Origin: Xylanimonas cellulosilytica DSM 15894 | GTDB taxonomy: Bacteria > Actinomycetota > Actinomycetes > Actinomycetales > Cellulomonadaceae | DNA length: 64,000 nt | Assembly (NCBI RefSeq): GCF_000024965.1 | Contig: NC_013530.1 | Location: 496,001-560,000, forward strand | Reading direction: 5' to 3' | Shown: positions 1 through 64,000 of the stretch, piece by piece | How the letters are laid out: every line of letters starts with the position of its first letter | Numbering within the stretch: position 1 is the first letter of the stretch | Notes under the pieces: generated by a model | Seen by the model: only the letters and a program-made list of their open reading frames with translations | What the model was told of the DNA's origin: nothing | The model's database searches: none | Made by a program: the position numbers and the translations under genes

Positions 1-49
1 GGTCGGTCGACGGGTCACCTGACCGGCTGCCGCGCAGGCCACGAGAGGG

Positions 50-109
50 ACGAGCGTCCCGGTATGTCTCGCTATCGGGGGTAGTAGCGGGACAGACCGG
101 GACGTTCGT
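50..109. repeat. Long imperfect palindrome, left copy flanking the sulfur operon
   Basis: Two 24-nt arms (50-73 and 86-109) pair with three mismatches around a 12-nt loop. The arms begin ACGAGCGTCCCGGT and end ACCGGGACGTTCGT. The same palindrome, nearly identical in sequence, recurs as a perfect hairpin at 5521-5582, so the two copies bracket the leader, ABC transporter and sulfatase genes. A related end sequence (GACGTTCGT) is also found in the tandem array at 47787-47990. It has no T-tract, so its role as a terminator is uncertain. Confidence 0.85.
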
Positions 110-185
110 CGTCGGGCAGCGCGGTTCTTCTTGACCAAAATGCGAGACAAAGCCGTTCACGGCTGGCACCGGCCCGCCGAGGCGC

Positions 186-197
186 TACCTTCGGACC
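186..197 (+). promoter_or_regulatory. -10 box of a leaderless promoter for the Cys leader ORF
   Basis: TACCTT (186-191) is followed by six bases and then the ATG at 198. With normal -10 spacing transcription would start at or next to the A of the ATG, giving a leaderless mRNA. No convincing -35 box is visible, which is common in actinobacterial promoters. The same TANNNT-N6-start layout precedes several other genes in this window. Confidence 0.6.
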
Positions 198-275
198 ATG
201 AGCCGGACGAACCACCGCGACACCGCACCGCTGTGCGCCGCGCGCTGCTGTCGTCCCTGTTGTTGTCGCCGCTGA
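198..275 (+). CDS. Polycysteine leader peptide (25 aa) of the sulfur operon
   Basis: A 25-codon ORF starts at ATG 198 and stops at TGA 273-275. It has six Cys codons at residues 13, 17, 18, 21, 22 and 23, and the peptide ends CCRPCCCRR. Such Cys density is not expected by chance in this 70%-plus GC coding background. Leaderless short ORFs ending in Cys runs are known in mycobacteria as cysteine-responsive attenuators of sulfur operons, and this one precedes a sulfonate/sulfate-ester transporter and a sulfatase. I infer that ribosome stalling at the Cys codons when cysteine is scarce raises downstream expression. A second Cys-rich leader precedes the other sulfur operon at 21865-21975. Confidence 0.8.
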   Translation: MSRTNHRDTAPLCAARCCRPCCCRR

Positions 276-464
276 GCCGCACCTGCCGCTGACGCCGCTC
301 TCACAACGGCACCCTCGACCGGCATCCTCGACCGGCATCGCAGGGCGTCCCGCCGTCGTCTGACCGCGCGCTCCTCCACCACCCGACACGCCCGTGGCCG
401 GCGTCGCCTCGTCGACCCCCGGCACGGGTCCCGCCGTCGTGCCTTCACTCCGAGAGGACCACCC
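276..464 (+). promoter_or_regulatory. Leader-to-operon spacer with candidate alternative hairpins
   Basis: This 189-nt spacer between the Cys leader and the permease holds no gene. It contains a direct duplication CTCGACCGGCATC near 313-340. Two mutually exclusive pairings are possible near the 3' end: GGCACG (421-426) with CGTGCC (438-443), or GGTCC (427-431) with GGACC (456-460). The second would occlude the Shine-Dalgarno GAGAGGA (452-458). This would fit an attenuator switch, but it is an inference from short stems in GC-rich sequence. Confidence 0.4.
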
Positions 465-1358
465 ATGTCTGCCCCGCCCGCTCCCGCGCCACCCGCGCGC
501 CCACCGCGTACCGACGGCGTCCCCGCCGACGGGTCGGTCCGCGTCGGCGTCGACGACCGGTTCCACCGGGCACCGTCTCGGCCCGCCGGGCTCCAGCGGG
601 TGACGCAGGTCGCCGGCCGCGCCATCGGTCCGCTGTTCGTGCTCGCACTGTGGTGGGTCGCCTCCGCGCAGGCGTGGGTCTCGCCCATCCTGCTCCCGGC
701 GCCCGGCACGGTCTGGGCCGCCGCCGTCGACCTCGTCAGCTCCGGCAAGCTCCAGGACAACCTGGGCGTGTCGCTCGGCCGAGCCATGACCGGCCTGGGG
801 ATCGGCCTCGTCGTCGGGGTCACGCTCGCGCTGCTCACCGGCCTGTCCAAGGTGGCCGAGCTGCTCGTCGACTCCAACGTCCAGATGGTGCGGTCGATGC
901 CGATCCTGGCGCTGCAGCCGCTGGTCATCGTCTGGTTCGGCATCGGCGAGCCCACCAAGATCCTGCTGGTCGCCCTCGCGGTCACCTTCCCCGTGTACAT
1001 CAACACCCACGCCGCGATCCGCGCCGTCGACGCGCGCTTCGTCGAGCTCGCCACCACCCGCGGCCTCGGTCGGCTCGCCCTCGTCCGCCACGTCGTGCTG
1101 CCCGGCGCGCTGCCCGGCTTCCTCACCGGTCTGCGGTTCGCGACGTCGATCTCCTGGCTCGTCCTCGTCGTCGCCGAGCAGATCAACGCCACCGCCGGCA
1201 TCGGGTACCTCATGACCCAGGCCCGCACCGTCGCACGCACCGACGTGATCATCGTCGGGCTGGTCGTCTACGCGCTGCTCGGCCTGCTCTCCGACACCAT
1301 CGTCCGGCTCGTCCAGAGGAAGGCACTGTCATGGTCATCGACGCTCCAGGCACGCTGA
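465..1358 (+). CDS. ABC transporter permease, sulfonate/sulfate-ester type (SsuC/TauC family)
   Basis: A 297-aa inner-membrane permease of an ABC importer. A Pro-rich cytoplasmic N-terminus of about 50 residues is followed by several hydrophobic segments. The EAA-type loop that docks on the ATPase is visible around residues 193-220 (VELATTRGLGRLALVRHVVL). The start at ATG 465 has a Shine-Dalgarno GAGAGGA seven bases upstream. It overlaps the ATPase gene by 28 nt, so the two are translationally coupled. Family members take up nitrate, sulfonate, taurine or sulfate esters. The Cys leader upstream and the sulfatase downstream favour an organosulfur substrate, but the exact one cannot be read from sequence. 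Confidence 0.9.
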   Translation: MSAPPAPAPPARPPRTDGVPADGSVRVGVDDRFHRAPSRPAGLQRVTQVAGRAIGPLFVLALWWVASAQAWVSPILLPAPGTVWAAAVDLVSSGKLQDNLGVSLGRAMTGLGIGLVVGVTLALLTGLSKVAELLVDSNVQMVRSMPILALQPLVIVWFGIGEPTKILLVALAVTFPVYINTHAAIRAVDARFVELATTRGLGRLALVRHVVLPGALPGFLTGLRFATSISWLVLVVAEQINATAGIGYLMTQARTVARTDVIIVGLVVYALLGLLSDTIVRLVQRKALSWSSTLQAR

Positions 1359-2095
1359 CACCGCCCGCCGGCGGGACGGCCGCCGTGCAGCAGCCGGTGG
1401 TCGTCGAGGCCCGCGGGATCACCCGCGCCTTCGACGGCCGCGGCGTGCTGCACGGCATCGACCTGACCGTGCGCCGTGGCGAGTTCGTCGCGCTGCTGGG
1501 CCGGTCGGGCTCGGGCAAGTCGACGCTGCTGCGCATCCTCGCGAAGCTCGACACCGAGGCCACCGGCACCATCAAGGTCCCGGCCCAGCCCGGCGTCGCG
1601 TTCCAGGACTCGCGCCTGCTGCCGTGGGCCCGCGTGCTGCCCAACGTGCTGCTCGGCCTGCGTGACGGCGACGCCCGCGAGCGGGCCCGCACCCTGCTCG
1701 ACGACGTCGGCCTGGGCGACCGGGCACGCGCCTGGCCGCGTCAGCTCTCCGGGGGCGAGCAGCAGCGCGTGGCGCTCGCCCGGGCGCTGGCCGGCGCCCC
1801 CGAGCTGCTGCTCATGGACGAGCCGTTCGGTGCGCTCGACGCGCTCACCCGCATCCGGATGCACCGCCTCCTGCGCGAGCTCGTCAGCCGCTACTCCCCG
1901 TCCGTCGTTCTCGTGACGCACGACGTCGACGAGGCCGTCCTGCTCGCGGACCGCGTCCTGGTGCTGACCGACGGCCGACTCTCCCTCGACGAGCAGATCG
2001 ACCTGCCCGTCGTGGGCCGCCGCTCGCACCCGGGCTTCGTCGCGCTGCGCTCACGTCTCCTCACCGAGCTGGGCGTCGGCGACGACGACCACTGA
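1331..2095 (+). CDS. ABC transporter ATP-binding protein (SsuB/TauB family)
   Basis: A 254-aa ATPase that powers the importer encoded beside it. Walker A GRSGSGKST is at residues 57-65, the Q-loop FQDSRLLPW at 91-99, the signature LSGGEQQR at 139-146, Walker B LLLMDEPFGALD near 159-170 and the switch His in THDVDEA at 197. All catalytic motifs are intact. The ATG at 1331 lies inside the end of the permease gene, and the motif-bearing frame is open from there. It closely resembles the ATPase of the second sulfur operon (18905-19780), sharing the SRLLPWARVL segment, which suggests two related uptake systems with different binding proteins. Confidence 0.92.
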   Translation: MVIDAPGTLTPPAGGTAAVQQPVVVEARGITRAFDGRGVLHGIDLTVRRGEFVALLGRSGSGKSTLLRILAKLDTEATGTIKVPAQPGVAFQDSRLLPWARVLPNVLLGLRDGDARERARTLLDDVGLGDRARAWPRQLSGGEQQRVALARALAGAPELLLMDEPFGALDALTRIRMHRLLRELVSRYSPSVVLVTHDVDEAVLLADRVLVLTDGRLSLDEQIDLPVVGRRSHPGFVALRSRLLTELGVGDDDH

Positions 2096-2151
2096 ACGCC
2101 CACCGCACACCCCCACCTCCGCACCTCCCCACGTCTGAGAGAGGCACTCCC

Positions 2152-3198
2152 ATGCCCACACACCACCGCCGCCACCGCACCGGCACCATCGCCACCGCTC
2201 TCGCCGCCCTCGCCGCCCTGACCCTGGCGGCCTGCTCCTCGGACGCCGGGGCCGCCACCCCGAACACGTCGGGCGCGGCCGACGCCTCCGACACGGGAAC
2301 AGGCGTCACCCTGCGCTTCGGCGAGCTCGGGTCCGCGCTGACCCAGCAGGCGCTGCTCGAGGCGGCCGGCGAGTTCGACGACCTGCCCTACGAGGTCGAG
2401 TACTCGCTGTTCCCGGCGGGCCCCGCCTTCATGGAGGCCGTCCCGTCCGGTGCCGTCGACCTGTCGATCCAGGCGGACACCCCGTCGATCTTCGCGCAGG
2501 TCGGGGGCATCCCGATCAAGGTGGTCGGCGTCCAGGCCTCCGTCAAGACGGGCGAGTCGTTCGTCGAGATCGTCGCCAACCCCGACTCCGGCATCACGTC
2601 CGTCGCGGACCTCAAGGGCAAGAAGGTCGCCGTCCTGCCCGCCACGATCCTGCAGTACACGGTGGTGCGCGCCCTGGAGGAGGCCGGGCTGTCCTACGAC
2701 GACATCACCCCCGTCGAGCTCCCCCTGACCGACGCGCCCGCCGCCCTCGCCAAGGGCGACGTCGACGCCGTCGCCTCCCTCGACCCCACCCTCGCGCAGC
2801 TCAAGGCGTCCGGCGCCGTCGTCGTCGGCACCGGGCTCGGCATCACCTCGGGCTACTCCTACGTCGTCGCCACGGACGCCGCGCTCGCCGACGCCGCGAA
2901 GAGCGAGGCGATCGCCGACTACCTCGGCCGCCTCGGCCGCGCCGAGGAGTGGGCCGTCGCGCACGGCGACGAGTGGGCCGCCATCAGCTCCGAGCTGACC
3001 GGCCTGCCCGTCGAGCTCGCCCAGGCCGCCCAGGAACGCTCCGCGGCCGGCTGGGTCGCCATCGACGACCAGGTCATCGCCCTCCAGCAGGAGCAGGCCG
3101 ACGCCTACACCGCGCTCGGGCTGATCCAGACCCCGCTCGACGTCTCGGCCTACTACGACGACCGCTTCAACGACGTCCTGACCGGAGGCACCAAGTGA
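2152..3198 (+). CDS. ABC transporter substrate-binding lipoprotein (SsuA/TauA family)
   Basis: A 348-aa extracytoplasmic solute-binding protein. A Lys/Arg-poor, Arg/His-rich start and hydrophobic stretch lead to a lipobox ending at Cys28 (TLAACSS), so it should be lipid-anchored outside the membrane. The body has the NMT1/aliphatic sulfonate-binding pattern, including the SVADLKGKKVAV segment near residue 150. A Shine-Dalgarno GAGAGAGG precedes the ATG. The last codon and stop overlap the sulfatase start (GTGA). It delivers the ligand to the permease-ATPase pair upstream; taurine, aliphatic or aromatic sulfonates and sulfate esters are all possible ligands. Confidence 0.88.
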   Translation: MPTHHRRHRTGTIATALAALAALTLAACSSDAGAATPNTSGAADASDTGTGVTLRFGELGSALTQQALLEAAGEFDDLPYEVEYSLFPAGPAFMEAVPSGAVDLSIQADTPSIFAQVGGIPIKVVGVQASVKTGESFVEIVANPDSGITSVADLKGKKVAVLPATILQYTVVRALEEAGLSYDDITPVELPLTDAPAALAKGDVDAVASLDPTLAQLKASGAVVVGTGLGITSGYSYVVATDAALADAAKSEAIADYLGRLGRAEEWAVAHGDEWAAISSELTGLPVELAQAAQERSAAGWVAIDDQVIALQQEQADAYTALGLIQTPLDVSAYYDDRFNDVLTGGTK

Positions 3199-5513
3199 CC
3201 GCGCAGCACCCCGACGTCCCCGCCCACGCCCGCGGCTACGACCGGTTCCCCGGCCGGATCGGCACCACCGCCCGCGAGTCGACCCGCGCGTGGCCCCGCC
3301 CGAAGGGCGCCCGGCCCGGCACCCCCAACGTCGTCGTCGTCATCCTCGACGACATGGGGTACTCCGACGTCGCCCCGTACGGCTCCGAGATCCCGACGCC
3401 GCACCTCACGGCGCTCGCGGAGCGCGGCTACCGGCTGACGAACTACCACACCACGCCGGTCTGCTCGCCGGCGCGGGCCGCGATCCTCACCGGGCTCAAC
3501 CCGCACCGGGCCGGGTTCGCGTCGGTGGCGAACTCCGACCCGGGGTTCCCCAACCTGCGCCTGGAGATCGACCAGGACGTCGCGACCCTGCCCGAGTCGC
3601 TGCGCGCGGCCGGGTACGCCACCTACGCGTTCGGCAAGTGGCACCTCACACGCGACGCGCTCATGCACGACGGCGCCGACAAGTCGTCGTGGCCGCTCCA
3701 GCGCGGCTTCGACCACTTCTACGGCACGCTCGAGGGCCTCAACTCGTTCTTCCACCCCAACCAGCTCGTGCGCGACAACACCCCCGTCGACCGCGACGAC
3801 TGGCCGGCGGACTACTACCTGACCGACGACCTCACCGACGACGCGATCTCCCAGCTCGCGACGCTGCGTGCCCAGGAGCCCGACAAGCCGTTCTTCCTGT
3901 ACTTCGCGCACCACGCGATGCACGGGCCGCTCGGCGCGAAGGCCGAGGACATCGCCGCCCAGCGCGGCGCGTACGCGGCGGGCTGGGACGAGGTCCGCCG
4001 CGCCCGGCACGCCCGACAGCTCGAGCTGGGGCTGTTCCCGCCGCAGACGCCGCTGCCGCCGTCGGCCACCGAGCCGGGCTTCGACGTCCCCGCCTGGGAC
4101 GGCCTCGACGCCGACACGCAGGACCTCTACGCGCGGTACATGGAGGTCTACGCGGCGATGGTCGCCAACGTCGACGAGAACCTGGGCCGCCTGCTGGGCG
4201 TCATCGAGGACCTCGGCGAGCTGGACAACACGATCGTCGTCTTCACCTCGGACAACGGCGGCACCGCGGAGGGTGGCCCCGAGGGCACGCGCTCGTACTT
4301 CTCGCGCTTCGTGCACGTCGCGGGCCTGCCGCAGGACTGGGAGGCCGACGTCGCCCGCGACCGCGACGTCATCGGCACCCCGCGTTCGATGGTCCACTAC
4401 CCGCGCGGCTGGGGTCAGGTGTCCAACACCCCGTTCCGGTTCTACAAGGGCCAGACCCACGCCGGCGGGGTGCGCGTGCCGTTCCTCGTCTCCTGGCCGG
4501 CCGGCCTGCCCAAGGCCGCCGACGACGACGGGCTGCGACGCCAGTACCAGTACGTCACCGACCTGACGCCCACCCTGCTCGACCTCGTCGGCGTCGAGCG
4601 CCTGGCCACCCGCCAGGGCCTGCCGACGCAGGAGATCGACGGCGTCTCGCTGCGCCCCGTGCTGGCGGAGCCCGCCGCCGCCTCGACCCACCCCGAGCAG
4701 TACGCCGAGTTCGGCGGGTCGCGGGGCTTCTACCGGGACGGCTGGAAGCTCGTCTCGCTCCACACGCCCGGCCGGTCGATCACCGCGCCGCAGTGGGAGC
4801 TCTACCACGTGGACGAGGACCCCAACGAGCTCGTCGACCTCGCGGCCAAGGAGCCCGAGCGCGTCGCGGAGCTCTCGGCAGCGTGGGAGGACGCCGCCTG
4901 GCGCAACACGGTGTTCCCGCTCGGTGCGGCGTTCGCCCCGGGCCGGCGCCCGGCCGAGAAGGCGCTCGAACGACCCGTGCGGCTGCTGCCGTCCACGCGG
5001 CGGCTGGAGCGCTACCGGTCGTCGAAGCTGACGTCGCTGCGCTCGTTCGAGGTGCTGGCCGAGGTGCTCGAGCCCGGCGAGGGCGTGCTGGTCGCGCACG
5101 GCGACCAGGGCGGCGGCTACGCGCTGTACGTCGAGGAGGGCGTGCTGCACCTGGCGTTCAACGAGTACGGCCGCCTGCACGAGGCGCCGCTCGGCGCCTT
5201 CACCACGGGGGAGGTCCGCGCATCGTTCACGTGGCTCCCCGAGTTCCGGTGGCGCATCGAGGTCACGGTCGACGGCGAGGCCCGCGGCGGCCTCGACTCC
5301 GTGGCGATGCTCCTGGGGATGGCCCCGTTCAGCGGCATCGACGTCGGCGTGAACCGTGGCGGCCCCGTCCACTGGGGCGTGTACGAGCGGCACGGGTCGT
5401 TCCGGTTCACCGGCCGGCTGGCCGCCGTGACGTACGAGCCCGGCGAGCACGCCGCCTACGACGTCGCGCAGGTCGCGGCCGTCGAGGAGGACGTGGCGGA
5501 GTACTACGACTGA
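3195..5513 (+). CDS. Arylsulfatase-type sulfatase, cysteine class (formylglycine enzyme)
   Basis: A 772-aa sulfatase that would hydrolyse sulfate esters to release sulfate. The maturation motif CSPAR is at residues 90-94, so Cys90 should be converted to formylglycine by an enzyme not encoded here. Metal ligands sit in LDDMGYSD (51-58) and FTSDNGG, and the GKWHL motif is present. The GTG start overlaps the stop of the binding-protein gene by 4 nt. At 772 aa it is longer than a minimal sulfatase; residues from about 570 form a beta-rich C-terminal extension. No signal peptide is visible, so it probably acts in the cytoplasm on imported sulfate esters. The layout is analogous to the ats sulfate-ester clusters of pseudomonads. 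Confidence 0.92.
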   Translation: MTAQHPDVPAHARGYDRFPGRIGTTARESTRAWPRPKGARPGTPNVVVVILDDMGYSDVAPYGSEIPTPHLTALAERGYRLTNYHTTPVCSPARAAILTGLNPHRAGFASVANSDPGFPNLRLEIDQDVATLPESLRAAGYATYAFGKWHLTRDALMHDGADKSSWPLQRGFDHFYGTLEGLNSFFHPNQLVRDNTPVDRDDWPADYYLTDDLTDDAISQLATLRAQEPDKPFFLYFAHHAMHGPLGAKAEDIAAQRGAYAAGWDEVRRARHARQLELGLFPPQTPLPPSATEPGFDVPAWDGLDADTQDLYARYMEVYAAMVANVDENLGRLLGVIEDLGELDNTIVVFTSDNGGTAEGGPEGTRSYFSRFVHVAGLPQDWEADVARDRDVIGTPRSMVHYPRGWGQVSNTPFRFYKGQTHAGGVRVPFLVSWPAGLPKAADDDGLRRQYQYVTDLTPTLLDLVGVERLATRQGLPTQEIDGVSLRPVLAEPAAASTHPEQYAEFGGSRGFYRDGWKLVSLHTPGRSITAPQWELYHVDEDPNELVDLAAKEPERVAELSAAWEDAAWRNTVFPLGAAFAPGRRPAEKALERPVRLLPSTRRLERYRSSKLTSLRSFEVLAEVLEPGEGVLVAHGDQGGGYALYVEEGVLHLAFNEYGRLHEAPLGAFTTGEVRASFTWLPEFRWRIEVTVDGEARGGLDSVAMLLGMAPFSGIDVGVNRGGPVHWGVYERHGSFRFTGRLAAVTYEPGEHAAYDVAQVAAVEEDVAEYYD

Positions 5514-5520
5514 GTGAAGT

Positions 5521-5582
5521 GACGAACGTCCCGGTCTGTTCCGCCATCGAACGCGGTAGCGGAACAGACCGGGACGTTCGTC
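5521..5582. repeat. Perfect 24-bp-arm palindrome, right copy flanking the sulfur operon
   Basis: The arms 5521-5544 and 5559-5582 pair perfectly around a 14-nt loop. The left arm begins GACGAACGTCCCGGTCTG. It starts seven bases after the sulfatase stop codon, so it probably also ends the transcript, although no T-tract follows. It is nearly identical to the palindrome at 50-109 on the other side of the operon. Confidence 0.9.
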
Positions 5583-5643
5583 GTATGGGTAGTTCTGCCC
5601 ATCCGTTCCGCGAGACCGATGCCCCGATTTGGCGCAGATTGTC

Positions 5644-5649
5644 TATCCT
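5644..5649 (+). promoter_or_regulatory. Candidate -10 box for the giant Ig/FN3 protein gene
   Basis: TATCCT lies about 70 bases upstream of the GTG start at 5719. No clear -35 box is at the right distance. A small hairpin, ATGGG/CCCAT around 5585-5602, lies just upstream. Support is weak. Confidence 0.3.
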
Positions 5650-5718
5650 GTCGTCGCGCCGGGCAACGGTTGTCGATCAGGGCACCATCGGGCCAGCGTC
5701 CTCATGTCAGGGAGAACT

Positions 5719-8700
5719 GTGGGCCTCTTGTCACGACTTCGCGCCAACCACCGCAAGGCCGTCTCGACCGGAACCGTGTTCGCGCTGGCCGCCGGGCTGG
5801 TGACCGCCGCGGTGCTGACCGACGGCGAAGCCAGCGCTGACCTGCAGCTCAACGACGCCGGGGTCTGGGTCACGAACCAGTCCTCAGGGCTGGTCGGCCG
5901 GTTCAACACGAGCGCCGGAACCCTGGACGGCACCCTCCTCGCGGGCTCCGCCGCGTTCGACGTCGACCAGCAGGCCCGCTACGTGCTGGTGGCCGACGAC
6001 GGGTCGTCGACCGCCAGCGCCGTCGACGTCGCGCGGCTCGAGTTCTCCTCCACCACCAAGGTTCCCGCGGGCGCACGGCTCGCGATGGGCGGCGGCGTCG
6101 TCGCCGTCGTCGACGACGAGTCCGGCTCGCTGTGGGTCACGACCCTCGACGGGCTGCCCGGGCTGGACCCCGCGAAGACCGACCCGACCGCCGAGCTCGA
6201 CGGCGCGGCCGAGGTGGTGGTCTCGGAGACCGGGGTGGTGCACGCCGTGGTCCCCGACCGGGACGTGCTGTGGACGGTGAAGCCGGGTGCGGACCCCGAG
6301 ACGAAGACGCTCGACCTCATGCAACGGGGCGACGACGTCGTGCTCACGACGGTGGGGGACGACGCCGTGGTGCTCGACCGCACCCGGGGCCGGCTGCGCC
6401 TGCCCGGCGGTGACACGGTCGAGGTCGTGAACGCGCAGGGCGCGCAGCTCCAGCAGCCCGGGCCCGAGGCCGACACGGTCGTCTACGCGACGTCGTCGGC
6501 ACTCGTCGAACAGCCGCTGCGCGGCGGGGACGCGACCCTGCGGCAGGCCTCGGGCATGCCGGCGGCGCCCGTGCGGGTGGCGGGCTGCCTCTACGGGGCG
6601 TGGTCCGGCACGGGCCAGATCCTGCGCGACTGCGAAGGCACGGACCGGGACGTCGACGACGCGCTCGAGGACCTCGACCAGACGGCCGTCCTGCGGTACC
6701 GCGTCAACCGCGACGCCGTCGTGCTGAACGACCTCGCGGCCGGGACCGTGTGGATCGCGATGGACCAGTTCGAGCGGGTCGACGACTGGGAGACCACGCA
6801 GCCCGACGAGGGCGAGCAGGACGGCACGAGCCCCGACAAGACCACCCCCGAGATGGTCGACAGCACGGTGGTCGACCGGGAGAAGCAGACCCCGCCCACG
6901 GCGCAGGACGACGAGTTCGGCGTCCGCCCGGGCCGCGCCACCGTGCTCGACGTGCTGTCGAACGACATGGACCGTGACGGCGACGTCATCACCGCGACCC
7001 GCACCGGCGACCAGCCCGCCCCGATCACCATCGAGGAGGTGCTCGACGGCGCCGCCCTACAGGCCGTGGTGCCCGAGGACGCCACCGGCACCGTCCAGTT
7101 CCCCTACACGGTGTCCGACGGGCGTGGCGGCACCGACGACGCGCAGGTCTCGCTGCGCGTGGTGCCCTGGGGGGAGAACGCCGACCCGTTCCAGCTCGGC
7201 GAGCCCGTGCTCCGCGTCCAGAAGGGCGGCCGGGGTGCGATCCGCGTGCTGCCCTACTTCCGCGACCCCGACGGCGACGACATCTACCTGGCCACGGCCT
7301 CGGTGTCGGTGGACGGCGACGAGGCGCGCGCCTACCCGGACGGCCTCGTCGAGTTCCGTGACGGCGGGTCTGCGACCGGCCGCAAGAACGTCACCGTCAC
7401 GGTGGGTGACGGCCACGGCGGTGTCGTCGAGGGCACGCTGTGGGTCGACGTCATCAACTCCCAGGAACCGCCGGTCGCGGTCGGGGACCACGTCGCGGTG
7501 CTGGCCGGTCAGCCGGTCACGGTCGAGCCGCTGGCGAACGACTCGGACCCGAACGGCGACTCCATCCGCCTCGTGAGCGTGAGCGAGGCCGCGCCCGCGC
7601 AGATCACGCCCAACTACGACGCGGGCACGTTCTCGTTCCTGGCACGGGACCCGGGCTCGTACGACGTGCTCTACCAGGTGTCGGACGGCCCGTCGACCAC
7701 CACGGGCGTGGTCCGCGTGGACGTCCGCGCCCCGGACGCCGCGAGCGGCGCCCCCGTCGTCGTCTCCGACACGGTGATGCTCTCGGCCGGTGGCACCGCC
7801 CTGGTCGACGTGCTCGCGAACGACACCGACCCTGCGGGCGGGGTGCTCGTGGTGCAGTCCTTCGAGGTGCCCGACGACGCGGGCCTCAGCGTCACGGTGC
7901 TCGCCCACCAGGTGCTGCGCATCTCCGAGTCGCGGCGCCTGGCCGAGTCCGTGGTGATCCGGTACACGGTGTCCAACGGCACCCAGGTCGCCACCGGCGA
8001 GGTGCGCGTCCTGCCCGTGCCCGCCCCCGATCGGCTCCAGCCGCCGAACGCCGAGCCCGACGAGGTCACGGTGCGCGTCGGCGACTACGTGACCATCGAC
8101 GCGCTGGCCAACGACACCCACCCCGACGGGCTGGAGCTCACGATCGCCGACGACCTCGAGCAGGGCGTCGACCCGGAGCAGGGCGAGATCTTCGTCTCGG
8201 AGGGCATGCTCCGCTTCCGTGCCGAGGCGCAGGAGGGCACCGCGTACGCCATCTACAAGGTGCGCGACCCGAACGGGCAGGAGGACTCCGCCCAGGTCAC
8301 GATCCACATCCGCGGCGGTGACGACAACCAGGCGCCCACCCCGCCCGACGTCGCGGCGCGCGTCATCACCGGCGGCGTCGTGCGGGTGCGCATCCCGCTG
8401 GACGGCATCGACCCGGACGGCGACTCCGTCCAGCTCGTCAACATCGTCGCCCCGCCCGCGCTGGGCATCGCCGAGATCGTCGACGGCCGGTTCATCGACT
8501 TCCAGGCCACGCGCGGCGCGATCGGGCAGGACACGCTCACGTACTCGGTGGTCGACGCACGCGGCGCGAAGGCGCAGGGCGTCGTCCGGATCGGCATCGC
8601 CCCGCCCGCCACGACGAACCACGCCCCGATCGCCGAGGACGACGTGGTGTGGGCGCGGCCCGGACGCACCGTCTCCGCGGCGCCGCTGGGCAACGACTCC

Positions 8701-11700
8701 GACCCCGACGGCGACCAGTACGGCCTGGTGGGCGGCGGGATCGAGGCGGCAGACCCGCTCGACCCGAAGGTCGAGGGCGAGCGGATCGTGGTGCGCACCC
8801 CGGAGGAGGAGGGCGCCTACGGCTTCTACTACACGATCGAGGACACCTGGGGTGCCCGTGCCATGGGCGCCGTGACCCTCGAGGTCTCGCTCGACGCACC
8901 GCTGCAGGCCCCGATCGCCCGTGACGACATCGTGCTCGACAGCGCGATCACGTTCGACCAGACCTCGGTGACGGTCCCTCTGCTGGACAACGACGAGGAC
9001 CCCGACGGCGCCGCCAGCGAGCTGGAGGTGGCCGTCGACGCCGACACCGCCACCGTCACGACCACGTCCGACGACGAGACCGTCGTCGAGGTGCGGCTGA
9101 CCGCCCAGCGGCAGGTCATCACCTACACCGTGACCGACCAGGACGGCCTGCAGGGCAAGGCGTTCCTGCTGGTGCCCGCGGGCAAGACGCCCGAGCTCGC
9201 CGACGAGCTCCGGGAGGAGGACGAGGAGCTCACCGAGGACCAAGCGGAGCTGACCGGGCCCGCCCCGATGCTCAAGGCGAACTTCTCGCCCCTCGAGGTC
9301 AAGTCCGGCGAGCCGCTCACCGTCGACGTCGCGGACGCCGTCGTCGTCGCCGAGGGTGGTGCGGCACGGATCGCCGACCCCGCCACCGCCAAGGCCGTCG
9401 CCGGCTCCGTGGTGGTCCAGGACGAGCGGCGCCTCGTGTACACCTCGGCCGAGGACTACGTCGGACCCGCCGCGGTGAGCGTGCTGGTCACGGACGGGCT
9501 GGGGAGCAGCCCGCAGGACGCGGACCACACCCTGGTGATCCAGGTGCCGATCACCGTGCTGCCGCCCGACAACCTGCCCCCCGAGCCGGGCCAGCCGTCG
9601 GGCCAGGTGGCGGCGGGCGAGGAGAGCACGGTCGACCTGGGCCGGTTCGCCACCGACCCGAACGATGACGCGCTCACGTTCGCGCTGGGCACGCTGCCCG
9701 ACGGGCTGTCCGCGACCCTCACCGGCTCCGTCGTGACGCTCGAGGCCGCCCCGGACCTGGTCAAGGGCGTGGGCCTGACCGTCCCGTTCACGGTGTCCGA
9801 CGGCGCGAACCCGTCCGTCGACGGTGAGCTCGCGGTGACGGTCGTCGCCTCGATCCGCCCGCTCGCCAAGGCCAACCCCGACTCCGTCGAGGGCGCGCAC
9901 CAGGGCGTGCCCGTCTCCGTTCCGGTGCTGGCCAACGACATGGACCCGTTCGACCCGAAGGGGCTCGAGCTGATCTCGGCGGTGGTCCAGACGGGCCAGG
10001 GCAGCACCGAGCTGGACGGCGACGAGGTGATCATCACCCCGGCCCCGACCTTCGTCGGCACCCTCGTCGCGTCCTACCGCATCCAGGACGCCACCAAGGA
10101 TCCCGACCGCTTGGTCGAGGGGACCGTCACGGTCACCGTGCTGGGCGTCCCGGAGGCGCCCGCGGCGGCGTCGATCGAGGAGGTGCGTTCGAAGACCGTC
10201 GTGCTGTCCTGGACGCCGCCGCAGAACAACGGTGCGCCGATCACCGGGTACACGGTGACCTCGAGCCAGGGCGACGTGTTCGACTGCGCGACGACGACCT
10301 GCACCCTCGACGGGCTGACGAACAACGTCACCTACACGTTCACCGTGGTGGCGACCAACGAGGTCGGCCCGTCCGACCCGTCGCCCGCCTCGGCACCCGC
10401 CCGGCCCGACGAGAAGCCCGACCCGCCGGCCGCCCCGAAGCTCGCCTTCGGCGACGGCTCGCTCACCGTCACCTGGACCAACGCGACGTACACCGACCGC
10501 TCCCCGATCAGCGAGGTCAACCTGCAGATCTCGCCGGCCCCGCCGTCGGGCGCGCTCCAGAAGAAGGGACTCACCGGCGAGACGACCGTGTGGGAGGGCC
10601 TGGAGAACGGTGTCGCCTACAAGGTGCAGGTGCAGGCCGTGAACGCCGCCCCCGACCCCTCGGAGTGGGGTGAGTGGTCGACGGAGATGGTGCCTGCCGG
10701 CAAGCCCGACGCGCCGGGCGCGCCGACCGCGAGCCGGACGGCCAGCGGTGCCGTGAACGTGAAGTGGAACGCGCCGGCGAGCAACGGCGACGCGATCAGC
10801 AACTACTACGTGGACGTCTACCGGGACGGCTCCCTGGTGCAAGAGAACGTCGACCTCAAGACGGCGACGTCGCACGACTTCACCGGCCTGACCACCACCG
10901 CGTCGTACACGTTCGCGGTGTCGGCGAAGAACAAGGCCGGGGAGGGCGCGACCAGCTCGCGGTCCAACGCCGCGATCCCGTACGGCGCCCCCAAGGCGCC
11001 CACCAACGTCAAGGCCACCGACAACAAGGGCGTGCCTACCGTCACCTGGAGCGCCGCGGACGGCAACGGCTCACCGGTCATCGACTACACGGTCACGGCG
11101 TCGGGTGGCAAGACCATGACGACGACGGGCACCAGCGTGAACTTCACCGGCCTGACGGCAGGGACGACGTACACGTTCACCGTGACCGCCAGGAACCTGG
11201 GCGGTACCTCCAGCGCGAGCGCCGCGTCGGGCGGGGTCAAGGCATACGGCCTCCCGTCGGCACCCAGCGTCACCTGGACCAAGACCACGGCGACCGACGG
11301 GTACTTCACCGTCAACGCCCCGAGCAGCTGGAACGGTGACACGGGCACGGTGAGCTGGAGCCTCAGCGGCAGCGAGACGAAGTCGGGTACGGGAACCGGC
11401 CGCATCGACATCACCGGCGGCCACAGCAAGTCGTACAAGGTGACGACGTCGGCCACCAACGGCGCCGGCACCACCACGGGCGGCACCGCCACCGGGACGA
11501 CGGACGCCCCGCCGCCCCCGCCGAACCCGCAGGTGCGGGTCACCAACTCCGGTCGGCCGGGGACGTACAACAACGACTGCGTGAGCGCCTGCCAGACGTT
11601 CCTGTTGCAGGCCAACGCGGACTTCCCGTCCGGGAAGCACACGTTCGTCTGCTACAACTCCTCCGGTGGGGACCACGCCTTCGGTACCGCGATGGAGACG

Positions 11701-11823
11701 ACGCTCAACGCGAACGGAACCGTGGAGCTGAACTGCTACCTCGGCTACACGGGCGGCGCTGACGTCTGGGTCAGCGTGGACGGGCACCTGAACTACTCGG
11801 TCCGCACGACCTGGTTCAGGTGA
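5719..11823 (+). CDS. Giant Ig-like / fibronectin type III repeat surface protein
   Basis: A protein of about 2034 aa. A short basic start and one hydrophobic segment (residues about 17-32) serve as export signal or membrane anchor. Residues about 50-380 look like a beta-propeller-like region. Then come eight or more cadherin/Ig-like repeats, each with a calcium-type turn such as NDSDPNGD or NDMDRDGD. From about residue 1475 there are four to five FN3 domains, and the C-terminus has a Cys-rich end domain. I chose GTG 5719 because AGGGAGA lies just upstream; ATG 5704 or 5629 are alternatives. Similar proteins in Micrococcales usually sit beside MoxR, DUF58 and transglutaminase genes, which are absent here. 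Probable role: cell envelope adhesion or scaffold; substrate unknown. Confidence 0.85.
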   Translation: MGLLSRLRANHRKAVSTGTVFALAAGLVTAAVLTDGEASADLQLNDAGVWVTNQSSGLVGRFNTSAGTLDGTLLAGSAAFDVDQQARYVLVADDGSSTASAVDVARLEFSSTTKVPAGARLAMGGGVVAVVDDESGSLWVTTLDGLPGLDPAKTDPTAELDGAAEVVVSETGVVHAVVPDRDVLWTVKPGADPETKTLDLMQRGDDVVLTTVGDDAVVLDRTRGRLRLPGGDTVEVVNAQGAQLQQPGPEADTVVYATSSALVEQPLRGGDATLRQASGMPAAPVRVAGCLYGAWSGTGQILRDCEGTDRDVDDALEDLDQTAVLRYRVNRDAVVLNDLAAGTVWIAMDQFERVDDWETTQPDEGEQDGTSPDKTTPEMVDSTVVDREKQTPPTAQDDEFGVRPGRATVLDVLSNDMDRDGDVITATRTGDQPAPITIEEVLDGAALQAVVPEDATGTVQFPYTVSDGRGGTDDAQVSLRVVPWGENADPFQLGEPVLRVQKGGRGAIRVLPYFRDPDGDDIYLATASVSVDGDEARAYPDGLVEFRDGGSATGRKNVTVTVGDGHGGVVEGTLWVDVINSQEPPVAVGDHVAVLAGQPVTVEPLANDSDPNGDSIRLVSVSEAAPAQITPNYDAGTFSFLARDPGSYDVLYQVSDGPSTTTGVVRVDVRAPDAASGAPVVVSDTVMLSAGGTALVDVLANDTDPAGGVLVVQSFEVPDDAGLSVTVLAHQVLRISESRRLAESVVIRYTVSNGTQVATGEVRVLPVPAPDRLQPPNAEPDEVTVRVGDYVTIDALANDTHPDGLELTIADDLEQGVDPEQGEIFVSEGMLRFRAEAQEGTAYAIYKVRDPNGQEDSAQVTIHIRGGDDNQAPTPPDVAARVITGGVVRVRIPLDGIDPDGDSVQLVNIVAPPALGIAEIVDGRFIDFQATRGAIGQDTLTYSVVDARGAKAQGVVRIGIAPPATTNHAPIAEDDVVWARPGRTVSAAPLGNDSDPDGDQYGLVGGGIEAADPLDPKVEGERIVVRTPEEEGAYGFYYTIEDTWGARAMGAVTLEVSLDAPLQAPIARDDIVLDSAITFDQTSVTVPLLDNDEDPDGAASELEVAVDADTATVTTTSDDETVVEVRLTAQRQVITYTVTDQDGLQGKAFLLVPAGKTPELADELREEDEELTEDQAELTGPAPMLKANFSPLEVKSGEPLTVDVADAVVVAEGGAARIADPATAKAVAGSVVVQDERRLVYTSAEDYVGPAAVSVLVTDGLGSSPQDADHTLVIQVPITVLPPDNLPPEPGQPSGQVAAGEESTVDLGRFATDPNDDALTFALGTLPDGLSATLTGSVVTLEAAPDLVKGVGLTVPFTVSDGANPSVDGELAVTVVASIRPLAKANPDSVEGAHQGVPVSVPVLANDMDPFDPKGLELISAVVQTGQGSTELDGDEVIITPAPTFVGTLVASYRIQDATKDPDRLVEGTVTVTVLGVPEAPAAASIEEVRSKTVVLSWTPPQNNGAPITGYTVTSSQGDVFDCATTTCTLDGLTNNVTYTFTVVATNEVGPSDPSPASAPARPDEKPDPPAAPKLAFGDGSLTVTWTNATYTDRSPISEVNLQISPAPPSGALQKKGLTGETTVWEGLENGVAYKVQVQAVNAAPDPSEWGEWSTEMVPAGKPDAPGAPTASRTASGAVNVKWNAPASNGDAISNYYVDVYRDGSLVQENVDLKTATSHDFTGLTTTASYTFAVSAKNKAGEGATSSRSNAAIPYGAPKAPTNVKATDNKGVPTVTWSAADGNGSPVIDYTVTASGGKTMTTTGTSVNFTGLTAGTTYTFTVTARNLGGTSSASAASGGVKAYGLPSAPSVTWTKTTATDGYFTVNAPSSWNGDTGTVSWSLSGSETKSGTGTGRIDITGGHSKSYKVTTSATNGAGTTTGGTATGTTDAPPPPPNPQVRVTNSGRPGTYNNDCVSACQTFLLQANADFPSGKHTFVCYNSSGGDHAFGTAMETTLNANGTVELNCYLGYTGGADVWVSVDGHLNYSVRTTWFR

Positions 11824-11829
11824 CGCGTG

Positions 11830-11898
11830 CGGGGTGGTTTCGACAGGCTCAACCACCCGGGCTCAACCCCGGTGGTTGAGCCTGTCGAAACCACCCCG
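11830..11898. repeat. 28-bp-arm perfect palindrome of the GGTTGAGCCTGTCGAAACC family
   Basis: The arms 11830-11857 and 11871-11898 are perfect inverted repeats around a 13-nt loop. They begin CGGGGTGGTTTCGACAGG and end with its complement. A degenerate half copy (GGCTGAGCTTGTCGAACCCC) follows at about 11904. It lies between the convergent ends of the giant protein gene and trkA, and may act as a bidirectional terminator. The same sequence occurs inside coding regions of resB, nuoC, nuoE and nuoJ. Confidence 0.92.
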
Positions 11899-11924
11899 CC
11901 CCGATGGCTGAGCTTGTCGAACCC

Positions 11925-12602
11925 CTACGGCCGCGAGCTGAACCGCTCCAGCACGTCCTCGTGCCCGGAGACCACGATGAAGTCCGACGCGGCCACGCGC
12001 GTCTCCGGCGTCGCGTAGACGAACTCGCGGCCCGAGGACTTCACGCCGATGACGGTGACGCCGTACCGCCGCCGCACGTCCGACTGGGCCAGCGTGAACC
12101 CCTGCATCTCCATCGGGGGCCGCATCTTGACGATCACGAAGTCGTCCTCGACCTGGATGTAGTCGAGCATCTTGCCGCTGACCAGGTGCGCGACGCGGGC
12201 CCCGGCGTCGGACTCGGGGTAGACGACGTGGTGCGCGCCGATGCGCTGCAGGATGCGCCCGTGCTCGGCCGTCACGGCCTTGGCCCAGATCTGCGGGGTA
12301 CCGAGGTCCACCAGGTTGGCGGTCACCAGCACCGACGCCTCGAGCGAGGAGCCGATGCCGACGACGGCCATGCCGAAGTCGCGGGCGCCGAGCTGTTCAA
12401 GGGCTTCCGGGTTGGTGGCGTCGGCCTGCACCAGCGGCAGCCGCCCCGAGTACTGCGCCACCTTGGTCTCGTCGTGCTCGACCGCCAGGACGTCCTGCCC
12501 CAGGCGGTCCAGGGTCACGGCGATCGCCGAGCCGAAGCGGCCCAGCCCGATGACGAGCACGCCGGCGTCCCGCTCGGGCTCCTTCTTGGTCCTGTCTGCC
12601 AC
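11925..12602 (-). CDS. trkA: TrkA-type potassium channel/transport regulator (RCK protein)
   Basis: A 225-aa cytoplasmic protein that gates the TrkH potassium transporter in response to nucleotides. The Rossmann nucleotide-binding motif GLGRFGSAI sits near the N-terminus, with an acidic ribose-binding residue in VEHDE about 25 residues later, forming RCK_N. The C-terminal about 80 residues form RCK_C. The GTG start at 12602 has a Shine-Dalgarno AAGGAG at good spacing. It lies 86 bases downstream of trkH on the same strand and is probably co-transcribed with it; the gap is filled with repeat DNA. Confidence 0.9.
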   Translation of the reverse strand: MADRTKKEPERDAGVLVIGLGRFGSAIAVTLDRLGQDVLAVEHDETKVAQYSGRLPLVQADATNPEALEQLGARDFGMAVVGIGSSLEASVLVTANLVDLGTPQIWAKAVTAEHGRILQRIGAHHVVYPESDAGARVAHLVSGKMLDYIQVEDDFVIVKMRPPMEMQGFTLAQSDVRRRYGVTVIGVKSSGREFVYATPETRVAASDFIVVSGHEDVLERFSSRP

Positions 12603-12619
12603 TGCTGCTCCTTCGTCGC

Positions 12620-12690
12620 GGGGGGGTCTCGACAAGCTCGACCGCCGGTGGGGACTCACCGCCGGTGGGGGCTCACCGCCGGTGAGGGCT
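12620..12690. repeat. Degenerate GTTTCGACAAGCTC-family repeat between trkH and trkA
   Basis: The spacer contains TCTCGACAAGCTCGACC followed by three short tandem units of about 17 bases with the core CACCGCCGGTGGGG. It is recognisable as a decayed copy of the repeat family found at 11830 and in nuoC. It interrupts an otherwise compact trkH-trkA operon and ends right at the trkH stop codon. Confidence 0.7.
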
Positions 12691-14074
12691 AACCAATGAT
12701 CGGCCGCTCTTCGGGGAACCGGACGATGCGGCGCCGGTCGCGCAGCGCGAGCGCGGCGGCGAAGGTCATGGTGCCGGTGCGGCCCACGAACATCAGCGCG
12801 CTCAGCAGGTACTTGCCGGCGTCGGGCAGGTCGGCGGTGATGCCCGTGGACAGGCCGCAGGTCGCGAAGGCCGAGATGACCTCGAAGAGCACGCGGTCGA
12901 GCGGCAGTCCGGTGATCTCCATGAGGGCGATGGTGGTCACCAGCACCGCCGTCGCGCCCAGGAACACGACGGCGATCGCGACGCGCAGCGTGTCGCTGGG
13001 GATGCGGCGGCCGAACGCCTCGATGTCCCGGTCGCCGCGGGCCTCCGCGCGGATGGCGAGCAGCATGACGGCGAGCGTGGTCACCTTGATGCCGCCGCCC
13101 GTCGACGCCGACCCGCCGCCCACGAACATGAGCGCGTCCGTGACCACCCAGGTGCCCTCGTGCATGGCTCCGACGTCGACGGCGCTGAACCCTGCCGAGC
13201 GTGGCATGACGCCGGCGAACAGCGAGGCCAGCACCTTCTCGTTCGTGGGCAGCGGGCCGAACGTCGCCGGGTTGTTCCACTCCAGCACCGCCATGAGCAG
13301 CCACCCGAGCGCGACCAGGGCGAGCGAGGTGACGATCGTCAGCTTGGTGTGCAGCGACCAGCGGTTCCACCCCCGGTAGCCCTTGCGGCGGGTGTTCATG
13401 ATGTTGAGCACCACGGGGAAGCCGAGCGCGCCGACGAACACGCCGAGGATGATCGGCAGGTCGAGCAGCCAGTCGCCGACGTGCGGGGTCAGGCCCTCCG
13501 ACGTCGGGACGAAGCCCGCGTTGTTGAAGGCCGAGACGCCGTAGAACACCGAGTGCCACACGGCGGTGCCCACCGACTCGTGCAGGGCCAGGAACCGGGG
13601 CAGGAGCATGGCGGCCACGACGAGCTCGAGCGTCGTCGTCGTCACGATGACCACGCGGACCAGCGAGCCGACCTCGCCGAGCCGGTCCGTCCTCGTCTCC
13701 GACGCCGTCAGCAGGCGCTGGGTGAGGCCGATGCGACGCGAGACGGCGAGGCCCAGGATCGAGGCCAGCGTCATCACGCCGAAGCCGCCCACCTTGATGG
13801 CCACGAGGATCGACACGAGGCCCCACGTGGACCAGTAGGTGGCGGTGTCCACGACGGTCAGGCCGGTGACGCAGACGGCGGAGACGGCCGTGAACAGCGC
13901 GTCGACGAACGGTGCGCGGTGGCCCGATGCGGTGGCCCAGGGGGCGGAGAGCAGCAGCGTGACGAGCACGCAGACGCCGAGGAACACCGCGAGCGCCAGC
14001 CGGGCGGGTGAGCGGCGGGCGACGCGGTCGACGAGCTCGCGCAGGCCGAGCAGGTTGCGTTTCACCTGCGCCAT
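12689..14074 (-). CDS. trkH: TrkH family potassium uptake membrane protein
   Basis: A 461-aa polytopic membrane protein that forms the K+ translocation subunit with TrkA. Four pore-loop repeats are expected; the filter-like segments AVCVTGLT (near residue 70) and ATCGLSTG (near 390) are visible, along with many hydrophobic helices. The length is typical of the family. ATG 14074 encodes a basic start (MAQVKRN). It is divergent from the acuC-like gene, whose start lies 71 bases away. It heads the trkH-trkA unit. Confidence 0.92.
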   Translation of the reverse strand: MAQVKRNLLGLRELVDRVARRSPARLALAVFLGVCVLVTLLLSAPWATASGHRAPFVDALFTAVSAVCVTGLTVVDTATYWSTWGLVSILVAIKVGGFGVMTLASILGLAVSRRIGLTQRLLTASETRTDRLGEVGSLVRVVIVTTTTLELVVAAMLLPRFLALHESVGTAVWHSVFYGVSAFNNAGFVPTSEGLTPHVGDWLLDLPIILGVFVGALGFPVVLNIMNTRRKGYRGWNRWSLHTKLTIVTSLALVALGWLLMAVLEWNNPATFGPLPTNEKVLASLFAGVMPRSAGFSAVDVGAMHEGTWVVTDALMFVGGGSASTGGGIKVTTLAVMLLAIRAEARGDRDIEAFGRRIPSDTLRVAIAVVFLGATAVLVTTIALMEITGLPLDRVLFEVISAFATCGLSTGITADLPDAGKYLLSALMFVGRTGTMTFAAALALRDRRRIVRFPEERPIIG

Positions 14075-14145
14075 CCGTGCCCTCCTCGCCGAACCGTCGC
14101 TGGACGCTCGGCCAACTCTGCCACGAGGTCCGATACCGTGGCGGG

Positions 14146-15318
14146 ATGCCGCTCGCCCGACTCGTGTGGAGCCCTGAGCTCCTGCAGTACGACTTCGGGC
14201 GCGGGCACCCGATGTCGCCTGCTCGCCTGGACCTGACGATGAGGTTGGCCGACGAGCTGGGTCTGCTCACGTCCCGTGACCTGGAGGTCGTCGCGGTGCC
14301 TCCGGCGTCGGACGCGGTGCTGGAGACGGTGCACGACGCCGCCTATGTGGCGGCGGTGCGTGCGGCGGATGCGGGCCGGCCCGCGCCGGAGCGCGGCCTG
14401 GGCACGGAGGACGATCCGGTGTTCGCGGGGATGCACGACGCCGCGGCGCGTCTCGTGGCCGGTTCGGTCGACGTGGCGGACGCCGTGTGGGACGGGCGGG
14501 TGCTGCACGGTCTCAACGTGGCGGGCGGCATGCACCATGCGCACCGGGACGCAGCGTCGGGGTTCTGCATCTACAACGATGCCGCCGCGGCGGTGCAGCG
14601 CCTGCTGGACGCGGGGGCGCAGCGGGTGGCGTACGTCGACCTGGACGCGCACCACGGCGACGGGGTCGAGGCGCAGTTCTGGGACGACCCGCGGGTGCTG
14701 ACGGTCTCGATCCATCAGGACGGCAGCACGTTGTTCCCCGGGACGGGCAGTCCGGCCGACGTGGGCGGGGCGGGCGCGGAGGGCAGTGTCGTCAACCTGG
14801 CGCTGCCGCCGCGCACGGGGTCGGAGGGCTGGCTGCGGGCGTTGGACGCCGTCGTGCCTGCCCTGCTGCGGGAGTTCCGCCCGCAGGTGATCGTCTCCCA
14901 GCACGGGGCGGACGCGCACGCGAAGGACCCGCTGAGCGACCTGCGCGTGGGCATCGACGCGCTGCGTCAGGCGGCCCGCGTGCTGCACGACCTCTCGCAC
15001 GAGCTCGCCGACGGCCGGTGGGTGGCCCTCGGCGGGGGAGGGTATGCCGTCGTCGACGTCGTGCCGCTGGTGTGGTCGTCGCTGGTGGCGGAGGCGCTGC
15101 ACGCCCCGCTCGACCTCGCCCAGCCGCTGCCGCCTGCCTGGCGTGAGCACGTCGCGCAGGCGTCCGGGCTGACGGCCGCCCGCTACCTCGGGATCGAGAC
15201 GGCCGAGTGGCGGCGCTGGGCGGCCGGGTACGACCCGGCCGACGACGTCGACCGGGCCGTCCTGGCCACCCGCAAGCACGTGTTCCCGCTGTGGGGCCTG
15301 GACCCCTATCAGGACTAG
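14146..15318 (+). CDS. acuC: Acetoin utilization AcuC-like histone deacetylase family protein
   Basis: A 390-aa zinc-dependent deacetylase of the HDAC superfamily. The active-site HH pair is in GGMHHAHRD (about residues 126-134). Zinc ligands are in DLDAHHGDG (about 163-171) and the later QHGADAHAKDPL segment. The Gly-rich loop GGGGY carries the catalytic Tyr. AcuC deacetylates and so activates acetyl-CoA synthetase in Bacillus; a like role here is inference. The start ATG 14146 is supported by TACCGT (14134-14139) followed by exactly six bases, implying a leaderless transcript. Confidence 0.88.
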   Translation: MPLARLVWSPELLQYDFGRGHPMSPARLDLTMRLADELGLLTSRDLEVVAVPPASDAVLETVHDAAYVAAVRAADAGRPAPERGLGTEDDPVFAGMHDAAARLVAGSVDVADAVWDGRVLHGLNVAGGMHHAHRDAASGFCIYNDAAAAVQRLLDAGAQRVAYVDLDAHHGDGVEAQFWDDPRVLTVSIHQDGSTLFPGTGSPADVGGAGAEGSVVNLALPPRTGSEGWLRALDAVVPALLREFRPQVIVSQHGADAHAKDPLSDLRVGIDALRQAARVLHDLSHELADGRWVALGGGGYAVVDVVPLVWSSLVAEALHAPLDLAQPLPPAWREHVAQASGLTAARYLGIETAEWRRWAAGYDPADDVDRAVLATRKHVFPLWGLDPYQD

Positions 15319-15347
15319 CCGGCCGCTGTGCTGAACGGTGGCTGGCT

Positions 15348-15393
15348 GCTGTGCTGATGAGCCACTAGCCGCTGTGCTGATGAGCCACTAGCC
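15348..15393. repeat. 23-bp tandem duplication at the 3' end of the monooxygenase gene
   Basis: The 23-bp unit GCTGTGCTGATGAGCCACTA(GCC) occurs twice head to tail (15348-15370, 15371-15393), with a partial third copy upstream near 15324. The second copy includes the stop codon of the minus-strand flavin monooxygenase gene and its last two codons. It fills the gap between the convergent acuC and monooxygenase genes. Confidence 0.85.
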
Positions 15394-16446
15394 GCGCAGG
15401 AGCGGCAGCAGCTCGCGGCCCTGGCGCTCGATCTCCGGCAGGTACGGGGTGTCGGACAGCACGAAGTGCGTGACGCCCAGGTCCTCGTAGCGCTGGAGCG
15501 CCTTGGCGACGTCCTGCGCGGACCCCACCAGCCAGGTGGTCGCCGCGCCGCCCGCGCCGAGCCGGCCGGGGGTGGTGTAGAGGATGTCGTCGAGCACCTC
15601 GCCGCGCGCGGCGAGGTCCAGCAGCCGCTGCTGCCCGACGGCGGTGGGCCGGTTCCCGCGCCGGCCCGACCCGGTGGCGGAGAGGGCCGCGACCTTGTCC
15701 TCGGCCGCCGCCCACGCCTCGTCCGTGGTGTCCCGGACCACCGTGGTGATGCGCAGGCCGAACTCGAGCGGCGCGTGCTCACGGCCCAGCTCCTGTTCGA
15801 GCGCCCGCAGCCGTGCGATGCGCTCGGCCACGCCGTCCAGCGGCTCGCCCCAGAAGAGCTGCACGTCCGCCTCGGCGGCCGCCACGCGCTGGGCGGCGTC
15901 GGACGCCCCGCCGAAGTACAGCGTGGGGTGCCGGCGCTCGCCGACGGTCACGGGCTTGAGCTCGAGCCGTGAGCCCGCCACCGAGAAGTGCTCCCCGGCG
16001 TAGGTGACCTCCTCCTGCGTCCACAGCCGGCGCACGATCTGGAGGAACTCCTTCGTGCGGGCGTAGCGGTGCGCCTGGTCGCCTTCCACGTCCCCGTAGG
16101 CCGCGAGGTCGTCCTGGCCCGAGACGATGTTCACCAGCGCGCGCCCACCCGTGAGGTGGTCGAGCGTGGCGGCCGACGACGCGAAGTGCGCCGGGCGCCA
16201 GTAGCCGGGCCGCACCGCGATCAAGGGCTTGAACGTGGTGGTGCGTGCGGCCAGCGCGGCAGCGACCGTGAACGTGTCGGGGCGGCCCCAGCTCGTGCCC
16301 AGCAGGGCGCCCTCCCACCCGGAGTCCTCGAGCGCACGGGCGTGCTCGGTGAGGTGGTCGAGCGAGTTGTGCTCGGGGATCACCGGTTCGCCGCGGTGGC
16401 CCGGGCGCGTGTGGTTGGGGATGTACCAGAGGAAACGGCTGCTCAT
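15388..16446 (-). CDS. LLM-class flavin-dependent monooxygenase, alkanesulfonate monooxygenase-like
   Basis: A 352-aa bacterial luciferase-like TIM-barrel enzyme. It has the SsuD-type pattern: an N-terminal strand with RFLWYIPN, the VRPGYWRPAHFA segment near residue 80, and the RALVNIVSGQD loop near 105. SsuD enzymes use FMNH2 and O2 to cleave alkanesulfonates into aldehyde and sulfite. It is the last gene of the minus-strand organosulfur operon, 10 bases after the aldo/keto reductase gene. No flavin reductase is encoded nearby, so reduced FMN would come from elsewhere. Substrate range is inferred from the transport genes. Confidence 0.88.
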   Translation of the reverse strand: MSSRFLWYIPNHTRPGHRGEPVIPEHNSLDHLTEHARALEDSGWEGALLGTSWGRPDTFTVAAALAARTTTFKPLIAVRPGYWRPAHFASSAATLDHLTGGRALVNIVSGQDDLAAYGDVEGDQAHRYARTKEFLQIVRRLWTQEEVTYAGEHFSVAGSRLELKPVTVGERRHPTLYFGGASDAAQRVAAAEADVQLFWGEPLDGVAERIARLRALEQELGREHAPLEFGLRITTVVRDTTDEAWAAAEDKVAALSATGSGRRGNRPTAVGQQRLLDLAARGEVLDDILYTTPGRLGAGGAATTWLVGSAQDVAKALQRYEDLGVTHFVLSDTPYLPEIERQGRELLPLLRG

Positions 16447-16456
16447 GATCGGCTCC

Positions 16457-17488
16457 TCAGCGCGCGGCGGGACGCCGGCGGGTCGCCGCGTCGGTCAGGG
16501 ACGGCGGCTGGTAGCCGGCGTCGGCGGGGTTGAGCGTGACGCCCGGCGGCACGATGCGGTCGATCTCGTCGAGCACGTCGGAACTCAGGCGCACGTCCGT
16601 GGCGGCGAGCGCCGCGTCCAGGTGCGCCCGCGTGCGCGGCCCGACGATCGCGGACGACACGGCGGGGTGCTCCAGGACGAACCCCAGCGCGAGCTGGACC
16701 AGCGTGAGACCCGCCTCGGCCGCGAGCTTCTCCAGCCCTTCCACCGCGGCCGCCTTGAGCACGTTGGCCGGCAGGGCGGGGTCGTGCCGTCCGGGCTTGC
16801 GGGCGCGGCGCGGGCTGTTGGCCGCGGCCGCCTCGTCCCGCCCGGACAGCCAGCCGCCCGCCAGCGGGCTCCAGGGCAGCACGCCCAGCCCGTACTGCTG
16901 GGCGATCGGCAGCACCTCCGTCTCGACGCCGCGGGCCAGGATCGAGTACGGCGGCTGCTCGGTCACGGGCCGCTCACGGTGCCGCTTCTCGGCGACCCAC
17001 TGCGCCTCGACGAGCTGGCCCGGCAGGAACGTGGACGTGCCGAAGTAGCGGATCTTGCCCTGGCGGACCAGGTCGGTGAGGGCGCCGAGCGTCTCGTCGA
17101 TGTCGATCCCCGGCTCGGGGCGGTGCACCTGGTACAGGTCGATGTGGTCGGTCTGCAGGCGGGTGAGCGAGGCCTCGACCTCACGCACGATCCAGCGGCG
17201 CGAGTTGCCCGCGTGGTTGATGTCCTCGCCCAGGCGGCCGTGGAACTTCGTCGCGAGGACGACGTCGTCGCGGCGGCCGCGCAGGGCCTTGCCGACGATC
17301 TCCTCGGACTCGCCGGCGGAGTACACGTCGGCGGTGTCGACGACGTTGATGCCGGCGTCGAGCGCGGCGTGGATGACGGCGATCGACTCGTCGTGCGAGG
17401 TGCCGCCCCAGGCGCCGAAGTTCATCGTGCCGAGGGTCAGCGGGGAGACGTGGACGCCGGTGCGTCCGAGGGTGCGGTAGGTGGTCAT
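16457..17488 (-). CDS. Aldo/keto reductase
   Basis: A 343-aa NADPH-dependent (beta/alpha)8-barrel oxidoreductase. The catalytic tetrad is visible: Asp51 and Tyr56 in VVDTADVYS, Lys81 in ATKFHG and His123 in YQVHRPEP. It is near the YhdN/voltage-channel beta-subunit branch in length and sequence. It sits between the two flavin monooxygenase genes. I infer that it reduces the aldehyde released when a sulfonate is desulfonated. The ATG start at 17488 is one base after the end of the preceding gene, so it is tightly coupled. Confidence 0.9.
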
Positions 17489-17489
17489 C

Positions 17490-18908
17490 TCAGGCTCCAG
17501 TCGTGGCAAGGGATGCGGTGGGGGAGGTGGCGGGGGTGGCCGCCTGGGTGATCGCTGGGGTGGCGGCCGGGGTGCGGGCCGCGGTCCAGCGGTTGGCGGG
17601 CACGTCGAGGCCGTAGTGCTCGCGCAGGGTGGTGCCCTCGTACGCGGTGCGGAACAGGCCGCGCGCCCGCAGGATCGGCACGACGTGGTCGACGAACGTC
17701 TCCAGCCCGGACGGCAGCACCGGCGCCATGATGTTGAACCCGTCGGCGGCGCCGTCGTCGTACCAGGCCTGGATCGTGTCCGCGACCTGCTCGGGCGTGC
17801 CCGTGAACGTGCGGTGGCCGCGGCCACCGCCCAGACGGCCGACAAGCTCGCGCACGGTGAGGTTCTCGCGGCGCGCGAGCTGGACGATGAGCGTGTAGCG
17901 GCTCTTGGCGCCCTCGATCTCGTCCTCGTCGGGCAGGTCGGCGGGCAGGTGCCCGTCCAGCGGCAGGTCGTCGGGGCTCACCCGCAGCGTCCGGGCGAGC
18001 TGGGCGACGGCGTAGCGCGGCACGATCAGGTCGTCGAGCTCCCGCTCGAGCGCCTGGGCCTCGGCCTCGGTAGAGCCGATGACGGGCACGATGCCCGGCA
18101 GGATCTTGATCCCCTCCGGGTCGCGGCCGTGGGTCACCGCCCGGTTCTTCAGGTCGAGGTAGAACGCGTGCGTGTCCTCGAACGTCTGGTGGGCGGTGAA
18201 CACCGCCTCCGCATAGCGGGCGGCGAGCTCCTTGCCGTCCTCCGAGGACCCGGCCTGCACGATGACGGGGCGGCCCTGCGGGGTGCGGTGCGTGGTCAGC
18301 GGCCCCGCCACGGAGAAGTGCGTGCCGACGTGATCGATCGCGTGGACCTTGTCGTTGTCGCCCCACACCCCCGAGGCCTTGTCGCCGATGACGGCGTCCT
18401 CCTCCCACGAGTCCCACAGGCCGAAGGCCACGTCGAGGAACTCCGCGGCCCGCTCGTACCGGGTGGCGTGCAGCGGCTGCTCGTCCAGGCCGAAGTTGCG
18501 AGCCGCGGCGGGGCCCGCCGTCGTGACGACGTTCCAGCCCGCGCGACCGCCGGAGACGTGGTCGATCGACGCGAACCGGCGGGCCAGGTTGTACGGCGAG
18601 TTGTACGTCGTCGACGCCGTGCCGATGAGGCCGATGCGCTCGGTGACCGCGGCCAGCGCCGTGAGCACCACGATCGGGTCGAGCGTGCCGGCCGGGCGCC
18701 GGCCGATGTCGCCCCACAGCTGCGGCGAGTCGGCGAAGAACACCGAGTCGAGCGTGCCCGCCTCGGCGATGCGGGCCAGCTGCTGGAAGTGCGCGATGGA
18801 CAGGGACTCCGCCCCGGCCGGCGACGCGGGCAGCCGCCACGACGCCTCGTGGTGGCCCGTGCTCATGAGGAACGCGTTGAGGATCAGGTGTCCAGGTCGG
18901 TGGGTCAT
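17490..18908 (-). CDS. LLM-class flavin-dependent monooxygenase, NtaA/SnaA/DszA family
   Basis: A 472-aa FMNH2-dependent monooxygenase of the nitrilotriacetate/dibenzothiophene-sulfone type. The N-terminus ([19 protein letters not shown]) and the segment [19 protein letters not shown] near residue 110 are typical. Family members oxidise xenobiotic or sulfone substrates with O2, and several act in sulfur scavenging. The start ATG overlaps the ATPase stop by 4 nt. The last about 27 residues are an Ala/Thr/Pro-rich low-complexity tail with repeated AATPA units, beyond the catalytic fold. Confidence 0.88.
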
Positions 18909-19780
18909 GCGGGGATCTCCTGCCGTGCGTGGGGGTCGGGGGTGGCGTTCTCGACGCCGAGCGCCGCGAGCAGCTCGGCGCGCAGCGCGCGGGGGTCCGG
19001 GTGGTCCGCCGGGCTCCGCTCGGCCGCGATCCGGCCGACGTCGAGCACCACCACCCGGTCGGCCAGCACGATCGCCTCGTCGACGTCGTGCGTGACCATG
19101 AGCACCGCGGGACGGTGCCTGGCGAGCAGATCGCGCAGCAGACCGTGCATCCGGGTGCGGGTGAGCGCGTCCAGCGCGCCGAACGGCTCGTCCGCGAGCA
19201 GCAGCTCGGGGGAGCGGACCAGGGAGCGGGCCAGCGACACGCGCTGCTGCTCGCCGCCCGAGAGCTCGCCCGGCCAGGCGCGCTCGCGCCCCGCGAGCCC
19301 CACCTCGGCCAGCGCCGCGGCGCCGGCCCGGCGGGCCTCGGCGCGGCTCAGGCCGGTCGACGCCTCCAGGCCGAGCACCACGTTGTCGAGCACGCGCGCC
19401 CACGGCAGCAGCCGCGAGTCCTGGAACACCACCGACACCGACCGCGGCACCGTGATCTCACCCGTGCCCGGCACGTCCCGGTCCAGCCCGGCGAGCGCCC
19501 GCAGCAGCGTGCTCTTGCCCGACCCGGACCGGCCGAGGATCGCGACGAACTCCCCGGGCGCGATCCGCAGGTCCAGGTGGTCCAGCACGGGGGCGTCCCC
19601 GTAGGCGCGGACCAGGTCGCGGACGACGACGGGGTCGGTCGGTCCGTCAGCCTGGTGGTTGCCCTTCAGTCCCAGGATCTCTGGGTCGGACTGTGGCTGC
19701 GCTCCGCTATGGCGAGTGCCTCGTTCCTCGGCCCTCACCTCCGCTGCGCTCCGCCTCAGTCCTCCAAGGTCTTGCGCCAT
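18905..19780 (-). CDS. ABC transporter ATP-binding protein with repeat-encoded N-terminal extension
   Basis: A 291-aa ATPase of the second organosulfur importer. Walker A GRSGSGKST is at residues 83-91, followed by FQDSRLLPW, LSGGEQQR and LLLADEPFGALD, all intact. The conserved domain begins only near residue 49. The first 48 residues are an unrelated polar stretch, of which about residues 8-29 are encoded by a dispersed repeat (19695-19758). ATG 19780 is supported by a strong Shine-Dalgarno GAGGAGGG and overlaps the permease end by 25 nt; no other ATG/GTG lies between the repeat and the conserved domain. The extension therefore appears to be translated. Confidence 0.9.
   Translation of the reverse strand: MAQDLGGLRRSAAEVRAEERGTRHSGAQPQSDPEILGLKGNHQADGPTDPVVVRDLVRAYGDAPVLDHLDLRIAPGEFVAILGRSGSGKSTLLRALAGLDRDVPGTGEITVPRSVSVVFQDSRLLPWARVLDNVVLGLEASTGLSRAEARRAGAAALAEVGLAGRERAWPGELSGGEQQRVSLARSLVRSPELLLADEPFGALDALTRTRMHGLLRDLLARHRPAVLMVTHDVDEAIVLADRVVVLDVGRIAAERSPADHPDPRALRAELLAALGVENATPDPHARQEIPA
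19695..19758 (-). repeat. Dispersed GAGGAACGAGGCACTCGCC repeat at a stop codon
   Basis: Read on the minus strand, this block begins TGAGGCGGAGCGCAGCGGAG and contains CGAGGAACGAGGCACTCGCC before GCGGAGCGCAGCC. Its first three bases are the TGA stop codon of the permease gene. The same block, about 70 bases long, lies at 63443-63510, where it again begins at a stop codon (nuoK). Here it is also read through as the N-terminus of the ATPase. Confidence 0.85.
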
Positions 19781-20619
19781 GAGAGCGCCCTCCTCTGCAG
19801 CAGACGGACGGCGCTGTCGGCGCTGAAGCCGAGGACGCCGTAGACGACGAGGCCGACGACGATGACGTCCGTCTGCCCGTAGGTGCGGGCGAGCTCCATC
19901 ATGTAGCCGATGCCCGCGGTGGCGTTGACCTGCTCGACGACGACGAGGGCGAGCATCGAGCCCGTCACCGCGAAGCGCAGGCCCAGCAGGAACCCGGGCA
20001 GCGCGCCGGGCAGCACCACGCGGCGGATGAACTGCGCGCGAGGCAGCGAGACCGTCTCGGCGAGCTCGACGAACCGGGCGTCGATGGACCGCAGCCCGTT
20101 GTGGGTGTGGATGTAGATCGGCAGGAACACGCCGATCGCGATCGTGATGACCTTCATCTCCTCGCCGATGCCGAACCAGAGGATCAGCAGCGGCAGCAGT
20201 GCGAGGTTCGGGATGGAGCGCTTGACCTGGATGGGCCCGTCCAGGAGGGCGTCACCCAACCGGCTCAGCCCGGCGATGAGGGCCAGGACGAGGCCGATCG
20301 ACACGCCGAAGAAGAGCCCGAGCGCGGAGCGGTGCAACGAGACCAGCAGGTTCTCCTGCAGCCGTCCGTCCGCGATCAGGTCGGCGCCGGTGGTCACGAC
20401 GGTCCAGGGCGCGGACAGCACCCGAGGGTCGATGAAGCCGGTGGCGGCGCCGACCACCCAGATCAGGGCGAGGGCGGTCACGCCGAGCAGGCCGGCACCC
20501 TTGATCGGGCGGCCCAGCCGCAGCCGGGTGCGCGCCGCGGGGCGGACGTCCGCCGTCGTCGTCGGGCGTGCGGACGTGCGCAGCGAGGTGGCCCCGGGGG
20601 CGGTGATCGTGGCGGTCAC
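19756..20619 (-). CDS. ABC transporter permease, sulfonate type (SsuC/TauC family)
   Basis: A 287-aa membrane permease. The N-terminal 45 residues are cytoplasmic and Thr/Arg-rich. The EAA-type loop VELAETVSLPRAQFIRRVVL is near residues 190-210, and the PGALPGFLLGLRF stretch matches that of the first operon's permease. The GTG start at 20619 overlaps the binding-protein stop by 4 nt (GTGA). It forms the membrane channel for the importer encoded by its two neighbours. Confidence 0.9.
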   Translation of the reverse strand: MTATITAPGATSLRTSARPTTTADVRPAARTRLRLGRPIKGAGLLGVTALALIWVVGAATGFIDPRVLSAPWTVVTTGADLIADGRLQENLLVSLHRSALGLFFGVSIGLVLALIAGLSRLGDALLDGPIQVKRSIPNLALLPLLILWFGIGEEMKVITIAIGVFLPIYIHTHNGLRSIDARFVELAETVSLPRAQFIRRVVLPGALPGFLLGLRFAVTGSMLALVVVEQVNATAGIGYMMELARTYGQTDVIVVGLVVYGVLGFSADSAVRLLQRRALSWRKTLED

Positions 20620-21740
20620 GGTGCACTCCCGTCGGCCTCACGCTGCTCCTGCGCCGCCTGGAAGGCGACCTCGGTGAAGCGGGTGTCGAACAGGTCGGTG
20701 GCGACCAAGGGCTCACGCTCCTGCTCCTTGGAGAGCAGGTCGATGGTCTCCTGGGTGCGCTCGATGCCCTCTGCCCAGTCCTCGGGGATGTCCGGGACGG
20801 TCGCGTGGTCGATGAGGTACTGCGCGTCCTCCTCGTTCAGCCCTTGGTCCTCGATGTAGTACTTCTGCTTCCACTCCTCGGGGTGGTCGGACACCCAGAT
20901 CTTCGCCTTGGCCCACGCGGCGACGTACTGCCGCAGGGCCGCGAGCTTGGCCGGGTCGTCCAGCACCTCGACGGGGGCGTAGAGGTGCGAGGCATCGTCG
21001 CGCAGGTGGTGGTCGATGGCGCCGGCGCCGTCGGCCTCGTACTTCCCGAGGTAGCGCTTGACGGCGGTGCCGCCGACGGGTGCGACGTCGACCTCCTTCG
21101 CGGCGAGCGCCGTCGGGTACACGTCGCCGGTGGACGGCAGCTCGACGAGCGTGACGTCGTCCTGGGTCAGACCGGCGGCGACGAGCGCCTTGAGCACCAG
21201 CGCGCCCTGGGCCTGGCCTGGGCTGTACGCGATCCGCTTGCCCGCCAGGTCCTCGAGCGAGTCGAACGTGACGCCGGGGGCGGAGGCGAGCTTGTAGGTG
21301 GGCGCGGTGTCCCAGTTCTCCTTGTAGAGGGCGGCGATGTTGCGCACCGGCACCCCGGTCCAGGTGGCCTGGAGCGACGGGATCTCGGCCACGGCGCTCA
21401 CGTCGAGCGACCTCGCGCGGAACGCCTCGAGCGACTGCGGGCCGCCGGAGATGTTGGCCCACTCGACCTCGAAGTCGAGCGGGGCGTCGATCTCGTCCCC
21501 GGCGAGCTCCAGGGCGAACTGCGTGGTGGGGTCGCCGATCACCAGGGTGGTGTCCGCGGGCACCGACGTCGGCAGCGGGTCGGTCAGGGCTGCCGTCGTC
21601 GTCGTGTCGGCCTGGGCGCGTCCGGAGCACCCGGTCAGGAGCCCGACGACGACGGCGATCGCGCCGGCCGCGGCGACGGAGCGGGTGCGGGTGGCCCGGC
21701 GGGGACGGCCGGAGGTGGATGGCGGGGCATGAGTGGGCAT
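20616..21740 (-). CDS. ABC transporter substrate-binding lipoprotein, aliphatic sulfonate type
   Basis: A 374-aa periplasmic-type binding protein anchored by a lipobox ending at Cys38 (VVGLLTGCSG). It has the NMT1/SsuA-like pattern, with YSPGQAQGALVLKAL near residue 165 and a ligand-binding stretch around ISGGPQSLEAF near 98. It is the first structural gene of the six-gene minus-strand operon. It diverges from the other system's binding protein, so the two importers probably recognise different ligands. A hairpin overlapping its ribosome site lies directly upstream. Confidence 0.9.
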   Translation of the reverse strand: MPTHAPPSTSGRPRRATRTRSVAAAGAIAVVVGLLTGCSGRAQADTTTTAALTDPLPTSVPADTTLVIGDPTTQFALELAGDEIDAPLDFEVEWANISGGPQSLEAFRARSLDVSAVAEIPSLQATWTGVPVRNIAALYKENWDTAPTYKLASAPGVTFDSLEDLAGKRIAYSPGQAQGALVLKALVAAGLTQDDVTLVELPSTGDVYPTALAAKEVDVAPVGGTAVKRYLGKYEADGAGAIDHHLRDDASHLYAPVEVLDDPAKLAALRQYVAAWAKAKIWVSDHPEEWKQKYYIEDQGLNEEDAQYLIDHATVPDIPEDWAEGIERTQETIDLLSKEQEREPLVATDLFDTRFTEVAFQAAQEQREADGSAP

Positions 21741-21742
21741 GG

Positions 21743-21757
21743 CGAAGGAACCCTTCG
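21743..21757 (-). promoter_or_regulatory. Hairpin overlapping the ribosome binding site of the second sulfur operon
   Basis: CGAAGG, a 3-nt loop and CCTTCG form a perfect 6-bp stem ending two bases before the ATG at 21740. On the minus strand the only plausible Shine-Dalgarno, GAAGGG, lies in this stem. Closing the stem should block initiation. This would fit a Cys-leader attenuator in which leader translation decides whether the site is open; the coupling is inference. Confidence 0.6.
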
Positions 21758-21864
21758 TGGGCAGGGTGACGGGGACCGTGCCGCCCGTGGCAGGCGGCGA
21801 AGGCAGGGGGGCGCCGTTCAGGCGTCAGCGGGCCGGCGGTGGGCCGGCGCCGGACGGGGGTGCG

Positions 21865-21975
21865 TCAGCGGCAGCGTCGACAGCGACAGCCCTGGCGGGC
21901 CGTGTGCAGGCACGACGAGGCGGCCGTGCGCGACGCGGCGCCGGCGGCCTCCTGAAGTCGTTGCGTGCTGCTCAT
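21865..21975 (-). CDS. Cysteine-rich leader peptide (36 aa) of the second sulfur operon
   Basis: A 36-codon ORF from ATG 21975 to TGA 21865. Cys codons are at residues 22, 30, 32 and 35, and the peptide ends CRCRRCR. It lies 124 bases upstream of the binding-protein gene. On the minus strand TACGGT ends seven bases before the ATG, so the mRNA is probably leaderless, as for the leader at 198-275. Position, Cys-loaded C-terminus and the sulfur-scavenging genes downstream support a cysteine-sensing attenuator. The two leaders differ in sequence apart from an MS start and the Cys/Arg end. Confidence 0.75.
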   Translation of the reverse strand: MSSTQRLQEAAGAASRTAASSCLHTARQGCRCRRCR

Positions 21976-21982
21976 GTCAGGG

Positions 21983-21988
21983 ACCGTA
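21983..21988 (-). promoter_or_regulatory. -10 box of the second Cys leader
   Basis: TACGGT on the minus strand, with seven bases to the ATG at 21975. Upstream on the minus strand is an AT-richer patch, GCGTTTTACTTC (22012-22001), that may hold the -35 region. The 455-base span from 21741 to 22195 contains only the leader and two diverging promoter regions. Confidence 0.5.
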
Positions 21989-22089
21989 GGTGCTTCTGAA
22001 GTAAAACGCACCAGAATGCAGGAGGGGTTCCACGATGTGGGATCGCGCCAGCGTGGCGGACCGCTTTTCGTCGTCCGGCAGGCATCGGG

Positions 22090-22095
22090 TAGGCT
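22090..22095 (+). promoter_or_regulatory. Candidate -10 box for the bS22 gene
   Basis: TAGGCT lies about 100 bases before the bS22 start. A T-rich stretch TTTTCGTCG near 22066-22074 is at a plausible -35 distance. A 13-base direct repeat, GGGTTCCACGATG, occurs near 22025 and again near 22138 in the 5' region. Confidence 0.35.
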
Positions 22096-22195
22096 GTCGG
22101 ACGGACTTTCCTGTGTTGGTCGACGCGTTCCCCTCCGGGGTTCCACGATGGACCGACGAGTTCCACCGACCGACACCCGCACCGTGGAGGACCTT

Positions 22196-22294
22196 ATGGG
22201 CTCCGTCATCAAGAAGCGCCGCAAGCGCATGGCGAAGAAGAAGCACCGCAAGCTGCTTCGTAAGACGCGCCACCAGCGCCGCAACAAGAAGTGA
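22196..22294 (+). CDS. Small ribosomal protein bS22 (AURKAIP1/COX24-like)
   Basis: A 32-aa, extremely basic peptide beginning MGSVIKKRRKRMAKKKHRK, matching the actinobacterial AURKAIP1/COX24-domain family seen as protein bS22 in mycobacterial ribosome structures. It binds rRNA in the small subunit. A Shine-Dalgarno GGAGG is five bases upstream, and a strong terminator follows, so it is a single-gene unit. It is shorter than most annotation cut-offs but well supported. Confidence 0.93.
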   Translation: MGSVIKKRRKRMAKKKHRKLLRKTRHQRRNKK

Positions 22295-22299
22295 CGTAC

Positions 22300-22334
22300 C
22301 GAGGCCCGGTCCCCGCGAAGGGGACCGGGCCTCG
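22300..22334. terminator. Intrinsic terminator after the bS22 gene
   Basis: A perfect 15-bp stem (CGAGGCCCGGTCCCC and its complement) with a 5-nt loop GCGAA, starting five bases after the bS22 stop, followed by GTGCTTTG. It lies between convergent genes and may serve both. Confidence 0.9.
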
Positions 22335-22396
22335 TGCTTTGCCCGTTCTGGGCCTGCTCTGGGCCTGGTTCTCGGGGGCTGCGCTCGGGGTCGCCG

Positions 22397-23203
22397 TCAG
22401 GGGGCGAGCCGCTTGCGCACCTGCCGCTGCACGGCCCGCGCCACCAGCCCGACCACCCACGCGGCCCCGGCCCAGGACGCCGTCTTGACGCTGCGCCCGG
22501 CCACCCGGTGGCGCCGGCCGCGGAACTCGCGGATGGGCCAGCCGATGTCACGCGCGTGACGACGCAGGCGGCCGTCAGGGTTGATGGGGCACGGGTGGCC
22601 CACGGCGACCATCATCGGCAGGTCGTTGAGGGAGTCGCCGTAGGCGTACGAGGCCTCGAGGTCGAGGTCCTCGCGCTCGGCCAGCTCGCGCACCGAGTCG
22701 GCCTTGACGGAGCCGTGCATGAGGTCGCCGATGAGCCGGCCGGTGTAGTAGCCGTCCTTGTGCTCGGCCACGGTGCCGAGGCAGCCGGTGGCGCCCAGGC
22801 GCCGGGCGATGAGGCGGCCGATCTCCACGGGGGTCGCCGTCACCAGCCACACCTGGTGGCCCGCGGCGATGTGCTCGTCGAGGAGCTTCTTGGTGCCGGG
22901 GAAGATGCGCAGCTCTAGGACGGTGTCGTAGACCTCCTCGCCCACGGCCGTGACCTCCGCGACGGAGCGGCCCGCGATGAGGCCCAGCGCCCGGGAACGC
23001 ACCTCGTCGATCTGGTCCTTGGACTCCCCGAACATCAGGTACCGGGCCTGGATGATCGCGAACCGCACCAGGTCGACCGTGCCGAAGAACTTGCGCTGGT
23101 AGAGCGCCCGCGCGATGTGGTAGGCGCTCGCGCCGCGGATGACGGTGTTGTCGACGTCGAAGAACGCGGCGACCTGCTTGCGCGGGGCGGCGGCGTCGGA
23201 CAT
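22397..23203 (-). CDS. HAD-superfamily hydrolase, subfamily IB (phosphoserine phosphatase-like)
   Basis: A 268-aa phosphatase. The nucleophile motif DVDNT is at residues 16-20 (Asp16 nucleophile, Asp18 acid/base), motif II VTATP near 127 and motif IV GDSLNDLPM near 200. The C-terminus has a basic, moderately hydrophobic stretch. Family members dephosphorylate phosphoserine or lysophospholipids; the substrate here is not clear. I start at ATG 23203 (MSDAA); a GTG at 23212 is possible. It is divergent from the glutaredoxin-like gene, only 35 bases away. Confidence 0.88.
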   Translation of the reverse strand: MSDAAAPRKQVAAFFDVDNTVIRGASAYHIARALYQRKFFGTVDLVRFAIIQARYLMFGESKDQIDEVRSRALGLIAGRSVAEVTAVGEEVYDTVLELRIFPGTKKLLDEHIAAGHQVWLVTATPVEIGRLIARRLGATGCLGTVAEHKDGYYTGRLIGDLMHGSVKADSVRELAEREDLDLEASYAYGDSLNDLPMMVAVGHPCPINPDGRLRRHARDIGWPIREFRGRRHRVAGRSVKTASWAGAAWVVGLVARAVQRQVRKRLAP

Positions 23204-23238
23204 GCCGACCACCCTATCCGCGCGCGTACGCTGTGGCT

Positions 23239-23511
23239 GTGGACAGGCCGCCGACGCACACCGATCGTGTGGTGCTGTTCACCCGGGCCGGCTGCCACCT
23301 GTGCGACGACGCACGTGAGGTCGTGGCCCGCGTCTGCGGCACGCTGGGTGAGACGTGGCACGAGGTGGACGTCGACACCGGCCCCGAGTCCGCTACCCTG
23401 CGAGACCGGTACGGCGACTACGTGCCCGTCGTCGAGGTCGACGGCGTGCAGCAGGGGTTCTGGCAGGTCGACGGCGACAGGCTGGCGCGCCGGCTCACGG
23501 GGCGCCGCTGA
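23239..23511 (+). CDS. Glutaredoxin-like / thioredoxin-fold small redox protein
   Basis: A 90-aa protein with a thioredoxin-fold start VVLFTRAGCHLCDDA, the redox CxxC being Cys19-Cys22, and a cis-Pro motif YVPVVEVDG near residue 56. It belongs to the DUF836/glutaredoxin-2-like group. GTG 23239 is supported by TACGCT (23227-23232) followed by six bases; GTG 23233 is the alternative. It precedes rex by 37 bases, suggesting a redox-related pair. Confidence 0.85.
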   Translation: MDRPPTHTDRVVLFTRAGCHLCDDAREVVARVCGTLGETWHEVDVDTGPESATLRDRYGDYVPVVEVDGVQQGFWQVDGDRLARRLTGRR

Positions 23512-23548
23512 GCGCTGCGGCGAGCCCGACGGCGAAGGGGAGGTTGCG

Positions 23549-24199
23549 GTGATCGAGACCGGCGAGGCGGCGGTCCCGGCGGCGACGGTGGCGCGGCTGC
23601 CGCACTACCTGCGGGCGCTGCGCGACCTGCAGGCGGCGGGGGTGCGTACGACGTCGTCCACGGAGCTCGCGGAGGCGTCCGGGGTGGGGTCCGCGCAGCT
23701 GCGCAAGGACCTGTCCTACCTCGGCTCGTTCGGCACCCGTGGCGTGGGGTACGACGTCGGGTCGCTGACCGCGGTCATCGCGGGCGCGCTGGGGCTGGGA
23801 TCGACGCACCGGCTCGCCATCATCGGCATCGGCAACCTGGGCCAGGCGCTGGCCAACTACTCGGGCTACACCAAGCGCGGCTTCGAGGTGGTGGCCCTGC
23901 TCGACGTGTCCCCGGCGGTGGTGGGGTCGCGCCCGTCCGGCGGGCTCGCCGTCGAGCCGCTCGACGAGCTGGAGAAGGTGATCGCCGACAAGGGCGTCAC
24001 CATGGTGGTCATCGCGACGCCGGGCCCGGCCGCGCAGTCGGTCGCCGAGCGCGTGGTCGCGTCGGGCGTCCGCGAGATCCTGTCGTTCGCCCCGGTGGCG
24101 CTCCAGCTTCCCGACGACGTCGTCGTGCGGTCGGTGGACGTCGCGGGCGAGCTGCAGATCCTCGCCTTTCACGCCGCGGCACGCGCAGCGGCCCGCTGA
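23549..24199 (+). CDS. rex: Redox-sensing transcriptional repressor Rex
   Basis: A 216-aa NADH/NAD+-sensing repressor. Residues about 1-80 form the winged helix (LRKDLSYLGSFGTRGVGYDV at about 51-70). A Rossmann domain follows with GIGNLGQAL (93-101), and the C-terminal helix swaps between subunits. High NADH releases Rex from TTGTGAANNNNTTCACAA-like sites and turns on respiratory genes. The GTG start has a Shine-Dalgarno AAGGGGAGG. I found no Rex site next to its own gene, but two near-perfect ones upstream of men/nuo genes at 36830 and 50643, implying that respiration genes in this window are targets. Confidence 0.93.
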   Translation: MIETGEAAVPAATVARLPHYLRALRDLQAAGVRTTSSTELAEASGVGSAQLRKDLSYLGSFGTRGVGYDVGSLTAVIAGALGLGSTHRLAIIGIGNLGQALANYSGYTKRGFEVVALLDVSPAVVGSRPSGGLAVEPLDELEKVIADKGVTMVVIATPGPAAQSVAERVVASGVREILSFAPVALQLPDDVVVRSVDVAGELQILAFHAAARAAAR

Positions 24200-24202
24200 A
24201 CC

Positions 24203-24269
24203 CCCTTTGAACGTACGCCCCACTGCCGTTCTGGCGTCCAGAACGGCAGTGGGGCGTACGTTCAAAGGG
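24203..24269. repeat. Perfect 32-bp-stem palindrome between rex and yceI-like genes
   Basis: The arms 24203-24234 and 24238-24269 are exactly complementary with a 3-nt loop, CGT. The left arm begins CCCTTTGAACGTACGCCCCA. It fills the gap between two convergent genes almost completely and probably terminates both. Its length and perfection exceed an ordinary terminator, and no T-tract follows on either side. Confidence 0.93.
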
Positions 24270-24277
24270 AGGGGGAC

Positions 24278-24829
24278 TCAGGCCTGCTTGATCGCCGAGA
24301 TGTCGAGGGCGATCTTGACCTTGTCGCCCACCAGGAAGCCGCCGGCCTCGAGCGCGGCGTTCCAGGTCAGCCCGTAGTCGGCGCGCGAGATCTCGATCTC
24401 GGCCTCGAAGCCGGCGCGCGCGTTGCCGAACGGGTCGGTGGCCGTGCCGGCGAACTCGGTGGGCAGCTCGACCTGGTTGGTCACGCCGTTGATGGTGAGG
24501 TCGCCGACGACGACGAGCTCGTTCCCGTCGACCTTGACCGTCGTCGACGCGAAGGTCCAGGTGGGGTTGGCCTCGGCGTGCCAGAAGTCCGCGGAGGTGA
24601 GGTGCTGGTCGCGGTTCGCGTCGCCGGTGTTCACCGAGGCAGCGTCCAGCACGGCCGTGACGGTCGACGCCTCGAGGTTCTCACCGACGGTGATGGTGCC
24701 CGAGGCGATCGCGATGGTGCCGCGGACCTTGGCGATGCCCGCGTGGCGCACGGAGAACGACGCGGTCGAGTGCGAGGCGTCGATGACGTAGGTGCCTGCG
24801 GTCAGGTCGCCGGGAAGCTGGGTGGCCAT
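24278..24829 (-). CDS. YceI family (lipocalin-like) protein
   Basis: A 183-aa protein with the YceI beta-barrel pattern: an opening GTYVIDASHSTASFSVRH, then LTSADFWHAEANPTW near residue 80 and VKIALDISA at the end. YceI proteins bind polyisoprenoid chains; the form here has no signal peptide and is cytoplasmic. ATG 24829 has a Shine-Dalgarno GAGGAG. It is divergent from a MarR regulator that probably controls it. Confidence 0.9.
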   Translation of the reverse strand: MATQLPGDLTAGTYVIDASHSTASFSVRHAGIAKVRGTIAIASGTITVGENLEASTVTAVLDAASVNTGDANRDQHLTSADFWHAEANPTWTFASTTVKVDGNELVVVGDLTINGVTNQVELPTEFAGTATDPFGNARAGFEAEIEISRADYGLTWNAALEAGGFLVGDKVKIALDISAIKQA

Positions 24830-24875
24830 GGAGATGCTCCTCTGAAAGGTCGATCGTGTGGTTGCGGCCGAGAAT

Positions 24876-24914
24876 GTTGAAGCCTCAACCGTTGCCGTGG
24901 TTGAACGCGTAACC
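24876..24914. promoter_or_regulatory. Candidate MarR operators between yceI-like and marR genes
   Basis: Two short inverted repeats lie in the 108-bp divergent region: GTTGA-N4-TCAAC at 24876-24889 and GGTT-N8-AACC at 24899-24914. The marR -10 box TACCGT (24926-24931) is close by. A MarR dimer encoded next door could bind both and repress both genes; this is inference. Confidence 0.45.
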
Positions 24915-24937
24915 ATGAACTCGCGTACCGTATTCCC

Positions 24938-25456
24938 ATGACCGAGCCCCGCTGGCTCAACGAGCGCCAACAGCGTTCCTGGCGCGCGTACCTCGAGGGG
25001 ACCGTGCGACTGGTCGCTGCCCTCGACCGCGCGCACGACGACGGCGTGCCCCTGAGCCTGGGCGAGTACCACCTGATGGTCCAGCTCTCCGAGGCTCCCG
25101 AGCGCACGCTGCGCATGTCCGAGCTGGCCGAGTACCTCGCCCTGTCCCGCTCGCGCCTGACCCACACGGTCGACCGGATGGAGCGGCGAGGGCTCGTCGA
25201 GCGCCGGCCCGTGCCGGGCGACCGACGCGGGGTCAACTGTGTGATGACCGACGCCGGCTGGGACCTGCTGGTGGCGTCCGCGCCGCACCATGTGGAGGCC
25301 GTCCGCCGGTTCCTGGTCGACGTGCTCACCCCCGAGGAGTTCGAGACGCTCGGCCGCGCGATGGCGAAGGTCGCCCAGGAGGCCAAGCAAGCCCAGGACG
25401 GCAAGCAAGCCCAGGACGGCAAGCCGGCCCCGGAGGCCACGCAACCCCCGGCGTGA
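24938..25456 (+). CDS. MarR family transcriptional regulator
   Basis: A 172-aa winged-helix regulator. The DNA-binding region is about residues 50-105, with RMSELAEYLALSRSRLTHTV as the helix-turn-helix and the wing RRGLVERRPVPGDRRG following. The last 25 residues form a low-complexity tail with an 18-bp duplicated unit (KQAQDG twice). ATG 24938 is preceded by TACCGT and six bases, so the mRNA is probably leaderless. The ligand is unknown. Confidence 0.9.
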   Translation: MTEPRWLNERQQRSWRAYLEGTVRLVAALDRAHDDGVPLSLGEYHLMVQLSEAPERTLRMSELAEYLALSRSRLTHTVDRMERRGLVERRPVPGDRRGVNCVMTDAGWDLLVASAPHHVEAVRRFLVDVLTPEEFETLGRAMAKVAQEAKQAQDGKQAQDGKPAPEATQPPA

Positions 25457-25530
25457 GCCGCGTCGCACATCACACCGGAGGGCGTCTGGCACGATCGGAT
25501 CGCCCTGTGGCGCGTGCGAGACTGGGCGCC

Positions 25531-26181
25531 ATGGTGTCCACGACCGTCCACCTGCTGCGCCACGGCGAGGTGCACAACCCGGGTCGCGTGCTGTACGGCC
25601 GGATCGCCGGGTACCACCTCTCCGAGCGCGGCCACGAGATGGCCCGCACCGTCGCCACCGCGCTCAGCGGGCAGGGCCGCGACGTCGTCGCCGTGATCGC
25701 CTCCCCCCTCCAGCGCGCGCAGGAGACCGCCGCGCCGATCGCCGCCGCCTTCAAGCTCACGACGGGCACCGACGACCGGCTCGTCGAGGCGGGCAACCGG
25801 TTCGAGGGCACCACCATCGGCGCGAAGCCCTGGCAGCTGCTCCACCCGCGCTGGTGGCCGCTGCTGCGCAACCCCCGCACGCCGTCCTGGGGCGAGGCCT
25901 ATCGCGAGCAGGCCGACCGCATGCAGGCCGCCGTCGACGACGCGCGGCGGGCGCACGCCGGGCACGAGGTGGTGCTCGTCAGCCACCAGCTCCCCATCTG
26001 GGTGACGCGCCTGGCCTACGAGAACAAGAAGCTGTGGCACGACCCCCGCAAGCGGCAGTGCACGCTGTGCTCGCTGACCAGCCTGCACTTCGACGACGAC
26101 GAGCTCGTCGGCATCGAGTACTCGGAACCCGCCGGGCACCTGGCCGCGTCCCTGAGCAAGGGGGCGTGGTCCGTCAAGTGA
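25531..26181 (+). CDS. Histidine phosphatase family protein (phosphoglycerate mutase-like)
   Basis: A 216-aa phosphatase. The catalytic RHG motif is in LLRHGEVHN (His at about residue 10), the second Arg in ASPLQRAQETA near 60 and the second His in LVSHQLPIW near 150. It is the first gene of the cytochrome c maturation operon, overlapping tlpA by 4 nt. Such phosphatases are commonly found at this operon position in actinobacteria, but their substrate is not established. Confidence 0.88.
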   Translation: MVSTTVHLLRHGEVHNPGRVLYGRIAGYHLSERGHEMARTVATALSGQGRDVVAVIASPLQRAQETAAPIAAAFKLTTGTDDRLVEAGNRFEGTTIGAKPWQLLHPRWWPLLRNPRTPSWGEAYREQADRMQAAVDDARRAHAGHEVVLVSHQLPIWVTRLAYENKKLWHDPRKRQCTLCSLTSLHFDDDELVGIEYSEPAGHLAASLSKGAWSVK

Positions 26182-26765
26182 ACGCCGTTCGCCGTCGGGT
26201 GGGTGCAGCCACCGGCATCGTTCTCGCTGCCTCGATGCTGGTCGCCGGGTGCGCCCAGGAGTCGGGCGCGGGCGACGTCGTCGACGCGGGATTCGTGTCC
26301 GGCGACGGGTCCACACAGCAGTGGGTGCCGGACAAGCGCAAGGAACCCGTCGTCGTCGAGGGGGAGGACTTCGCCGGCGCCGCCGTGAGCACCGCGGACT
26401 GGGCGGGCGACGTCGTCGTCATCAACACCTGGTACGCCGGGTGCGCGCCGTGCCGGGCCGAGGCGCCGGACCTCGTCGCGCTCGCCACCGAGCGGGAGGC
26501 CGACGGCGTGCGCGTGCTCGGCATCAACACGCAGGACGACGCCGGGGCCGCGCAGGCCTTCGAGCGGACCTTCGCCGTGCCCTACCCCTCCGTCGCGGAC
26601 TCCTCCGGGCAGGTCATCGCACGCCTCTCCGGCGTCGTGCCGCTGCAGGCCGTCCCGACGACGGTGGTGCTCGACCGCGAGCACCGCCCGGCCGCACGCA
26701 TCATCGGGCAGGCCGACCCGTCGACGCTCGACGCGATCCTCGACGAGATCCTCGCGGAGGGCTGA
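26178..26765 (+). CDS. TlpA/ResA-like thiol-disulfide oxidoreductase lipoprotein
   Basis: A 195-aa membrane-anchored thioredoxin-fold protein. A lipobox ends at Cys25 (LVAGCAQ), and the redox motif CAPC (Cys89, Cys92) is in WYAGCAPCRAEAP. It would keep apocytochrome c haem-binding cysteines reduced outside the membrane, using electrons from CcdA. The GTG start overlaps the phosphatase stop (GTGA), and its own stop overlaps the ccdA start by 1 nt. Confidence 0.9.
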   Translation: MNAVRRRVGAATGIVLAASMLVAGCAQESGAGDVVDAGFVSGDGSTQQWVPDKRKEPVVVEGEDFAGAAVSTADWAGDVVVINTWYAGCAPCRAEAPDLVALATEREADGVRVLGINTQDDAGAAQAFERTFAVPYPSVADSSGQVIARLSGVVPLQAVPTTVVLDREHRPAARIIGQADPSTLDAILDEILAEG

Positions 26766-27517
26766 TGGGGAACGCCTTCGCCACCACCGCGTTCTCCGGG
26801 TCGATGCTGCTGGCCGTCCCGGTGGCGATCCTCGCCGGGCTCGTCTCGTTCGCGTCGCCGTGCGTGCTGCCGCTCGTGCCCGGGTACGTCGGGTACGTCA
26901 GCGGGATGGCCGCCTCGAACGCCCGCGGGACGCGGCCCGCGCGGGGTCGCGTGCTCAGCGGGGTCGCGTTGTTCGTCGCCGGGTTCACCGCGGTGTTCGT
27001 GGTGCTCATGGCCGCTGCTGGGGCGGTCGGCTCGTACCTGGTGCGCTGGGAGGACGTGCTCACGCGCGTGCTCGGCGTCGTCGTCATCCTGCTGGGCCTG
27101 GCGTTCCTGGGCGGCATCCCGTTCCTGCAGCGGGAACGGCGGCTGCACCTGAGCCCTCGGGCCGGGCTGTGGGGGGCGCCGCTGCTCGGCATCGTGTTCG
27201 GGCTGGGCTGGACGCCGTGCATCGGGCCGACGCTCGGGGCCGTGCAGGCGCTCGCCCTCGACGAGGCGTCGGTGGGGCGCGGGGTCGCGCTCGGCATCGC
27301 CTACTGCCTGGGGCTCGGGGTGCCGTTCCTGCTCGTGGCCCTCGGCCTCCAGTCCTCGCAACGCATGCTCGGCTTCCTGCGCACGCACCGGCTGGCCATC
27401 ATGCGGCTGGGCGGCGGGCTGCTCGTGCTCATCGGGCTCGCGCTCGTCACCGGGCTGTGGGGCACCGTCACCGGGGCGATCCAGGGCTGGGTCGGCGGCT
27501 GGCGGACGGTGGTCTGA
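26765..27517 (+). CDS. ccdA: Cytochrome c biogenesis protein CcdA
   Basis: A 250-aa membrane protein with about six helices that carries reducing equivalents from cytoplasmic thioredoxin to TlpA. The two membrane cysteines are in SFASPCVLPLVPGY (about residue 35) and LGWTPCIGPTLG (about residue 156). The length is typical. The start overlaps the tlpA stop, and the stop overlaps the resB start, in a tight operon. Confidence 0.92.
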   Translation: MGNAFATTAFSGSMLLAVPVAILAGLVSFASPCVLPLVPGYVGYVSGMAASNARGTRPARGRVLSGVALFVAGFTAVFVVLMAAAGAVGSYLVRWEDVLTRVLGVVVILLGLAFLGGIPFLQRERRLHLSPRAGLWGAPLLGIVFGLGWTPCIGPTLGAVQALALDEASVGRGVALGIAYCLGLGVPFLLVALGLQSSQRMLGFLRTHRLAIMRLGGGLLVLIGLALVTGLWGTVTGAIQGWVGGWRTVV

Positions 27518-29334
27518 TGGGCGAGCGCATGCGGTACGTCCCGGAAGGCCTGATCGACCCTGATCCGGTGGTTGAGCCGAGCCCGGTGGTTGAGCCTGTC
27601 GAAACCACGTCCTCGTCGTCGGATGGGGTGGTTTCGACAAGCTCAACCACCGGAGGCGGGGGCTCAACCACCGGATTGCCGCGGATCGGCGTGCGCGGGT
27701 GGCTGCGCTGGACGTGGCGTCAGCTCACGTCGATGCGCGTCGCCCTGCTGCTGCTCATGCTGCTGGCTGTCGCGGCCGTGCCCGGCTCGGTGCTGCCGCA
27801 GCGCGGCCAGAGCCCCGCCGCGGTGCTCCAGTACCTGCGCGACCACCCCACCAGCGGGGAGTGGCTCGACCGGCTCGGGTTCTTCGACGCCTTCACCTCA
27901 CCGTGGTTCAGCGCGATCTACCTGCTGCTGTTCGTCTCGCTCGTCGGGTGCATCCTGCCGCGCGCCGCCCAGCACGCCCGCAACCTGCGCGGCCGCCCGC
28001 CGCGCACCCCGGCCCGCTTCACGCGGTTCCCCGCCCAGGCGTCCGGCACGTCGTCGGCGTCGCCAGACGACGTCGCCACCGCCGTCGCCGCCGTGCTGCG
28101 TCGCGGACGCGTGTTCCGGGTCGACGTCGGCGCCGAGGAGGCCCGCGGTGAGCGGCCTGCCACCCGCACCGTGGCCGCCGAGCGCGGCTACCTGCGCGAG
28201 TCCGGCAACCTCGTGTTCCACCTCGCGCTGCTCGGGCTGCTCGTCTCCGTCGCGGCCGGACAGCTCTTCCACTACCGCGGGCAGGCGATCATCACCGAGG
28301 GGCGCGGCTTCGCCAACGCCGTCGTCGACTACGACACCTTCGACAAGGGCGCGTGGTTCCGCCCCGAGTCGCTGAGCCCGTTCTCCCTGACGCTCGACGC
28401 CTTCACCTCCGAGTTCGCGAGCGACACCGTCGCGTTCGCGCAGGCGCGCGACTTCACGGCCTTCGTCACCGTGACCGCCGCCGGGGGCGTCGGCCAGAGC
28501 GAGCACACCATCAAGGTCAACCGCCCGCTGACCGTCGACGGCGCCAAGATCTACCTCCAGGGCAACGGGTTCGCTCCCGAGGTCACCGTCCGCGATGCCA
28601 GCGGCGAGATCGCGTTCGCCGGGCGCGTGCCGTTCATCCCGGAGGACTCCGTCTACACCTCGCGCGGCGTCATCAAGGTCCCCGACGTCGCCCCCGGCCT
28701 GGAGCAGATCGGCCTGACCGGGTACTTCCTGCCCACGGCCGTCATCGACGACGACGGCAGCGCCCGCTCCGTGTTCCCCCAGCCGGACAACCCGCTGCTC
28801 GTGCTGCAGGTGTGGACCGGCGACCTGGGGCTCGACGACGGCGTGCCGCAGAACGTCTACCGGCTCGACACCGCGAACATGACCGCCGCCGGCGACGACT
28901 CCGGCTCCCGCGCCCAGGTGATCGTCGCCCCCGGCGAGACCGTCGACCTGCCGGACGGCCTCGGCACCCTCACGCTCGGCGCGGACGTGCCCCGCTACAT
29001 CGCGCTCGACCTGCGCTACGACCCGTCGCTCGCCTGGGTGCTCACCTTCGCGCTGCTCGGCCTCGCCGGCCTCGGCGTCTCCCTGTTCACCCCGCGCCGC
29101 CGCGTCTGGCTGCGAGCCTGGCCCCTGCCCGACGGCGGTACCCGCGTCGAGCTGGCGGGCCTCGCACGCGGCGACGACGCCGGCCTGCAGGGCGAGGTCG
29201 ACCGCGCCCTGGCCGCCGTCCCCGGCCTCACCCCGGACGAGGGCACGCCCACCGGCCCCGACCACCCTGCTCCCGACGACTCCGCACCCGGCGCCCCGCC
29301 TCGCGTGGCGCACACCCAGGAGGATCCCCGATGA
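27517..29334 (+). CDS. resB: Cytochrome c biogenesis protein ResB/Ccs1
   Basis: A 605-aa component of system II cytochrome c synthetase. It has three N-terminal membrane helices (around residues 78-100, 135-155 and 230-250), a large external domain and a fourth helix near 510-530. Residues about 17-53 are encoded by dispersed repeat DNA ([18 protein letters not shown]) placed before the first helix, so the cytoplasmic tail is enlarged without touching the core. ATG 27517 overlaps the ccdA stop by 1 nt; ATG 27529 is an alternative. The stop overlaps the ccsB start (ATGA). Confidence 0.92.
   Translation: MGERMRYVPEGLIDPDPVVEPSPVVEPVETTSSSSDGVVSTSSTTGGGGSTTGLPRIGVRGWLRWTWRQLTSMRVALLLLMLLAVAAVPGSVLPQRGQSPAAVLQYLRDHPTSGEWLDRLGFFDAFTSPWFSAIYLLLFVSLVGCILPRAAQHARNLRGRPPRTPARFTRFPAQASGTSSASPDDVATAVAAVLRRGRVFRVDVGAEEARGERPATRTVAAERGYLRESGNLVFHLALLGLLVSVAAGQLFHYRGQAIITEGRGFANAVVDYDTFDKGAWFRPESLSPFSLTLDAFTSEFASDTVAFAQARDFTAFVTVTAAGGVGQSEHTIKVNRPLTVDGAKIYLQGNGFAPEVTVRDASGEIAFAGRVPFIPEDSVYTSRGVIKVPDVAPGLEQIGLTGYFLPTAVIDDDGSARSVFPQPDNPLLVLQVWTGDLGLDDGVPQNVYRLDTANMTAAGDDSGSRAQVIVAPGETVDLPDGLGTLTLGADVPRYIALDLRYDPSLAWVLTFALLGLAGLGVSLFTPRRRVWLRAWPLPDGGTRVELAGLARGDDAGLQGEVDRALAAVPGLTPDEGTPTGPDHPAPDDSAPGAPPRVAHTQEDPR
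27565..27675 (+). repeat. In-frame GGTTGAGCC/GGCTCAACC repeat cluster inside resB
   Basis: Two left-arm units (CCGGTGGTTGAGCC) lead to TGTCGAAACCAC. A spacer follows, then GTGGTTTCGACAAGCTC and two right-arm units ending CAACCACCGG. This is the same palindromic element as at 11830, here opened and translated as VVEPVETT and VVSTSSTTG without stop or frameshift. Confidence 0.9.
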
Positions 29335-30296
29335 CCACTGCCGAGCTCTCCACGCTGCTCGTCTGGGGCGCCGCGACCGCGCTCGCGATCGCGATGGTCG
29401 CCTACGCCGTCGACCTCGCCCGCCGCACCGAGGTGCGCGCCGAGCGCCGGGTCGCCGAGCCCGCGCTCGTCGGCTCCACCACCCCCGGACGGGACGCGTC
29501 TGCCACCGTCCCGGCGACCGTCGCCGGTGCCGCGCCGCGCCGTCGGGCCGCCGGCATCGGGTCCTCCACCGCCTGGCTGGGTACCGCGCTGCTGCTGGTC
29601 GCCATCGTGCTGCGCGGCGTCGCCGCGGGCCGCACCCCGTGGGCCAACATGTACGAGTTCGCGCTCACGGGATCGTTCGTGGCGCTCGCGGTGTACCTCG
29701 GCATCTCGACGCGACGCGACGTGCGGTTCCTGGGCGCGTTCGTCACGGGGCTCGCGACCCTCTTCCTCGTGCTGGCGCTCAACGTGTTCTACGTCGCGGC
29801 GACCGGCGTGCAGCCGGCGCTGCAGTCGTACTGGCTCGTCATCCACGTCGGCGTGGCCATCACGGCGACCGGCGTCTTCACCGTCGCGTTCGTGACCTCC
29901 GCGCTGCAGCTCCTGCGCACCGCCCGCGACGGCGGGTCCGCGTGGCTGGGCACGTGGCACTGGCTCGACCGCCTGCCGACGCCCGTGTCGCTCGAGGGCC
30001 TGAGCTTCCGCCTCAACGCGGTCGGGTTCGTGCTGTGGACCTTCACCGTCATCGGCGGCGCCATCTGGGCCGAGGACGCCTGGGGCCGCTACTGGGGCTG
30101 GGACCCCAAGGAGGTCTGGTCCTTCGTCATCTGGGTGGTGTACGCGGCGTACCTGCACGCGCGCACCACGCGCGGGTGGTCGGGGTCGCGGGCGGCGTGG
30201 TTCGTCGTCGTCGGCTACGCGTGCGTGCTGTTCAACTTCACGGGCGTGAACCTGATCTTCAACGGCAAGCACAGCTACTCGGGCCTCACCGACTGA
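29331..30296 (+). CDS. ccsB: Cytochrome c biogenesis protein CcsB (CcsA family)
   Basis: A 321-aa polytopic membrane protein that presents haem to apocytochrome c together with ResB. The haem-handling WWD-type motif is in WGRYWGWDPKEVWS near residue 260, with conserved His residues in VIHVGVA (about 178) and HARTT (about 283). The N-terminal helix is followed by a 40-residue low-complexity linker. It is the last gene of the maturation operon; downstream is a convergent small gene. Confidence 0.92.
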   Translation: MTTAELSTLLVWGAATALAIAMVAYAVDLARRTEVRAERRVAEPALVGSTTPGRDASATVPATVAGAAPRRRAAGIGSSTAWLGTALLLVAIVLRGVAAGRTPWANMYEFALTGSFVALAVYLGISTRRDVRFLGAFVTGLATLFLVLALNVFYVAATGVQPALQSYWLVIHVGVAITATGVFTVAFVTSALQLLRTARDGGSAWLGTWHWLDRLPTPVSLEGLSFRLNAVGFVLWTFTVIGGAIWAEDAWGRYWGWDPKEVWSFVIWVVYAAYLHARTTRGWSGSRAAWFVVVGYACVLFNFTGVNLIFNGKHSYSGLTD

Positions 30297-30322
30297 CGCC
30301 CCCGGCCGGTGGCACGACGCCG

Positions 30323-30682
30323 TCAGGCGGGGGTGTCGCCCGTGTCTTCCTTCCGGCCCTCGCGGCGGCGGCGCTCCTGCTCGAGACGCCACAGGAACTC
30401 CGGGTCGTCGTCGGGCGCGAGGGGGCCGTCGCGCTGCGGCCCCTTCCCCGGCGTGCCGTCGGGACGGTAGGCGCCGTAACCCCGCTGCGCCGGGCGCACC
30501 GGGCCCGAGGCGCGGCGGAAGATGATCCAGGCGGTCGCTCCGATCAGCGGGACGGCCACGATCAGCACGGCCCACAGCCACTTGGGCAGGCCGCCGGTCT
30601 CCTCCTTGCGCGCACCGGCGAGGTCGGCCAGCGCGTACACGGCGAGGCCGATGATGGCGAGGGTAAGGATCACGCGGGGCAT
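30323..30682 (-). CDS. PLD nuclease N-terminal domain-containing small membrane protein
   Basis: A 119-aa protein with two membrane helices (residues about 4-20 and 36-55) and the conserved PKWLWAVLIVAVPLIGATAW stretch of the PLDc_N family. A polar C-terminal tail carries an LEQERRRREG stretch. The function of these proteins is unknown. ATG 30682 is supported by a minus-strand TACCCT ending six bases upstream, giving a leaderless mRNA; an upstream GTG at 30709 is less likely. Confidence 0.8.
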   Translation of the reverse strand: MPRVILTLAIIGLAVYALADLAGARKEETGGLPKWLWAVLIVAVPLIGATAWIIFRRASGPVRPAQRGYGAYRPDGTPGKGPQRDGPLAPDDDPEFLWRLEQERRRREGRKEDTGDTPA

Positions 30683-30688
30683 GCCACC

Positions 30689-30730
30689 AGGGTAGGCCGG
30701 TCCGGGCACCCCGTGGTCGCCGCTTACCCT
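30689..30730. promoter_or_regulatory. Back-to-back leaderless promoters
   Basis: Two identical -10 boxes point away from each other: TACCCT on the minus strand at 30694-30689 (six bases to ATG 30682) and TACCCT on the plus strand at 30725-30730 (six bases to GTG 30737). Both genes would be leaderless. Confidence 0.6.
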
Positions 30731-30736
30731 GGGTTC

Positions 30737-31012
30737 GTGCCTCTTGTCGTGTACACCCTGCTGCGGTTGGTCGTCCTCGTGGCGGCATTCTTCGTCATCC
30801 TGTGGGCGGGCGCGCAGCCGCTGGTCGCCGGCGTGCTCGCCGTCGTCGTCGCCTCGGCGGTCAGCTACCTGTTCCTGCGCCGTCAGCGGGACGCGACGGC
30901 GGTGTGGATCGCGCAGCGCGTGGAGCGCCGCAAGGGTGCGACGCCGCGCCGCGGGTTCGCCCGCACGGTCGCCGAGGACGAAGCCGCCGAGGACGCCGCC
31001 ACCGAGCGGTGA
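30737..31012 (+). CDS. DUF4229 domain-containing membrane protein
   Basis: A 91-aa protein with two hydrophobic helices (residues about 2-23 and 26-45), followed by a basic-acidic cytoplasmic tail (WIAQRVERRKGATPRRG). It matches the actinobacterial DUF4229 family, often found near menaquinone genes; function unknown. The GTG start is supported by the leaderless -10 spacing. Confidence 0.82.
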   Translation: MPLVVYTLLRLVVLVAAFFVILWAGAQPLVAGVLAVVVASAVSYLFLRRQRDATAVWIAQRVERRKGATPRRGFARTVAEDEAAEDAATER

Positions 31013-31038
31013 GCGCCACCGCCGGCACCCGCCTGCGC

Positions 31039-31160
31039 TGTCAGGTCGTCGGCGTAGCCAGGTGCGTGCAGCGCCTGACAGCGCGGTGGGTGGGCGAGCG
31101 TGTCAGGTCGTCGGCGTGGCCGGGCGCTCGCAGCGCCTGACAGCGCGGTGGGTGGGGTGT
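31039..31160. repeat. Two-copy TGTCAG...CTGACA array (62-bp unit) next to menA
   Basis: Two near-identical units start at 31039 and 31101 (62-bp period). Each begins TGTCAGGTCGTCGGCGT and contains GCAGCGCCTGACAGCGCGGTG. The hexamers TGTCAG and CTGACA form inverted arms. The same 62-bp period and hexamers recur as six units at 49373-49730 and in frame inside menD. It lies between the convergent DUF4229 and menA genes. Confidence 0.9.
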
Positions 31161-31164
31161 TCCC

Positions 31165-32040
31165 TCACGCGCCCAGCGCCAGGCCCACGGCCAGCAGGAC
31201 GCCGTAGGCGAGCTCGTACATCCCGGTACCCGCGAGCACGGGCACGAGGAGCCGCCCGCGCGCACCGGCCAGCACCGGCAGCGACAGCAGCACGGCCGGC
31301 AGGCCCAGCAGCAGCACCAGGAGCGCCCACGGCGACCAGAACGCGCACAGGGCGCCGAGCAGCAGCGGCAGCCCGACCATCGTCACGTACGCCCGGCGGG
31401 CGCGCGCGTCCCCGAGCCGCACGGCGAGCGTGCGCTTCCCGGCGACGACGTCGGTGGGGATGTCGCGCACGTTGTTGACCATGAGCAGCGCGCACGCGAT
31501 GAGCCCGACGCCGACGGCGCCCAGCACCGACGGGCCGGTGATGCGCCCCGCCTGGGTGAACGTGGTGCCGAGCGTGGCCACCAGGCCGAAGAACACGAAC
31601 ACGCCCACCTCGCCCAGCCCGGCGTACCCGTAGGGCTTCTTGCCGCCCGTGTAGTACCAGCCCGCGAGGATGCACACGGCGCCGACGGCGAGCAGCCACC
31701 AGTGCCCGCTCAGCCACGTCAGCAGCAGGCCCAGCACGCCCGCGACGCCGAACGCCGCGAACGCGGCCGTCTTGACCTGTCCGGGGCGTGCGATGCCCGA
31801 CGCCGTCAGGCGCAGCGGCCCCACCCGGTCGAGGTCCGTGCCGCGGATGCCGTCGGAGTAGTCGTTGGCGTAGTTGACGCCCACCTGCAGCGCGAGCGCG
31901 ACGCCGAGCGCGAGCAGCGCGCGCCCCACGAGGAAGGACCCGGCCAGGGCGGCGGCTCCCGACCCGATGAGGACCGGTGCGGCGGCGGCGGGAAGGGTGC
32001 GGGGGCGGGCCCCGGCGACCCACTCGGCGGGCGTGGCCAT
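31165..32040 (-). CDS. menA: 1,4-dihydroxy-2-naphthoate polyprenyltransferase
   Basis: A 291-aa UbiA-family membrane prenyltransferase that joins the polyprenyl tail to DHNA, giving demethylmenaquinone. The first Asp-rich motif is in NYANDYSDGIRGTD (about residues 55-68) and the second region in VNNVRDIPTDVVAGKRTL (about 188-205). About eight to nine hydrophobic helices are visible. ATG 32040 precedes a typical AEWVAGARPRTLPAA start. It lies 94 bases downstream of menE on the same strand. Confidence 0.93.
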   Translation of the reverse strand: MATPAEWVAGARPRTLPAAAAPVLIGSGAAALAGSFLVGRALLALGVALALQVGVNYANDYSDGIRGTDLDRVGPLRLTASGIARPGQVKTAAFAAFGVAGVLGLLLTWLSGHWWLLAVGAVCILAGWYYTGGKKPYGYAGLGEVGVFVFFGLVATLGTTFTQAGRITGPSVLGAVGVGLIACALLMVNNVRDIPTDVVAGKRTLAVRLGDARARRAYVTMVGLPLLLGALCAFWSPWALLVLLLGLPAVLLSLPVLAGARGRLLVPVLAGTGMYELAYGVLLAVGLALGA

Positions 32041-32134
32041 GCGGTGGTGCTCCTCGTGCGTCGTGCGTGCGGGGGCGCCCAGGTCGGGGCCCGGCTCGGC
32101 GTCGAGCGTACGGGGTCCGGCCGGGTGGCGTCCG

Positions 32135-33436
32135 TCAGGGGTGCGCGGCGGCCGCCGCCCGCGCCACCTCCCGGCGGTCGGTCTTGCCCGGCCCGCGCAC
32201 CGGCAGGGTGTCGGTGAGGTAGACCCGCCGGGGCGCCGACGCCGCCCCCAGCCGCTCCGCGACGGCCGCGCGCACCGGTGCGAGCAGGTCGCCCGGCAGC
32301 GGTGCCAGCGACCTGCCGCCGACGTCGTCGGGCGTCCCGTACCCGCTCGCACCGCGCAGGGCGACGACGGCGACGACCGCGTGGCCCCACTCGTCGTCGG
32401 GCACGCCGACGACGCAGGGCTCGACGGCGGAGACGCCGAGCAGGGCGGGCAGCACCTCGGCCAGCACGGCCTCGATCGCCGCCGGGGCGACGTTGACGCC
32501 ACCCGTGACGACGACGTCGTCGGCCCGGCCGAGGACGGAGAGCACGCCGTCGGGACCCAGCACCCCCAGGTCGCTGGTGCGGAACCAGCGCGCACCCCGT
32601 GAGCCTGGCGAAGGGCTGTCGTCGGCACGGAATGCCCGCGCCGTCGCCGTCGCGTCCCCGACGTACCCGGCCGCCAGCATCGGCCCGCCGAGCTCGACGA
32701 CGCCGACCTCACCGCTGCCGACATCTCCGGACGACGTGGGCGCCCCTTGCGGGACGACGCGGACGCGCGCCCCGGCCAGGGGGACGCCGTCGTACACGCA
32801 GCCGCCCGCGGTCTCGGACATGCCGTAGGTGCGCACCACGCGGACGCCCGCCGCCGTCGCCCGCGCGAGCAGCGGTGCCGGGGTCGCGGCGCCGCCCAGC
32901 AGCACGGACGTGCAGCGGGCCAGGGCGTCGAGGGCGCCGGTCCCTCCTGGACCCGTCGCAGGGTCGTCGGCGGCCGCGAGGATCCGGTGGAGCTGCGTGG
33001 GCACCAGGGAGACGTGGACGGGGGCGCCGTCGTCGAGAGCCGGCGCGAGGAGCGCGGCCAGCGCGGCCGGGGTGAACCGGGCGTCCGGTGCGGCGGCGAC
33101 CAGCGGTGACGGGACCCCGGCGTCCCCGGCGAGCAGGGACCGCACCACCACCTGCAGGCCCGCCACGTGCGTGGCGGGGAGCGTGAGCACCCAGCGGCCC
33201 GGGCCGCCGAGCCGCTCGTGCGTGGCCGTCGCCGACGCGCGCAAGGCGTCCGCCGAGAGGGCGACCTCGCGTGGGGTGCCCGTCGAGCCCGACGTCCGCA
33301 CCACGAGCGCCGTGCCAGGCGGCAGGTCGCCGTCGTGCAGCCGGGGCAGGGGAGCGACGGCGGGACCGCCGTCGAGCGCGACGCGCAGCTGGCGCTCAAG
33401 CATCGAGACGGTGGCGGGCACAGGCGCTTTCTCCAC
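32135..33436 (-). CDS. menE: o-Succinylbenzoate-CoA ligase
   Basis: A 433-aa acyl-adenylating enzyme that activates o-succinylbenzoate with CoA for menaquinone synthesis. The AMP/phosphate loop is TSGSTGTPR near residue 48, with the YGMSETAGG motif near 203 and the C-terminal lysine hinge GPGKTDRREV near 420. The GTG start at 33436 has TAGTCT seven bases upstream on the minus strand, implying a leaderless mRNA. It is divergent from the DUF3048 gene. Confidence 0.92.
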   Translation of the reverse strand: MEKAPVPATVSMLERQLRVALDGGPAVAPLPRLHDGDLPPGTALVVRTSGSTGTPREVALSADALRASATATHERLGGPGRWVLTLPATHVAGLQVVVRSLLAGDAGVPSPLVAAAPDARFTPAALAALLAPALDDGAPVHVSLVPTQLHRILAAADDPATGPGGTGALDALARCTSVLLGGAATPAPLLARATAAGVRVVRTYGMSETAGGCVYDGVPLAGARVRVVPQGAPTSSGDVGSGEVGVVELGGPMLAAGYVGDATATARAFRADDSPSPGSRGARWFRTSDLGVLGPDGVLSVLGRADDVVVTGGVNVAPAAIEAVLAEVLPALLGVSAVEPCVVGVPDDEWGHAVVAVVALRGASGYGTPDDVGGRSLAPLPGDLLAPVRAAVAERLGAASAPRRVYLTDTLPVRGPGKTDRREVARAAAAAHP

Positions 33437-33518
33437 GGCGTTCAGACTAGGTGTCGGCGGCCTCCCCGGAACGGGACGTCACGGAACGTAGGGTGGCGCC
33501 GAACCCGAGGAGGTCGTG

Positions 33519-34580
33519 ATGACGAGGCGAACCCTGGCGACCGTTGCCGGAGCCCTGACCGCACTGCTGGCGGTGACCGCGTGCAGCGCGCAGGAACCCC
33601 CGGCCGTCACCGTGACGGCGACGCCGGAGAGCACCGCGACCCGCGGCACCCCGCCCGAGCCGGCCCCGGAGCCCAGCGTGTGGCCGCTCACGGGGGTGCC
33701 GGCCGACGAGGTCGCCCAGCGGCCGGCGCTCGCGGTGAAGATCGAGAACTCCCGCGAAGCACGGCCGCAGACCGGCCTGGAGTACGCGGACATCGTGTGG
33801 GAGGAGGTCGTCGAGGGCGGGATCACGCGCTTCGTGGCGATCTACCACTCGCAGCTCCCGGAGACGGTCTCGCCCGTGCGCTCGGCGCGGCCGATGGACC
33901 CGGCGATCGTGGCCCCGCTCGGCGGCATCCTCGCCTACTCGGGGGCGCAGCCGCAGTTCATCGACGCCATCAACGCCGCCGGCATCCAGTCGGTGATCAT
34001 GGACGCTGGCCACCCCGGCTTCGCGCGTGACCGCTCGCGCCGAGCGCCGCACAACGTCGTCGGCACCCTGCAGACGTTCCTCGACCAGGCCGCCGCCGAC
34101 CGCGCGGTCCCGCCGCCCGCGCAGTTCGTCTACGCGGAGGACCCGGGGCAGGGCACCGCGACGGTCTCGGGCACCGCGGCCGGGCAGGTCGCGGTCACCA
34201 TGTCGCGCGGGCAGCGCTCCGTGTGGGACTGGAACGCCGAGCGCGGCGTCTACGAGCTCAGCAACGGGGCGACGCCGTCGGTGTCGACCAGCGGTGCCCG
34301 CCACTCGGCGAACAACGTGCTGCTCATCGGCGCACAGATGCACAACACGCCGTGGCTCGACCCGGCCGGAACCCCCGTCCCCGAGACGGTGCTCGTCGGG
34401 TCCGGCGAGGGCCTGCTGGCCTCGGGCGGCAAGTCCGTGCCGGTCACGTGGTCGAAGGAGTCGACCGCCGCGCTCCTGGTGATCACGGACGCCGACGGCG
34501 CCGAGGTCCAGCTCGAGCCGGGGACCACGTGGGTGCACGCCGTGCCGGTGAACTCGAGCGGCTCCTGGGCGATCCAGTGA
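33519..34580 (+). CDS. DUF3048 domain-containing lipoprotein (YerB-like)
   Basis: A 353-aa exported lipoprotein with lipobox Cys22 (LLAVTACSAQ), a Pro/Thr-rich linker and then the DUF3048 pair. The conserved VKIENSREARPQTGLEYADI is near residue 72, and the C-terminal half has TWSKESTAALLVI. Homologues in Firmicutes are called YerB; function is not established, though an envelope role is likely. ATG 33519 follows a clear Shine-Dalgarno GAGGAGG. A GC-rich terminator follows. Confidence 0.88.
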   Translation: MTRRTLATVAGALTALLAVTACSAQEPPAVTVTATPESTATRGTPPEPAPEPSVWPLTGVPADEVAQRPALAVKIENSREARPQTGLEYADIVWEEVVEGGITRFVAIYHSQLPETVSPVRSARPMDPAIVAPLGGILAYSGAQPQFIDAINAAGIQSVIMDAGHPGFARDRSRRAPHNVVGTLQTFLDQAAADRAVPPPAQFVYAEDPGQGTATVSGTAAGQVAVTMSRGQRSVWDWNAERGVYELSNGATPSVSTSGARHSANNVLLIGAQMHNTPWLDPAGTPVPETVLVGSGEGLLASGGKSVPVTWSKESTAALLVITDADGAEVQLEPGTTWVHAVPVNSSGSWAIQ

Positions 34581-34594
34581 TCTGACGCCACGAC

Positions 34595-34630
34595 CGACCG
34601 GCCGGCACCCTTGCGGGGCCCGGCCGGTCG
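34595..34630. terminator. Terminator hairpin after the DUF3048 gene
   Basis: GACCGGCCGG (34596-34605) pairs with CCGGCCGGTC (34620-34629) around a 14-nt loop. It sits between the DUF3048 gene and the convergent remnant of abiEii, and may serve both. Confidence 0.8.
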
Positions 34631-35203
34631 TCAGCCCGTTGCCTTGGCGATTCGTCGCACGAGGTCGTTGGCCCAGTCCACGGCTTCCGTGACGCTTGGC
34701 AGGACGTACGAGATCGGCGATGCCGAGGAGCCTGAGCGCCTGCTCGCCGCTGACCTCTCAGACCTCCTCACCGATGTCGGTCTTGAGGCTCCTGCCCCTG
34801 TGCGCGTCATGCGTTTCGATCATCAGATCGCCCAGAAGCTTCACGCCGTCTCGGACTGCATGACGTAGGCGGGCGGAACGCCTGTCGGTCGTGGAGCCGG
34901 CCGCGTGATCAGTCTGCCGGTGAACCCTGCCCAGCCGCGCGCCAGCGACTCTTCGAACTCGCTGCGGAACCCGGCGAGCGTCTGGACCCGTGCTGCATCG
35001 AGGTCCCGGGTGAACCGCGTTGCTCGCCCATAGCGCAGCGCCATCGCGCTGCCGCCCTTGATCGCACCCTCGGGCAGCATCTGACCGACGACGACGAGGG
35101 CCATCGCGATCCGCCTGCGCAGGGCCAGCTCGCCGGAACCTTCGAGATTGCGGATGCGCTGCTCCAGGGTCCGCACGCTGACGGGCGTCGTCGTATAGGT
35201 CAC
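34631..35203 (-). pseudogene. Rearranged AbiEii-type nucleotidyltransferase toxin gene
   Basis: The minus-strand GTG at 35203 opens a 120-aa frame with a typical AbiEii start: the nucleotidyltransferase motif KGGSAMALRYG, then RFTRDLDAAR. It stops prematurely at 34841. The expected C-terminal end, LPSVTEAVDWANDLVRRIAK, is found on the minus strand at 34705-34631. The middle part (EIGDAEEPE ... DHQIAQKLHAVSD) lies between them on the opposite strand. The whole locus is about 570 bp against roughly 850-900 bp for an intact gene, so sequence has been lost as well as inverted. The antitoxin gene upstream is intact and overlaps it by 4 nt. A toxin is unlikely to be made. The less likely alternative is a fragment of a second toxin gene. 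Confidence 0.65.
34704..34860 (+). other. Inverted internal segment of the AbiEii gene
   Basis: The plus strand encodes TYEIGDAEEPE followed by PVRVMRFDHQIAQKLHAVSD, the middle motif of AbiEii toxins, while both flanks encode the toxin on the minus strand. No clear inverted repeats mark the breakpoints; only the 5-mer ACGTA recurs near both edges. The result is a short plus-strand open frame that I do not regard as a gene. Confidence 0.6.
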
Positions 35204-35742
35204 GACTGCAGCTCCTTGCGCACGCGGTGCCATTCGTGGGTCGTCAGCAAGCCTTGCTCCCGAGCGGCCTTGGCGGCGTCGTTGAGCCGTCTCGTCTCGA
35301 TCTGGTCGCGGCACTCGAGGATCGCATCGGCGACGCACTGCGACTCGAGGCCCTCGTAGACGGTCGTGTCCTCGCCGGCCCTCGTGCGCGTGACCTCGAT
35401 GAACGGTGGAAGCGTCGGACGGGCGCGCCGGGGCGTGGCCACCTTGATGCGACGCGCGTTGACGTCGGCGAGGCCGAGGAGCGCGAGGACCGACTCGCCG
35501 TGCAGGTAAGCGCCGTCGCCCACGCGCAGCAGGGCCTCGGCGAACTGGTCGAAGGGGTGCGGCGGGATGTCCGGCACGCGGTACAGCCCGTAGGCGACGT
35601 TCTCCAGGCCGCCGCGAGCCGCAAGCTTGGGAAGCTCGACCGCCGGGACCCCGGCAGCGGCGGCCGCCCGGGTCGTGACGTACCCGAAGTGGTCGAGGGC
35701 GACCTCGCGAACGATGTCGCGGTACCTGACTTCGTCGGCCAT
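35200..35742 (-). CDS. AbiEi-type antitoxin / transcriptional autoregulator
   Basis: A 180-aa type IV antitoxin. The N-terminal winged helix-turn-helix begins YRDIVREVALDHFGYVTTRAAA, followed by the GLYRVPDIPPHPFDQFAEAL core typical of the family. It counters the nucleotidyltransferase toxin and represses its own operon. The start ATG at 35742 directly abuts a perfect palindrome. It is intact even though the toxin is not, so it may now act only as a DNA-binding protein. The locus separates menE from menB and looks less GC-rich than its neighbours, suggesting transfer. Confidence 0.88.
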   Translation of the reverse strand: MADEVRYRDIVREVALDHFGYVTTRAAAAAGVPAVELPKLAARGGLENVAYGLYRVPDIPPHPFDQFAEALLRVGDGAYLHGESVLALLGLADVNARRIKVATPRRARPTLPPFIEVTRTRAGEDTTVYEGLESQCVADAILECRDQIETRRLNDAAKAAREQGLLTTHEWHRVRKELQS

Positions 35743-35777
35743 GTCACAACACTACCGAAAACGGTAGTGTTGTGACA
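35742..35777. promoter_or_regulatory. AbiEi operator palindrome overlapping the promoter
   Basis: Sixteen-base perfect arms (TGTCACAACACTACCG and complement) flank the 4-nt centre AAAA. The minus-strand -10 box TAGTGT lies in the arm and ends six bases before the ATG at 35742, so the palindrome covers the -10 box and the transcription start of a leaderless mRNA. AbiEi antitoxins are known to bind inverted repeats in their promoters. Confidence 0.8.
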
Positions 35778-35822
35778 CCGTTCGCCGACGATTCGCCCCG
35801 TCGCCGTCCCGCGGAAGCCAAT

Positions 35823-36791
<969 letters not shown>

Positions 36792-36829
36792 GGGTGCCAG
36801 CCTACGATCGCGCGCTGCCGCTGCCGCGC

Positions 36830-36847
36830 TTGTGACGACATTCACAA
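36830..36847. promoter_or_regulatory. Candidate Rex operator between menB and a small ORF
   Basis: TTGTGACGACATTCACAA matches the Rex consensus TTGTGAANNNNTTCACAA at 13 of 14 fixed positions. It lies 39 bases upstream of the menB start and 56 bases upstream of the 57-codon ORF, so it could control either or both. Rex itself is encoded at 23549. Confidence 0.7.
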
Positions 36848-36902
36848 AGCCGATCAGCGCCAACTGCCGGTCGCGGGAGCACCGGGGAGTGACGATAGAC
36901 AC

Positions 36903-37076
36903 ATGAGCAACCTGCTGACCCGCGAGGTGCTCGACTCGGCTGTCATCGACCGAGACGTCTCGCAAGACCTGTACACCTACGACGCCGACGTGCGCGGCCG
37001 CGACGCGGACGGAAACACCCCGCGCGTGATCGGCACGCTGGACTTCCACCCCTGGCTCCACGAGTTCACCGACTGA
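36903..37076 (+). CDS. Hypothetical 57-aa acidic protein
   Basis: A 57-aa ORF starting MSNLLTREVLDSAVIDRDVS with no family I recognise. It is acidic, with no signal peptide, membrane segment or Cys. It ends GTLDFHPWLHEFTD. It lies between menB and menC, downstream of the Rex site, so it may be redox-regulated. Codon use looks like the neighbouring coding DNA. Function unknown. Confidence 0.5.
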   Translation: MSNLLTREVLDSAVIDRDVSQDLYTYDADVRGRDADGNTPRVIGTLDFHPWLHEFTD

Positions 37077-37117
37077 TTACTGGCCCCTGCGACCATCGCG
37101 GCGCCTACCCTGGCACC

Positions 37118-38167
37118 GTGTCCCGCGGTCCCGTGTCCTCGCCCGTCGTCTGGTCGACGCCGCTGCGCACCCGCTTCCGCGGCCTCGACTCCCGCGACGG
37201 CCTGCTGCTCCGCGGCGAGGCCGGCTGGGGTGAGCTGAGCCCGTTCTGGGACTACGACGACGTCGAGTCGTCCACCTGGTTGCGCTGCGCGCGCGAGGCC
37301 GCCGAGCTCGGCTGGCCGACGCCTCGGCGCGCCACCGTTCCCGTCAACGTGACCGTCCCCGCCGTCGGCCCGGACCGCGCGCGTGCTCTCGTGCTGGCCT
37401 CCGGAGGCTGCCGCACCGCGAAGGTCAAGGTCGCTCAGCGCTCCACGTCGTCGGGCGCCGTGCACGGACCGCGCGGCGAGCTGGAGCCCTTGGCCGCCGA
37501 GGTCGAGCGGGTCGCGGCGGTGCGGGCCGCTCTCGACGAGCTGTACGGCCCCGGCGTGGGCCGCATCCGCGTGGACGCCAACGGCGGCTGGACCGTGGAC
37601 CAGGCCGTCACCCACCTGCGCGCGCTCGACGACGCCGCCGGCGGGCTCGAGTACGCCGAGCAGCCCTGCGCCACGGTCGAGGAGCTCGCCGCGGTGCGTC
37701 GTCGCCTGGACGTCCCGATCGCGGCCGACGAGTCGATCCGCCGCGCCGCCGACCCCCTGCGCGTGGTCGCCCTCGACGCCGCCGACGTCGTCGTGCTCAA
37801 GGTGCAACCCCTCGGCGGCGTCCGGGCCTGCCTCGAGCTGGCCGAGCGGGTGGGGCTGCCCGTCGTGGTGTCCTCGGCGCTGGAGTCCTCGGTGGGGCTC
37901 GCGGCGGGCGTCGCGCTCGCGGCCGCGCTGCCCGAGCTGCCGTACGCGTGCGGCCTGGCGACGTCGCAGCTCCTGGTGCACGACGTCGTCGCCGACCCGC
38001 TGCTGCCCGTCGACGGGGCGCTTCCCGTGCTCGCCGCGGGCGACCCGCGCCTGGCCCCCGACGCCGCAGCGCTGGCCGAGGCGACGCCGACCGACCAGGT
38101 GCGCGCCGACTGGCTCGCGCGGGCCGCGCGGCTCGGCGACCTCCTGGCCGCGGAGGTGGTCCGATGA
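37118..38167 (+). CDS. menC: o-Succinylbenzoate synthase
   Basis: A 349-aa enolase-superfamily enzyme that dehydrates SHCHC to o-succinylbenzoate. The catalytic Lys is in TAKVKVAQ near residue 107, metal ligands in RVDANGGW (near 150) and AADESIRR (near 207), and the second Lys in VVLKVQPLGG (near 228). The GTG start is supported by TACCCT (37106-37111) followed by six bases. It overlaps menD by 4 nt. Confidence 0.92.
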   Translation: MSRGPVSSPVVWSTPLRTRFRGLDSRDGLLLRGEAGWGELSPFWDYDDVESSTWLRCAREAAELGWPTPRRATVPVNVTVPAVGPDRARALVLASGGCRTAKVKVAQRSTSSGAVHGPRGELEPLAAEVERVAAVRAALDELYGPGVGRIRVDANGGWTVDQAVTHLRALDDAAGGLEYAEQPCATVEELAAVRRRLDVPIAADESIRRAADPLRVVALDAADVVVLKVQPLGGVRACLELAERVGLPVVVSSALESSVGLAAGVALAAALPELPYACGLATSQLLVHDVVADPLLPVDGALPVLAAGDPRLAPDAAALAEATPTDQVRADWLARAARLGDLLAAEVVR

Positions 38168-40200
38168 GCGGCCGCGCAGCCGAGCCCTCGGCGACGTCCG
38201 CCGCGATCGGCGCCGCGCGGGCCCTGGTGGCTGAGCTGCGCATGCAGGGCGTGCGGGACGTCGTCCTCGCGCCGGGGTCGCGCTCCGCGCCGCTCGCCTA
38301 CGCGCTCGCCCAGGCCGCCGACGCCGGAGAGCTCACGCTCCACGTCCGCGTCGACGAGCGCGCGGCCGGTTTCCTCGCGCTCGGTCTGGCGCGCGGCACG
38401 GCGCTGCCCGCCCACCTTTGGGGGGCCGCGCGGCCCGTCGCCGTCGTCACCACCTCGGGCACCGCCGTCGCGAACCTGCACCCCGCCGTCCTGGAGGCGC
38501 ACCACACGGGGGTGCCGCTCCTGCTGCTGACCGCCGACCGGCCGCACGAGCTGCGCGGCACCGGCGCCTCGCAGACCACCGACCACGTCGGCATCTTCGG
38601 CACCGCGGTGCGCTTCGCCGCCGACGTCCCCGCACCCGACGGCCGTGACGGCGAGGTCCGGGACCTGCTCGCGACGGCCGGCCGGGCGCTCGCGGCGGCC
38701 CTCGGGCTGCGCGACCGCAACCCCGGGCCGGTCCACCTCAACCTCGCGTACCGCGAGCCGCTGCACCCGACCGGGCCCGCGCTGCCGGGCGTCGAGCTGT
38801 CAGGTGCTGCGAGCGCCTCGGCACCCCCTGGCACTGACATCACAACGAGCGCGGCGGGCGTGTCAGGGGCGGGGAGGGCTCCGGCGCGCCGTGACCCTGA
38901 CAAGCCTGGTGACCCTGACAAGCCCGGTGACCCTGACAGGCCCGGTGGCTCCGACGGCGCCGCCCAGGAAGTGGGGCCGGGGTCCGACGGGTTCCGGCGG
39001 GCCGTCGTCGTGCCGCCCGCGCCCGGGCCCGGCTCCGACCCCGCGCTGTACGGCGACCCCGCCCGCACGCTCGTCGTCGCGGGCGACGGCGCCGGGCCGG
39101 CCGCCCGGGCGCTCGCTGAGGCGCAGGGGTGGCCGCTGCTCGCCGAACCGTCGTCGGGCGCGTGCGGGGGACCGAACGCCGTGCGCGCCTACCGGTCGCT
39201 GCTCGGCGTCGCCGAGCTGAGCGGGGAGGTCGAGCACGTCGTCGTGCTGGGCCGCCCGACGCTCTCGCGTCCCGTCCAGCGGCTGCTCGCTCGGCCCGAC
39301 GTCGTCGTCACCGTCGTCGCGCCGGGCGGGGCACCCTGGCCCGACGCCGCCCGCAACGCCGAGCGCGTGGTCGATGCGCTGCACGAGCGCTGGTTCACCC
39401 CGGCGCCGGGGGAGCGGACGTTCCTGGACCGCTGGCTCGCCGCGTCGCAGGCAGCCGCCGACGTCGTCGTCGCGGCGACGGCGCCCGGCGCGAGCCCTGA
39501 CGTCGACGATGCAGCGGCTCGCCCCGCCGCGCGGTTCGACGCGGAGCCGTTCGCGGCGCTCGCCGTCGCCCGCGCGGTGGCCGCGGCCACCGGGCCCGAC
39601 GACGTCCTCGTCGTCGGCTCCTCCAGCCCGGTGCGCGACCTCGACCTGGTGCTGGGGCTGGACGGCGAGCCCGGCATCGTGCTCGCCAACCGTGGTCTGG
39701 CCGGGATCGACGGCACCGTGTCCACCGCGTACGGCGTCGCGCTCGCTGCGGCCCGGCAGGGGCGGCGGACCCGCGCCCTGATGGGCGACCTCACCTTCCT
39801 GCACGACGTCGGCGGGCTGCTGCGCGGACCGCTCGAACCGGCAGCCGACCTCCAGCTCGTCGTGGTGAACGACGACGGCGGGTCCATCTTCGCGACCCTC
39901 GAGCACGGGGAGCTCGCCGCCGCCTCGGAAGCGGGCAGCCGCACGTTCGAGCGGATCTTCGGCACCCCGCACGGCGTCGACCTGGGGCCGCTGTGCGCTG
40001 GCTATGGCGTCGCGCACCGGCTGGTCGGCGACGTCGACGGGCTCCGCGAGGCCCTCGCCGCACCGGCATCCGGCACGGAGGTCGTCGAGGTGCGGGTGCC
40101 GCGTCGTGACAGGCTGGTAGAGGCGCGTGCGCTGCACCAGGCGATCGTCGCGGCGGCGCGCGTCGCCCCGGCCGCCGCGCAGGGCGCGCCAGCGAACTGA
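38164..40200 (+). CDS. menD: SEPHCHC synthase (2-succinyl-5-enolpyruvyl-6-hydroxy-3-cyclohexene-1-carboxylate synthase)
   Basis: A 678-aa thiamin-diphosphate enzyme that adds succinic semialdehyde carbanion to isochorismate. The N-terminal Pyr domain has the VVLAPGSRSAPLA motif near residue 35 and HVRVDERAAGF near 61. The C-terminal domain carries the cofactor motif VVNDDGGSIF near 570. The protein is about 100 residues longer than usual. Part of this is residues about 212-261, encoded by in-frame repeat DNA with three DPDKPG-like units, placed in the linker before the middle domain. ATG overlaps the menC stop (ATGA). Confidence 0.92.
   Translation: MSGRAAEPSATSAAIGAARALVAELRMQGVRDVVLAPGSRSAPLAYALAQAADAGELTLHVRVDERAAGFLALGLARGTALPAHLWGAARPVAVVTTSGTAVANLHPAVLEAHHTGVPLLLLTADRPHELRGTGASQTTDHVGIFGTAVRFAADVPAPDGRDGEVRDLLATAGRALAAALGLRDRNPGPVHLNLAYREPLHPTGPALPGVELSGAASASAPPGTDITTSAAGVSGAGRAPARRDPDKPGDPDKPGDPDRPGGSDGAAQEVGPGSDGFRRAVVVPPAPGPGSDPALYGDPARTLVVAGDGAGPAARALAEAQGWPLLAEPSSGACGGPNAVRAYRSLLGVAELSGEVEHVVVLGRPTLSRPVQRLLARPDVVVTVVAPGGAPWPDAARNAERVVDALHERWFTPAPGERTFLDRWLAASQAAADVVVAATAPGASPDVDDAAARPAARFDAEPFAALAVARAVAAATGPDDVLVVGSSSPVRDLDLVLGLDGEPGIVLANRGLAGIDGTVSTAYGVALAAARQGRRTRALMGDLTFLHDVGGLLRGPLEPAADLQLVVVNDDGGSIFATLEHGELAAASEAGSRTFERIFGTPHGVDLGPLCAGYGVAHRLVGDVDGLREALAAPASGTEVVEVRVPRRDRLVEARALHQAIVAAARVAPAAAQGAPAN
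38798..38945 (+). repeat. In-frame TGTCAG/CTGACA repeat inside menD
   Basis: TGTCAG occurs at 38798 and 38861, a 63-base period (21 codons), and CTGACA at 38834, 38897, 38915 and 38933. The last three lie in an 18-bp tandem unit (CTGACAAGCCCGGTGACC). The intergenic copies of this family have a 62-base period; here one extra base keeps the frame. It is translated as Ser/Thr/Ala/Asp/Pro-rich linker. Confidence 0.8.
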
Positions 40201-40291
40201 GTGATCCGCAGGAAACTCACAGGAACGACCCAGAGCCGCGTCAGTCTGGTGGTGTTATCTCGGGTCAGGAGATCGAGGAGGCCACACCGCC

Positions 40292-42046
40292 ATGAGCACC
40301 GAGAACCACGACCAGCCCGTCGCACCCGAGGGATCGGCGGCCGCCGCGCCCGAGCCCGAACGCGCCGCCGCGCAGCAGCCGCAGCAGTCCCAGCCGCCGC
40401 AGCAGGGCGCAGCGCAGCCCGCCACTGCGCAGCCTGCCCCCCCGCAGCCTGCGCAGCCTGCCGCAACCCTGCCTCAGCCCGTCCAGTCGGTGAGCGCCCC
40501 GACGGCGCACCCGCAGGCGCACGAGACGCAGGAGCTGCACCCGCAGCAGCACGCGACCGCGCCCTACCCGCAGCAGTACGGCGCGCCGCAACCCCCCCAG
40601 CAGCCGCAGCAGCCGCAGCCGCGGTACGGCCAGTACGCGCCCCACCCGGGCCACGGACCGTACGGGCACCCGGGGCAGCCGCCGGCCGCCGTGCCGCCGC
40701 ACGCGCCGTACCCGCAGCAGGGCCCCGCCCAGCCCGGTTCCGGCTTCGCGAACCCCTACGCCGCGTCGTCGTCGGGCGCCCCGGGCGAGCCCGGCGAACC
40801 CCGCACGACGGAGCGCGCGCCGCGCGGCTGGGCCCCGCTGATCACCACCGCCGTCATCACGGCGCTCCTGGCGAGCGGCGGCACGGCCCTGGCCGTGACC
40901 GCCCTGCAGGACGACGCACGCCCGACGTCGATCGCCGGCATCGGCGACCCGGGACAGGTCGACACCGCACCCGTCACGGAGTCGACCGTGACGAACCCCG
41001 ACTGGCAGGCCGTCACGGCGGCCGTCTCGCAGTCGGTCGTCGCGATCGAGATGAGCAGCCAGCAGGGCTCGGGCCTCGGCTCCGGGCTTATCCTCGACAC
41101 CGACGGTCACATCCTGACCAACAACCACGTGGTCGCCGGTGCCACCGACGACGTCGTCCAGGTCACGCTGACCGACGGCCGCCTGTTCAAGGCCGACATC
41201 GTGGGCACCGACCCGACGACGGACCTCGCCGTCGTCAAGCTCCAGGATCCGCCGAGCGGGCTGCGCCCGGTGGCCCTGGGCAACTCCGACGCGCTGACCG
41301 TCGGCGAGCCGGTGCTCGCCGTCGGGAACCCGCTCGGCCTGGCCAACACGGCGACCACCGGCATCATCTCCGCGCTGGACCGCCCGGTGACGGCGTCGGG
41401 CGACAGCTCGCAGGAGCCGGTCACCACGAACGCGATCCAGATCGACGCGGCTATCAACCCCGGCAACTCCGGCGGGCCGCTGTTCAACGCGCAGGGGCAG
41501 GTCATCGGCATCACGTCGTCGATCGCCACTCTGTCGGGCGGCGGCAGCCTCACCGGCCAGTCGGGGTCGATCGGACTCGGCTTCGCGATCCCCGTCAACC
41601 TGGCCAAGAACATCAGCGGCCAGCTCATCGAGGACGGCGCCGCGCAGCACGCGTTCCTCGGCGTCTCCATGACCGACGGCACCGCGACCGCCGATGGGAT
41701 CACGCGCCGTGGCGCGCAGGTGCGCCAGGTGACCGCGGGGTCGCCGGCCGCCGGTGCGGGGATCCAGCCCGGCGACGTGATCGTCGCGATCGGCGACCAG
41801 CCGGTCAGCGGGGCGTCGTCGCTCACCGGGTTCGTCCGCGAGCAGCAGGCGGGTCAGGAGGTCAGCCTCACGGTGGTGCGCGACGGCCGTGCGCTGCAGC
41901 TCGACGTGACGCTGGTGGTGCGGGACGAGCCGACCCAGGAGCCGCAGCCCGAGCAGCAGCTTCCCCAGACGCCGGAGGGCGACCAGTCGGAGCAGGGCTC
42001 CTCGGGCGGGCAGGGCAGCCTGTGGGACCGGCTCTTCGGCAACTGA
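40292..42046 (+). CDS. HtrA/DegP-like membrane-anchored serine protease with PDZ domain
   Basis: A 584-aa trypsin-like protease for quality control outside the membrane. Residues 1-170 are a Pro/Gln/Ala-rich cytoplasmic tail with QQPQQ-type runs, and one helix follows (about 186-208). The protease domain carries the triad His in ILTNNHVVAG (about 275), Asp in TTDLAVVKL (about 312) and Ser in NPGNSGGPL (about 393). A C-terminal PDZ domain spans about 445-545. A Shine-Dalgarno GAGGAGG precedes ATG 40292. A hairpin terminator follows. Homologues belong to the PepD/HtrA group of actinobacteria. Confidence 0.92.
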   Translation: MSTENHDQPVAPEGSAAAAPEPERAAAQQPQQSQPPQQGAAQPATAQPAPPQPAQPAATLPQPVQSVSAPTAHPQAHETQELHPQQHATAPYPQQYGAPQPPQQPQQPQPRYGQYAPHPGHGPYGHPGQPPAAVPPHAPYPQQGPAQPGSGFANPYAASSSGAPGEPGEPRTTERAPRGWAPLITTAVITALLASGGTALAVTALQDDARPTSIAGIGDPGQVDTAPVTESTVTNPDWQAVTAAVSQSVVAIEMSSQQGSGLGSGLILDTDGHILTNNHVVAGATDDVVQVTLTDGRLFKADIVGTDPTTDLAVVKLQDPPSGLRPVALGNSDALTVGEPVLAVGNPLGLANTATTGIISALDRPVTASGDSSQEPVTTNAIQIDAAINPGNSGGPLFNAQGQVIGITSSIATLSGGGSLTGQSGSIGLGFAIPVNLAKNISGQLIEDGAAQHAFLGVSMTDGTATADGITRRGAQVRQVTAGSPAAGAGIQPGDVIVAIGDQPVSGASSLTGFVREQQAGQEVSLTVVRDGRALQLDVTLVVRDEPTQEPQPEQQLPQTPEGDQSEQGSSGGQGSLWDRLFGN

Positions 42047-42060
42047 CCGGGTGATCGGTG

Positions 42061-42094
42061 AAGGGGTTCGGCGTCAGACGACGCCGGGCCCCTT
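42061..42094. terminator. Terminator between htrA-like and tetR genes
   Basis: AAGGGGTTCGGCGTC pairs with GACGCCGGGCCCCTT through 15 positions, with two G-T wobble pairs, around the loop AGAC. It starts 15 bases after the protease stop and overlaps the last codons of the convergent tetR gene. Confidence 0.8.
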
Positions 42095-42784
42095 CGGCGT
42101 GCTGTCCGATGTCGCTGCGCCGGTCGATGTCGCTGCGCCGGTCGATGTCGCAGCGCCGTCCGACGTCGTCGCGCCGGTCGCGGCGGCGACCGTCGCGAAC
42201 GCGCTGCGCTCCAGGAACGCGACGAGGTCCTCGGTGGCGATCGCGTCGTCGGACGCGGCGTCCACGAGGGCCTGCTCGGCGAGCGAGATCCAGGCGCGCA
42301 CCGCGACGTCGACCAGCGGCGTCGGCTCCACCCCGAGCTCGACGACGACGGCGGTGGCGTGCCGCGTGAGCACGTCACGGGCGCGCTGGACGGTCTCGCG
42401 CACGCGCGGGTCGCCCGACGACGCGCCGCGCACCACCGAGTAGAACGTCGCGTCATGCTCCTGGACGAACGTCACGAAGCGGGCCAGGACGTCGCGCAGG
42501 CGCTCGCGGGCGGGCAGCGCGGGGTCGGGCTCGGTGGCGTGCAGCATCGCGTCGCGGGCGGTGCGCACGATCTCCAGGTGCAGGCCCTGGCGGGTGCCGA
42601 AGTAGTGGAACACGAGCCCGGGGGAGACCCCGGCGGCGCCCGCCAGGTCCTCGACCGTGATCGCCTCGAGCGGCCGGTCGGTGAGCCAGCCGACGCCGAG
42701 GGCCAGGAGCTGCTGGCGTCGCTCGGCCGGGCTCAGCCGGGTGCGGCCGCTCCGGCCCGCCGGGCGCTGCAGTGCTGGCGACAT
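42074..42784 (-). CDS. TetR family transcriptional regulator
   Basis: A 236-aa repressor. The helix-turn-helix covers residues about 20-65 (ITVEDLAGAAGVSPGLVFHYF). The C-terminal ligand domain ends in a low-complexity tail with tandem ATSTGA units, from an 18-bp repeat near 42112-42165. ATG 42784 is supported by minus-strand TATGCT six bases upstream. It diverges from the DUF6230/DUF6114 genes, and an operator-like palindrome lies between, so these are its likely targets. Confidence 0.88.
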   Translation of the reverse strand: MSPALQRPAGRSGRTRLSPAERRQQLLALGVGWLTDRPLEAITVEDLAGAAGVSPGLVFHYFGTRQGLHLEIVRTARDAMLHATEPDPALPARERLRDVLARFVTFVQEHDATFYSVVRGASSGDPRVRETVQRARDVLTRHATAVVVELGVEPTPLVDVAVRAWISLAEQALVDAASDDAIATEDLVAFLERSAFATVAAATGATTSDGAATSTGAATSTGAATSDSTPKGPGVV

Positions 42785-42820
42785 GCGCCGAGCATAGGCC
42801 CGCCGCGACCTGACACGGTC

Positions 42821-42841
42821 TTGTTGACCTTCCCTCAACAA
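42821..42841. promoter_or_regulatory. Candidate TetR operator
   Basis: TTGTTGA, a 7-nt spacer and TCAACAA form a perfect 21-bp interrupted palindrome. It ends five bases before the -35 box of the DUF6230 promoter and 37 bases upstream of the tetR start, so binding could repress both. Confidence 0.6.
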
Positions 42842-42845
42842 CCTA

Positions 42846-42875
42846 TTGACGGGGCGTCAGTAACGGGTCTACGTT
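42846..42875 (+). promoter_or_regulatory. Promoter for the DUF6230-DUF6114 genes
   Basis: TTGACG (42846-42851) and TACGTT (42870-42875) are separated by 18 bases, a good sigma-70-type promoter. The transcript would have a leader of about 45 nt with a GAGGAA ribosome site before ATG 42927. Confidence 0.65.
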
Positions 42876-42926
42876 CGGCCACTGTCCGGCGACATCGGCG
42901 TCGCCCGTGAGGAACGTGAGGAACAC

Positions 42927-43520
42927 ATGAGGCTCAGCTCGCTCACCCGGACGCGCAAGGGGCGCGTCCTGATCGCCCTCGTCCCGACCGTCGCGGCCCT
43001 GGCCTTCGTCGGCGGTGGCGTCGCCCAGGGCGTCGTCCCCGTGTCGATGGCCGTCTCGGGCCAGCAGTTCAAGATCTCCGCCGACAAGCTCCAGGGCACC
43101 GGGTTCTCCCAGTACGCGGGCGTCGCGGTCGAGGCCGACAAGAAGACGCAGCACCCGGCGGCCATCGCCAACATCACCGAGGCGAAGCTCTACAACCTGT
43201 GCCAGTCGATCAAGACGCCGTTCGGCGTCAGCCTGCTCATCGAGGCCGGCACGAACCCCCAGCGCCCGGTCGAGGCCACCGGCCTGCAGATCGGCATGGA
43301 CAACCTCGCCGGCGACGCGACGTTCAACGCGATCCGCATCGGCGTCGACGCGTCGACCGTCACCACGGCGGGCAAGGGCGACGCGAAGGACTTCGCGATG
43401 GACTCCGACACGGTCACCATCGACAACCTCAAGCAGGTCTCCTGGAGCACCCAGGCGGCCGTCTTCAAGCTCACCGACCTCAAGCTCGGCATCAACATGG
43501 AGGGCAAGGAGTGCTTCTGA
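42927..43520 (+). CDS. DUF6230 family secreted/membrane protein
   Basis: A 197-aa protein with a basic start (MRLSSLTRTRKGR), one hydrophobic helix (residues about 14-36) and then the DUF6230 core ISADKLQGTGFSQYAGVAVE (about 51-70). Two Cys are present (about 92 and 196). It is paired with a DUF6114 gene, as in streptomycetes. Some homologues carry a cholesterol esterase label that I do not consider proven. It probably forms an envelope complex with its partner. Confidence 0.82.
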   Translation: MRLSSLTRTRKGRVLIALVPTVAALAFVGGGVAQGVVPVSMAVSGQQFKISADKLQGTGFSQYAGVAVEADKKTQHPAAIANITEAKLYNLCQSIKTPFGVSLLIEAGTNPQRPVEATGLQIGMDNLAGDATFNAIRIGVDASTVTTAGKGDAKDFAMDSDTVTIDNLKQVSWSTQAAVFKLTDLKLGINMEGKECF

Positions 43521-44914
43521 GGCAGCGGTTTCGTCAGTGGCGTCAGGGGCGCCCCTTCTGGGGCGCGTCCCTGACGATCCTCGCGGGCCTCGAGCTCTTC
43601 GTCTCCAGCCGGCTCGACCTCGCGCTGGGAGGCATGGTCCTGCAGTTCGGGTTCGCCGGGATGCAGACCACGATCATCCCGCTCGTCATGGTGCTGGCCG
43701 GGGTGCTGGTGATGTTCCAGCCCGTGCACCACATCTTCTACGGCGTCATCACGCTCGCGCTGTCGGTGTACTCGCTGGTCGCGGTCAACCTGGGCGGGAT
43801 GGGCGTCGGCCTGGTCCTGGGGGTCGCCGGGTCGATCGTCGTCGTGTCGTGGATGGGGCGGGACGACGTCGCGGCGTCGCCCGCCCCACCCCCGGCCGGT
43901 CCGGCCGCGTCGAACGCGCTGGCCGACGACGACGCCGTGCTCCTGTTCGACGACGGGCCGCCGCGCGACTCGTCCGCGCGGTGGTCGGTCGCCGCCACGG
44001 TCTCGGTGGCGCTCGCCGCGAGCACCCTCGGCGGCGGTACGGCCCTCGGCGGGCCGTGCATCCTCGGGTTCATCCTGTGCAACCTGCCCACGCCGAGCGA
44101 GTCGCCGTCGCCCACGCCGTCGGACTCGGAGGGCACCGGTTCGCCGGAGCCCGCCCCGCCGTCGCCGTCGGACCTGCCGGCAGATGCGGGCGACGGGCTC
44201 GGCGATGGGGTCGGCGACGTGGTGGGGGGCGTGGTCGACGGTGTCGGTGACGTCGTCGGCGGCGTCGTCGACGGTGTCGGTGACGTGGTGGACGACGTCG
44301 TCGGGGGTGTTGGCGAGGCGGCCGGTGCTGCCGACGGCGCCGCCGACGGCGGGACCGATGCCGCGGCCGACGACGGGGGTGACGCGGCGTCGACGGACAC
44401 CGGGCTGACCGTGGACGTCCCGCAGGATCTGCCGCTGCCCGACGACGAGGCGCTGCCGGTCGTGCTCGGCGGCAACGAGGACGTCGACGTCTACGCGGTG
44501 CCGGCGGAGCTCAAGGCCACCGACCTGGAGATCTCGGGCATCCAGGCGGTCGCCCTGGTGTCCGTCCCGGTCGGGCCGGGCTCGGGCGAGCGGCGCAACG
44601 CGATCAAGCTGGTCGCCGACCACGTGAGAGTCACCGGCTTCCACCTGCGCACCTACGCCGGGGCGAACGACCGTCACGCCGGCACCGAGACGACGGCCGA
44701 CTACGTGACGATGGACGGCGACGCCACGATGTACATCACGTCGATCACGCTGGACGGCCCCGACGGGAACCCGCTGACGATCGATGCCGACGCCCCGCCG
44801 CCGACGCTGACCTCGCTGGTGCTCGCCGCGGTGAACCCCACGGTCGGGCTGCTGGGCGCGACCTCGGACAGCCAGGTGTGGTCCGGCTTCCACGAAAGGG
44901 TCTGGGCGAGCTGA
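43511..44914 (+). CDS. DUF6114 membrane protein fused to an extracellular repeat and C-terminal domain
   Basis: A 467-aa protein. Residues 1-115 form the DUF6114 unit with four helices (RQGRPFWGASLTILAGLELF onward). A cytoplasmic linker and a fifth helix (about 157-185) follow. A Pro/Ser/Asp-rich stalk then contains an 11-residue tandem repeat, GVGDVVGGVVD (33-bp period, 44200-44320). The C-terminal about 150 residues (KLVADHVRVTGFHLRTYAG) faintly resemble DUF6230. DUF6114 proteins are usually much shorter, so this is an extended form. The GTG start overlaps the DUF6230 gene by 10 nt. Confidence 0.78.
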   Translation: MLLRQRFRQWRQGRPFWGASLTILAGLELFVSSRLDLALGGMVLQFGFAGMQTTIIPLVMVLAGVLVMFQPVHHIFYGVITLALSVYSLVAVNLGGMGVGLVLGVAGSIVVVSWMGRDDVAASPAPPPAGPAASNALADDDAVLLFDDGPPRDSSARWSVAATVSVALAASTLGGGTALGGPCILGFILCNLPTPSESPSPTPSDSEGTGSPEPAPPSPSDLPADAGDGLGDGVGDVVGGVVDGVGDVVGGVVDGVGDVVDDVVGGVGEAAGAADGAADGGTDAAADDGGDAASTDTGLTVDVPQDLPLPDDEALPVVLGGNEDVDVYAVPAELKATDLEISGIQAVALVSVPVGPGSGERRNAIKLVADHVRVTGFHLRTYAGANDRHAGTETTADYVTMDGDATMYITSITLDGPDGNPLTIDADAPPPTLTSLVLAAVNPTVGLLGATSDSQVWSGFHERVWAS

Positions 44915-44982
44915 CCGCGCTGTGTGGCCCGGGCCGAGGTGTCTCCCACCAGACGGTCAGCGGGCGTCGCTACGCTGGGAAC

Positions 44983-45657
44983 ATGACCGCACACGAGTTC
45001 GACATGCGCAGGGTGCCGCTGTACAGCGTCGCCGAGGCCGCGCGCATCGTCGGCACGCCGTCGAGCACGTTGCGGAACTGGGCGCACGGGTCGGTCTACA
45101 AGGGTCTCGACGGTAACCAGCACGTCGCCGAGGCCCTCATCACGACAACCGGTGCGGGGCGAGGGCCGGTGATTCCCTTCGTCGGGCTCGGGGAGGCATA
45201 TGTCCGCGCCGCGTTCCGTGCAGCAGGAGTCCCGATGCAACGGATCCGGCCCGCACTCGCACGTCTGGAGAAGGAGTTCGGTCTGCACCAGGCGCTGGCG
45301 CGCGAGCGACTCTTGACCGACGGCGCCGAGGTGCTCTACCGGTACAGCGTCGAGGACACCCCTGAACTCGGGGAGCTGGTCGTGGTGCGCAACGGTCAGG
45401 GCGTGTTCAACGAGGTCGTCGAGCAGTATCTGAAGACCATCACCTACCGTGACGGGCTTGTTGCCGCGATCGAGCTGCCGCAGTTCGCCCCGCGCGTCGT
45501 CGTCAACCCCACACAGAACTTCGGGCAGCCAACCCACTCGGCTACGGGCGTCCCCATCCACGCCATCCAAGGACGCTTGGCCGCTGGTGAGCCTGCTGGC
45601 GAGGTGGGCGCCGACTACGGCATCTCTGTCGCCGACGTCCTCGCACTCGCCGCCTGA
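44983..45657 (+). CDS. DUF433 / MerR-like HTH antitoxin
   Basis: A 224-aa protein. The N-terminal helix-turn-helix is YSVAEAARIVGTPSSTLRNW (residues about 15-34). The C-terminal DUF433 domain includes GQPTHSATGVPIHAIQGRL near 185. Such proteins pair with PIN-like toxins. ATG 44983 is preceded by TACGCT and exactly six bases, so the mRNA is probably leaderless. The toxin-like gene starts three bases downstream. Confidence 0.82.
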   Translation: MTAHEFDMRRVPLYSVAEAARIVGTPSSTLRNWAHGSVYKGLDGNQHVAEALITTTGAGRGPVIPFVGLGEAYVRAAFRAAGVPMQRIRPALARLEKEFGLHQALARERLLTDGAEVLYRYSVEDTPELGELVVVRNGQGVFNEVVEQYLKTITYRDGLVAAIELPQFAPRVVVNPTQNFGQPTHSATGVPIHAIQGRLAAGEPAGEVGADYGISVADVLALAA

Positions 45658-45660
45658 CCG

Positions 45661-46082
45661 ATGCCGGACAGCTCCGCACCACGGTTCTTCGTCGACCGCG
45701 GGATGGGCGCGCGCGTTGTCCCGGACGGGCTACGCGCCGCAGGGTGGCGCGTCACGACGATGAACGAAAGGTATGCGCGGCAGCGTCTGAGGCCATCGCC
45801 GACGTCGACTGGATCCGCGAGGCCAGTGAACTGGGCGAGGTGATCTTGACGAAGGACGTACGCATCGCACGCGTGCCGATCGAGGCGGCCGTCGTCGTCA
45901 ACTGCGACGCAAAGGTGTTTGCCATGGCCAGCAGCCGTATCACGGGCCCGCAGATGCTCGAGCGTCTCTTGCGGCACCAGGAAGCCATCCATCGCTGGGC
46001 TCGGCAGGCACCGCCACCATTTGTCGTCGGCGTCTACGAGAACCGGATCGCTCGACTCACGCTGGCACGACTCGACGTCTGA
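45661..46082 (+). pseudogene. Frameshifted PIN-like domain toxin (DUF5615-type)
   Basis: ATG 45661 opens with PRFFVDRGMGARVVPDGLRA and WRVTTMNERYA, a PIN-like start with its acidic active-site residue. The frame then leaves homology and ends at 45843. The continuing homology (ADVDWIREASELGEVILTKD) is in another frame, ending at 46082 with the LTKDVRIARV motif. The switch is near 45770-45785 and equals loss of one base (or a -1 shift). The GAAAGG near 45767 could be a slip site. I favour an inactivated toxin; a sequencing error or programmed frameshift is possible. Confidence 0.6.
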
Positions 46083-46270
46083 ACCTGGCCGCACGACGGA
46101 CATACGGCGCGACACTCTGGGGGCGTGGTAAGCACGGGACGGATCGTCGTGATGTGTCCTGGCGCGTCGAGAAAAACGGTGGCGATCGCTCTTGCCAGGC
46201 GTAGCATGGTGGCTAGTCGAATCGATTTGACGGGCGCGTCGAGCGGCCCGCTGAGACAGACGGGCCACCC

Positions 46271-47773
46271 GTGCAGAACCTCACCGTCGGGCCTCCGACG
46301 CGCCTCATCCTCGCCTTCACCGTCCCGCTGCTGGTCGGCAACGTCTTCCAGCAGATCTACGTCTTCACCGACGCCGCCGTCGTCGGACGCCTGCTCGGGC
46401 TGGAGGCGCTCGCGGCCGTGGGCGCCTCGGGCAGCCTCATGTTCCTGCTCATCGGGTTCTCGTGGGGCGCCTCCGCGGGCCTCGCGATCCCGGTCGCCAA
46501 GGCGTTCGGAGCGGGCGACATGCGCGGGGTGCGCCGGTACGTCGCCGCGGGCGCGTACATCTCGGCGGCCATCGCTGCGATCGTCACCGCCGTCGGCGTG
46601 ATCTTCGCGAAGGACCTGCTCGCGCTGCTCAACACCCCGGCCGAGATCATCGACATGTCGGCCACCTACCTGGCCGTCACGTTCGCCGGCGCGAGCGTCA
46701 CCGTCGCGTTCAACTTCCTGTCCGCGACCATCCGCGCGCTCGGCGACTCCAAGACGCCGCTCTACTTCCTCATGGCGTCCTCGGTGCTCAACGCGTTGCT
46801 CGTCGCGCTGCTGGTCGGGGTGTTCCACTGGGGCGTCGCGGGCGCGGCCGGGGCCACGATCCTCGCCCAGGGCGCTGCCGTCGCCGCCTGTCTGGCGCTG
46901 GTGATCCGCAGGATGCCCGCGCTGCACCTGAGCCGCGAGGACTGGGCCGCCGGCCGCCGTGCGCTGCGCGAACCGATGCGCACCGGCCTGCCGATGGGCT
47001 TCCAGATGTCCGTCATCGCCGTCGGCGCACTGGTGCTGCAGCTCGCCGTCAACGGCCTCGGAGCCACGGCGGTCGGCGCGTTCACCGCGTCGATGCGCGT
47101 CGACCAGCTCGCCGTCGCGCCGCTCAACTCGTTCGGCATCGCGATGGTGACGTTCGTCGCGCAGAACCGGGGCGCGCACCAGTGGCACCGGATCCGCGTC
47201 GCCACGTTCCGCACCAGCATGGTCGCCGTGGGTGTCGCGCTTGCGCTCGGTGCCGTGCTCGTGACGTTCTCCCAGCCGATCATCGGGCTGTTCGTCGGGC
47301 CGGACCAACCCGAGGTCATGGCGATGGCGCGCACGTTCTTCCTGGTCAGCGGCGGCCTGTACCCCGTGCTGGCCCTGCTGTTCGTGCTGCGCAACGTGGT
47401 GCAGGGCATGGGGCTGTCCACCGTGCCGACCGTCGCGGGCGCCCTCGAGCTCGTCATGCGCGCGCTGGCCGCCATCGTGCTGGTCGGGGCGTTCGGCTGG
47501 GTGGGCGTCGCCTGGGCGGCCCCGCTCGCCTGGATCGGCGCGCTGATCCCTGTGGCGCTGGCCTGGTTCCGCCAGCGCGGCCTGCTGCTCGAGCGCGAGC
47601 GGACGGACCACGCCACGCCGCGCCCGCCCCACGAGGCCGCCGAGCCTGCGGCCCCGGCCCCGGCCCCGGCCCTGGCCGTTGCCGCCGCCCCGGCCGCCGC
47701 CGTCATCGACGTCGCGGCCCCACCCGCCGACGCGCTCCCGACCCTCGCAGGCCCGGTCCCGGCCGACACCTGA
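46271..47773 (+). CDS. MATE family efflux transporter
   Basis: A 500-aa exporter with about twelve helices in two similar halves. The opening ILAFTVPLLVGNVFQQIY and the AVGASGSLMFLLIGFSWGAS segment near residue 55 are typical of the DinF/NorM superfamily. It would expel cationic or other drugs by Na+ or H+ exchange. The last about 45 residues are a Pro/Ala-rich cytoplasmic tail. The start is GTG 46271. The 188-base upstream gap has no other gene. Substrate unknown. Confidence 0.9.
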   Translation: MQNLTVGPPTRLILAFTVPLLVGNVFQQIYVFTDAAVVGRLLGLEALAAVGASGSLMFLLIGFSWGASAGLAIPVAKAFGAGDMRGVRRYVAAGAYISAAIAAIVTAVGVIFAKDLLALLNTPAEIIDMSATYLAVTFAGASVTVAFNFLSATIRALGDSKTPLYFLMASSVLNALLVALLVGVFHWGVAGAAGATILAQGAAVAACLALVIRRMPALHLSREDWAAGRRALREPMRTGLPMGFQMSVIAVGALVLQLAVNGLGATAVGAFTASMRVDQLAVAPLNSFGIAMVTFVAQNRGAHQWHRIRVATFRTSMVAVGVALALGAVLVTFSQPIIGLFVGPDQPEVMAMARTFFLVSGGLYPVLALLFVLRNVVQGMGLSTVPTVAGALELVMRALAAIVLVGAFGWVGVAWAAPLAWIGALIPVALAWFRQRGLLLERERTDHATPRPPHEAAEPAAPAPAPALAVAAAPAAAVIDVAAPPADALPTLAGPVPADT

Positions 47774-47786
47774 CCTGCGAGCCTCG

Positions 47787-47990
47787 ACGAACGTCGCGGG
47801 TTGTCGGGTATCCGACGGTGGTGGCCGACCGTCCGGGACGTTCGTGACGGGTGTCGTGGGTTGTCGGGTATCCGACGGTGGTGGCCGACCGTCCGGGACG
47901 TTCGTGGCGGGTTTCGTGGGTTGTCGGGTATCCGACGGTGGTGGCCGACTCTCCGGGACGTTCGTGGCGGGTTTCGTGGGTTGTCGGGTC
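47787..47990. repeat. 60-bp tandem array downstream of the MATE gene
   Basis: Three and a half copies of an exactly 60-bp unit, GGGTTGTCGGGTATCCGACG followed by GTGGTGGCCGACCGTCCGGG and ACGTTCGTGGCGGGTTTCGT, with few differences between copies. Each unit has an internal hairpin (CGGGTATCCG). The array starts GACGAACGTC and each unit holds GGGACGTTCGT, the same end sequences as the palindromes at 50 and 5521. It lies between convergent genes. Confidence 0.92.
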
Positions 47991-48001
47991 CGGCGGCGGT
48001 G

Positions 48002-49345
48002 TCAGCCGCGCAGGGCCCAGCGCATCGGGACCAGCTTGGCCTCCGACTCGGCCAGCTCGGCGGCCGGGTCCGACGCCGCCACGACGCCGCAGCCCGCGAA
48101 GAGTCGCACCCGTCGCGGGTCGGCGTCGTCGAGCCGGGCGGAGCGCAGCGCGATGCCCCACTCACCGTCGCCGTCGGCACCCGTCCACCCGACGGGGCCG
48201 GCGTACCGCCCGCGATCCATGCCCTCGATCTCGCGGATGAGGTCGCGCGCGGGCACCGTCGGCGTCCCGCACACCGCGGCCGACGGGTGGAGCGCCGCGG
48301 CGAGCGCGAGCGACGACGGCGTGGCGTCCCGGTCGAGGACCCCGGTCACGTCCGACGCCAGGTGCATGACGTTCGGCAGGTGCAGCACGAACGGCTGTTC
48401 GGGCACGTTCATCGAGGTGCAGAACGGTTCGAGTGCCCGCGCCACGGAGACGACGGCGTGCTCGTGCTCCTCGAGGTCCTTGGAAGACCGTGCGAGCTGG
48501 GCGGCGTGCAGCAGGGCGTCGTCGTCGGTCATGCCGGGCGCGCGGCGGATGGTCCCGGCCAGCACGCGCGAGGCGACCAGGCCCTTCTCCGAGCGGACCA
48601 GCAGCTCCGGGGTGGCGCCCACCATGCCGGCGACCGAGAACGTCCAGGTGGCCTCGTACCCGGCGGCGAGGCGGCGCAGCAGCCAGCGCGGGTCGAGGGC
48701 CCGGCCCGTGGTGGCCACGACGTCGCGCGCGAGGACCACCTTCTCGAGACGCCCGGCCTGGATGCGCTCGACGGCGTCGGCCACGATCGCGGGCCAGTCG
48801 GCCGCGGCGACCGCGCCGTCGGACTCGGTGACCGCGCCGGGACCGGTCACCGGCGTGCGGCGCGCCGGGTCCAGCAGGGCGGCGGTCGGTGCGGCGTCCA
48901 GCCCGGCGGCGATGGTGGTGATCCACGCCCGGTCCCCGCGCCGCCCGACGACGACGCGCGGCACGACGAGGACTCCGCCGTCGTCGGACGTGGCGTCGAA
49001 GGCGAAGGAGCCGAACGCGACCGGGCCGGTGCCCGGCAGGCGGACGTCGTCGCGGACGACGGCGCGGTCGAGCAGGGACTGCCACGCGGCGTCGGCGTCG
49101 CTGAAGCGCGCCTCGCCGGTGGTGGTGATCCGCAGCGCCTCGCCCCAGCCGACGATGCCGTCGCCGCGGCGCACCCAGGCGAGCGGCTTCGCATCGGGGA
49201 GCAGGTCGACCAGGGTGGTGAGGCCGCCGTCGGGCAGGGAGATCGGGGCGGTCCGGACCACGAGGGGCTGGGCGCCGACCGCCCGGCCGCCGTCGGGCGC
49301 GGACCCCGCGGGGAACGCAGGCTGGGGCAGGGCGGATCCGGACAT
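48002..49345 (-). CDS. menF: Isochorismate synthase
   Basis: A 447-aa chorismate-binding enzyme converting chorismate to isochorismate, the first step of menaquinone synthesis. The catalytic region includes LEKVVLARDV near residue 200, the PELLVRSEKGLVASRVLAGT segment near 255, HPSAAVCGTPT near 365 and RYAGPVGW near 390. The C-terminal SEAKLVPMRWAL is typical. No salicylate or siderophore genes are near, so a menaquinone role is more likely than EntC-type. ATG 49345 has TACCCT eight bases upstream. Confidence 0.88.
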   Translation of the reverse strand: MSGSALPQPAFPAGSAPDGGRAVGAQPLVVRTAPISLPDGGLTTLVDLLPDAKPLAWVRRGDGIVGWGEALRITTTGEARFSDADAAWQSLLDRAVVRDDVRLPGTGPVAFGSFAFDATSDDGGVLVVPRVVVGRRGDRAWITTIAAGLDAAPTAALLDPARRTPVTGPGAVTESDGAVAAADWPAIVADAVERIQAGRLEKVVLARDVVATTGRALDPRWLLRRLAAGYEATWTFSVAGMVGATPELLVRSEKGLVASRVLAGTIRRAPGMTDDDALLHAAQLARSSKDLEEHEHAVVSVARALEPFCTSMNVPEQPFVLHLPNVMHLASDVTGVLDRDATPSSLALAAALHPSAAVCGTPTVPARDLIREIEGMDRGRYAGPVGWTGADGDGEWGIALRSARLDDADPRRVRLFAGCGVVAASDPAAELAESEAKLVPMRWALRG

Positions 49346-49372
49346 CGCCAACCAGGGTAATCCCGCCCCACC

Positions 49373-49730
49373 TGTCAGACGGACGCAAGGCCCGGAGCCC
49401 GCGTGCCTCTGACAACCCGGTGGCCCGGCTGGCGTGTCAGGGGGACGGGGGTGCCGGGACCCGCGTGGGCCTGACAACCCGGTGGCCCGGCTGGCGTGTC
49501 AGGCCGACGGCGGTCTCGGGGCCTGCGTGCGCCTGACAACCCGGTGGCCCGGCTGGCTTGTCAGGGCCAAGGCGGTGTCGGCGGCTGCGTGGGGCTGACG
49601 ACGCTGGGCTCGGGTGTGCTGTCAGGGGGGCGGCGGTGTCCGGGCCTGCGTGGGGCTGACAGCGCGGCGGGTCCCGGGGCTGTCAGGGGGTCAGGGGTCG
49701 TGACCGCGACGTGGCGCTGACAGCGGGGCG
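49373..49730. repeat. Six-unit TGTCAG...CTGACA tandem array upstream of menG
   Basis: TGTCAG occurs at 49373, 49435, 49497, 49559, 49620 and 49681, with spacing of 62, 62, 62, 61 and 61 bases. Each unit has CTGACA (or CTGACG) about 30 bases later. The first four units share ACAACCCGGTGGCCCGGCTG. This fills most of the 439-base gap between menF and menG, which contains no other gene. The units are imperfect and have no unique spacers, so this is not a CRISPR array. Confidence 0.93.
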
Positions 49731-49784
49731 AGGGCGGGGGCGCGGTGGGCCGGGGCGGGTGGGGCGCGTGCGAGCATGGGGGCC

Positions 49785-50480
49785 ATGGCTCGCGCATCAC
49801 TCGAGAAGAAGCCCGCCGAGGTCGCGTCGATGTTCGACGGGATCGCCGAGCGCTACGACCTCGTCAACGACGTCATCTCGCTCGGGCAGGACCGGCGCTG
49901 GCGCAAGGTGGTGCGTGACTCCGTCGCGGCGCTGCCGGGGGAGAAGGTGCTCGACCTGGCGGCCGGCACCGGCACGTCCAGCGAGCCGTTCGAGCTCGAC
50001 GGCGCCTACGTGGTCCCTTCTGACATCTCGTTCGGCATGCTGTCGGTCGGCAAGCGCCGGCGCCCCGACCTGCCGTTCGTCGCGGGCGACGCGACGGCGC
50101 TGCCCTTCGCCGATGGCGCGTTCGACGCCGTGACCATCTCGTTCGGCCTGCGCAACGTCGTGGACACCGCGGGGGGTCTGCGGGAGATGCTGCGGGTGGT
50201 GCGGCCGGGGGGCAGGATCGTCGTGTGCGAGTTCTCCACGCCGACCTGGGGACCGTTCCGCACCGTGTACCAGGAGTACCTGATGCGGGCGCTGCCCGTG
50301 GTCGCGGGCGCCGTCACGCGGGACAAGGGCTCGTACGAGTACCTGGCCGAGTCGATCCGGTCCTGGCCGGACCAGGCGGGGCTCGCCCACCTGATGCTCG
50401 ACGCCGGCTGGGAGCACGTCGCCTACCGCAACCTGTCCGGGGGGATCGTCGCGCTGCACCGCGCGAGCAAGCCCGCCTGA
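49785..50480 (+). CDS. menG: Demethylmenaquinone methyltransferase
   Basis: A 231-aa SAM-dependent enzyme that adds the methyl group in the last menaquinone step. The N-terminus [28 protein letters not shown] is cut here to the key part [15 protein letters not shown]. The SAM-binding motif [10 protein letters not shown] is near residue 62, and [10 protein letters not shown] near 125 is characteristic of UbiE/MenG. I start at ATG 49785 (MARASLEKK); ATG 49776 is possible. It is divergent from menF with the 62-bp array between. Confidence 0.92.
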
Positions 50481-50642
50481 ACGGGCCAGAGCGACCGGGT
50501 CCGCGACCGGTCAGCCAGAGACACGCCAGGGTGAAAGAAGGCCTCTGACGTGCCGAATCGTACGATCCTCCTGCGCGCCGGGGCGCGGTTGGCGGTTCCC
50601 GCTACCCAGGCGGGCGCCAAATGGCTAAGGTGGCGCGAAGTG

Positions 50643-50660
50643 TTGTGAAGACGCTCACAA
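50643..50660. promoter_or_regulatory. Candidate Rex operator upstream of the menJ-nuo operon
   Basis: TTGTGAAGACGCTCACAA matches TTGTGAANNNNTTCACAA at 13 of 14 fixed positions. A TAAGGT -10-like box lies at 50626-50631, so the site would cover the transcription start region. The reductase and all nuo genes follow in the same direction, which places complex I under NADH-responsive Rex control. Confidence 0.78.
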
Positions 50661-50697
50661 GGCCACGTCATCGTCGACGTCGAAGGAGGTGGGAGAG

Positions 50698-51993
50698 GTG
50701 CGCGCAGGGTCGCACGACGACGCCGACGTCATCGTCGTGGGCGCCGGTCCGGCCGGGTCCTCGACCGCCCACTGGTGCGCCAGTGCCGGCCTCGACGTGC
50801 TGCTCCTGGAGAAGTCGGCGTTCCCCCGCGACAAGATCTGCGGCGACGGCCTGACGCCGCGCGCGGTCGCCGAGCTGGCCCGCATGGGCGTTGCCCTCGA
50901 CCCCGACGACGGCTGGATCCGCAACGAGGGCCTGCGCGTGCTCGCCGGCCGCCGCTCGTGGGAGCTGCCCTGGCCCGAGGTCACGGCGTTCCCCGGCTAC
51001 GGCTCCGCGATGGCCCGCGCGACGCTCGACCACCGCCTGGCCCAGCACGCCCAGCGCAGCGGCGCCAAGCTGGTCGAGCGCACCAAGGTGACCGGCCCGC
51101 TGCTCGACGAGCGCAGCGGCCGCACCGTCGGCGTCGTCGCGCAGTCCGCCGACCGGCGTGAGGTGGTCTACCGCGCCCCCGTCGTCGTCGCCGCCGACGG
51201 CGTCAGCTCGCGCTTCGCGACGGCGCTGGGCATCACGCGGCGCGACGACCGCCCGATGGGCACGGCGTACCGGACGTACTTCCGCTCGGAGGGCACCAGC
51301 CGGCACGCGGACGCGTGGATGGAGTCCCACCTCGAGCTGTGGTCGGGCGAGCCCGGCCGGTCCGACCTGCTGCCGGGGTACGGCTGGATCTTCGCCCTCG
51401 GCGACGGCACCGTGAACGTGGGCCTGGGCTCGGTGTCGAGCACCCCCGCCCGGCAGTCGGCGGTGGGGCACGACTACCGGGCGCTGCTCCAGCAGTGGAC
51501 GCGCAACACCCCCGAGGACTGGGGCTTCACGCCCGAGAACCAGGTGGGCCCGATCCGCGGCGCCGCGCTGCCGATGGGCTTCAATCGCACCCCGATGTAC
51601 CGGGACGGGACGATCCTCGTCGGCGACGCCGCCGGCATGGTCAGCCCGTTCAACGGCGAGGGCATCGCCTACGCCCTGCAGGCCGGACGCGTCGCCGCCG
51701 ACGCGATCGCCCAGGCCCGCACCCGCACCACCGACGCGGCCCGCGAGGCGGTGCTCGGCGGTTACGCCGAGCGCATGCGCGCGGACCTCGGCGGCTACTA
51801 CACGCTGGGCCGGGCGTTCGTCCGGCTCATCGAGCACCCGGCGATCATGCGCTTCGGCACGCGGTACGCGTTGCCCGTGCCGGTCGTCATGCAGTTCGTC
51901 GTGAAGCTCTTGTCGGACTGTTACGAACCGCGCGGAGGGGACTGGGTCGACCGGCTCATCTCCGCGTTGACCCGCGTGGTCCCGGCGGCCTAG
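50698..51993 (+). CDS. Geranylgeranyl reductase family FAD enzyme, MenJ-like menaquinone reductase
   Basis: A 431-aa flavoprotein. The FAD-binding motif VIVVGAGPAGSSTAHW is near residue 12, KICGDGLTPRAV near 47 and the GD motif VGDAAGMVSPFNGEG near 306. Mycobacterial MenJ of this family reduces one isoprenoid double bond of menaquinone; the same role is inferred from its position before nuo. I chose GTG 50698 because the Shine-Dalgarno AAGGAGG (50683-50689) is eight bases upstream; GTG 50689 overlaps that site. It heads the complex I operon downstream of a Rex site. Confidence 0.88.
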   Translation: MRAGSHDDADVIVVGAGPAGSSTAHWCASAGLDVLLLEKSAFPRDKICGDGLTPRAVAELARMGVALDPDDGWIRNEGLRVLAGRRSWELPWPEVTAFPGYGSAMARATLDHRLAQHAQRSGAKLVERTKVTGPLLDERSGRTVGVVAQSADRREVVYRAPVVVAADGVSSRFATALGITRRDDRPMGTAYRTYFRSEGTSRHADAWMESHLELWSGEPGRSDLLPGYGWIFALGDGTVNVGLGSVSSTPARQSAVGHDYRALLQQWTRNTPEDWGFTPENQVGPIRGAALPMGFNRTPMYRDGTILVGDAAGMVSPFNGEGIAYALQAGRVAADAIAQARTRTTDAAREAVLGGYAERMRADLGGYYTLGRAFVRLIEHPAIMRFGTRYALPVPVVMQFVVKLLSDCYEPRGGDWVDRLISALTRVVPAA

Positions 51994-52069
51994 GCCGCCA
52001 CCGGCCACGCGACCAGCACTGCGCACGATCTCGAGGAAGTGATCGACGAATGAGGCAGGAGGAGCAGGG

Positions 52070-52432
52070 ATGACCAACCCGTACGTCCCGGTACTGGTCC
52101 TCATGGCGGTGGCCGCCGTGCTTGCCCTCGGTGGCGTGGGAGCGTCGGCCGTCATCGGCCCGAAGCGCTACAACCGCGCCAAGCTCGAGGCCTACGAGTG
52201 CGGCATCATGCCGACGCCGCACGCGGTCGGCGGTGGGCGCATGCCCATCAAGTACTACCTCGTGGCGATGACGTTCATCGTGTTCGACATCGAGGTGGTG
52301 TTCCTCTACCCGTGGGCCGTGAGCTTCACGTGGCTTGCCGGGTTCGGCGTCGTCGCGGCGCTCACCTTCCTCGCCCTGATCACCGTGCCGTTCGTGTACG
52401 AGTGGCGGCGCGGCGGGTTCGACTGGGTCTGA
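52070..52432 (+). CDS. nuoA: NADH-quinone oxidoreductase subunit A
   Basis: A 120-aa membrane subunit of complex I with three helices. The conserved acidic segment YECGIMPTP is near residue 42 and [20 protein letters not shown] near 60. ATG 52070 follows the Shine-Dalgarno AGGAGGAG. It is 76 bases after the reductase gene and 12 bases before nuoB. Confidence 0.95.
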
Positions 52433-52444
52433 GAGAAGAGAGAC

Positions 52445-52996
52445 ATGGGCATCGAAGAAGCGCCCTCCGGGTTTCTGCTGACGACGATCGAGGACCTCGC
52501 CGGGTACCTGCGCAAGGCGTCGCTGTGGCCGGTGACGTTCGGCCTGGCGTGCTGCGCCATCGAGATGATGGCGGCCGGTGCGTCCCGGTTCGACCTGTCG
52601 CGGTTCGGCATGGAGGTGTTCCGCGCGTCGCCGCGGCAGGCGGACCTGATGATCGTGGCGGGCCGCGTCAGCCAGAAGATGGCACCGGTCGTCCGGCAGG
52701 TCTACGACCAGATGAGCGAGCCCAAGTGGGTGCTCTCCATGGGCGTCTGCGCGTCGTCGGGCGGCATGTTCAACAACTACGCGATCGTCCAGGGAGTCGA
52801 CCACATCGTCCCGGTGGACATCTACCTGCCCGGCTGCCCGCCGCGGCCCGAGATGCTCATCAACGCGATCCTCGCGCTGCACCAGCAGATCGCGGACGCG
52901 CCGCTGGGCGTCAACCGGCGCGAGGCCGCGCAGGCCGCCGAGGCGGCGGCGCTCGACGCGACGCCGACCTTCCAGCTGAAGGGGCTGCTGCGGTGA
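52445..52996 (+). CDS. nuoB: NADH-quinone oxidoreductase subunit B
   Basis: A 183-aa peripheral subunit that holds the terminal 4Fe-4S cluster N2 next to quinone. The ligands are Cys36 and Cys37 ([10 protein letters not shown]), Cys102 ([10 protein letters not shown]) and Cys131 (LPGCPPRPE), all present. The Shine-Dalgarno GAGAAGAGAG precedes ATG 52445. The stop overlaps the nuoC start (GTGA). Confidence 0.95.
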
Positions 52997-53844
52997 GCGA
53001 GAACGACAAGCCGGTGGTCGAGCCTGTCGAGGCCACGTCCAGCGGTGCGGGGGTGGTTTCGACAGGCTCAACCACCGGGGGCGGCTCGACCACCGGGGGC
53101 GGCTCAACCGCCGGGGGCGGCTCAACCACCGGGAGCGGCTCGACCACCGGGACTGCGGGGAGCCGCCCGCAGGGCGAGGCGTTCGACGTGCGCCAGGGCA
53201 TGTTCGGCCCCGGCGACACCGGCGACACCTCCGGCTACGGCGGCGCGGTCACGGTCGTGCGCTTCCCGGGCGCGAGCGAGCGACCCTACGGCGGCTGGTT
53301 CGACGAGGCGGTGGACGTGCTCGCCGAGGTGCTCGCCGAGCAGGGCATCGGCTTCGACCAGGCGATCGAGCGCGTCGTCGTCGACCCACCCGGGAAGCAC
53401 GCCGAGCTGACCCTGTGGGTCGCCCGCGAGCACCTTCTCGCCGTCGCCCGCGCGCTGCGCGACGACCAGGACCTGCGGTTCGAGCTGAGCCTCGGCGTGA
53501 GCGGCGTCCACTACCCGCACGACGCCGGCCGCGAGCTGCACGCCGTCTACCACCTGACGTCCGTGACGCACGGCCGCCGGCTGCGCCTCGAGGTCGCCAC
53601 CGCCGACGCCGACCGGCACATCCCGTCGACGACGTCGGTGTACCCGACGAACGACTGGCACGAGCGCGAGACGTACGACTTCTTCGGCATCGTCTTCGAC
53701 GGGCACCCGGGCCTGGCCCGCATCGAGATGCCCGACGACTGGCCGGGCCACCCGCAGCGCAAGGACTACCCGCTCGGCGGCATCCCCGTGGAGTACAAGG
53801 GCGCCACGGTGCCGCCGCCCGACACGCGCAGGAGCTACTCGTGA
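52993..53844 (+). CDS. nuoC: NADH-quinone oxidoreductase subunit C with repeat-encoded N-terminal extension
   Basis: A 283-aa complex I subunit. The core starts near residue 60 and ends with the diagnostic [20 protein letters not shown] and QRKDYPLGG motifs. Residues about 7-53 are encoded by a dispersed repeat and read [18 protein letters not shown] and then five GGGSTTG-like units, a flexible Gly/Ser/Thr linker. No alternative start lies between the repeat and core with a better ribosome site, and the GTG 52993 overlap with nuoB supports translation from there. Confidence 0.93.
53011..53151 (+). repeat. In-frame repeat cluster at the start of nuoC
   Basis: A left arm (CCGGTGGTCGAGCCTGTCGA) and a right arm (GTGGTTTCGACAGGCTCAAC) are followed by four to five 18-bp units with consensus GGCGGCTCAACCACCGGG. 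The family is that of the palindrome at 11830. The unit length of 18 bases keeps frame at any copy number. Confidence 0.93.
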
Positions 53845-55184
53845 CGGCACACACCTTCCAGGCGACCCGCGCCGCCGACGAGTCGATGCCCGCGGGCGCC
53901 GCCTACTTCGAGGCCTCGGGCGGCGACTGGGACGAGATCGCCCGCGAGGTCGTGGGCGAGGAACGCATCGTCGTCAACATGGGTCCGCAGCACCCGTCCA
54001 CGCACGGCGTGCTGCGCCTCATGCTGGAGATCGACGGCGAGACGGTCACCGAGGCCCGCGCGGGCGTCGGCTACCTGCACACCGGCATCGAGAAGAACAT
54101 GGAGTTCCGCACCTGGACGCAGGGCACCACGTTCTGCACCCGGATGGACTACCTGGCGCCGTTCTTCCAGGAGGAGGCGTTCTGCCTCGCCACCGAGACG
54201 TTGCTCGGCGTCACGGACGACGTCCCCGAGCGGGCCTCCGTCATCCGGGTGCTGATGATGGAGCTCAACCGCATCGCCTCCCACCTGGTGTGCCTGGGCA
54301 CCGCGGGCAACGAGATGGGCGCCACCACGGTGATGACCGTCGCGTTCACCGGGCGCGAGGAGATCCTGCGGATCTTCGAGGCCGTGACGGGCCTGCGCAT
54401 GAACCACGCGTACATCCGCCCCGGCGGCGTCGCGCAGGACGTGCCCGAGGGCATCGAGGACCAGGTCCGCAAGGCCGTCCCGCAGATCAAGCACTACCTG
54501 GGCCAGCTCGGCGACCTGATGCTCGCCAACCCGATCTTCAAGGCCCGCCTGGTCGGCACCGGCTCGCTCAACCTCGCCGGCTGCATGGCCCTGGGCATCA
54601 CCGGCCCGGTGCTCCGCTCGGCCGGGCTGCCGTACGACGTGCGCAAGGCGTTCCCGTACAGCGGGTACGAGACGTACGACTTCGACGTCCCCGTGTCCGA
54701 GAACGCCGACTGCTACGACCGCGTCGTGCTGCGCCTCGAGGAGTGCTACCAGTCGCTCAAGATCGTCGAGCAGGCGCTGGTGCGGCTCGAGCAGAACAAG
54801 GGCGCGCCCACGATGATCGCCGACAAGAAGATCGCGTGGCCGGCTCTGCTGGCCGTCGGCGCCGACGGCCAGGGCAACTCGCTCGAGCACATCAAGAAGA
54901 TCATGGGCACCTCGATGGAGGCCCTGATCCACCACTTCAAGATCGTGACCGAGGGCTTCCGGGTCCCGGCCGGGCAGGCGTGGCAGACCGTCGAGCACCC
55001 GCGCGGCGAGCTCGGCGTCCACGTGGTGTCCGACGGCGGGACCCGTCCGTACCGGGCGCACTTCCGCGACCCGTCGTTCAACAACCTCCAGGCCGTGTCG
55101 GTGATGTGCGAGGGCGGCCAGGTGGCCGACGTCGTCGTCTCGGTGGCGTCCCTGGACCCGGTGCTGGGAGGGGTGGACCGATGA
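53841..55184 (+). CDS. nuoD: NADH-quinone oxidoreductase subunit D
   Basis: A 447-aa subunit lining the quinone pocket of complex I. The conserved [20 protein letters not shown] motif is near residue 47, and [16 protein letters not shown] near 80 carries the quinone-contacting His and neighbours. The C-terminus ends DPVLGGVDR as usual. The GTG start overlaps the nuoC stop, and its stop overlaps nuoE. Confidence 0.95.
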
Positions 55185-56089
55185 CGTACGACGCCGAGGT
55201 CCTGACGTCGCTGAAGTCCGACGCCGAGGCGATCGTCGCCCGGTACCCCGATCCCCGCTCGGGACTGCTGCCGATGCTGCACCTGGTGCAGTCGATCGAC
55301 GGGTTCGTCAGCCCGGACGGCATCCGGTTCTGCGCCGAGCAGCTCGGGCTCACCCCGGCCGAGGTCAGCGCCGTCGCGACGTTCTACACGCAGTACAAGC
55401 GGCACCCCAACGGCACCTACACGGTGGGGGTCTGCACCAACACGCTCTGCGCGATCATGGGCGGCGACGCGATCTTCGACGAGCTGAGCGAGCACCTCGG
55501 CGTCGGGCACGACGAGACGACCGAGGACGGCGCGATCACCCTCGAGCGGGTCGAGTGCAACGCCGCCTGCGACTACGCGCCGGTGATGATGGTCAACTGG
55601 GAGTTCTTCGACAACCAGACCCCGGAGTCGGCCGCCGCCGTCGCGGACGACCTGCGCGCGGGCAAGCCCGTGCGGCCGACGCGCGGCGCGGACAGCGTCT
55701 GCACGTTCAAGCAGATGAGCCGCGTGCTGGCCGGGTTCCCGGACGGCCGCGCCGACGAGGGCGGGGCACCGGGCGAGCCGTCGCTCGCCGGCCTGCGCCT
55801 CGCCCGCGAGAACGACTGGACGGCCCCACCCGTCGAGCGGGCCGAGCCTTCTCCGGTGGTTGAGCCCGCTCCTCCGGTCGTTGAGCCCGCTCCTCCGGTG
55901 GTTGAGCCTGTCGAAACCACCCCGAAGCACGACGACGAGGACTCGACAAGCTCGACCGCCGGGAGCGCCCCCGCCGACGGCCCGCCCACGACCGGCGCGC
56001 CCGGGTCCAGCGCCGAGCGGAAGCCGACGACGTCGTCGGACGTCACTCCCGGGGACGCCCCCGGCGCGGAGAAGGGGGAGGCACGATGA
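55181..56089 (+). CDS. nuoE: NADH-quinone oxidoreductase subunit E with long repeat-bearing tail
   Basis: A 302-aa subunit of the NADH module. A thioredoxin-like domain binds a 2Fe-2S cluster with Cys85, Cys90, Cys126 and Cys130 (VCTNTLC, ECNAAC). Core homology ends near residue 215. The remaining 85 residues form a disordered tail. Residues about 225-262 of it come from dispersed repeat DNA ([28 protein letters not shown]). The tail may be tolerated because it projects from the complex. ATG 55181 overlaps the nuoD stop (ATGA). Confidence 0.94.
55853..55964 (+). repeat. In-frame repeat cluster in the nuoE tail
   Basis: Three left-arm units (CCGGTGGTTGAGCCCGCTCCT, the last ending TGTCGAAACCACC) are followed after 20 bases by a weak right arm, CTCGACAAGCTCGACCGCC. 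The same reading phase as in resB and nuoC gives VVEP units. Confidence 0.9.
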
Positions 56090-57432
56090 CCACCCTGACC
56101 CCGGTCCTCACGGACACCTGGGACGCGGAACGCTCCTGGTCGCTGGACACCTACCTGGCGCACGATGGGTATGAAGGCTTGCGCAAGGCCCTGACCATGG
56201 CCCCGGCTGACATCGTCGCGGCCGTCAAGGAGTCCGGCCTGCGCGGCCGCGGCGGCGCCGGCTTCCCCACGGGCATGAAGTGGGGCTTCCTGCCGCCCGA
56301 CGACGGCAAGCCGCGCTACCTGGTGGTCAACGCGGACGAGTCCGAGCCGGGCACGTGCAAGGACATCCCGCTGATGATGGCCAGCCCGCAGCACCTGGTC
56401 GAGGGCGTGGCGATCACGAGCGTCGCGATCAACTGCCACCACGCGTTCATCTACGTGCGGGGCGAGGTGCTGCACGTGTACCGCCGGGTGCTGGCGGCCG
56501 TGCAGGAGGCGTACGACGCCGGCTACCTGGGCAAGGACATCCTCGGCAGCGGGTTCGACCTGGACGTCACCGTGCACGCCGGGGCGGGCGCGTACATCTG
56601 CGGCGAGGAGACGGCGCTGCTCGACTCGCTGGAGGGTCGCCGCGGGCAGCCGCGCCTCAAGCCGCCTTTCCCGGCGGTCGAGGGTCTGTACGCGCGGCCC
56701 ACGGTGGTCAACAACGTCGAGTCGATCGCCTCCGTCCCGTCGATCGTCCGCAACGGTGCCGCCTGGTTCGCGAGCATGGGCACCGAGAAGTCGCAGGGCA
56801 TGGGCCTGTTCTCCCTCTCCGGGCACGTGACCCGGCCCGGCCAGTACGAGGCCCCGCTGGGGATCACGCTGCGCGAGCTGCTCGACATGGCGGGCGGCAT
56901 CCGGGCGGGGCACACGCTGAAGTTCTGGACCCCGGGCGGGTCGTCCACGCCGATGTTCACGGACGCGCACCTCGACGTCCCCCTCGACTACGAGTCGGTG
57001 GGGGCGGCGAAGTCGATGCTCGGCACGCGCGCGCTGCAGATCTTCGACGAGACCACGTGCGTGGTGCGGGCCACGAGCCGGTGGATGGACTTCTACGCGC
57101 ACGAGTCGTGCGGCAAGTGCACCCCGTGCCGCGAGGGCACGTTCTGGATGAAGCAGGTGCTGGCCCGCATCGAGGCGGGCGGCGGCGTCGACGGGGACCT
57201 GGAGCTGCTCGTGGACCTGTGCGACAACATCCTCGGCCGCGCGTTCTGCGCGCTGGGCGACGGCGCCACCTCGCCCGTCACCAGCTCGATCGAGCTGTTC
57301 CGCGACGAGTACCAGGCGCATATCGACGGCCACGCGTGCCCGTTCGACCCGACGGCGTCGGCGCTGTTCGCCTACACGCCCAAGACACGGTCCGGCGTCA
57401 TGAGCACGACCGGCGCGGTGGGAGGCCACTGA
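56086..57432 (+). CDS. nuoF: NADH-quinone oxidoreductase subunit F
   Basis: A 448-aa subunit that binds FMN and NADH and carries 4Fe-4S cluster N3. The flavin/NADH loop [15 protein letters not shown] is near residue 53, [12 protein letters not shown] near 84 and [10 protein letters not shown] near 165. The cluster motif [13 protein letters not shown] is near 343 with the fourth Cys about 40 residues later. ATG overlaps nuoE by 4 nt, and the end overlaps nuoG by 1 nt. Confidence 0.95.
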
Positions 57433-60038
57433 TGACTGCGACCGCTGACAAGTCCGCGACGGGCGCACCGGCCCCGGTGGAGACCGTCACCCTCACGATC
57501 GACGACGTCCAGGTCACCGTGCCGAAGGGCACCCTGGTGATCCGGGCCGCCGAGCGCGTGGGCATCGAGATCCCGCGCTTCTGCGACCACCCGCTCCTGG
57601 AGCCCGTGGGCGCGTGCCGCCAGTGCCTGGTCGAGGTGGCCACCCCGGACCGCGAGGGCAACGTACGCCCGATGCCCAAGCCGCAGGCCTCCTGCACGCT
57701 GGAGGCCACGCCGGGCATGGTGGTGCGGACGGCGTCGACGTCGCCCGTCGCCGACAAGGCGCAGGAGGGCATCATGGAGTTCCTCCTGATGAACCACCCG
57801 CTCGACTGCCCGGTGTGCGACAAGGGCGGCGAGTGCCCCCTGCAGAACCAGGCGATGTCGAACGGGCGCCCCGACTCGCGGTTCATCGACGTCAAGCGGG
57901 TGTTCCGCAAGCCGCTCCCCGTCTCGACCGAGATCCTGCTGGACCGCGAGCGCTGCGTGCTGTGCCAGCGCTGCACGCGCTTCAGCGACGAGATCGCGGG
58001 CGACGCCTTCATCGCGTTGCAGGAGCGGGGTGCGCACCAGCAGATCGGCCGGTTCGACGTCGACGTCCTGGGCTTCGCGCACGAGGGCGTGGACGGCGAG
58101 GACGACGGCGCGGGCACCGCGGCCGAGCCGACGACGGGCGACGCGGCCCGGACCCCGGACGGCACCCCGTTCGCCTCCTACTTCTCGGGCAACACGATCC
58201 AGATCTGCCCGGTGGGTGCGCTGACCAACGCGTCGTACCGGTTCCGGGCTCGCCCGTTCGACCTGGTCTCGACGCCGGGCATCGCGGAGCACGACTCCTC
58301 CGGTGCGGCCATCCGCGTGGACCACCGCCGGGGCACGGTGATGCGCCGCCTGGCGGGCGACGACCCGGTGGTCAACGAGGAGTGGATCACCGACAAGGAC
58401 CGGTTCGCGTTCCAGTGGCAGTCGGCCCCCGACCGGATCACGACGCCGCTGGTCCGCGAAGACGGCGAGCTCCGGCCCGCCTCGTGGGTGGAGGCCCTCG
58501 AGCTCGCCGCCGAGGGGCTGGCCGCCGCGCGCGAGCGTGGCGGGGTCGGGGTGCTGCCCGGCGGCCGCCTCACCGTGGAGGACGCCCAGGCGTGGTCGCG
58601 GTTCGCGCGCACCGTGCTCGGCTCCGACGACGTCGACCAGCGCGCGCGGGTGCACTCGGCGGAGGAGGCGGCGTTCCTGGCGCACGCGGTGGCGGGCACG
58701 GGGATCGGCGTGACGTTCGGCGACCTGGAGCATGCGCCGCTGGTGCTGCTCGCGGGCCTGGAAGCCGAGGAGGAGGGCGGCTACCTCTTCCTGCGGCTGC
58801 GCAAAGCGGTGCGGACGAACGGTCTGCGGGTGCTCGGTCTCGCGCCGTTCGCCAGCCGCGGCCTCCGCCGTCTGCACGGCACCCTGCTGGCTTCCGCACC
58901 CGGCAGGGAGGCCGAGTGGCTCGGCGCCGTCGCCGCGAAGGCGGGCGGCGGTCTGCTGCCGGCGGACCTGCCCGCGGACGACGCCCGGGCGATCGCCGAC
59001 GCCGCGGCCGGGCTCTCTGAGCCGGGCGCGGTGATCCTCGTGGGCGAGCGCCTGGCGGGCTCGCCCGGCGCGTACACGGCGGTGCAGACCCTGGCCGCCG
59101 CGACCGGGGCCCGCGTGGCCTGGGTGCCGCGGCGTGCGGGGGAGCGCGGTGGCCTCGACGCGGGCCTGCTGCCCGGGCTGCTGCCCGGCGGCCGCCCGCT
59201 GACCGACCCGGCCGCGCGCGCCGAGGTCGCCCGCGCGTGGGGTGTCGACGAGGCCACGCTGCCCGCCACGCCCGGCCGTGACCTGACCGGCATCCTGGCC
59301 GGGCTCGAGGACGGCAGCCTGGGCGGCGCCCTGGTGGGCGGTCTGGAGCTCGCCGACCTGCCCGACCCGGCCGCCGCCCGCCGGGCCCTGGCGGCGGCAG
59401 GCTTCGTGGTGAGCCTCGAGGTGCGTGCCTCGGAGGCGACGACGTTCGCCGACATCGTGCTGCCGGTCGCCCCGCCCGTGGAACGCGCCGGGGCGTGGGT
59501 GAGCTGGGAAGGCCGCGTGCGCGCCTTCCCGCAGGCCCTCGAGTCCGCGGCCCTGCCCGACCACCGCGTCCTGACGGCGCTGGCCGCGCAGGCGGGCGTC
59601 CCGTTCGACGCCGGGGTCGTGTTCCCGGCGTGGACCGGCGCCCGGGCCGACGCGCCCGCGAGCGAGCCGGCGGACCTGCCGCGCCTCGAGCCGGGCACCG
59701 TCGTCCTCGCCTCGTGGCACCTGCTGCTCGACGACGGCGCGCTGCAGGACGGCGAACCGCACCTGGCCGGCACCGCGAAACGTCCGGTGGCCCGCCTCTC
59801 GGCCGGCACCGCGGCCGCGGTCGACGTGTTCGACGGCGACCAGGTCACGGTGTCCACCGAGCGCGGTTCGCTGACCCTGCCGGTGGTGGTGACCGAGATG
59901 GTCGACCACGTCGTCTGGCTGCCGCTCGCCAGCAAGGGCTGCCGCGTGCACGACACCCTCGGCGCCTCGCCGGGCGACGTCGTCCACATCGCCGCCGCCA
60001 CGAGCCCCGACCACCGTGGGAACGGAGGTGCCGCATGA
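57432..60038 (+). CDS. nuoG: NADH-quinone oxidoreductase subunit G
   Basis: An 868-aa iron-sulfur subunit. The N-terminal 2Fe-2S domain has Cys51, Cys62 and Cys65 ([16 protein letters not shown]). The next domain has [19 protein letters not shown] near 125, and the 4Fe-4S sets are [11 protein letters not shown] near 178 and QICPVGAL near 257. The remaining half is the molybdopterin-oxidoreductase-like domain without cofactor. A short acidic linker (about 220-240) is inserted between two cluster motifs. It overlaps nuoH by 4 nt. Confidence 0.95.
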
Positions 60039-61345
60039 TCCCCGGCGTGCAGGCGGACTTCAGCGCCGACAACGGCTGGACGTTCCTCGTCAAGGCCGTC
60101 CTGATCCTCGTGTTCCTGCTGGTGAGCGTGCTGATCGCGATCTGGTTCGAGCGCAAGGTCGTGGGCCGCATGCAGGTGCGCCCGGGCCCGAACGTGCACG
60201 GCCCGTTCGGCCTGCTCCAGTCGCTCGCCGACGCCATGAAGCTCCTGCTCAAGGAGGACATGAACGTCACGGCGGCCGACCGCATCGTCTACCTGCTCGC
60301 GCCGATGATCTCGGTGTTCTGCTCGCTGCTGGTCTTCGCCGTCGTGCCGTTCGGACCCGAGGTGCGGCTGCCGTTCACCGACTGGTCGACGCCCGCACAG
60401 CTCACCGACTTCCCGGTCGCGGTGCTGTACGTGCTGGCGTGCGCGTCGGTGGGCGTCTACGGCATCGTGCTCGGCGGTTGGTCGTCGGGCTCGACGTACC
60501 CGCTGCTCGGTTCCGTGCGGTCCACCGCCCAGGTGATCTCCTACGAGCTGGCCATGGGGCTCTCGCTCGTGTCGGTGTTCATCCTGGCGGGCTCGATGTC
60601 CACCTCGACCATCGTCGAGCAGCAGACCAGCCGCTGGTTCTTCCTCCCGCTGCTGCCCGCGTTCGTCGTGTACGTCATCTCGATGATCGGCGAGACGAAC
60701 CGCCTGCCGTTCGACCTCCCGGAGGCCGAGGGCGAGCTCGTCAGCGGGTACATGACCGAGTACTCGTCGATGAAGTTCGCCTGGTTCTTCCTGGCGGAGT
60801 ACATCAACATGCTCAACGTCTCGGCCGTGGCCGTCACCCTCTTCCTGGGCGGCTGGCGGGCGCCGTGGCCGCTGAGCGCGATCAACGACGGCATGCTCAA
60901 CACCGGCTGGTGGCCCGTCCTGTGGTTCCTCGCCAAGGTGTGGCTGCTGATGTTCGTGTTCGTGTGGGTGCGCGGCACGCTGCTGCGCCTGCGCTACGAC
61001 CAGTTCATGGTGTTCGGCTGGAAGGTGCTCATCCCGGTCGCGCTCGGCTGGGTGGTGCTGCTGTCGATCGTCCAGTACACCCGCATCGGTGCGGGGATCG
61101 ACCAGGGCACGCTCGTCACGGTGCTCGTCATTGTCGGCGTGGTGCTGGTCGCGCTCATCACGTTCTGGCCGGAGAAGGCCAAGCCCGAGGAACCGGCCGG
61201 GCCGGAGACGTTCGACGCGTTCGCCGACGGCTACCCGGTGCCGCCGCTGCCCGGTCAGGTGCTGCCGCCGTCGCCGCGCCGGCGCCCCGTCACCGTCGAC
61301 GCCACCTCCGCCACCTCCGACGACTCGCGGGAGGAGACCCGATGA
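60035..61345 (+). CDS. nuoH: NADH-quinone oxidoreductase subunit H
   Basis: A 436-aa membrane subunit forming the quinone entry channel and the first proton half-channel. The conserved [18 protein letters not shown] is near residue 36, and [20 protein letters not shown] near 221. Eight to nine helices are visible. The last about 60 residues are a Pro-rich cytoplasmic tail. Overlaps with nuoG and nuoI are 4 nt each. Confidence 0.95.
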
Positions 61346-62244
61346 GCGACTACCAGCCGTTGCGGCCCACCAAGGGGCCCCTCGGCAAGCTGCTCGCCCC
61401 CGTCGCAGGGTTCGGGGTGACCCTCGGCTCGATGTTCCGCCCCACGGTCACCGAGCAGTACCCGTTCGAGAAGGTGCCGACGCCGCGGCGCTACCACGGC
61501 CGCCACCAGCTCAACCGGTACGCCGACGGCCTGGAGAAGTGCATCGGCTGCGAGCTGTGCGCCTGGGCCTGCCCCGCGGACGCCATCTACGTCGAGGGCG
61601 CCGACAACGCTGACGTCCTCGCCGAGACGGGCGGGGGGCAGGTCAGCCCTGGCGAACGCTACGGCCGCGTCTACCAGATCAACTATCTGCGCTGCATCTT
61701 CTGCGGGCTGTGCGTCGAGGCGTGCCCCACCCGGGCGCTGACCATGTCCAACGACTACGAGCTCGCCGGACCCACCCGCGCCGGGATGATCTACGAGAAG
61801 CAGGACCTGCTGGCCCCGCCCGCCGAGGGCACGCTCGCCACACCGCACCCCATGGTCGAGGGCACCACCGACACCGACTACTACCAGGGGTCGGTCACCG
61901 CGCCGACGGCGGAGCAGGTCGACTGGGTGCGCGAGCACCGGCCCGACGACCCCACCCTGGAGGCGGCCACCGCCGTCGTGCAGGGGTCGCGGCCCGCACC
62001 CCAGCCCACGGTGCACACCCTGCGTCCCCCGGCCACCAAGGCCACCGCGACCCGGGAGGCCGCCCGCGGCGGCCACGCCGGCGACCGCACCACCGACGCA
62101 CCCGGCGGGCCGCTCTCGGCCGCCCTCGACGCGCCCGGCTCCACCGCGCGGGCCCGCGCGACGGTGGGGCCACGGCTCGCCGCAGGCAGCGCCCGCGAGG
62201 GCAGCACCGAGACAGGCAGCACCCACGAGGGAGGCGCCCGATGA
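61342..62244 (+). CDS. nuoI: NADH-quinone oxidoreductase subunit I with extended C-terminus
   Basis: A 300-aa subunit holding two 4Fe-4S clusters. The ligand sets are Cys67, 70, 73, 77 ([12 protein letters not shown]) and Cys118, 121, 124, 128 ([12 protein letters not shown]). The usual subunit is about 180-200 aa. Here about 90 extra residues follow, rich in Ala, Thr, Gly and Pro ([19 protein letters not shown]), with a short GST-EGGAR-like ending. This tail shows no match to the dispersed repeats. Confidence 0.94.
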
Positions 62245-63146
62245 CGACGACCGCCGGCGAGGCCGCCCTCTTCGGCGTCCTCGCCCCGCTCATGGTGATC
62301 GCCGCGCTCGGCCTCCTCTTCGCCAAGCGCGCCGTGCACGCCGCCATGTGCGTCGTGTTCGTGATGATCAGCCTCGCCATCCTCTACGTGGCCAACGAGG
62401 CGCCGTTCCTCGGCATCGTGCAGGTCGTCGTGTACACCGGCGCCGTCATGATGCTGTTCCTGTTCGTGCTCATGCTCGTCGGCGTCGACGCGGCCGACTC
62501 GCTCACCGAGACCATCCGCGGCCAGCGGTGGATCGGCGTCCTGTTCGGCGCCGGGCTGCTCGTCGTGCTGCTGACCGTGCTGGCCCGCACCGACCTGCCG
62601 CCCGCCATCGGGCTCGACCTCGCCAACGCGCAGACCAACCCCACCGGGCTGGCCGCCATCCTGTTCGGCGACTATGTCATCGGCATGGAGGTCATCGGCG
62701 TCCTGCTCGTGACCGCGGCGCTCGCCGGCCTGGTGCTCACGCACCGCCGCCGCCTGGGCCCGCGCCGCAGCCAGCGCACGATGGCGGCCGAGCGGGTCGC
62801 CGGTCTGCCCGACGGCCAGGTGCTCACGCCGCTGCCCGCCCCCGGCGTGTACGCGCAGAACAACGCGATGGACACCCCGGCGCTCGGGCCGGACGGGCAA
62901 CCGCTGGAGCACTCGGTGCCGCGCGTGCTGCGCATCCGCGGCCAGCAGCGCACGGCCGCGGACGTGCTGGCGGCCGAGGAGACGCTGCGGGCGCGGCTCG
63001 GCCTGCCCGCCGTCGCGACGGCGGAGCCTGCGGTTCCGCCGGTGATCGAGCCCGGGGTGCGCGACGGCGGTGGGGTGGTTTCGACAGGCTCAACCACCGG
63101 GGGCGGCTCGACCACCGGGGTCGATGACGAGGAGGTGCGCGGCTGA
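62241..63146 (+). CDS. nuoJ: NADH-quinone oxidoreductase subunit J with repeat-bearing tail
   Basis: A 301-aa membrane subunit. Five helices lie in residues about 10-170, with the conserved [20 protein letters not shown] segment near 54. The cytoplasmic tail of about 125 residues ends in repeat-encoded [15 protein letters not shown] (residues about 278-293). ATG overlaps the nuoI stop (ATGA), and the stop overlaps the nuoK start by 1 nt. Confidence 0.94.
63072..63120 (+). repeat. In-frame right-arm repeat at the nuoJ C-terminus
   Basis: GTGGTTTCGACAGGCTCAAC is followed by two CCACCGGGGGCGGCTCGA-type units. It is the right half of the family palindrome only; the left arm is reduced to CCGGTGATCGAGCCCG at 63039. 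The reading phase is that used in nuoC and resB. Confidence 0.9.
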
Positions 63147-63445
63147 TGGACGTCACCAACTACCTGGTGCTCGCGGTGATCCTGTTCGCGATCGGTGCCA
63201 CCACGGTGCTGCTGCGCCGCAACGCGATCGTGGTGTTCATGGGCGTCGAGCTCATGCTCAACGCGACCAACCTGGCCTTCGTCACGTTCGCCCGCATCCA
63301 CGGCGACCTCACCGGCCAGGTGCTCGCCTTCTTCGTCATGGTCGTGGCCGCCGCCGAGGTGGTCGTGGGGCTCGCGATCATCGTGACGATCTTCCGTACC
63401 CGCCGCTCGGCCTCGGTCGACGACGTCAACCTCTTGAACGGGTGA
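63146..63445 (+). CDS. nuoK: NADH-quinone oxidoreductase subunit K
   Basis: A 99-aa subunit with three helices. The proton-path Glu is in [15 protein letters not shown] (about residue 34), and a second Glu is in [13 protein letters not shown] (about 70). The length is exactly typical. Its stop codon is the first base triplet of a dispersed repeat. Confidence 0.95.
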
Positions 63446-63510
63446 GGCGGAGATGCAGCGAAGGGTGAGGGGCGAGGAACGAGGCACTCGCCCGCAGCGG
63501 AGTCGCAGCC
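63443..63510 (+). repeat. Dispersed GAGGAACGAGGCACTCGCC repeat between nuoK and nuoL
   Basis: It begins TGAGGCGGAGATGCAGCGAA, contains CGAGGAACGAGGCACTCGCC and ends GCGGAGTCGCAGCC. It is a close match to 19695-19758 on the minus strand. The first TGA is the nuoK stop. It creates a 98-base gap in an operon whose other nuo genes mostly overlap. Confidence 0.85.
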
Positions 63511-63543
63511 TCGACCGTCACAAGAGCTTCTGAGGGGAACACC

Positions 63544-64000
63544 ATGCAGACCTTGGGTCTCGCACCCTGGCTCGTCGGGTTCCCGCTGCTCGGGGCCGCG
63601 ATCCTCCTCCTGGGCGGCCGGCGCACGGACCGCTGGGGCCACTGGCTGGGCGTCGTCGCGTCGACGGCGAGCTTCGCCGTGGGGCTCACCCTGCTGCTCG
63701 GGCTGCTCCAGCGGCCCGCTGCCGACCGCGTGCAGGTCCACAGCCTCGGCACCTGGCTCGAGGCGGGGCCGCTGAGCGTCGACGCGGCGTTCCGCGTGGA
63801 CCCGCTGTCGCTGACGTTCGTGCTGCTGGTGACGTTCGTGGGCACGCTGATCCACGTCTACTCCGTGGCGTACATGGAGCACGACAAGGACCGGCGCCGG
63901 TTCTTCGGGTACCTCAACCTGTTCGTCGCGGCGATGCTGCTGCTCGTCCTGGCCGACTCCTACCTGCTGCTGTTCGTCGGCTGGGAGGGCGTGGGCCTGG
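63544..64000 (+). CDS. nuoL: NADH-quinone oxidoreductase subunit L (5' part)
   Basis: The first 152 codons of the large antiporter-like proton-pumping subunit; the gene continues past the window edge. It starts [19 protein letters not shown] with a Shine-Dalgarno GAGGGGA before ATG 63544. The conserved [20 protein letters not shown] is at about residue 84, and [12 protein letters not shown] ends the visible part, containing the key Glu of the first conserved channel. Confidence 0.93.

Follow-up and report, generated by a model that had tools for sequence, protein, structure and literature searches.

The short open reading frame (ORF) at positions 198-275 is, judging from its sequence and from its counterparts in related genomes, likely a cis-acting, cysteine-sensing leader of the transporter-sulfatase operon behind it. 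It belongs to the window, the whole stretch of 64,000 nucleotides analysed here (C1:496001-560000 of the 3.83 Mb genome of Xylanimonas cellulosilytica DSM 15894). A sequence-only reading of this DNA had reported a 25-codon ORF packed with Cys codons and a -10 box just before it, and both were confirmed: the ORF spans 198-275, carries six Cys within its final 13 residues and ends in CCRPCCCRR, and TACCTT at 186-191 is separated by a six-base gap from the ATG at 198. A scan of 1-600 for sigma-70-type promoters gave 0 sites. As in the mycobacterial attenuators, a run of Cys codons stands close to the stop of a short ORF. This ORF is the first one ahead of the sulfur genes, and the transporter and sulfatase announced downstream are indeed there: SsuC-, SsuB- and SsuA-type genes are followed by a PF00884 sulfatase with a CSPAR motif. 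By analogy, the Cys-packed ORF probably lets the ribosome gauge the cysteine supply and turns the sulfur-scavenging genes on when cysteine is short.

Transcription would start at or beside the leader ATG, and ribosomes would load on the 5' end of the transcript and translate at once, a leaderless mode of loading that is suggested by the spacing of the -10 box. When Cys-tRNA is short, ribosomes would pause in the tail of Cys codons and, if mycobacteria are a guide, this pause would allow the transporter-sulfatase operon to be expressed; where cysteine is plentiful, the ribosome would finish and depart, and expression of the operon would fall, again by analogy with mycobacteria. Around this locus, two similar inverted repeats at 50-115 and 5518-5585, with right arms that appear almost identical by eye, bracket the leader-operon unit. 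They may be terminators or members of a repeat family.

A leader ORF of this kind is unlikely to arise by chance. We counted as comparable any ORF whose last 16 codons include at least three Cys and whose start follows a TANNNT box by 5-8 bases: the real window holds two, against a mean of 0.1 and a maximum of 1 per simulated window (40 third-order Markov simulations), and no comparable ORF in the 40 simulations reached six Cys within its final 13 residues. The two boxed Cys ORFs of the window each precede one of its two listed SsuC homologues. Two other readings of the locus were discarded. An alternative ORF at 131-292, with 53 codons from a TTG, runs across the leader in a different frame; it has a single Cys, near its end, and no Cys run. 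A longer ORF common to the window and to the genus mate Xylanimicrobium pachnodae (genome G005; NCBI name Xylanimonas pachnodae, Promicromonosporaceae) was rejected because the upstream start of the window is out of the leader frame; only X. pachnodae has an upstream ATG in frame (54 codons).

Table 1. Features of the window, ordered by position, with the basis of each assignment.
Feature	Position	Strand	Basis or remark
Conserved 20-mer TTGACCAAAATGCGAGACAA, possible activator site	131-150	+	Centre 57.5 bases before leader ATG; putative function
-10 box TACCTT	186-191	+	Sequence; would imply a leaderless transcript
Leader ORF 1 MSRTNHRDTAPLCAARCCRPCCCRR	198-275	+	ORF list and translation; Markov null; ortholog in X. 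pachnodae
C-rich, G-poor leader-permease gap	276-450	+	C-skew 0.27; no intrinsic terminator found; weakly folded
Ribosome-binding site GAGAGGA of permease gene	452-458	+	Sequence
SsuC-type sulfonate ABC permease	465-1358	+	NCBIfam best match SsuC, E 2.1e-67, under equivalog cut-off; 0 Cys
SsuB-type ABC ATPase	1331-2095	+	NCBIfam best match aliphatic sulfonate ATPase, E 1.8e-68, under equivalog cut-off; 0 Cys
SsuA-family substrate-binding lipoprotein	2152-3198	+	TIGR01728 177.3 bits, cut-off 163.5 passed; sole Cys in LAAC
Sulfatase	3195-5513	+	PF00884 210.2 bits; sole Cys in CSPAR motif
Alkanesulfonate monooxygenase-like (SsuD-type) protein, operon 2 cluster	15388-16446	-	NF001939, E 6.2e-71, under cut-off
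SsuB-type ATPase, operon 2	18905-19780	-	Best match aliphatic sulfonate ATPase, under cut-off
SsuC-type permease, operon 2	19756-20619	-	53% identity to operon 1 permease; best match SsuC, under cut-off
SsuA-like binding protein, operon 2	20616-21740	-	TIGR01728 79.5 bits, under cut-off 163.5
Leader ORF 2 MSSTQRLQEAAGAASRTAASSCLHTARQGCRCRRCR	21975-21865	-	TACGGT box seven bases before ATG; Markov null
Palindrome-like site ATCCCACATCGTGGAAC, possible activator site	22027-22043	-	Centre 60 bases before leader 2; 5 mismatches to by-eye consensus; 1% of 200 shuffles as good

The second boxed Cys ORF, leader 2, ends 124 bases ahead of the SsuA-like gene of operon 2, which is followed in order by SsuC, SsuB, a TIGR03860 flavin monooxygenase, a further ORF that is presumably aldo/keto-reductase-like, and the SsuD-like monooxygenase. 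Cys-rich leaders stand at the matching position in two genomes of the same genus, G005 and G001. By eye, an inverted repeat flanks the ribosome site just before the ATG of the SsuA-like gene at operon 2 of the window (locus L171, CGAAGG-GTT-CCTTCG) and at L170, and a weaker one is visible at L156.

The proteins of the two operons are nearly free of Cys, as expected if they are made under cysteine shortage. There are 2 Cys among the 1671 residues of operon 1 and 1 among the 2119 of the six proteins in the operon 2 cluster, for which two ORFs with long starts were read from MTHRPGHL and MTTYRTLG. Read from its long start, the second of these two ORFs would have 7 Cys, every one of them in the added part. 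All together, the ten proteins (15388-21740 on the reverse strand and 465-5513 on the forward strand) have 3 Cys in 3790 residues, found in the lipoboxes of the binding proteins (LAAC and LTGC) and in the CSPAR motif of the sulfatase; for comparison, 66 Cys in 10103 residues were counted in the remaining ORFs of a crude gene set. Low Cys content is a known pattern of sulfur-starvation proteins, and the deficit may be partly due to the kinds of protein concerned.

Operon 1 is kept in X. pachnodae, with identities of 81% for the permease, 88% for the ATPase, 87% for the binding protein and 92% for the sulfatase. In the leader 1 ortholog of this genome, MIRTSPRARAPFGATRCGRPRCCCRRCCRR, TAGGTT stands seven bases ahead of the ATG; the peptide has diverged and is longer by an insertion, and its tail is still Cys-rich. 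We also inspected 20 SsuC loci taken by rank (ranks 3-21 of a 121-genome search plus one G005 locus). A short Cys-rich ORF stood upstream in 16 of them (L155-L163 and L165-L171, L171 being operon 2 of the window), and in 15 of 19 when the two loci of the window itself and the X. pachnodae ortholog are excluded. The 16 leader loci are unequal in strength. A TANNNT box precedes the ATG by 6-7 bases in six of them (L155, L156, L157, L167, L170 and L171). In L158-L163, which represent six species from a single genus, the box reads CACAGT and the 44 codons include 3-4 Cys; at L168 and L169 the Cys ORF lacks a box by the test used; and at L165 and L166 the ORF is an 11-codon one with a GTG start, VSTFTCPCCRR, separated from the permease by 3.2-3.3 kb that contain other ORFs. 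No Cys-rich ORF was seen upstream in the remaining four (L164, L172, L173 and L174). A separate scan covered 60 permease loci, those judged actinobacterial by title among at least 80 permease loci of named genomes (39 of the 60 from Nocardia; 20 others dropped). At 58 of these 60 loci, no boxed ORF having at least two Cys in its last 14 codons was seen within 3 kb upstream; the two exceptions were X. pachnodae (L023) and Pseudonocardia acaciae (L095). These comparisons show that predicted leaders of the leader 1 type recur in the family ahead of operons of the sulfonate type, and that the Cys-rich tail outlasts the rest of the peptide.

The leader is kept in the genus mate X. pachnodae but is absent from two other genera of the family, in which all four operon genes are kept: G191 (L172; identity 76-77% for the permease, 86% for the sulfatase) and G237 (L173; 54-56% and 59%). 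Such a loss beside a retained operon is the outcome that the earlier reading had named as speaking against it, and it counts against the cysteine-sensing leader, as do the loci without a Cys-rich ORF in the two scans. Operons without the ORF would suit the explanation that it is a roleless by-product of an Arg- and Cys-rich stretch in GC-rich DNA. Nevertheless, the Markov null, the X. pachnodae ortholog and the recurrence in the family make this explanation highly improbable. We give slightly less credit still to the idea that the Cys-Arg peptide acts itself, for instance by binding a metal or a thiol, the codons being incidental: several leader peptides are indeed rich in Cys and Arg, but their sequence, length and Cys spacing differ widely between loci.

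To return to the cysteine-sensing leader, the same genome holds a third candidate outside the window, MPRMCTCRPAMEMCLQGGARMHL, whose box is CAATCT (L122 at about 11582 on the reverse strand, C1 at about 779581). It precedes sulfite reductase-type and PAPS-reductase-family genes. Its MCTCRP stretch is not conserved: the pattern occurs in 2 of 59 genomes, namely its own and one whose stretch showed no such leader by eye. Sulfite reductase loci gave 18 strong matches among 35 relatives, and at 11 of these a short ORF with at least two Cys and a [TC]ANNNT box lies within 1.5 kb upstream (L177, L179, L182, L184, L185, L186, L188, L189, L190, L191 and L194; genomes G016, G012 and G020 are examples). 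L190 is doubtful, its ORF lying 1338 bases upstream and ending without a Cys cluster; the ORF of L191 has only two Cys, and that of L189, 529 bases upstream of the gene, ends in ACCCR.

Candidate activator sites lie upstream of both leaders of the window. The 20-mer before leader 1 keeps 19 of its 20 bases in X. pachnodae, where its centre is 59.5 bases before the ATG and the flanks diverge, and it is the sole copy in its own genome at up to three mismatches. It was rejected as a regulon-wide site on account of this single copy and of matches in 16 of 221 family genomes, 11 of them from one genus. The gene context was read for four of these 11 matches, those in matching orientation, which stand before another gene, presumably YbaK-like, without a Cys ORF of the leader kind; the other seven are on the reverse strand. 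The site before leader 2 resembles a GTCTC-N7-GAGAC-like palindrome that is found, with at most five mismatches and its centre 58-60 bases before the ATG, at 5 of 15 leader loci (L155, L157, L167, L170 and L171); the palindrome of L156 has 6 mismatches, a fit matched by 9% of shuffles. The fit to the palindrome is partly circular, because the consensus was drawn by eye from the same loci, but the constant distance is not, and this distance would fit transcription from the ATG with an activator bound further upstream. As a common factor site for operons 1 and 2 the palindrome was rejected (7 and 9 mismatches at leader 1 and its X. pachnodae ortholog), and that one factor might serve both operons is only a guess.

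The earlier reading had further proposed two mutually exclusive hairpins between leader and permease, one of them masking the ribosome site; since no pairs were given, the general claim was tested by folding, which lent it no support. In the minimum-free-energy fold of 198-480, only 456-458 of GAGAGGA is paired (with 449-451), and the permease start codon (464-467) pairs with 438-441. Shuffled versions mostly fold better: 187 of 200 matched or exceeded the stability of this RNA (z +1.46), and 193 of 200 that of 276-480 (z +1.80). To model stalling, the stretch of RNA under a ribosome held at the Cys codons was taken out or, for a stall at the last Cys, everything up to that ribosome. The predicted accessibility of the leader 1 ribosome site was 0.42 when free and 0.43 and 0.41 with the ribosome stalled. 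Over 15 of the 18 leader loci (L161, L165 and L166 were left out of both the folding and the C-skew sets), a stall at the last Cys shifted this accessibility by -0.18 to +0.12 in in-silico folding, which for GC-rich RNA may miss such an effect. No rise beyond the spread of 12 mononucleotide shuffles per locus was found in the 15 loci; the largest was 0.12 (L163), and L155 and L167 dropped. An intrinsic terminator of the classical attenuator type (hairpin and T run) was searched for in 1-600, with 0 found, and no Rfam leader or riboswitch was detected in 1-6000, where an E value of at most 1 gave only two sub-threshold miRNA-family matches at 5521-5582. As neither an RNA switch nor an intrinsic terminator was found, the relay from leader to operon would need either a structure missed by simple folding or the action of Rho on the C-rich gap. 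The proposed cysteine switch is supported as regards a Cys leader before a sulfur-scavenging operon, for which the ortholog, leader 2, the 15 of 19 loci and the Cys-poor proteins speak, and finds no support in the folding results as regards a hairpin switch.

Two versions of the cysteine-sensing leader explanation can be considered, each fixing the relay step that the explanation leaves open. In one, the leader region would fold over the ribosome site of the permease gene unless a stalled ribosome kept it from doing so, as reported in mycobacteria. We regard this masking as possible but tentative. Translation attenuation by Cys leaders has been reported in M. smegmatis, as parts of PMC9031893 and PMC13236596 relate, and a small inverted repeat is visible by eye around the ribosome site behind leader 2 and behind its two counterparts in the genus. 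Against it stand the predicted accessibility at leader 1, going from 0.42 to 0.41 on a stall, the lack of a rise beyond shuffles in the 15 loci, and the weak folds of both 198-480 and 276-480 relative to most shuffles.

In the other version, to which we lend the same guarded credence, the ribosome would leave at the leader stop when cysteine is ample, the C-rich, G-poor gap would be exposed, and Rho would end transcription before the permease; at low cysteine, the ribosome stalled close to the stop would block Rho. The C-skew of the 15 leader-gene gaps is 0.19-0.35, which corresponds to the 96.2-99.7th percentile of the 150-base tiles of this window, the Xylanimonas window serving as the yardstick for loci of other genomes as well. 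Among the 18 upstream gaps in the crude gene set of the window, those of the two leader operons have the highest and second-highest C-skew. The weak folding of the leader RNA and the lack of an intrinsic terminator in 1-600 also fit Rho, which was suggested for mycobacterial cys leaders by Seliverstov et al. 2005, in passages that call their own support weak (PMC1262725). C-skew is, however, unspecific: the four SsuC loci without a leader have values of 0.20, 0.15, 0.08 and -0.08, and among the sulfite reductase gaps eight with a leader have 0.15-0.25 and nine scored without one -0.07 to 0.37, two of them above 0.3 (0.37 and 0.31). The value of 0.37 belongs to L189, which may have a leader itself. 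The C-rich gaps lean towards a Rho relay without deciding it.

A far broader picture can be drawn for the Promicromonosporaceae and their relatives, although we consider it rather unlikely as a whole: a family-wide, ribosome-read cysteine regulon in which dissimilar Cys leaders would precede sulfonate, sulfatase and sulfite reductase operons, the scavenging proteins would shun Cys, an activator site would lie above, near -59, and the relay would be through Rho on the C-rich gap rather than through unmasking of the ribosome site. The candidate leaders described here would extend Cys-codon leaders from mycobacteria to another order and to organosulfur scavenging. Their Cys-rich tail persists while the surrounding peptide changes, current profile models miss leaders of such a type, and a set of dissimilar leaders allows a side-by-side test of Rho against ribosome-site masking.

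In 2020, Canestrari et al. reportedly found that the polycysteine leaders of M. smegmatis act by translation attenuation, stalling freeing a masked ribosome site. The work of 2005 had predicted candidate Cys leaders in mycobacteria, P. acnes and B. longum and had put forward Rho (in passages of PMC1262725), ribosome occupancy of Cys-rich upstream ORFs was shown by Shell et al. 2015 (in part of PMC4633059), and the mycobacterial test of 2020 is described in sections of PMC9031893, PMC13236596 and PMC9094748. That Cys-codon attenuators are described in mycobacteria, as the sequence-only reading had stated, is in keeping with the prediction of 2005 (PMC1262725) and, according to passages of the citing papers, with the test of 2020. 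Among the papers listed, none dealt with such leaders in Xylanimonas or ahead of sulfonate operons, in a literature search outside which most subscription journals lay.

Among known families, the present leaders resemble the Cys-bearing leader peptides of NCBIfam NF042934, NF042933 (Ms5788A) and NF042936 (Ms4527A). The L095 leader of Pseudonocardia acaciae, 2.4 kb upstream of an SsuC homologue, scores 31.9 bits with NF042934 (cut-off 27); these three models gave no match at an E value of at most 10 for leader 1, leader 2 or 13 other scanned leaders and candidates (the X. pachnodae leader being scanned as 29 aa, with its first Met left off). The SsuR system of Corynebacterium glutamicum shares sulfonate-use genes, leaderless transcripts and an activator, but its sites, as given in passages of PMC2580772, differ from the candidate sites here, and those passages, chosen on other terms, make no mention of a Cys leader. 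With the cys leaders of Mycobacterium, Propionibacterium acnes and Bifidobacterium longum, the leaders share Cys runs near the stop, a pyrimidine-rich stretch before the gene and the lack of a conserved terminator hairpin, whereas those leaders, in the parts of PMC1262725 concerned, precede other operons (cys, cbs) in other families. There is a close likeness in layout to the mycobacterial polycysteine leaderless ORFs, as described in part of PMC4633059: in both, the first ORF is short and apparently leaderless, with a cluster of Cys codons towards its end and sulfur genes behind. Here, in contrast, the peptides are other ones, the hosts are Promicromonosporaceae, the genes behind are those of a sulfonate transporter, a sulfatase and alkanesulfonate-monooxygenase-like proteins, and masking of the ribosome site was not seen in silico. 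Given the 2005 prediction of such leaders in Actinobacteria and the 2020 test in mycobacteria, leader 1 would be a further case of a known leader type.
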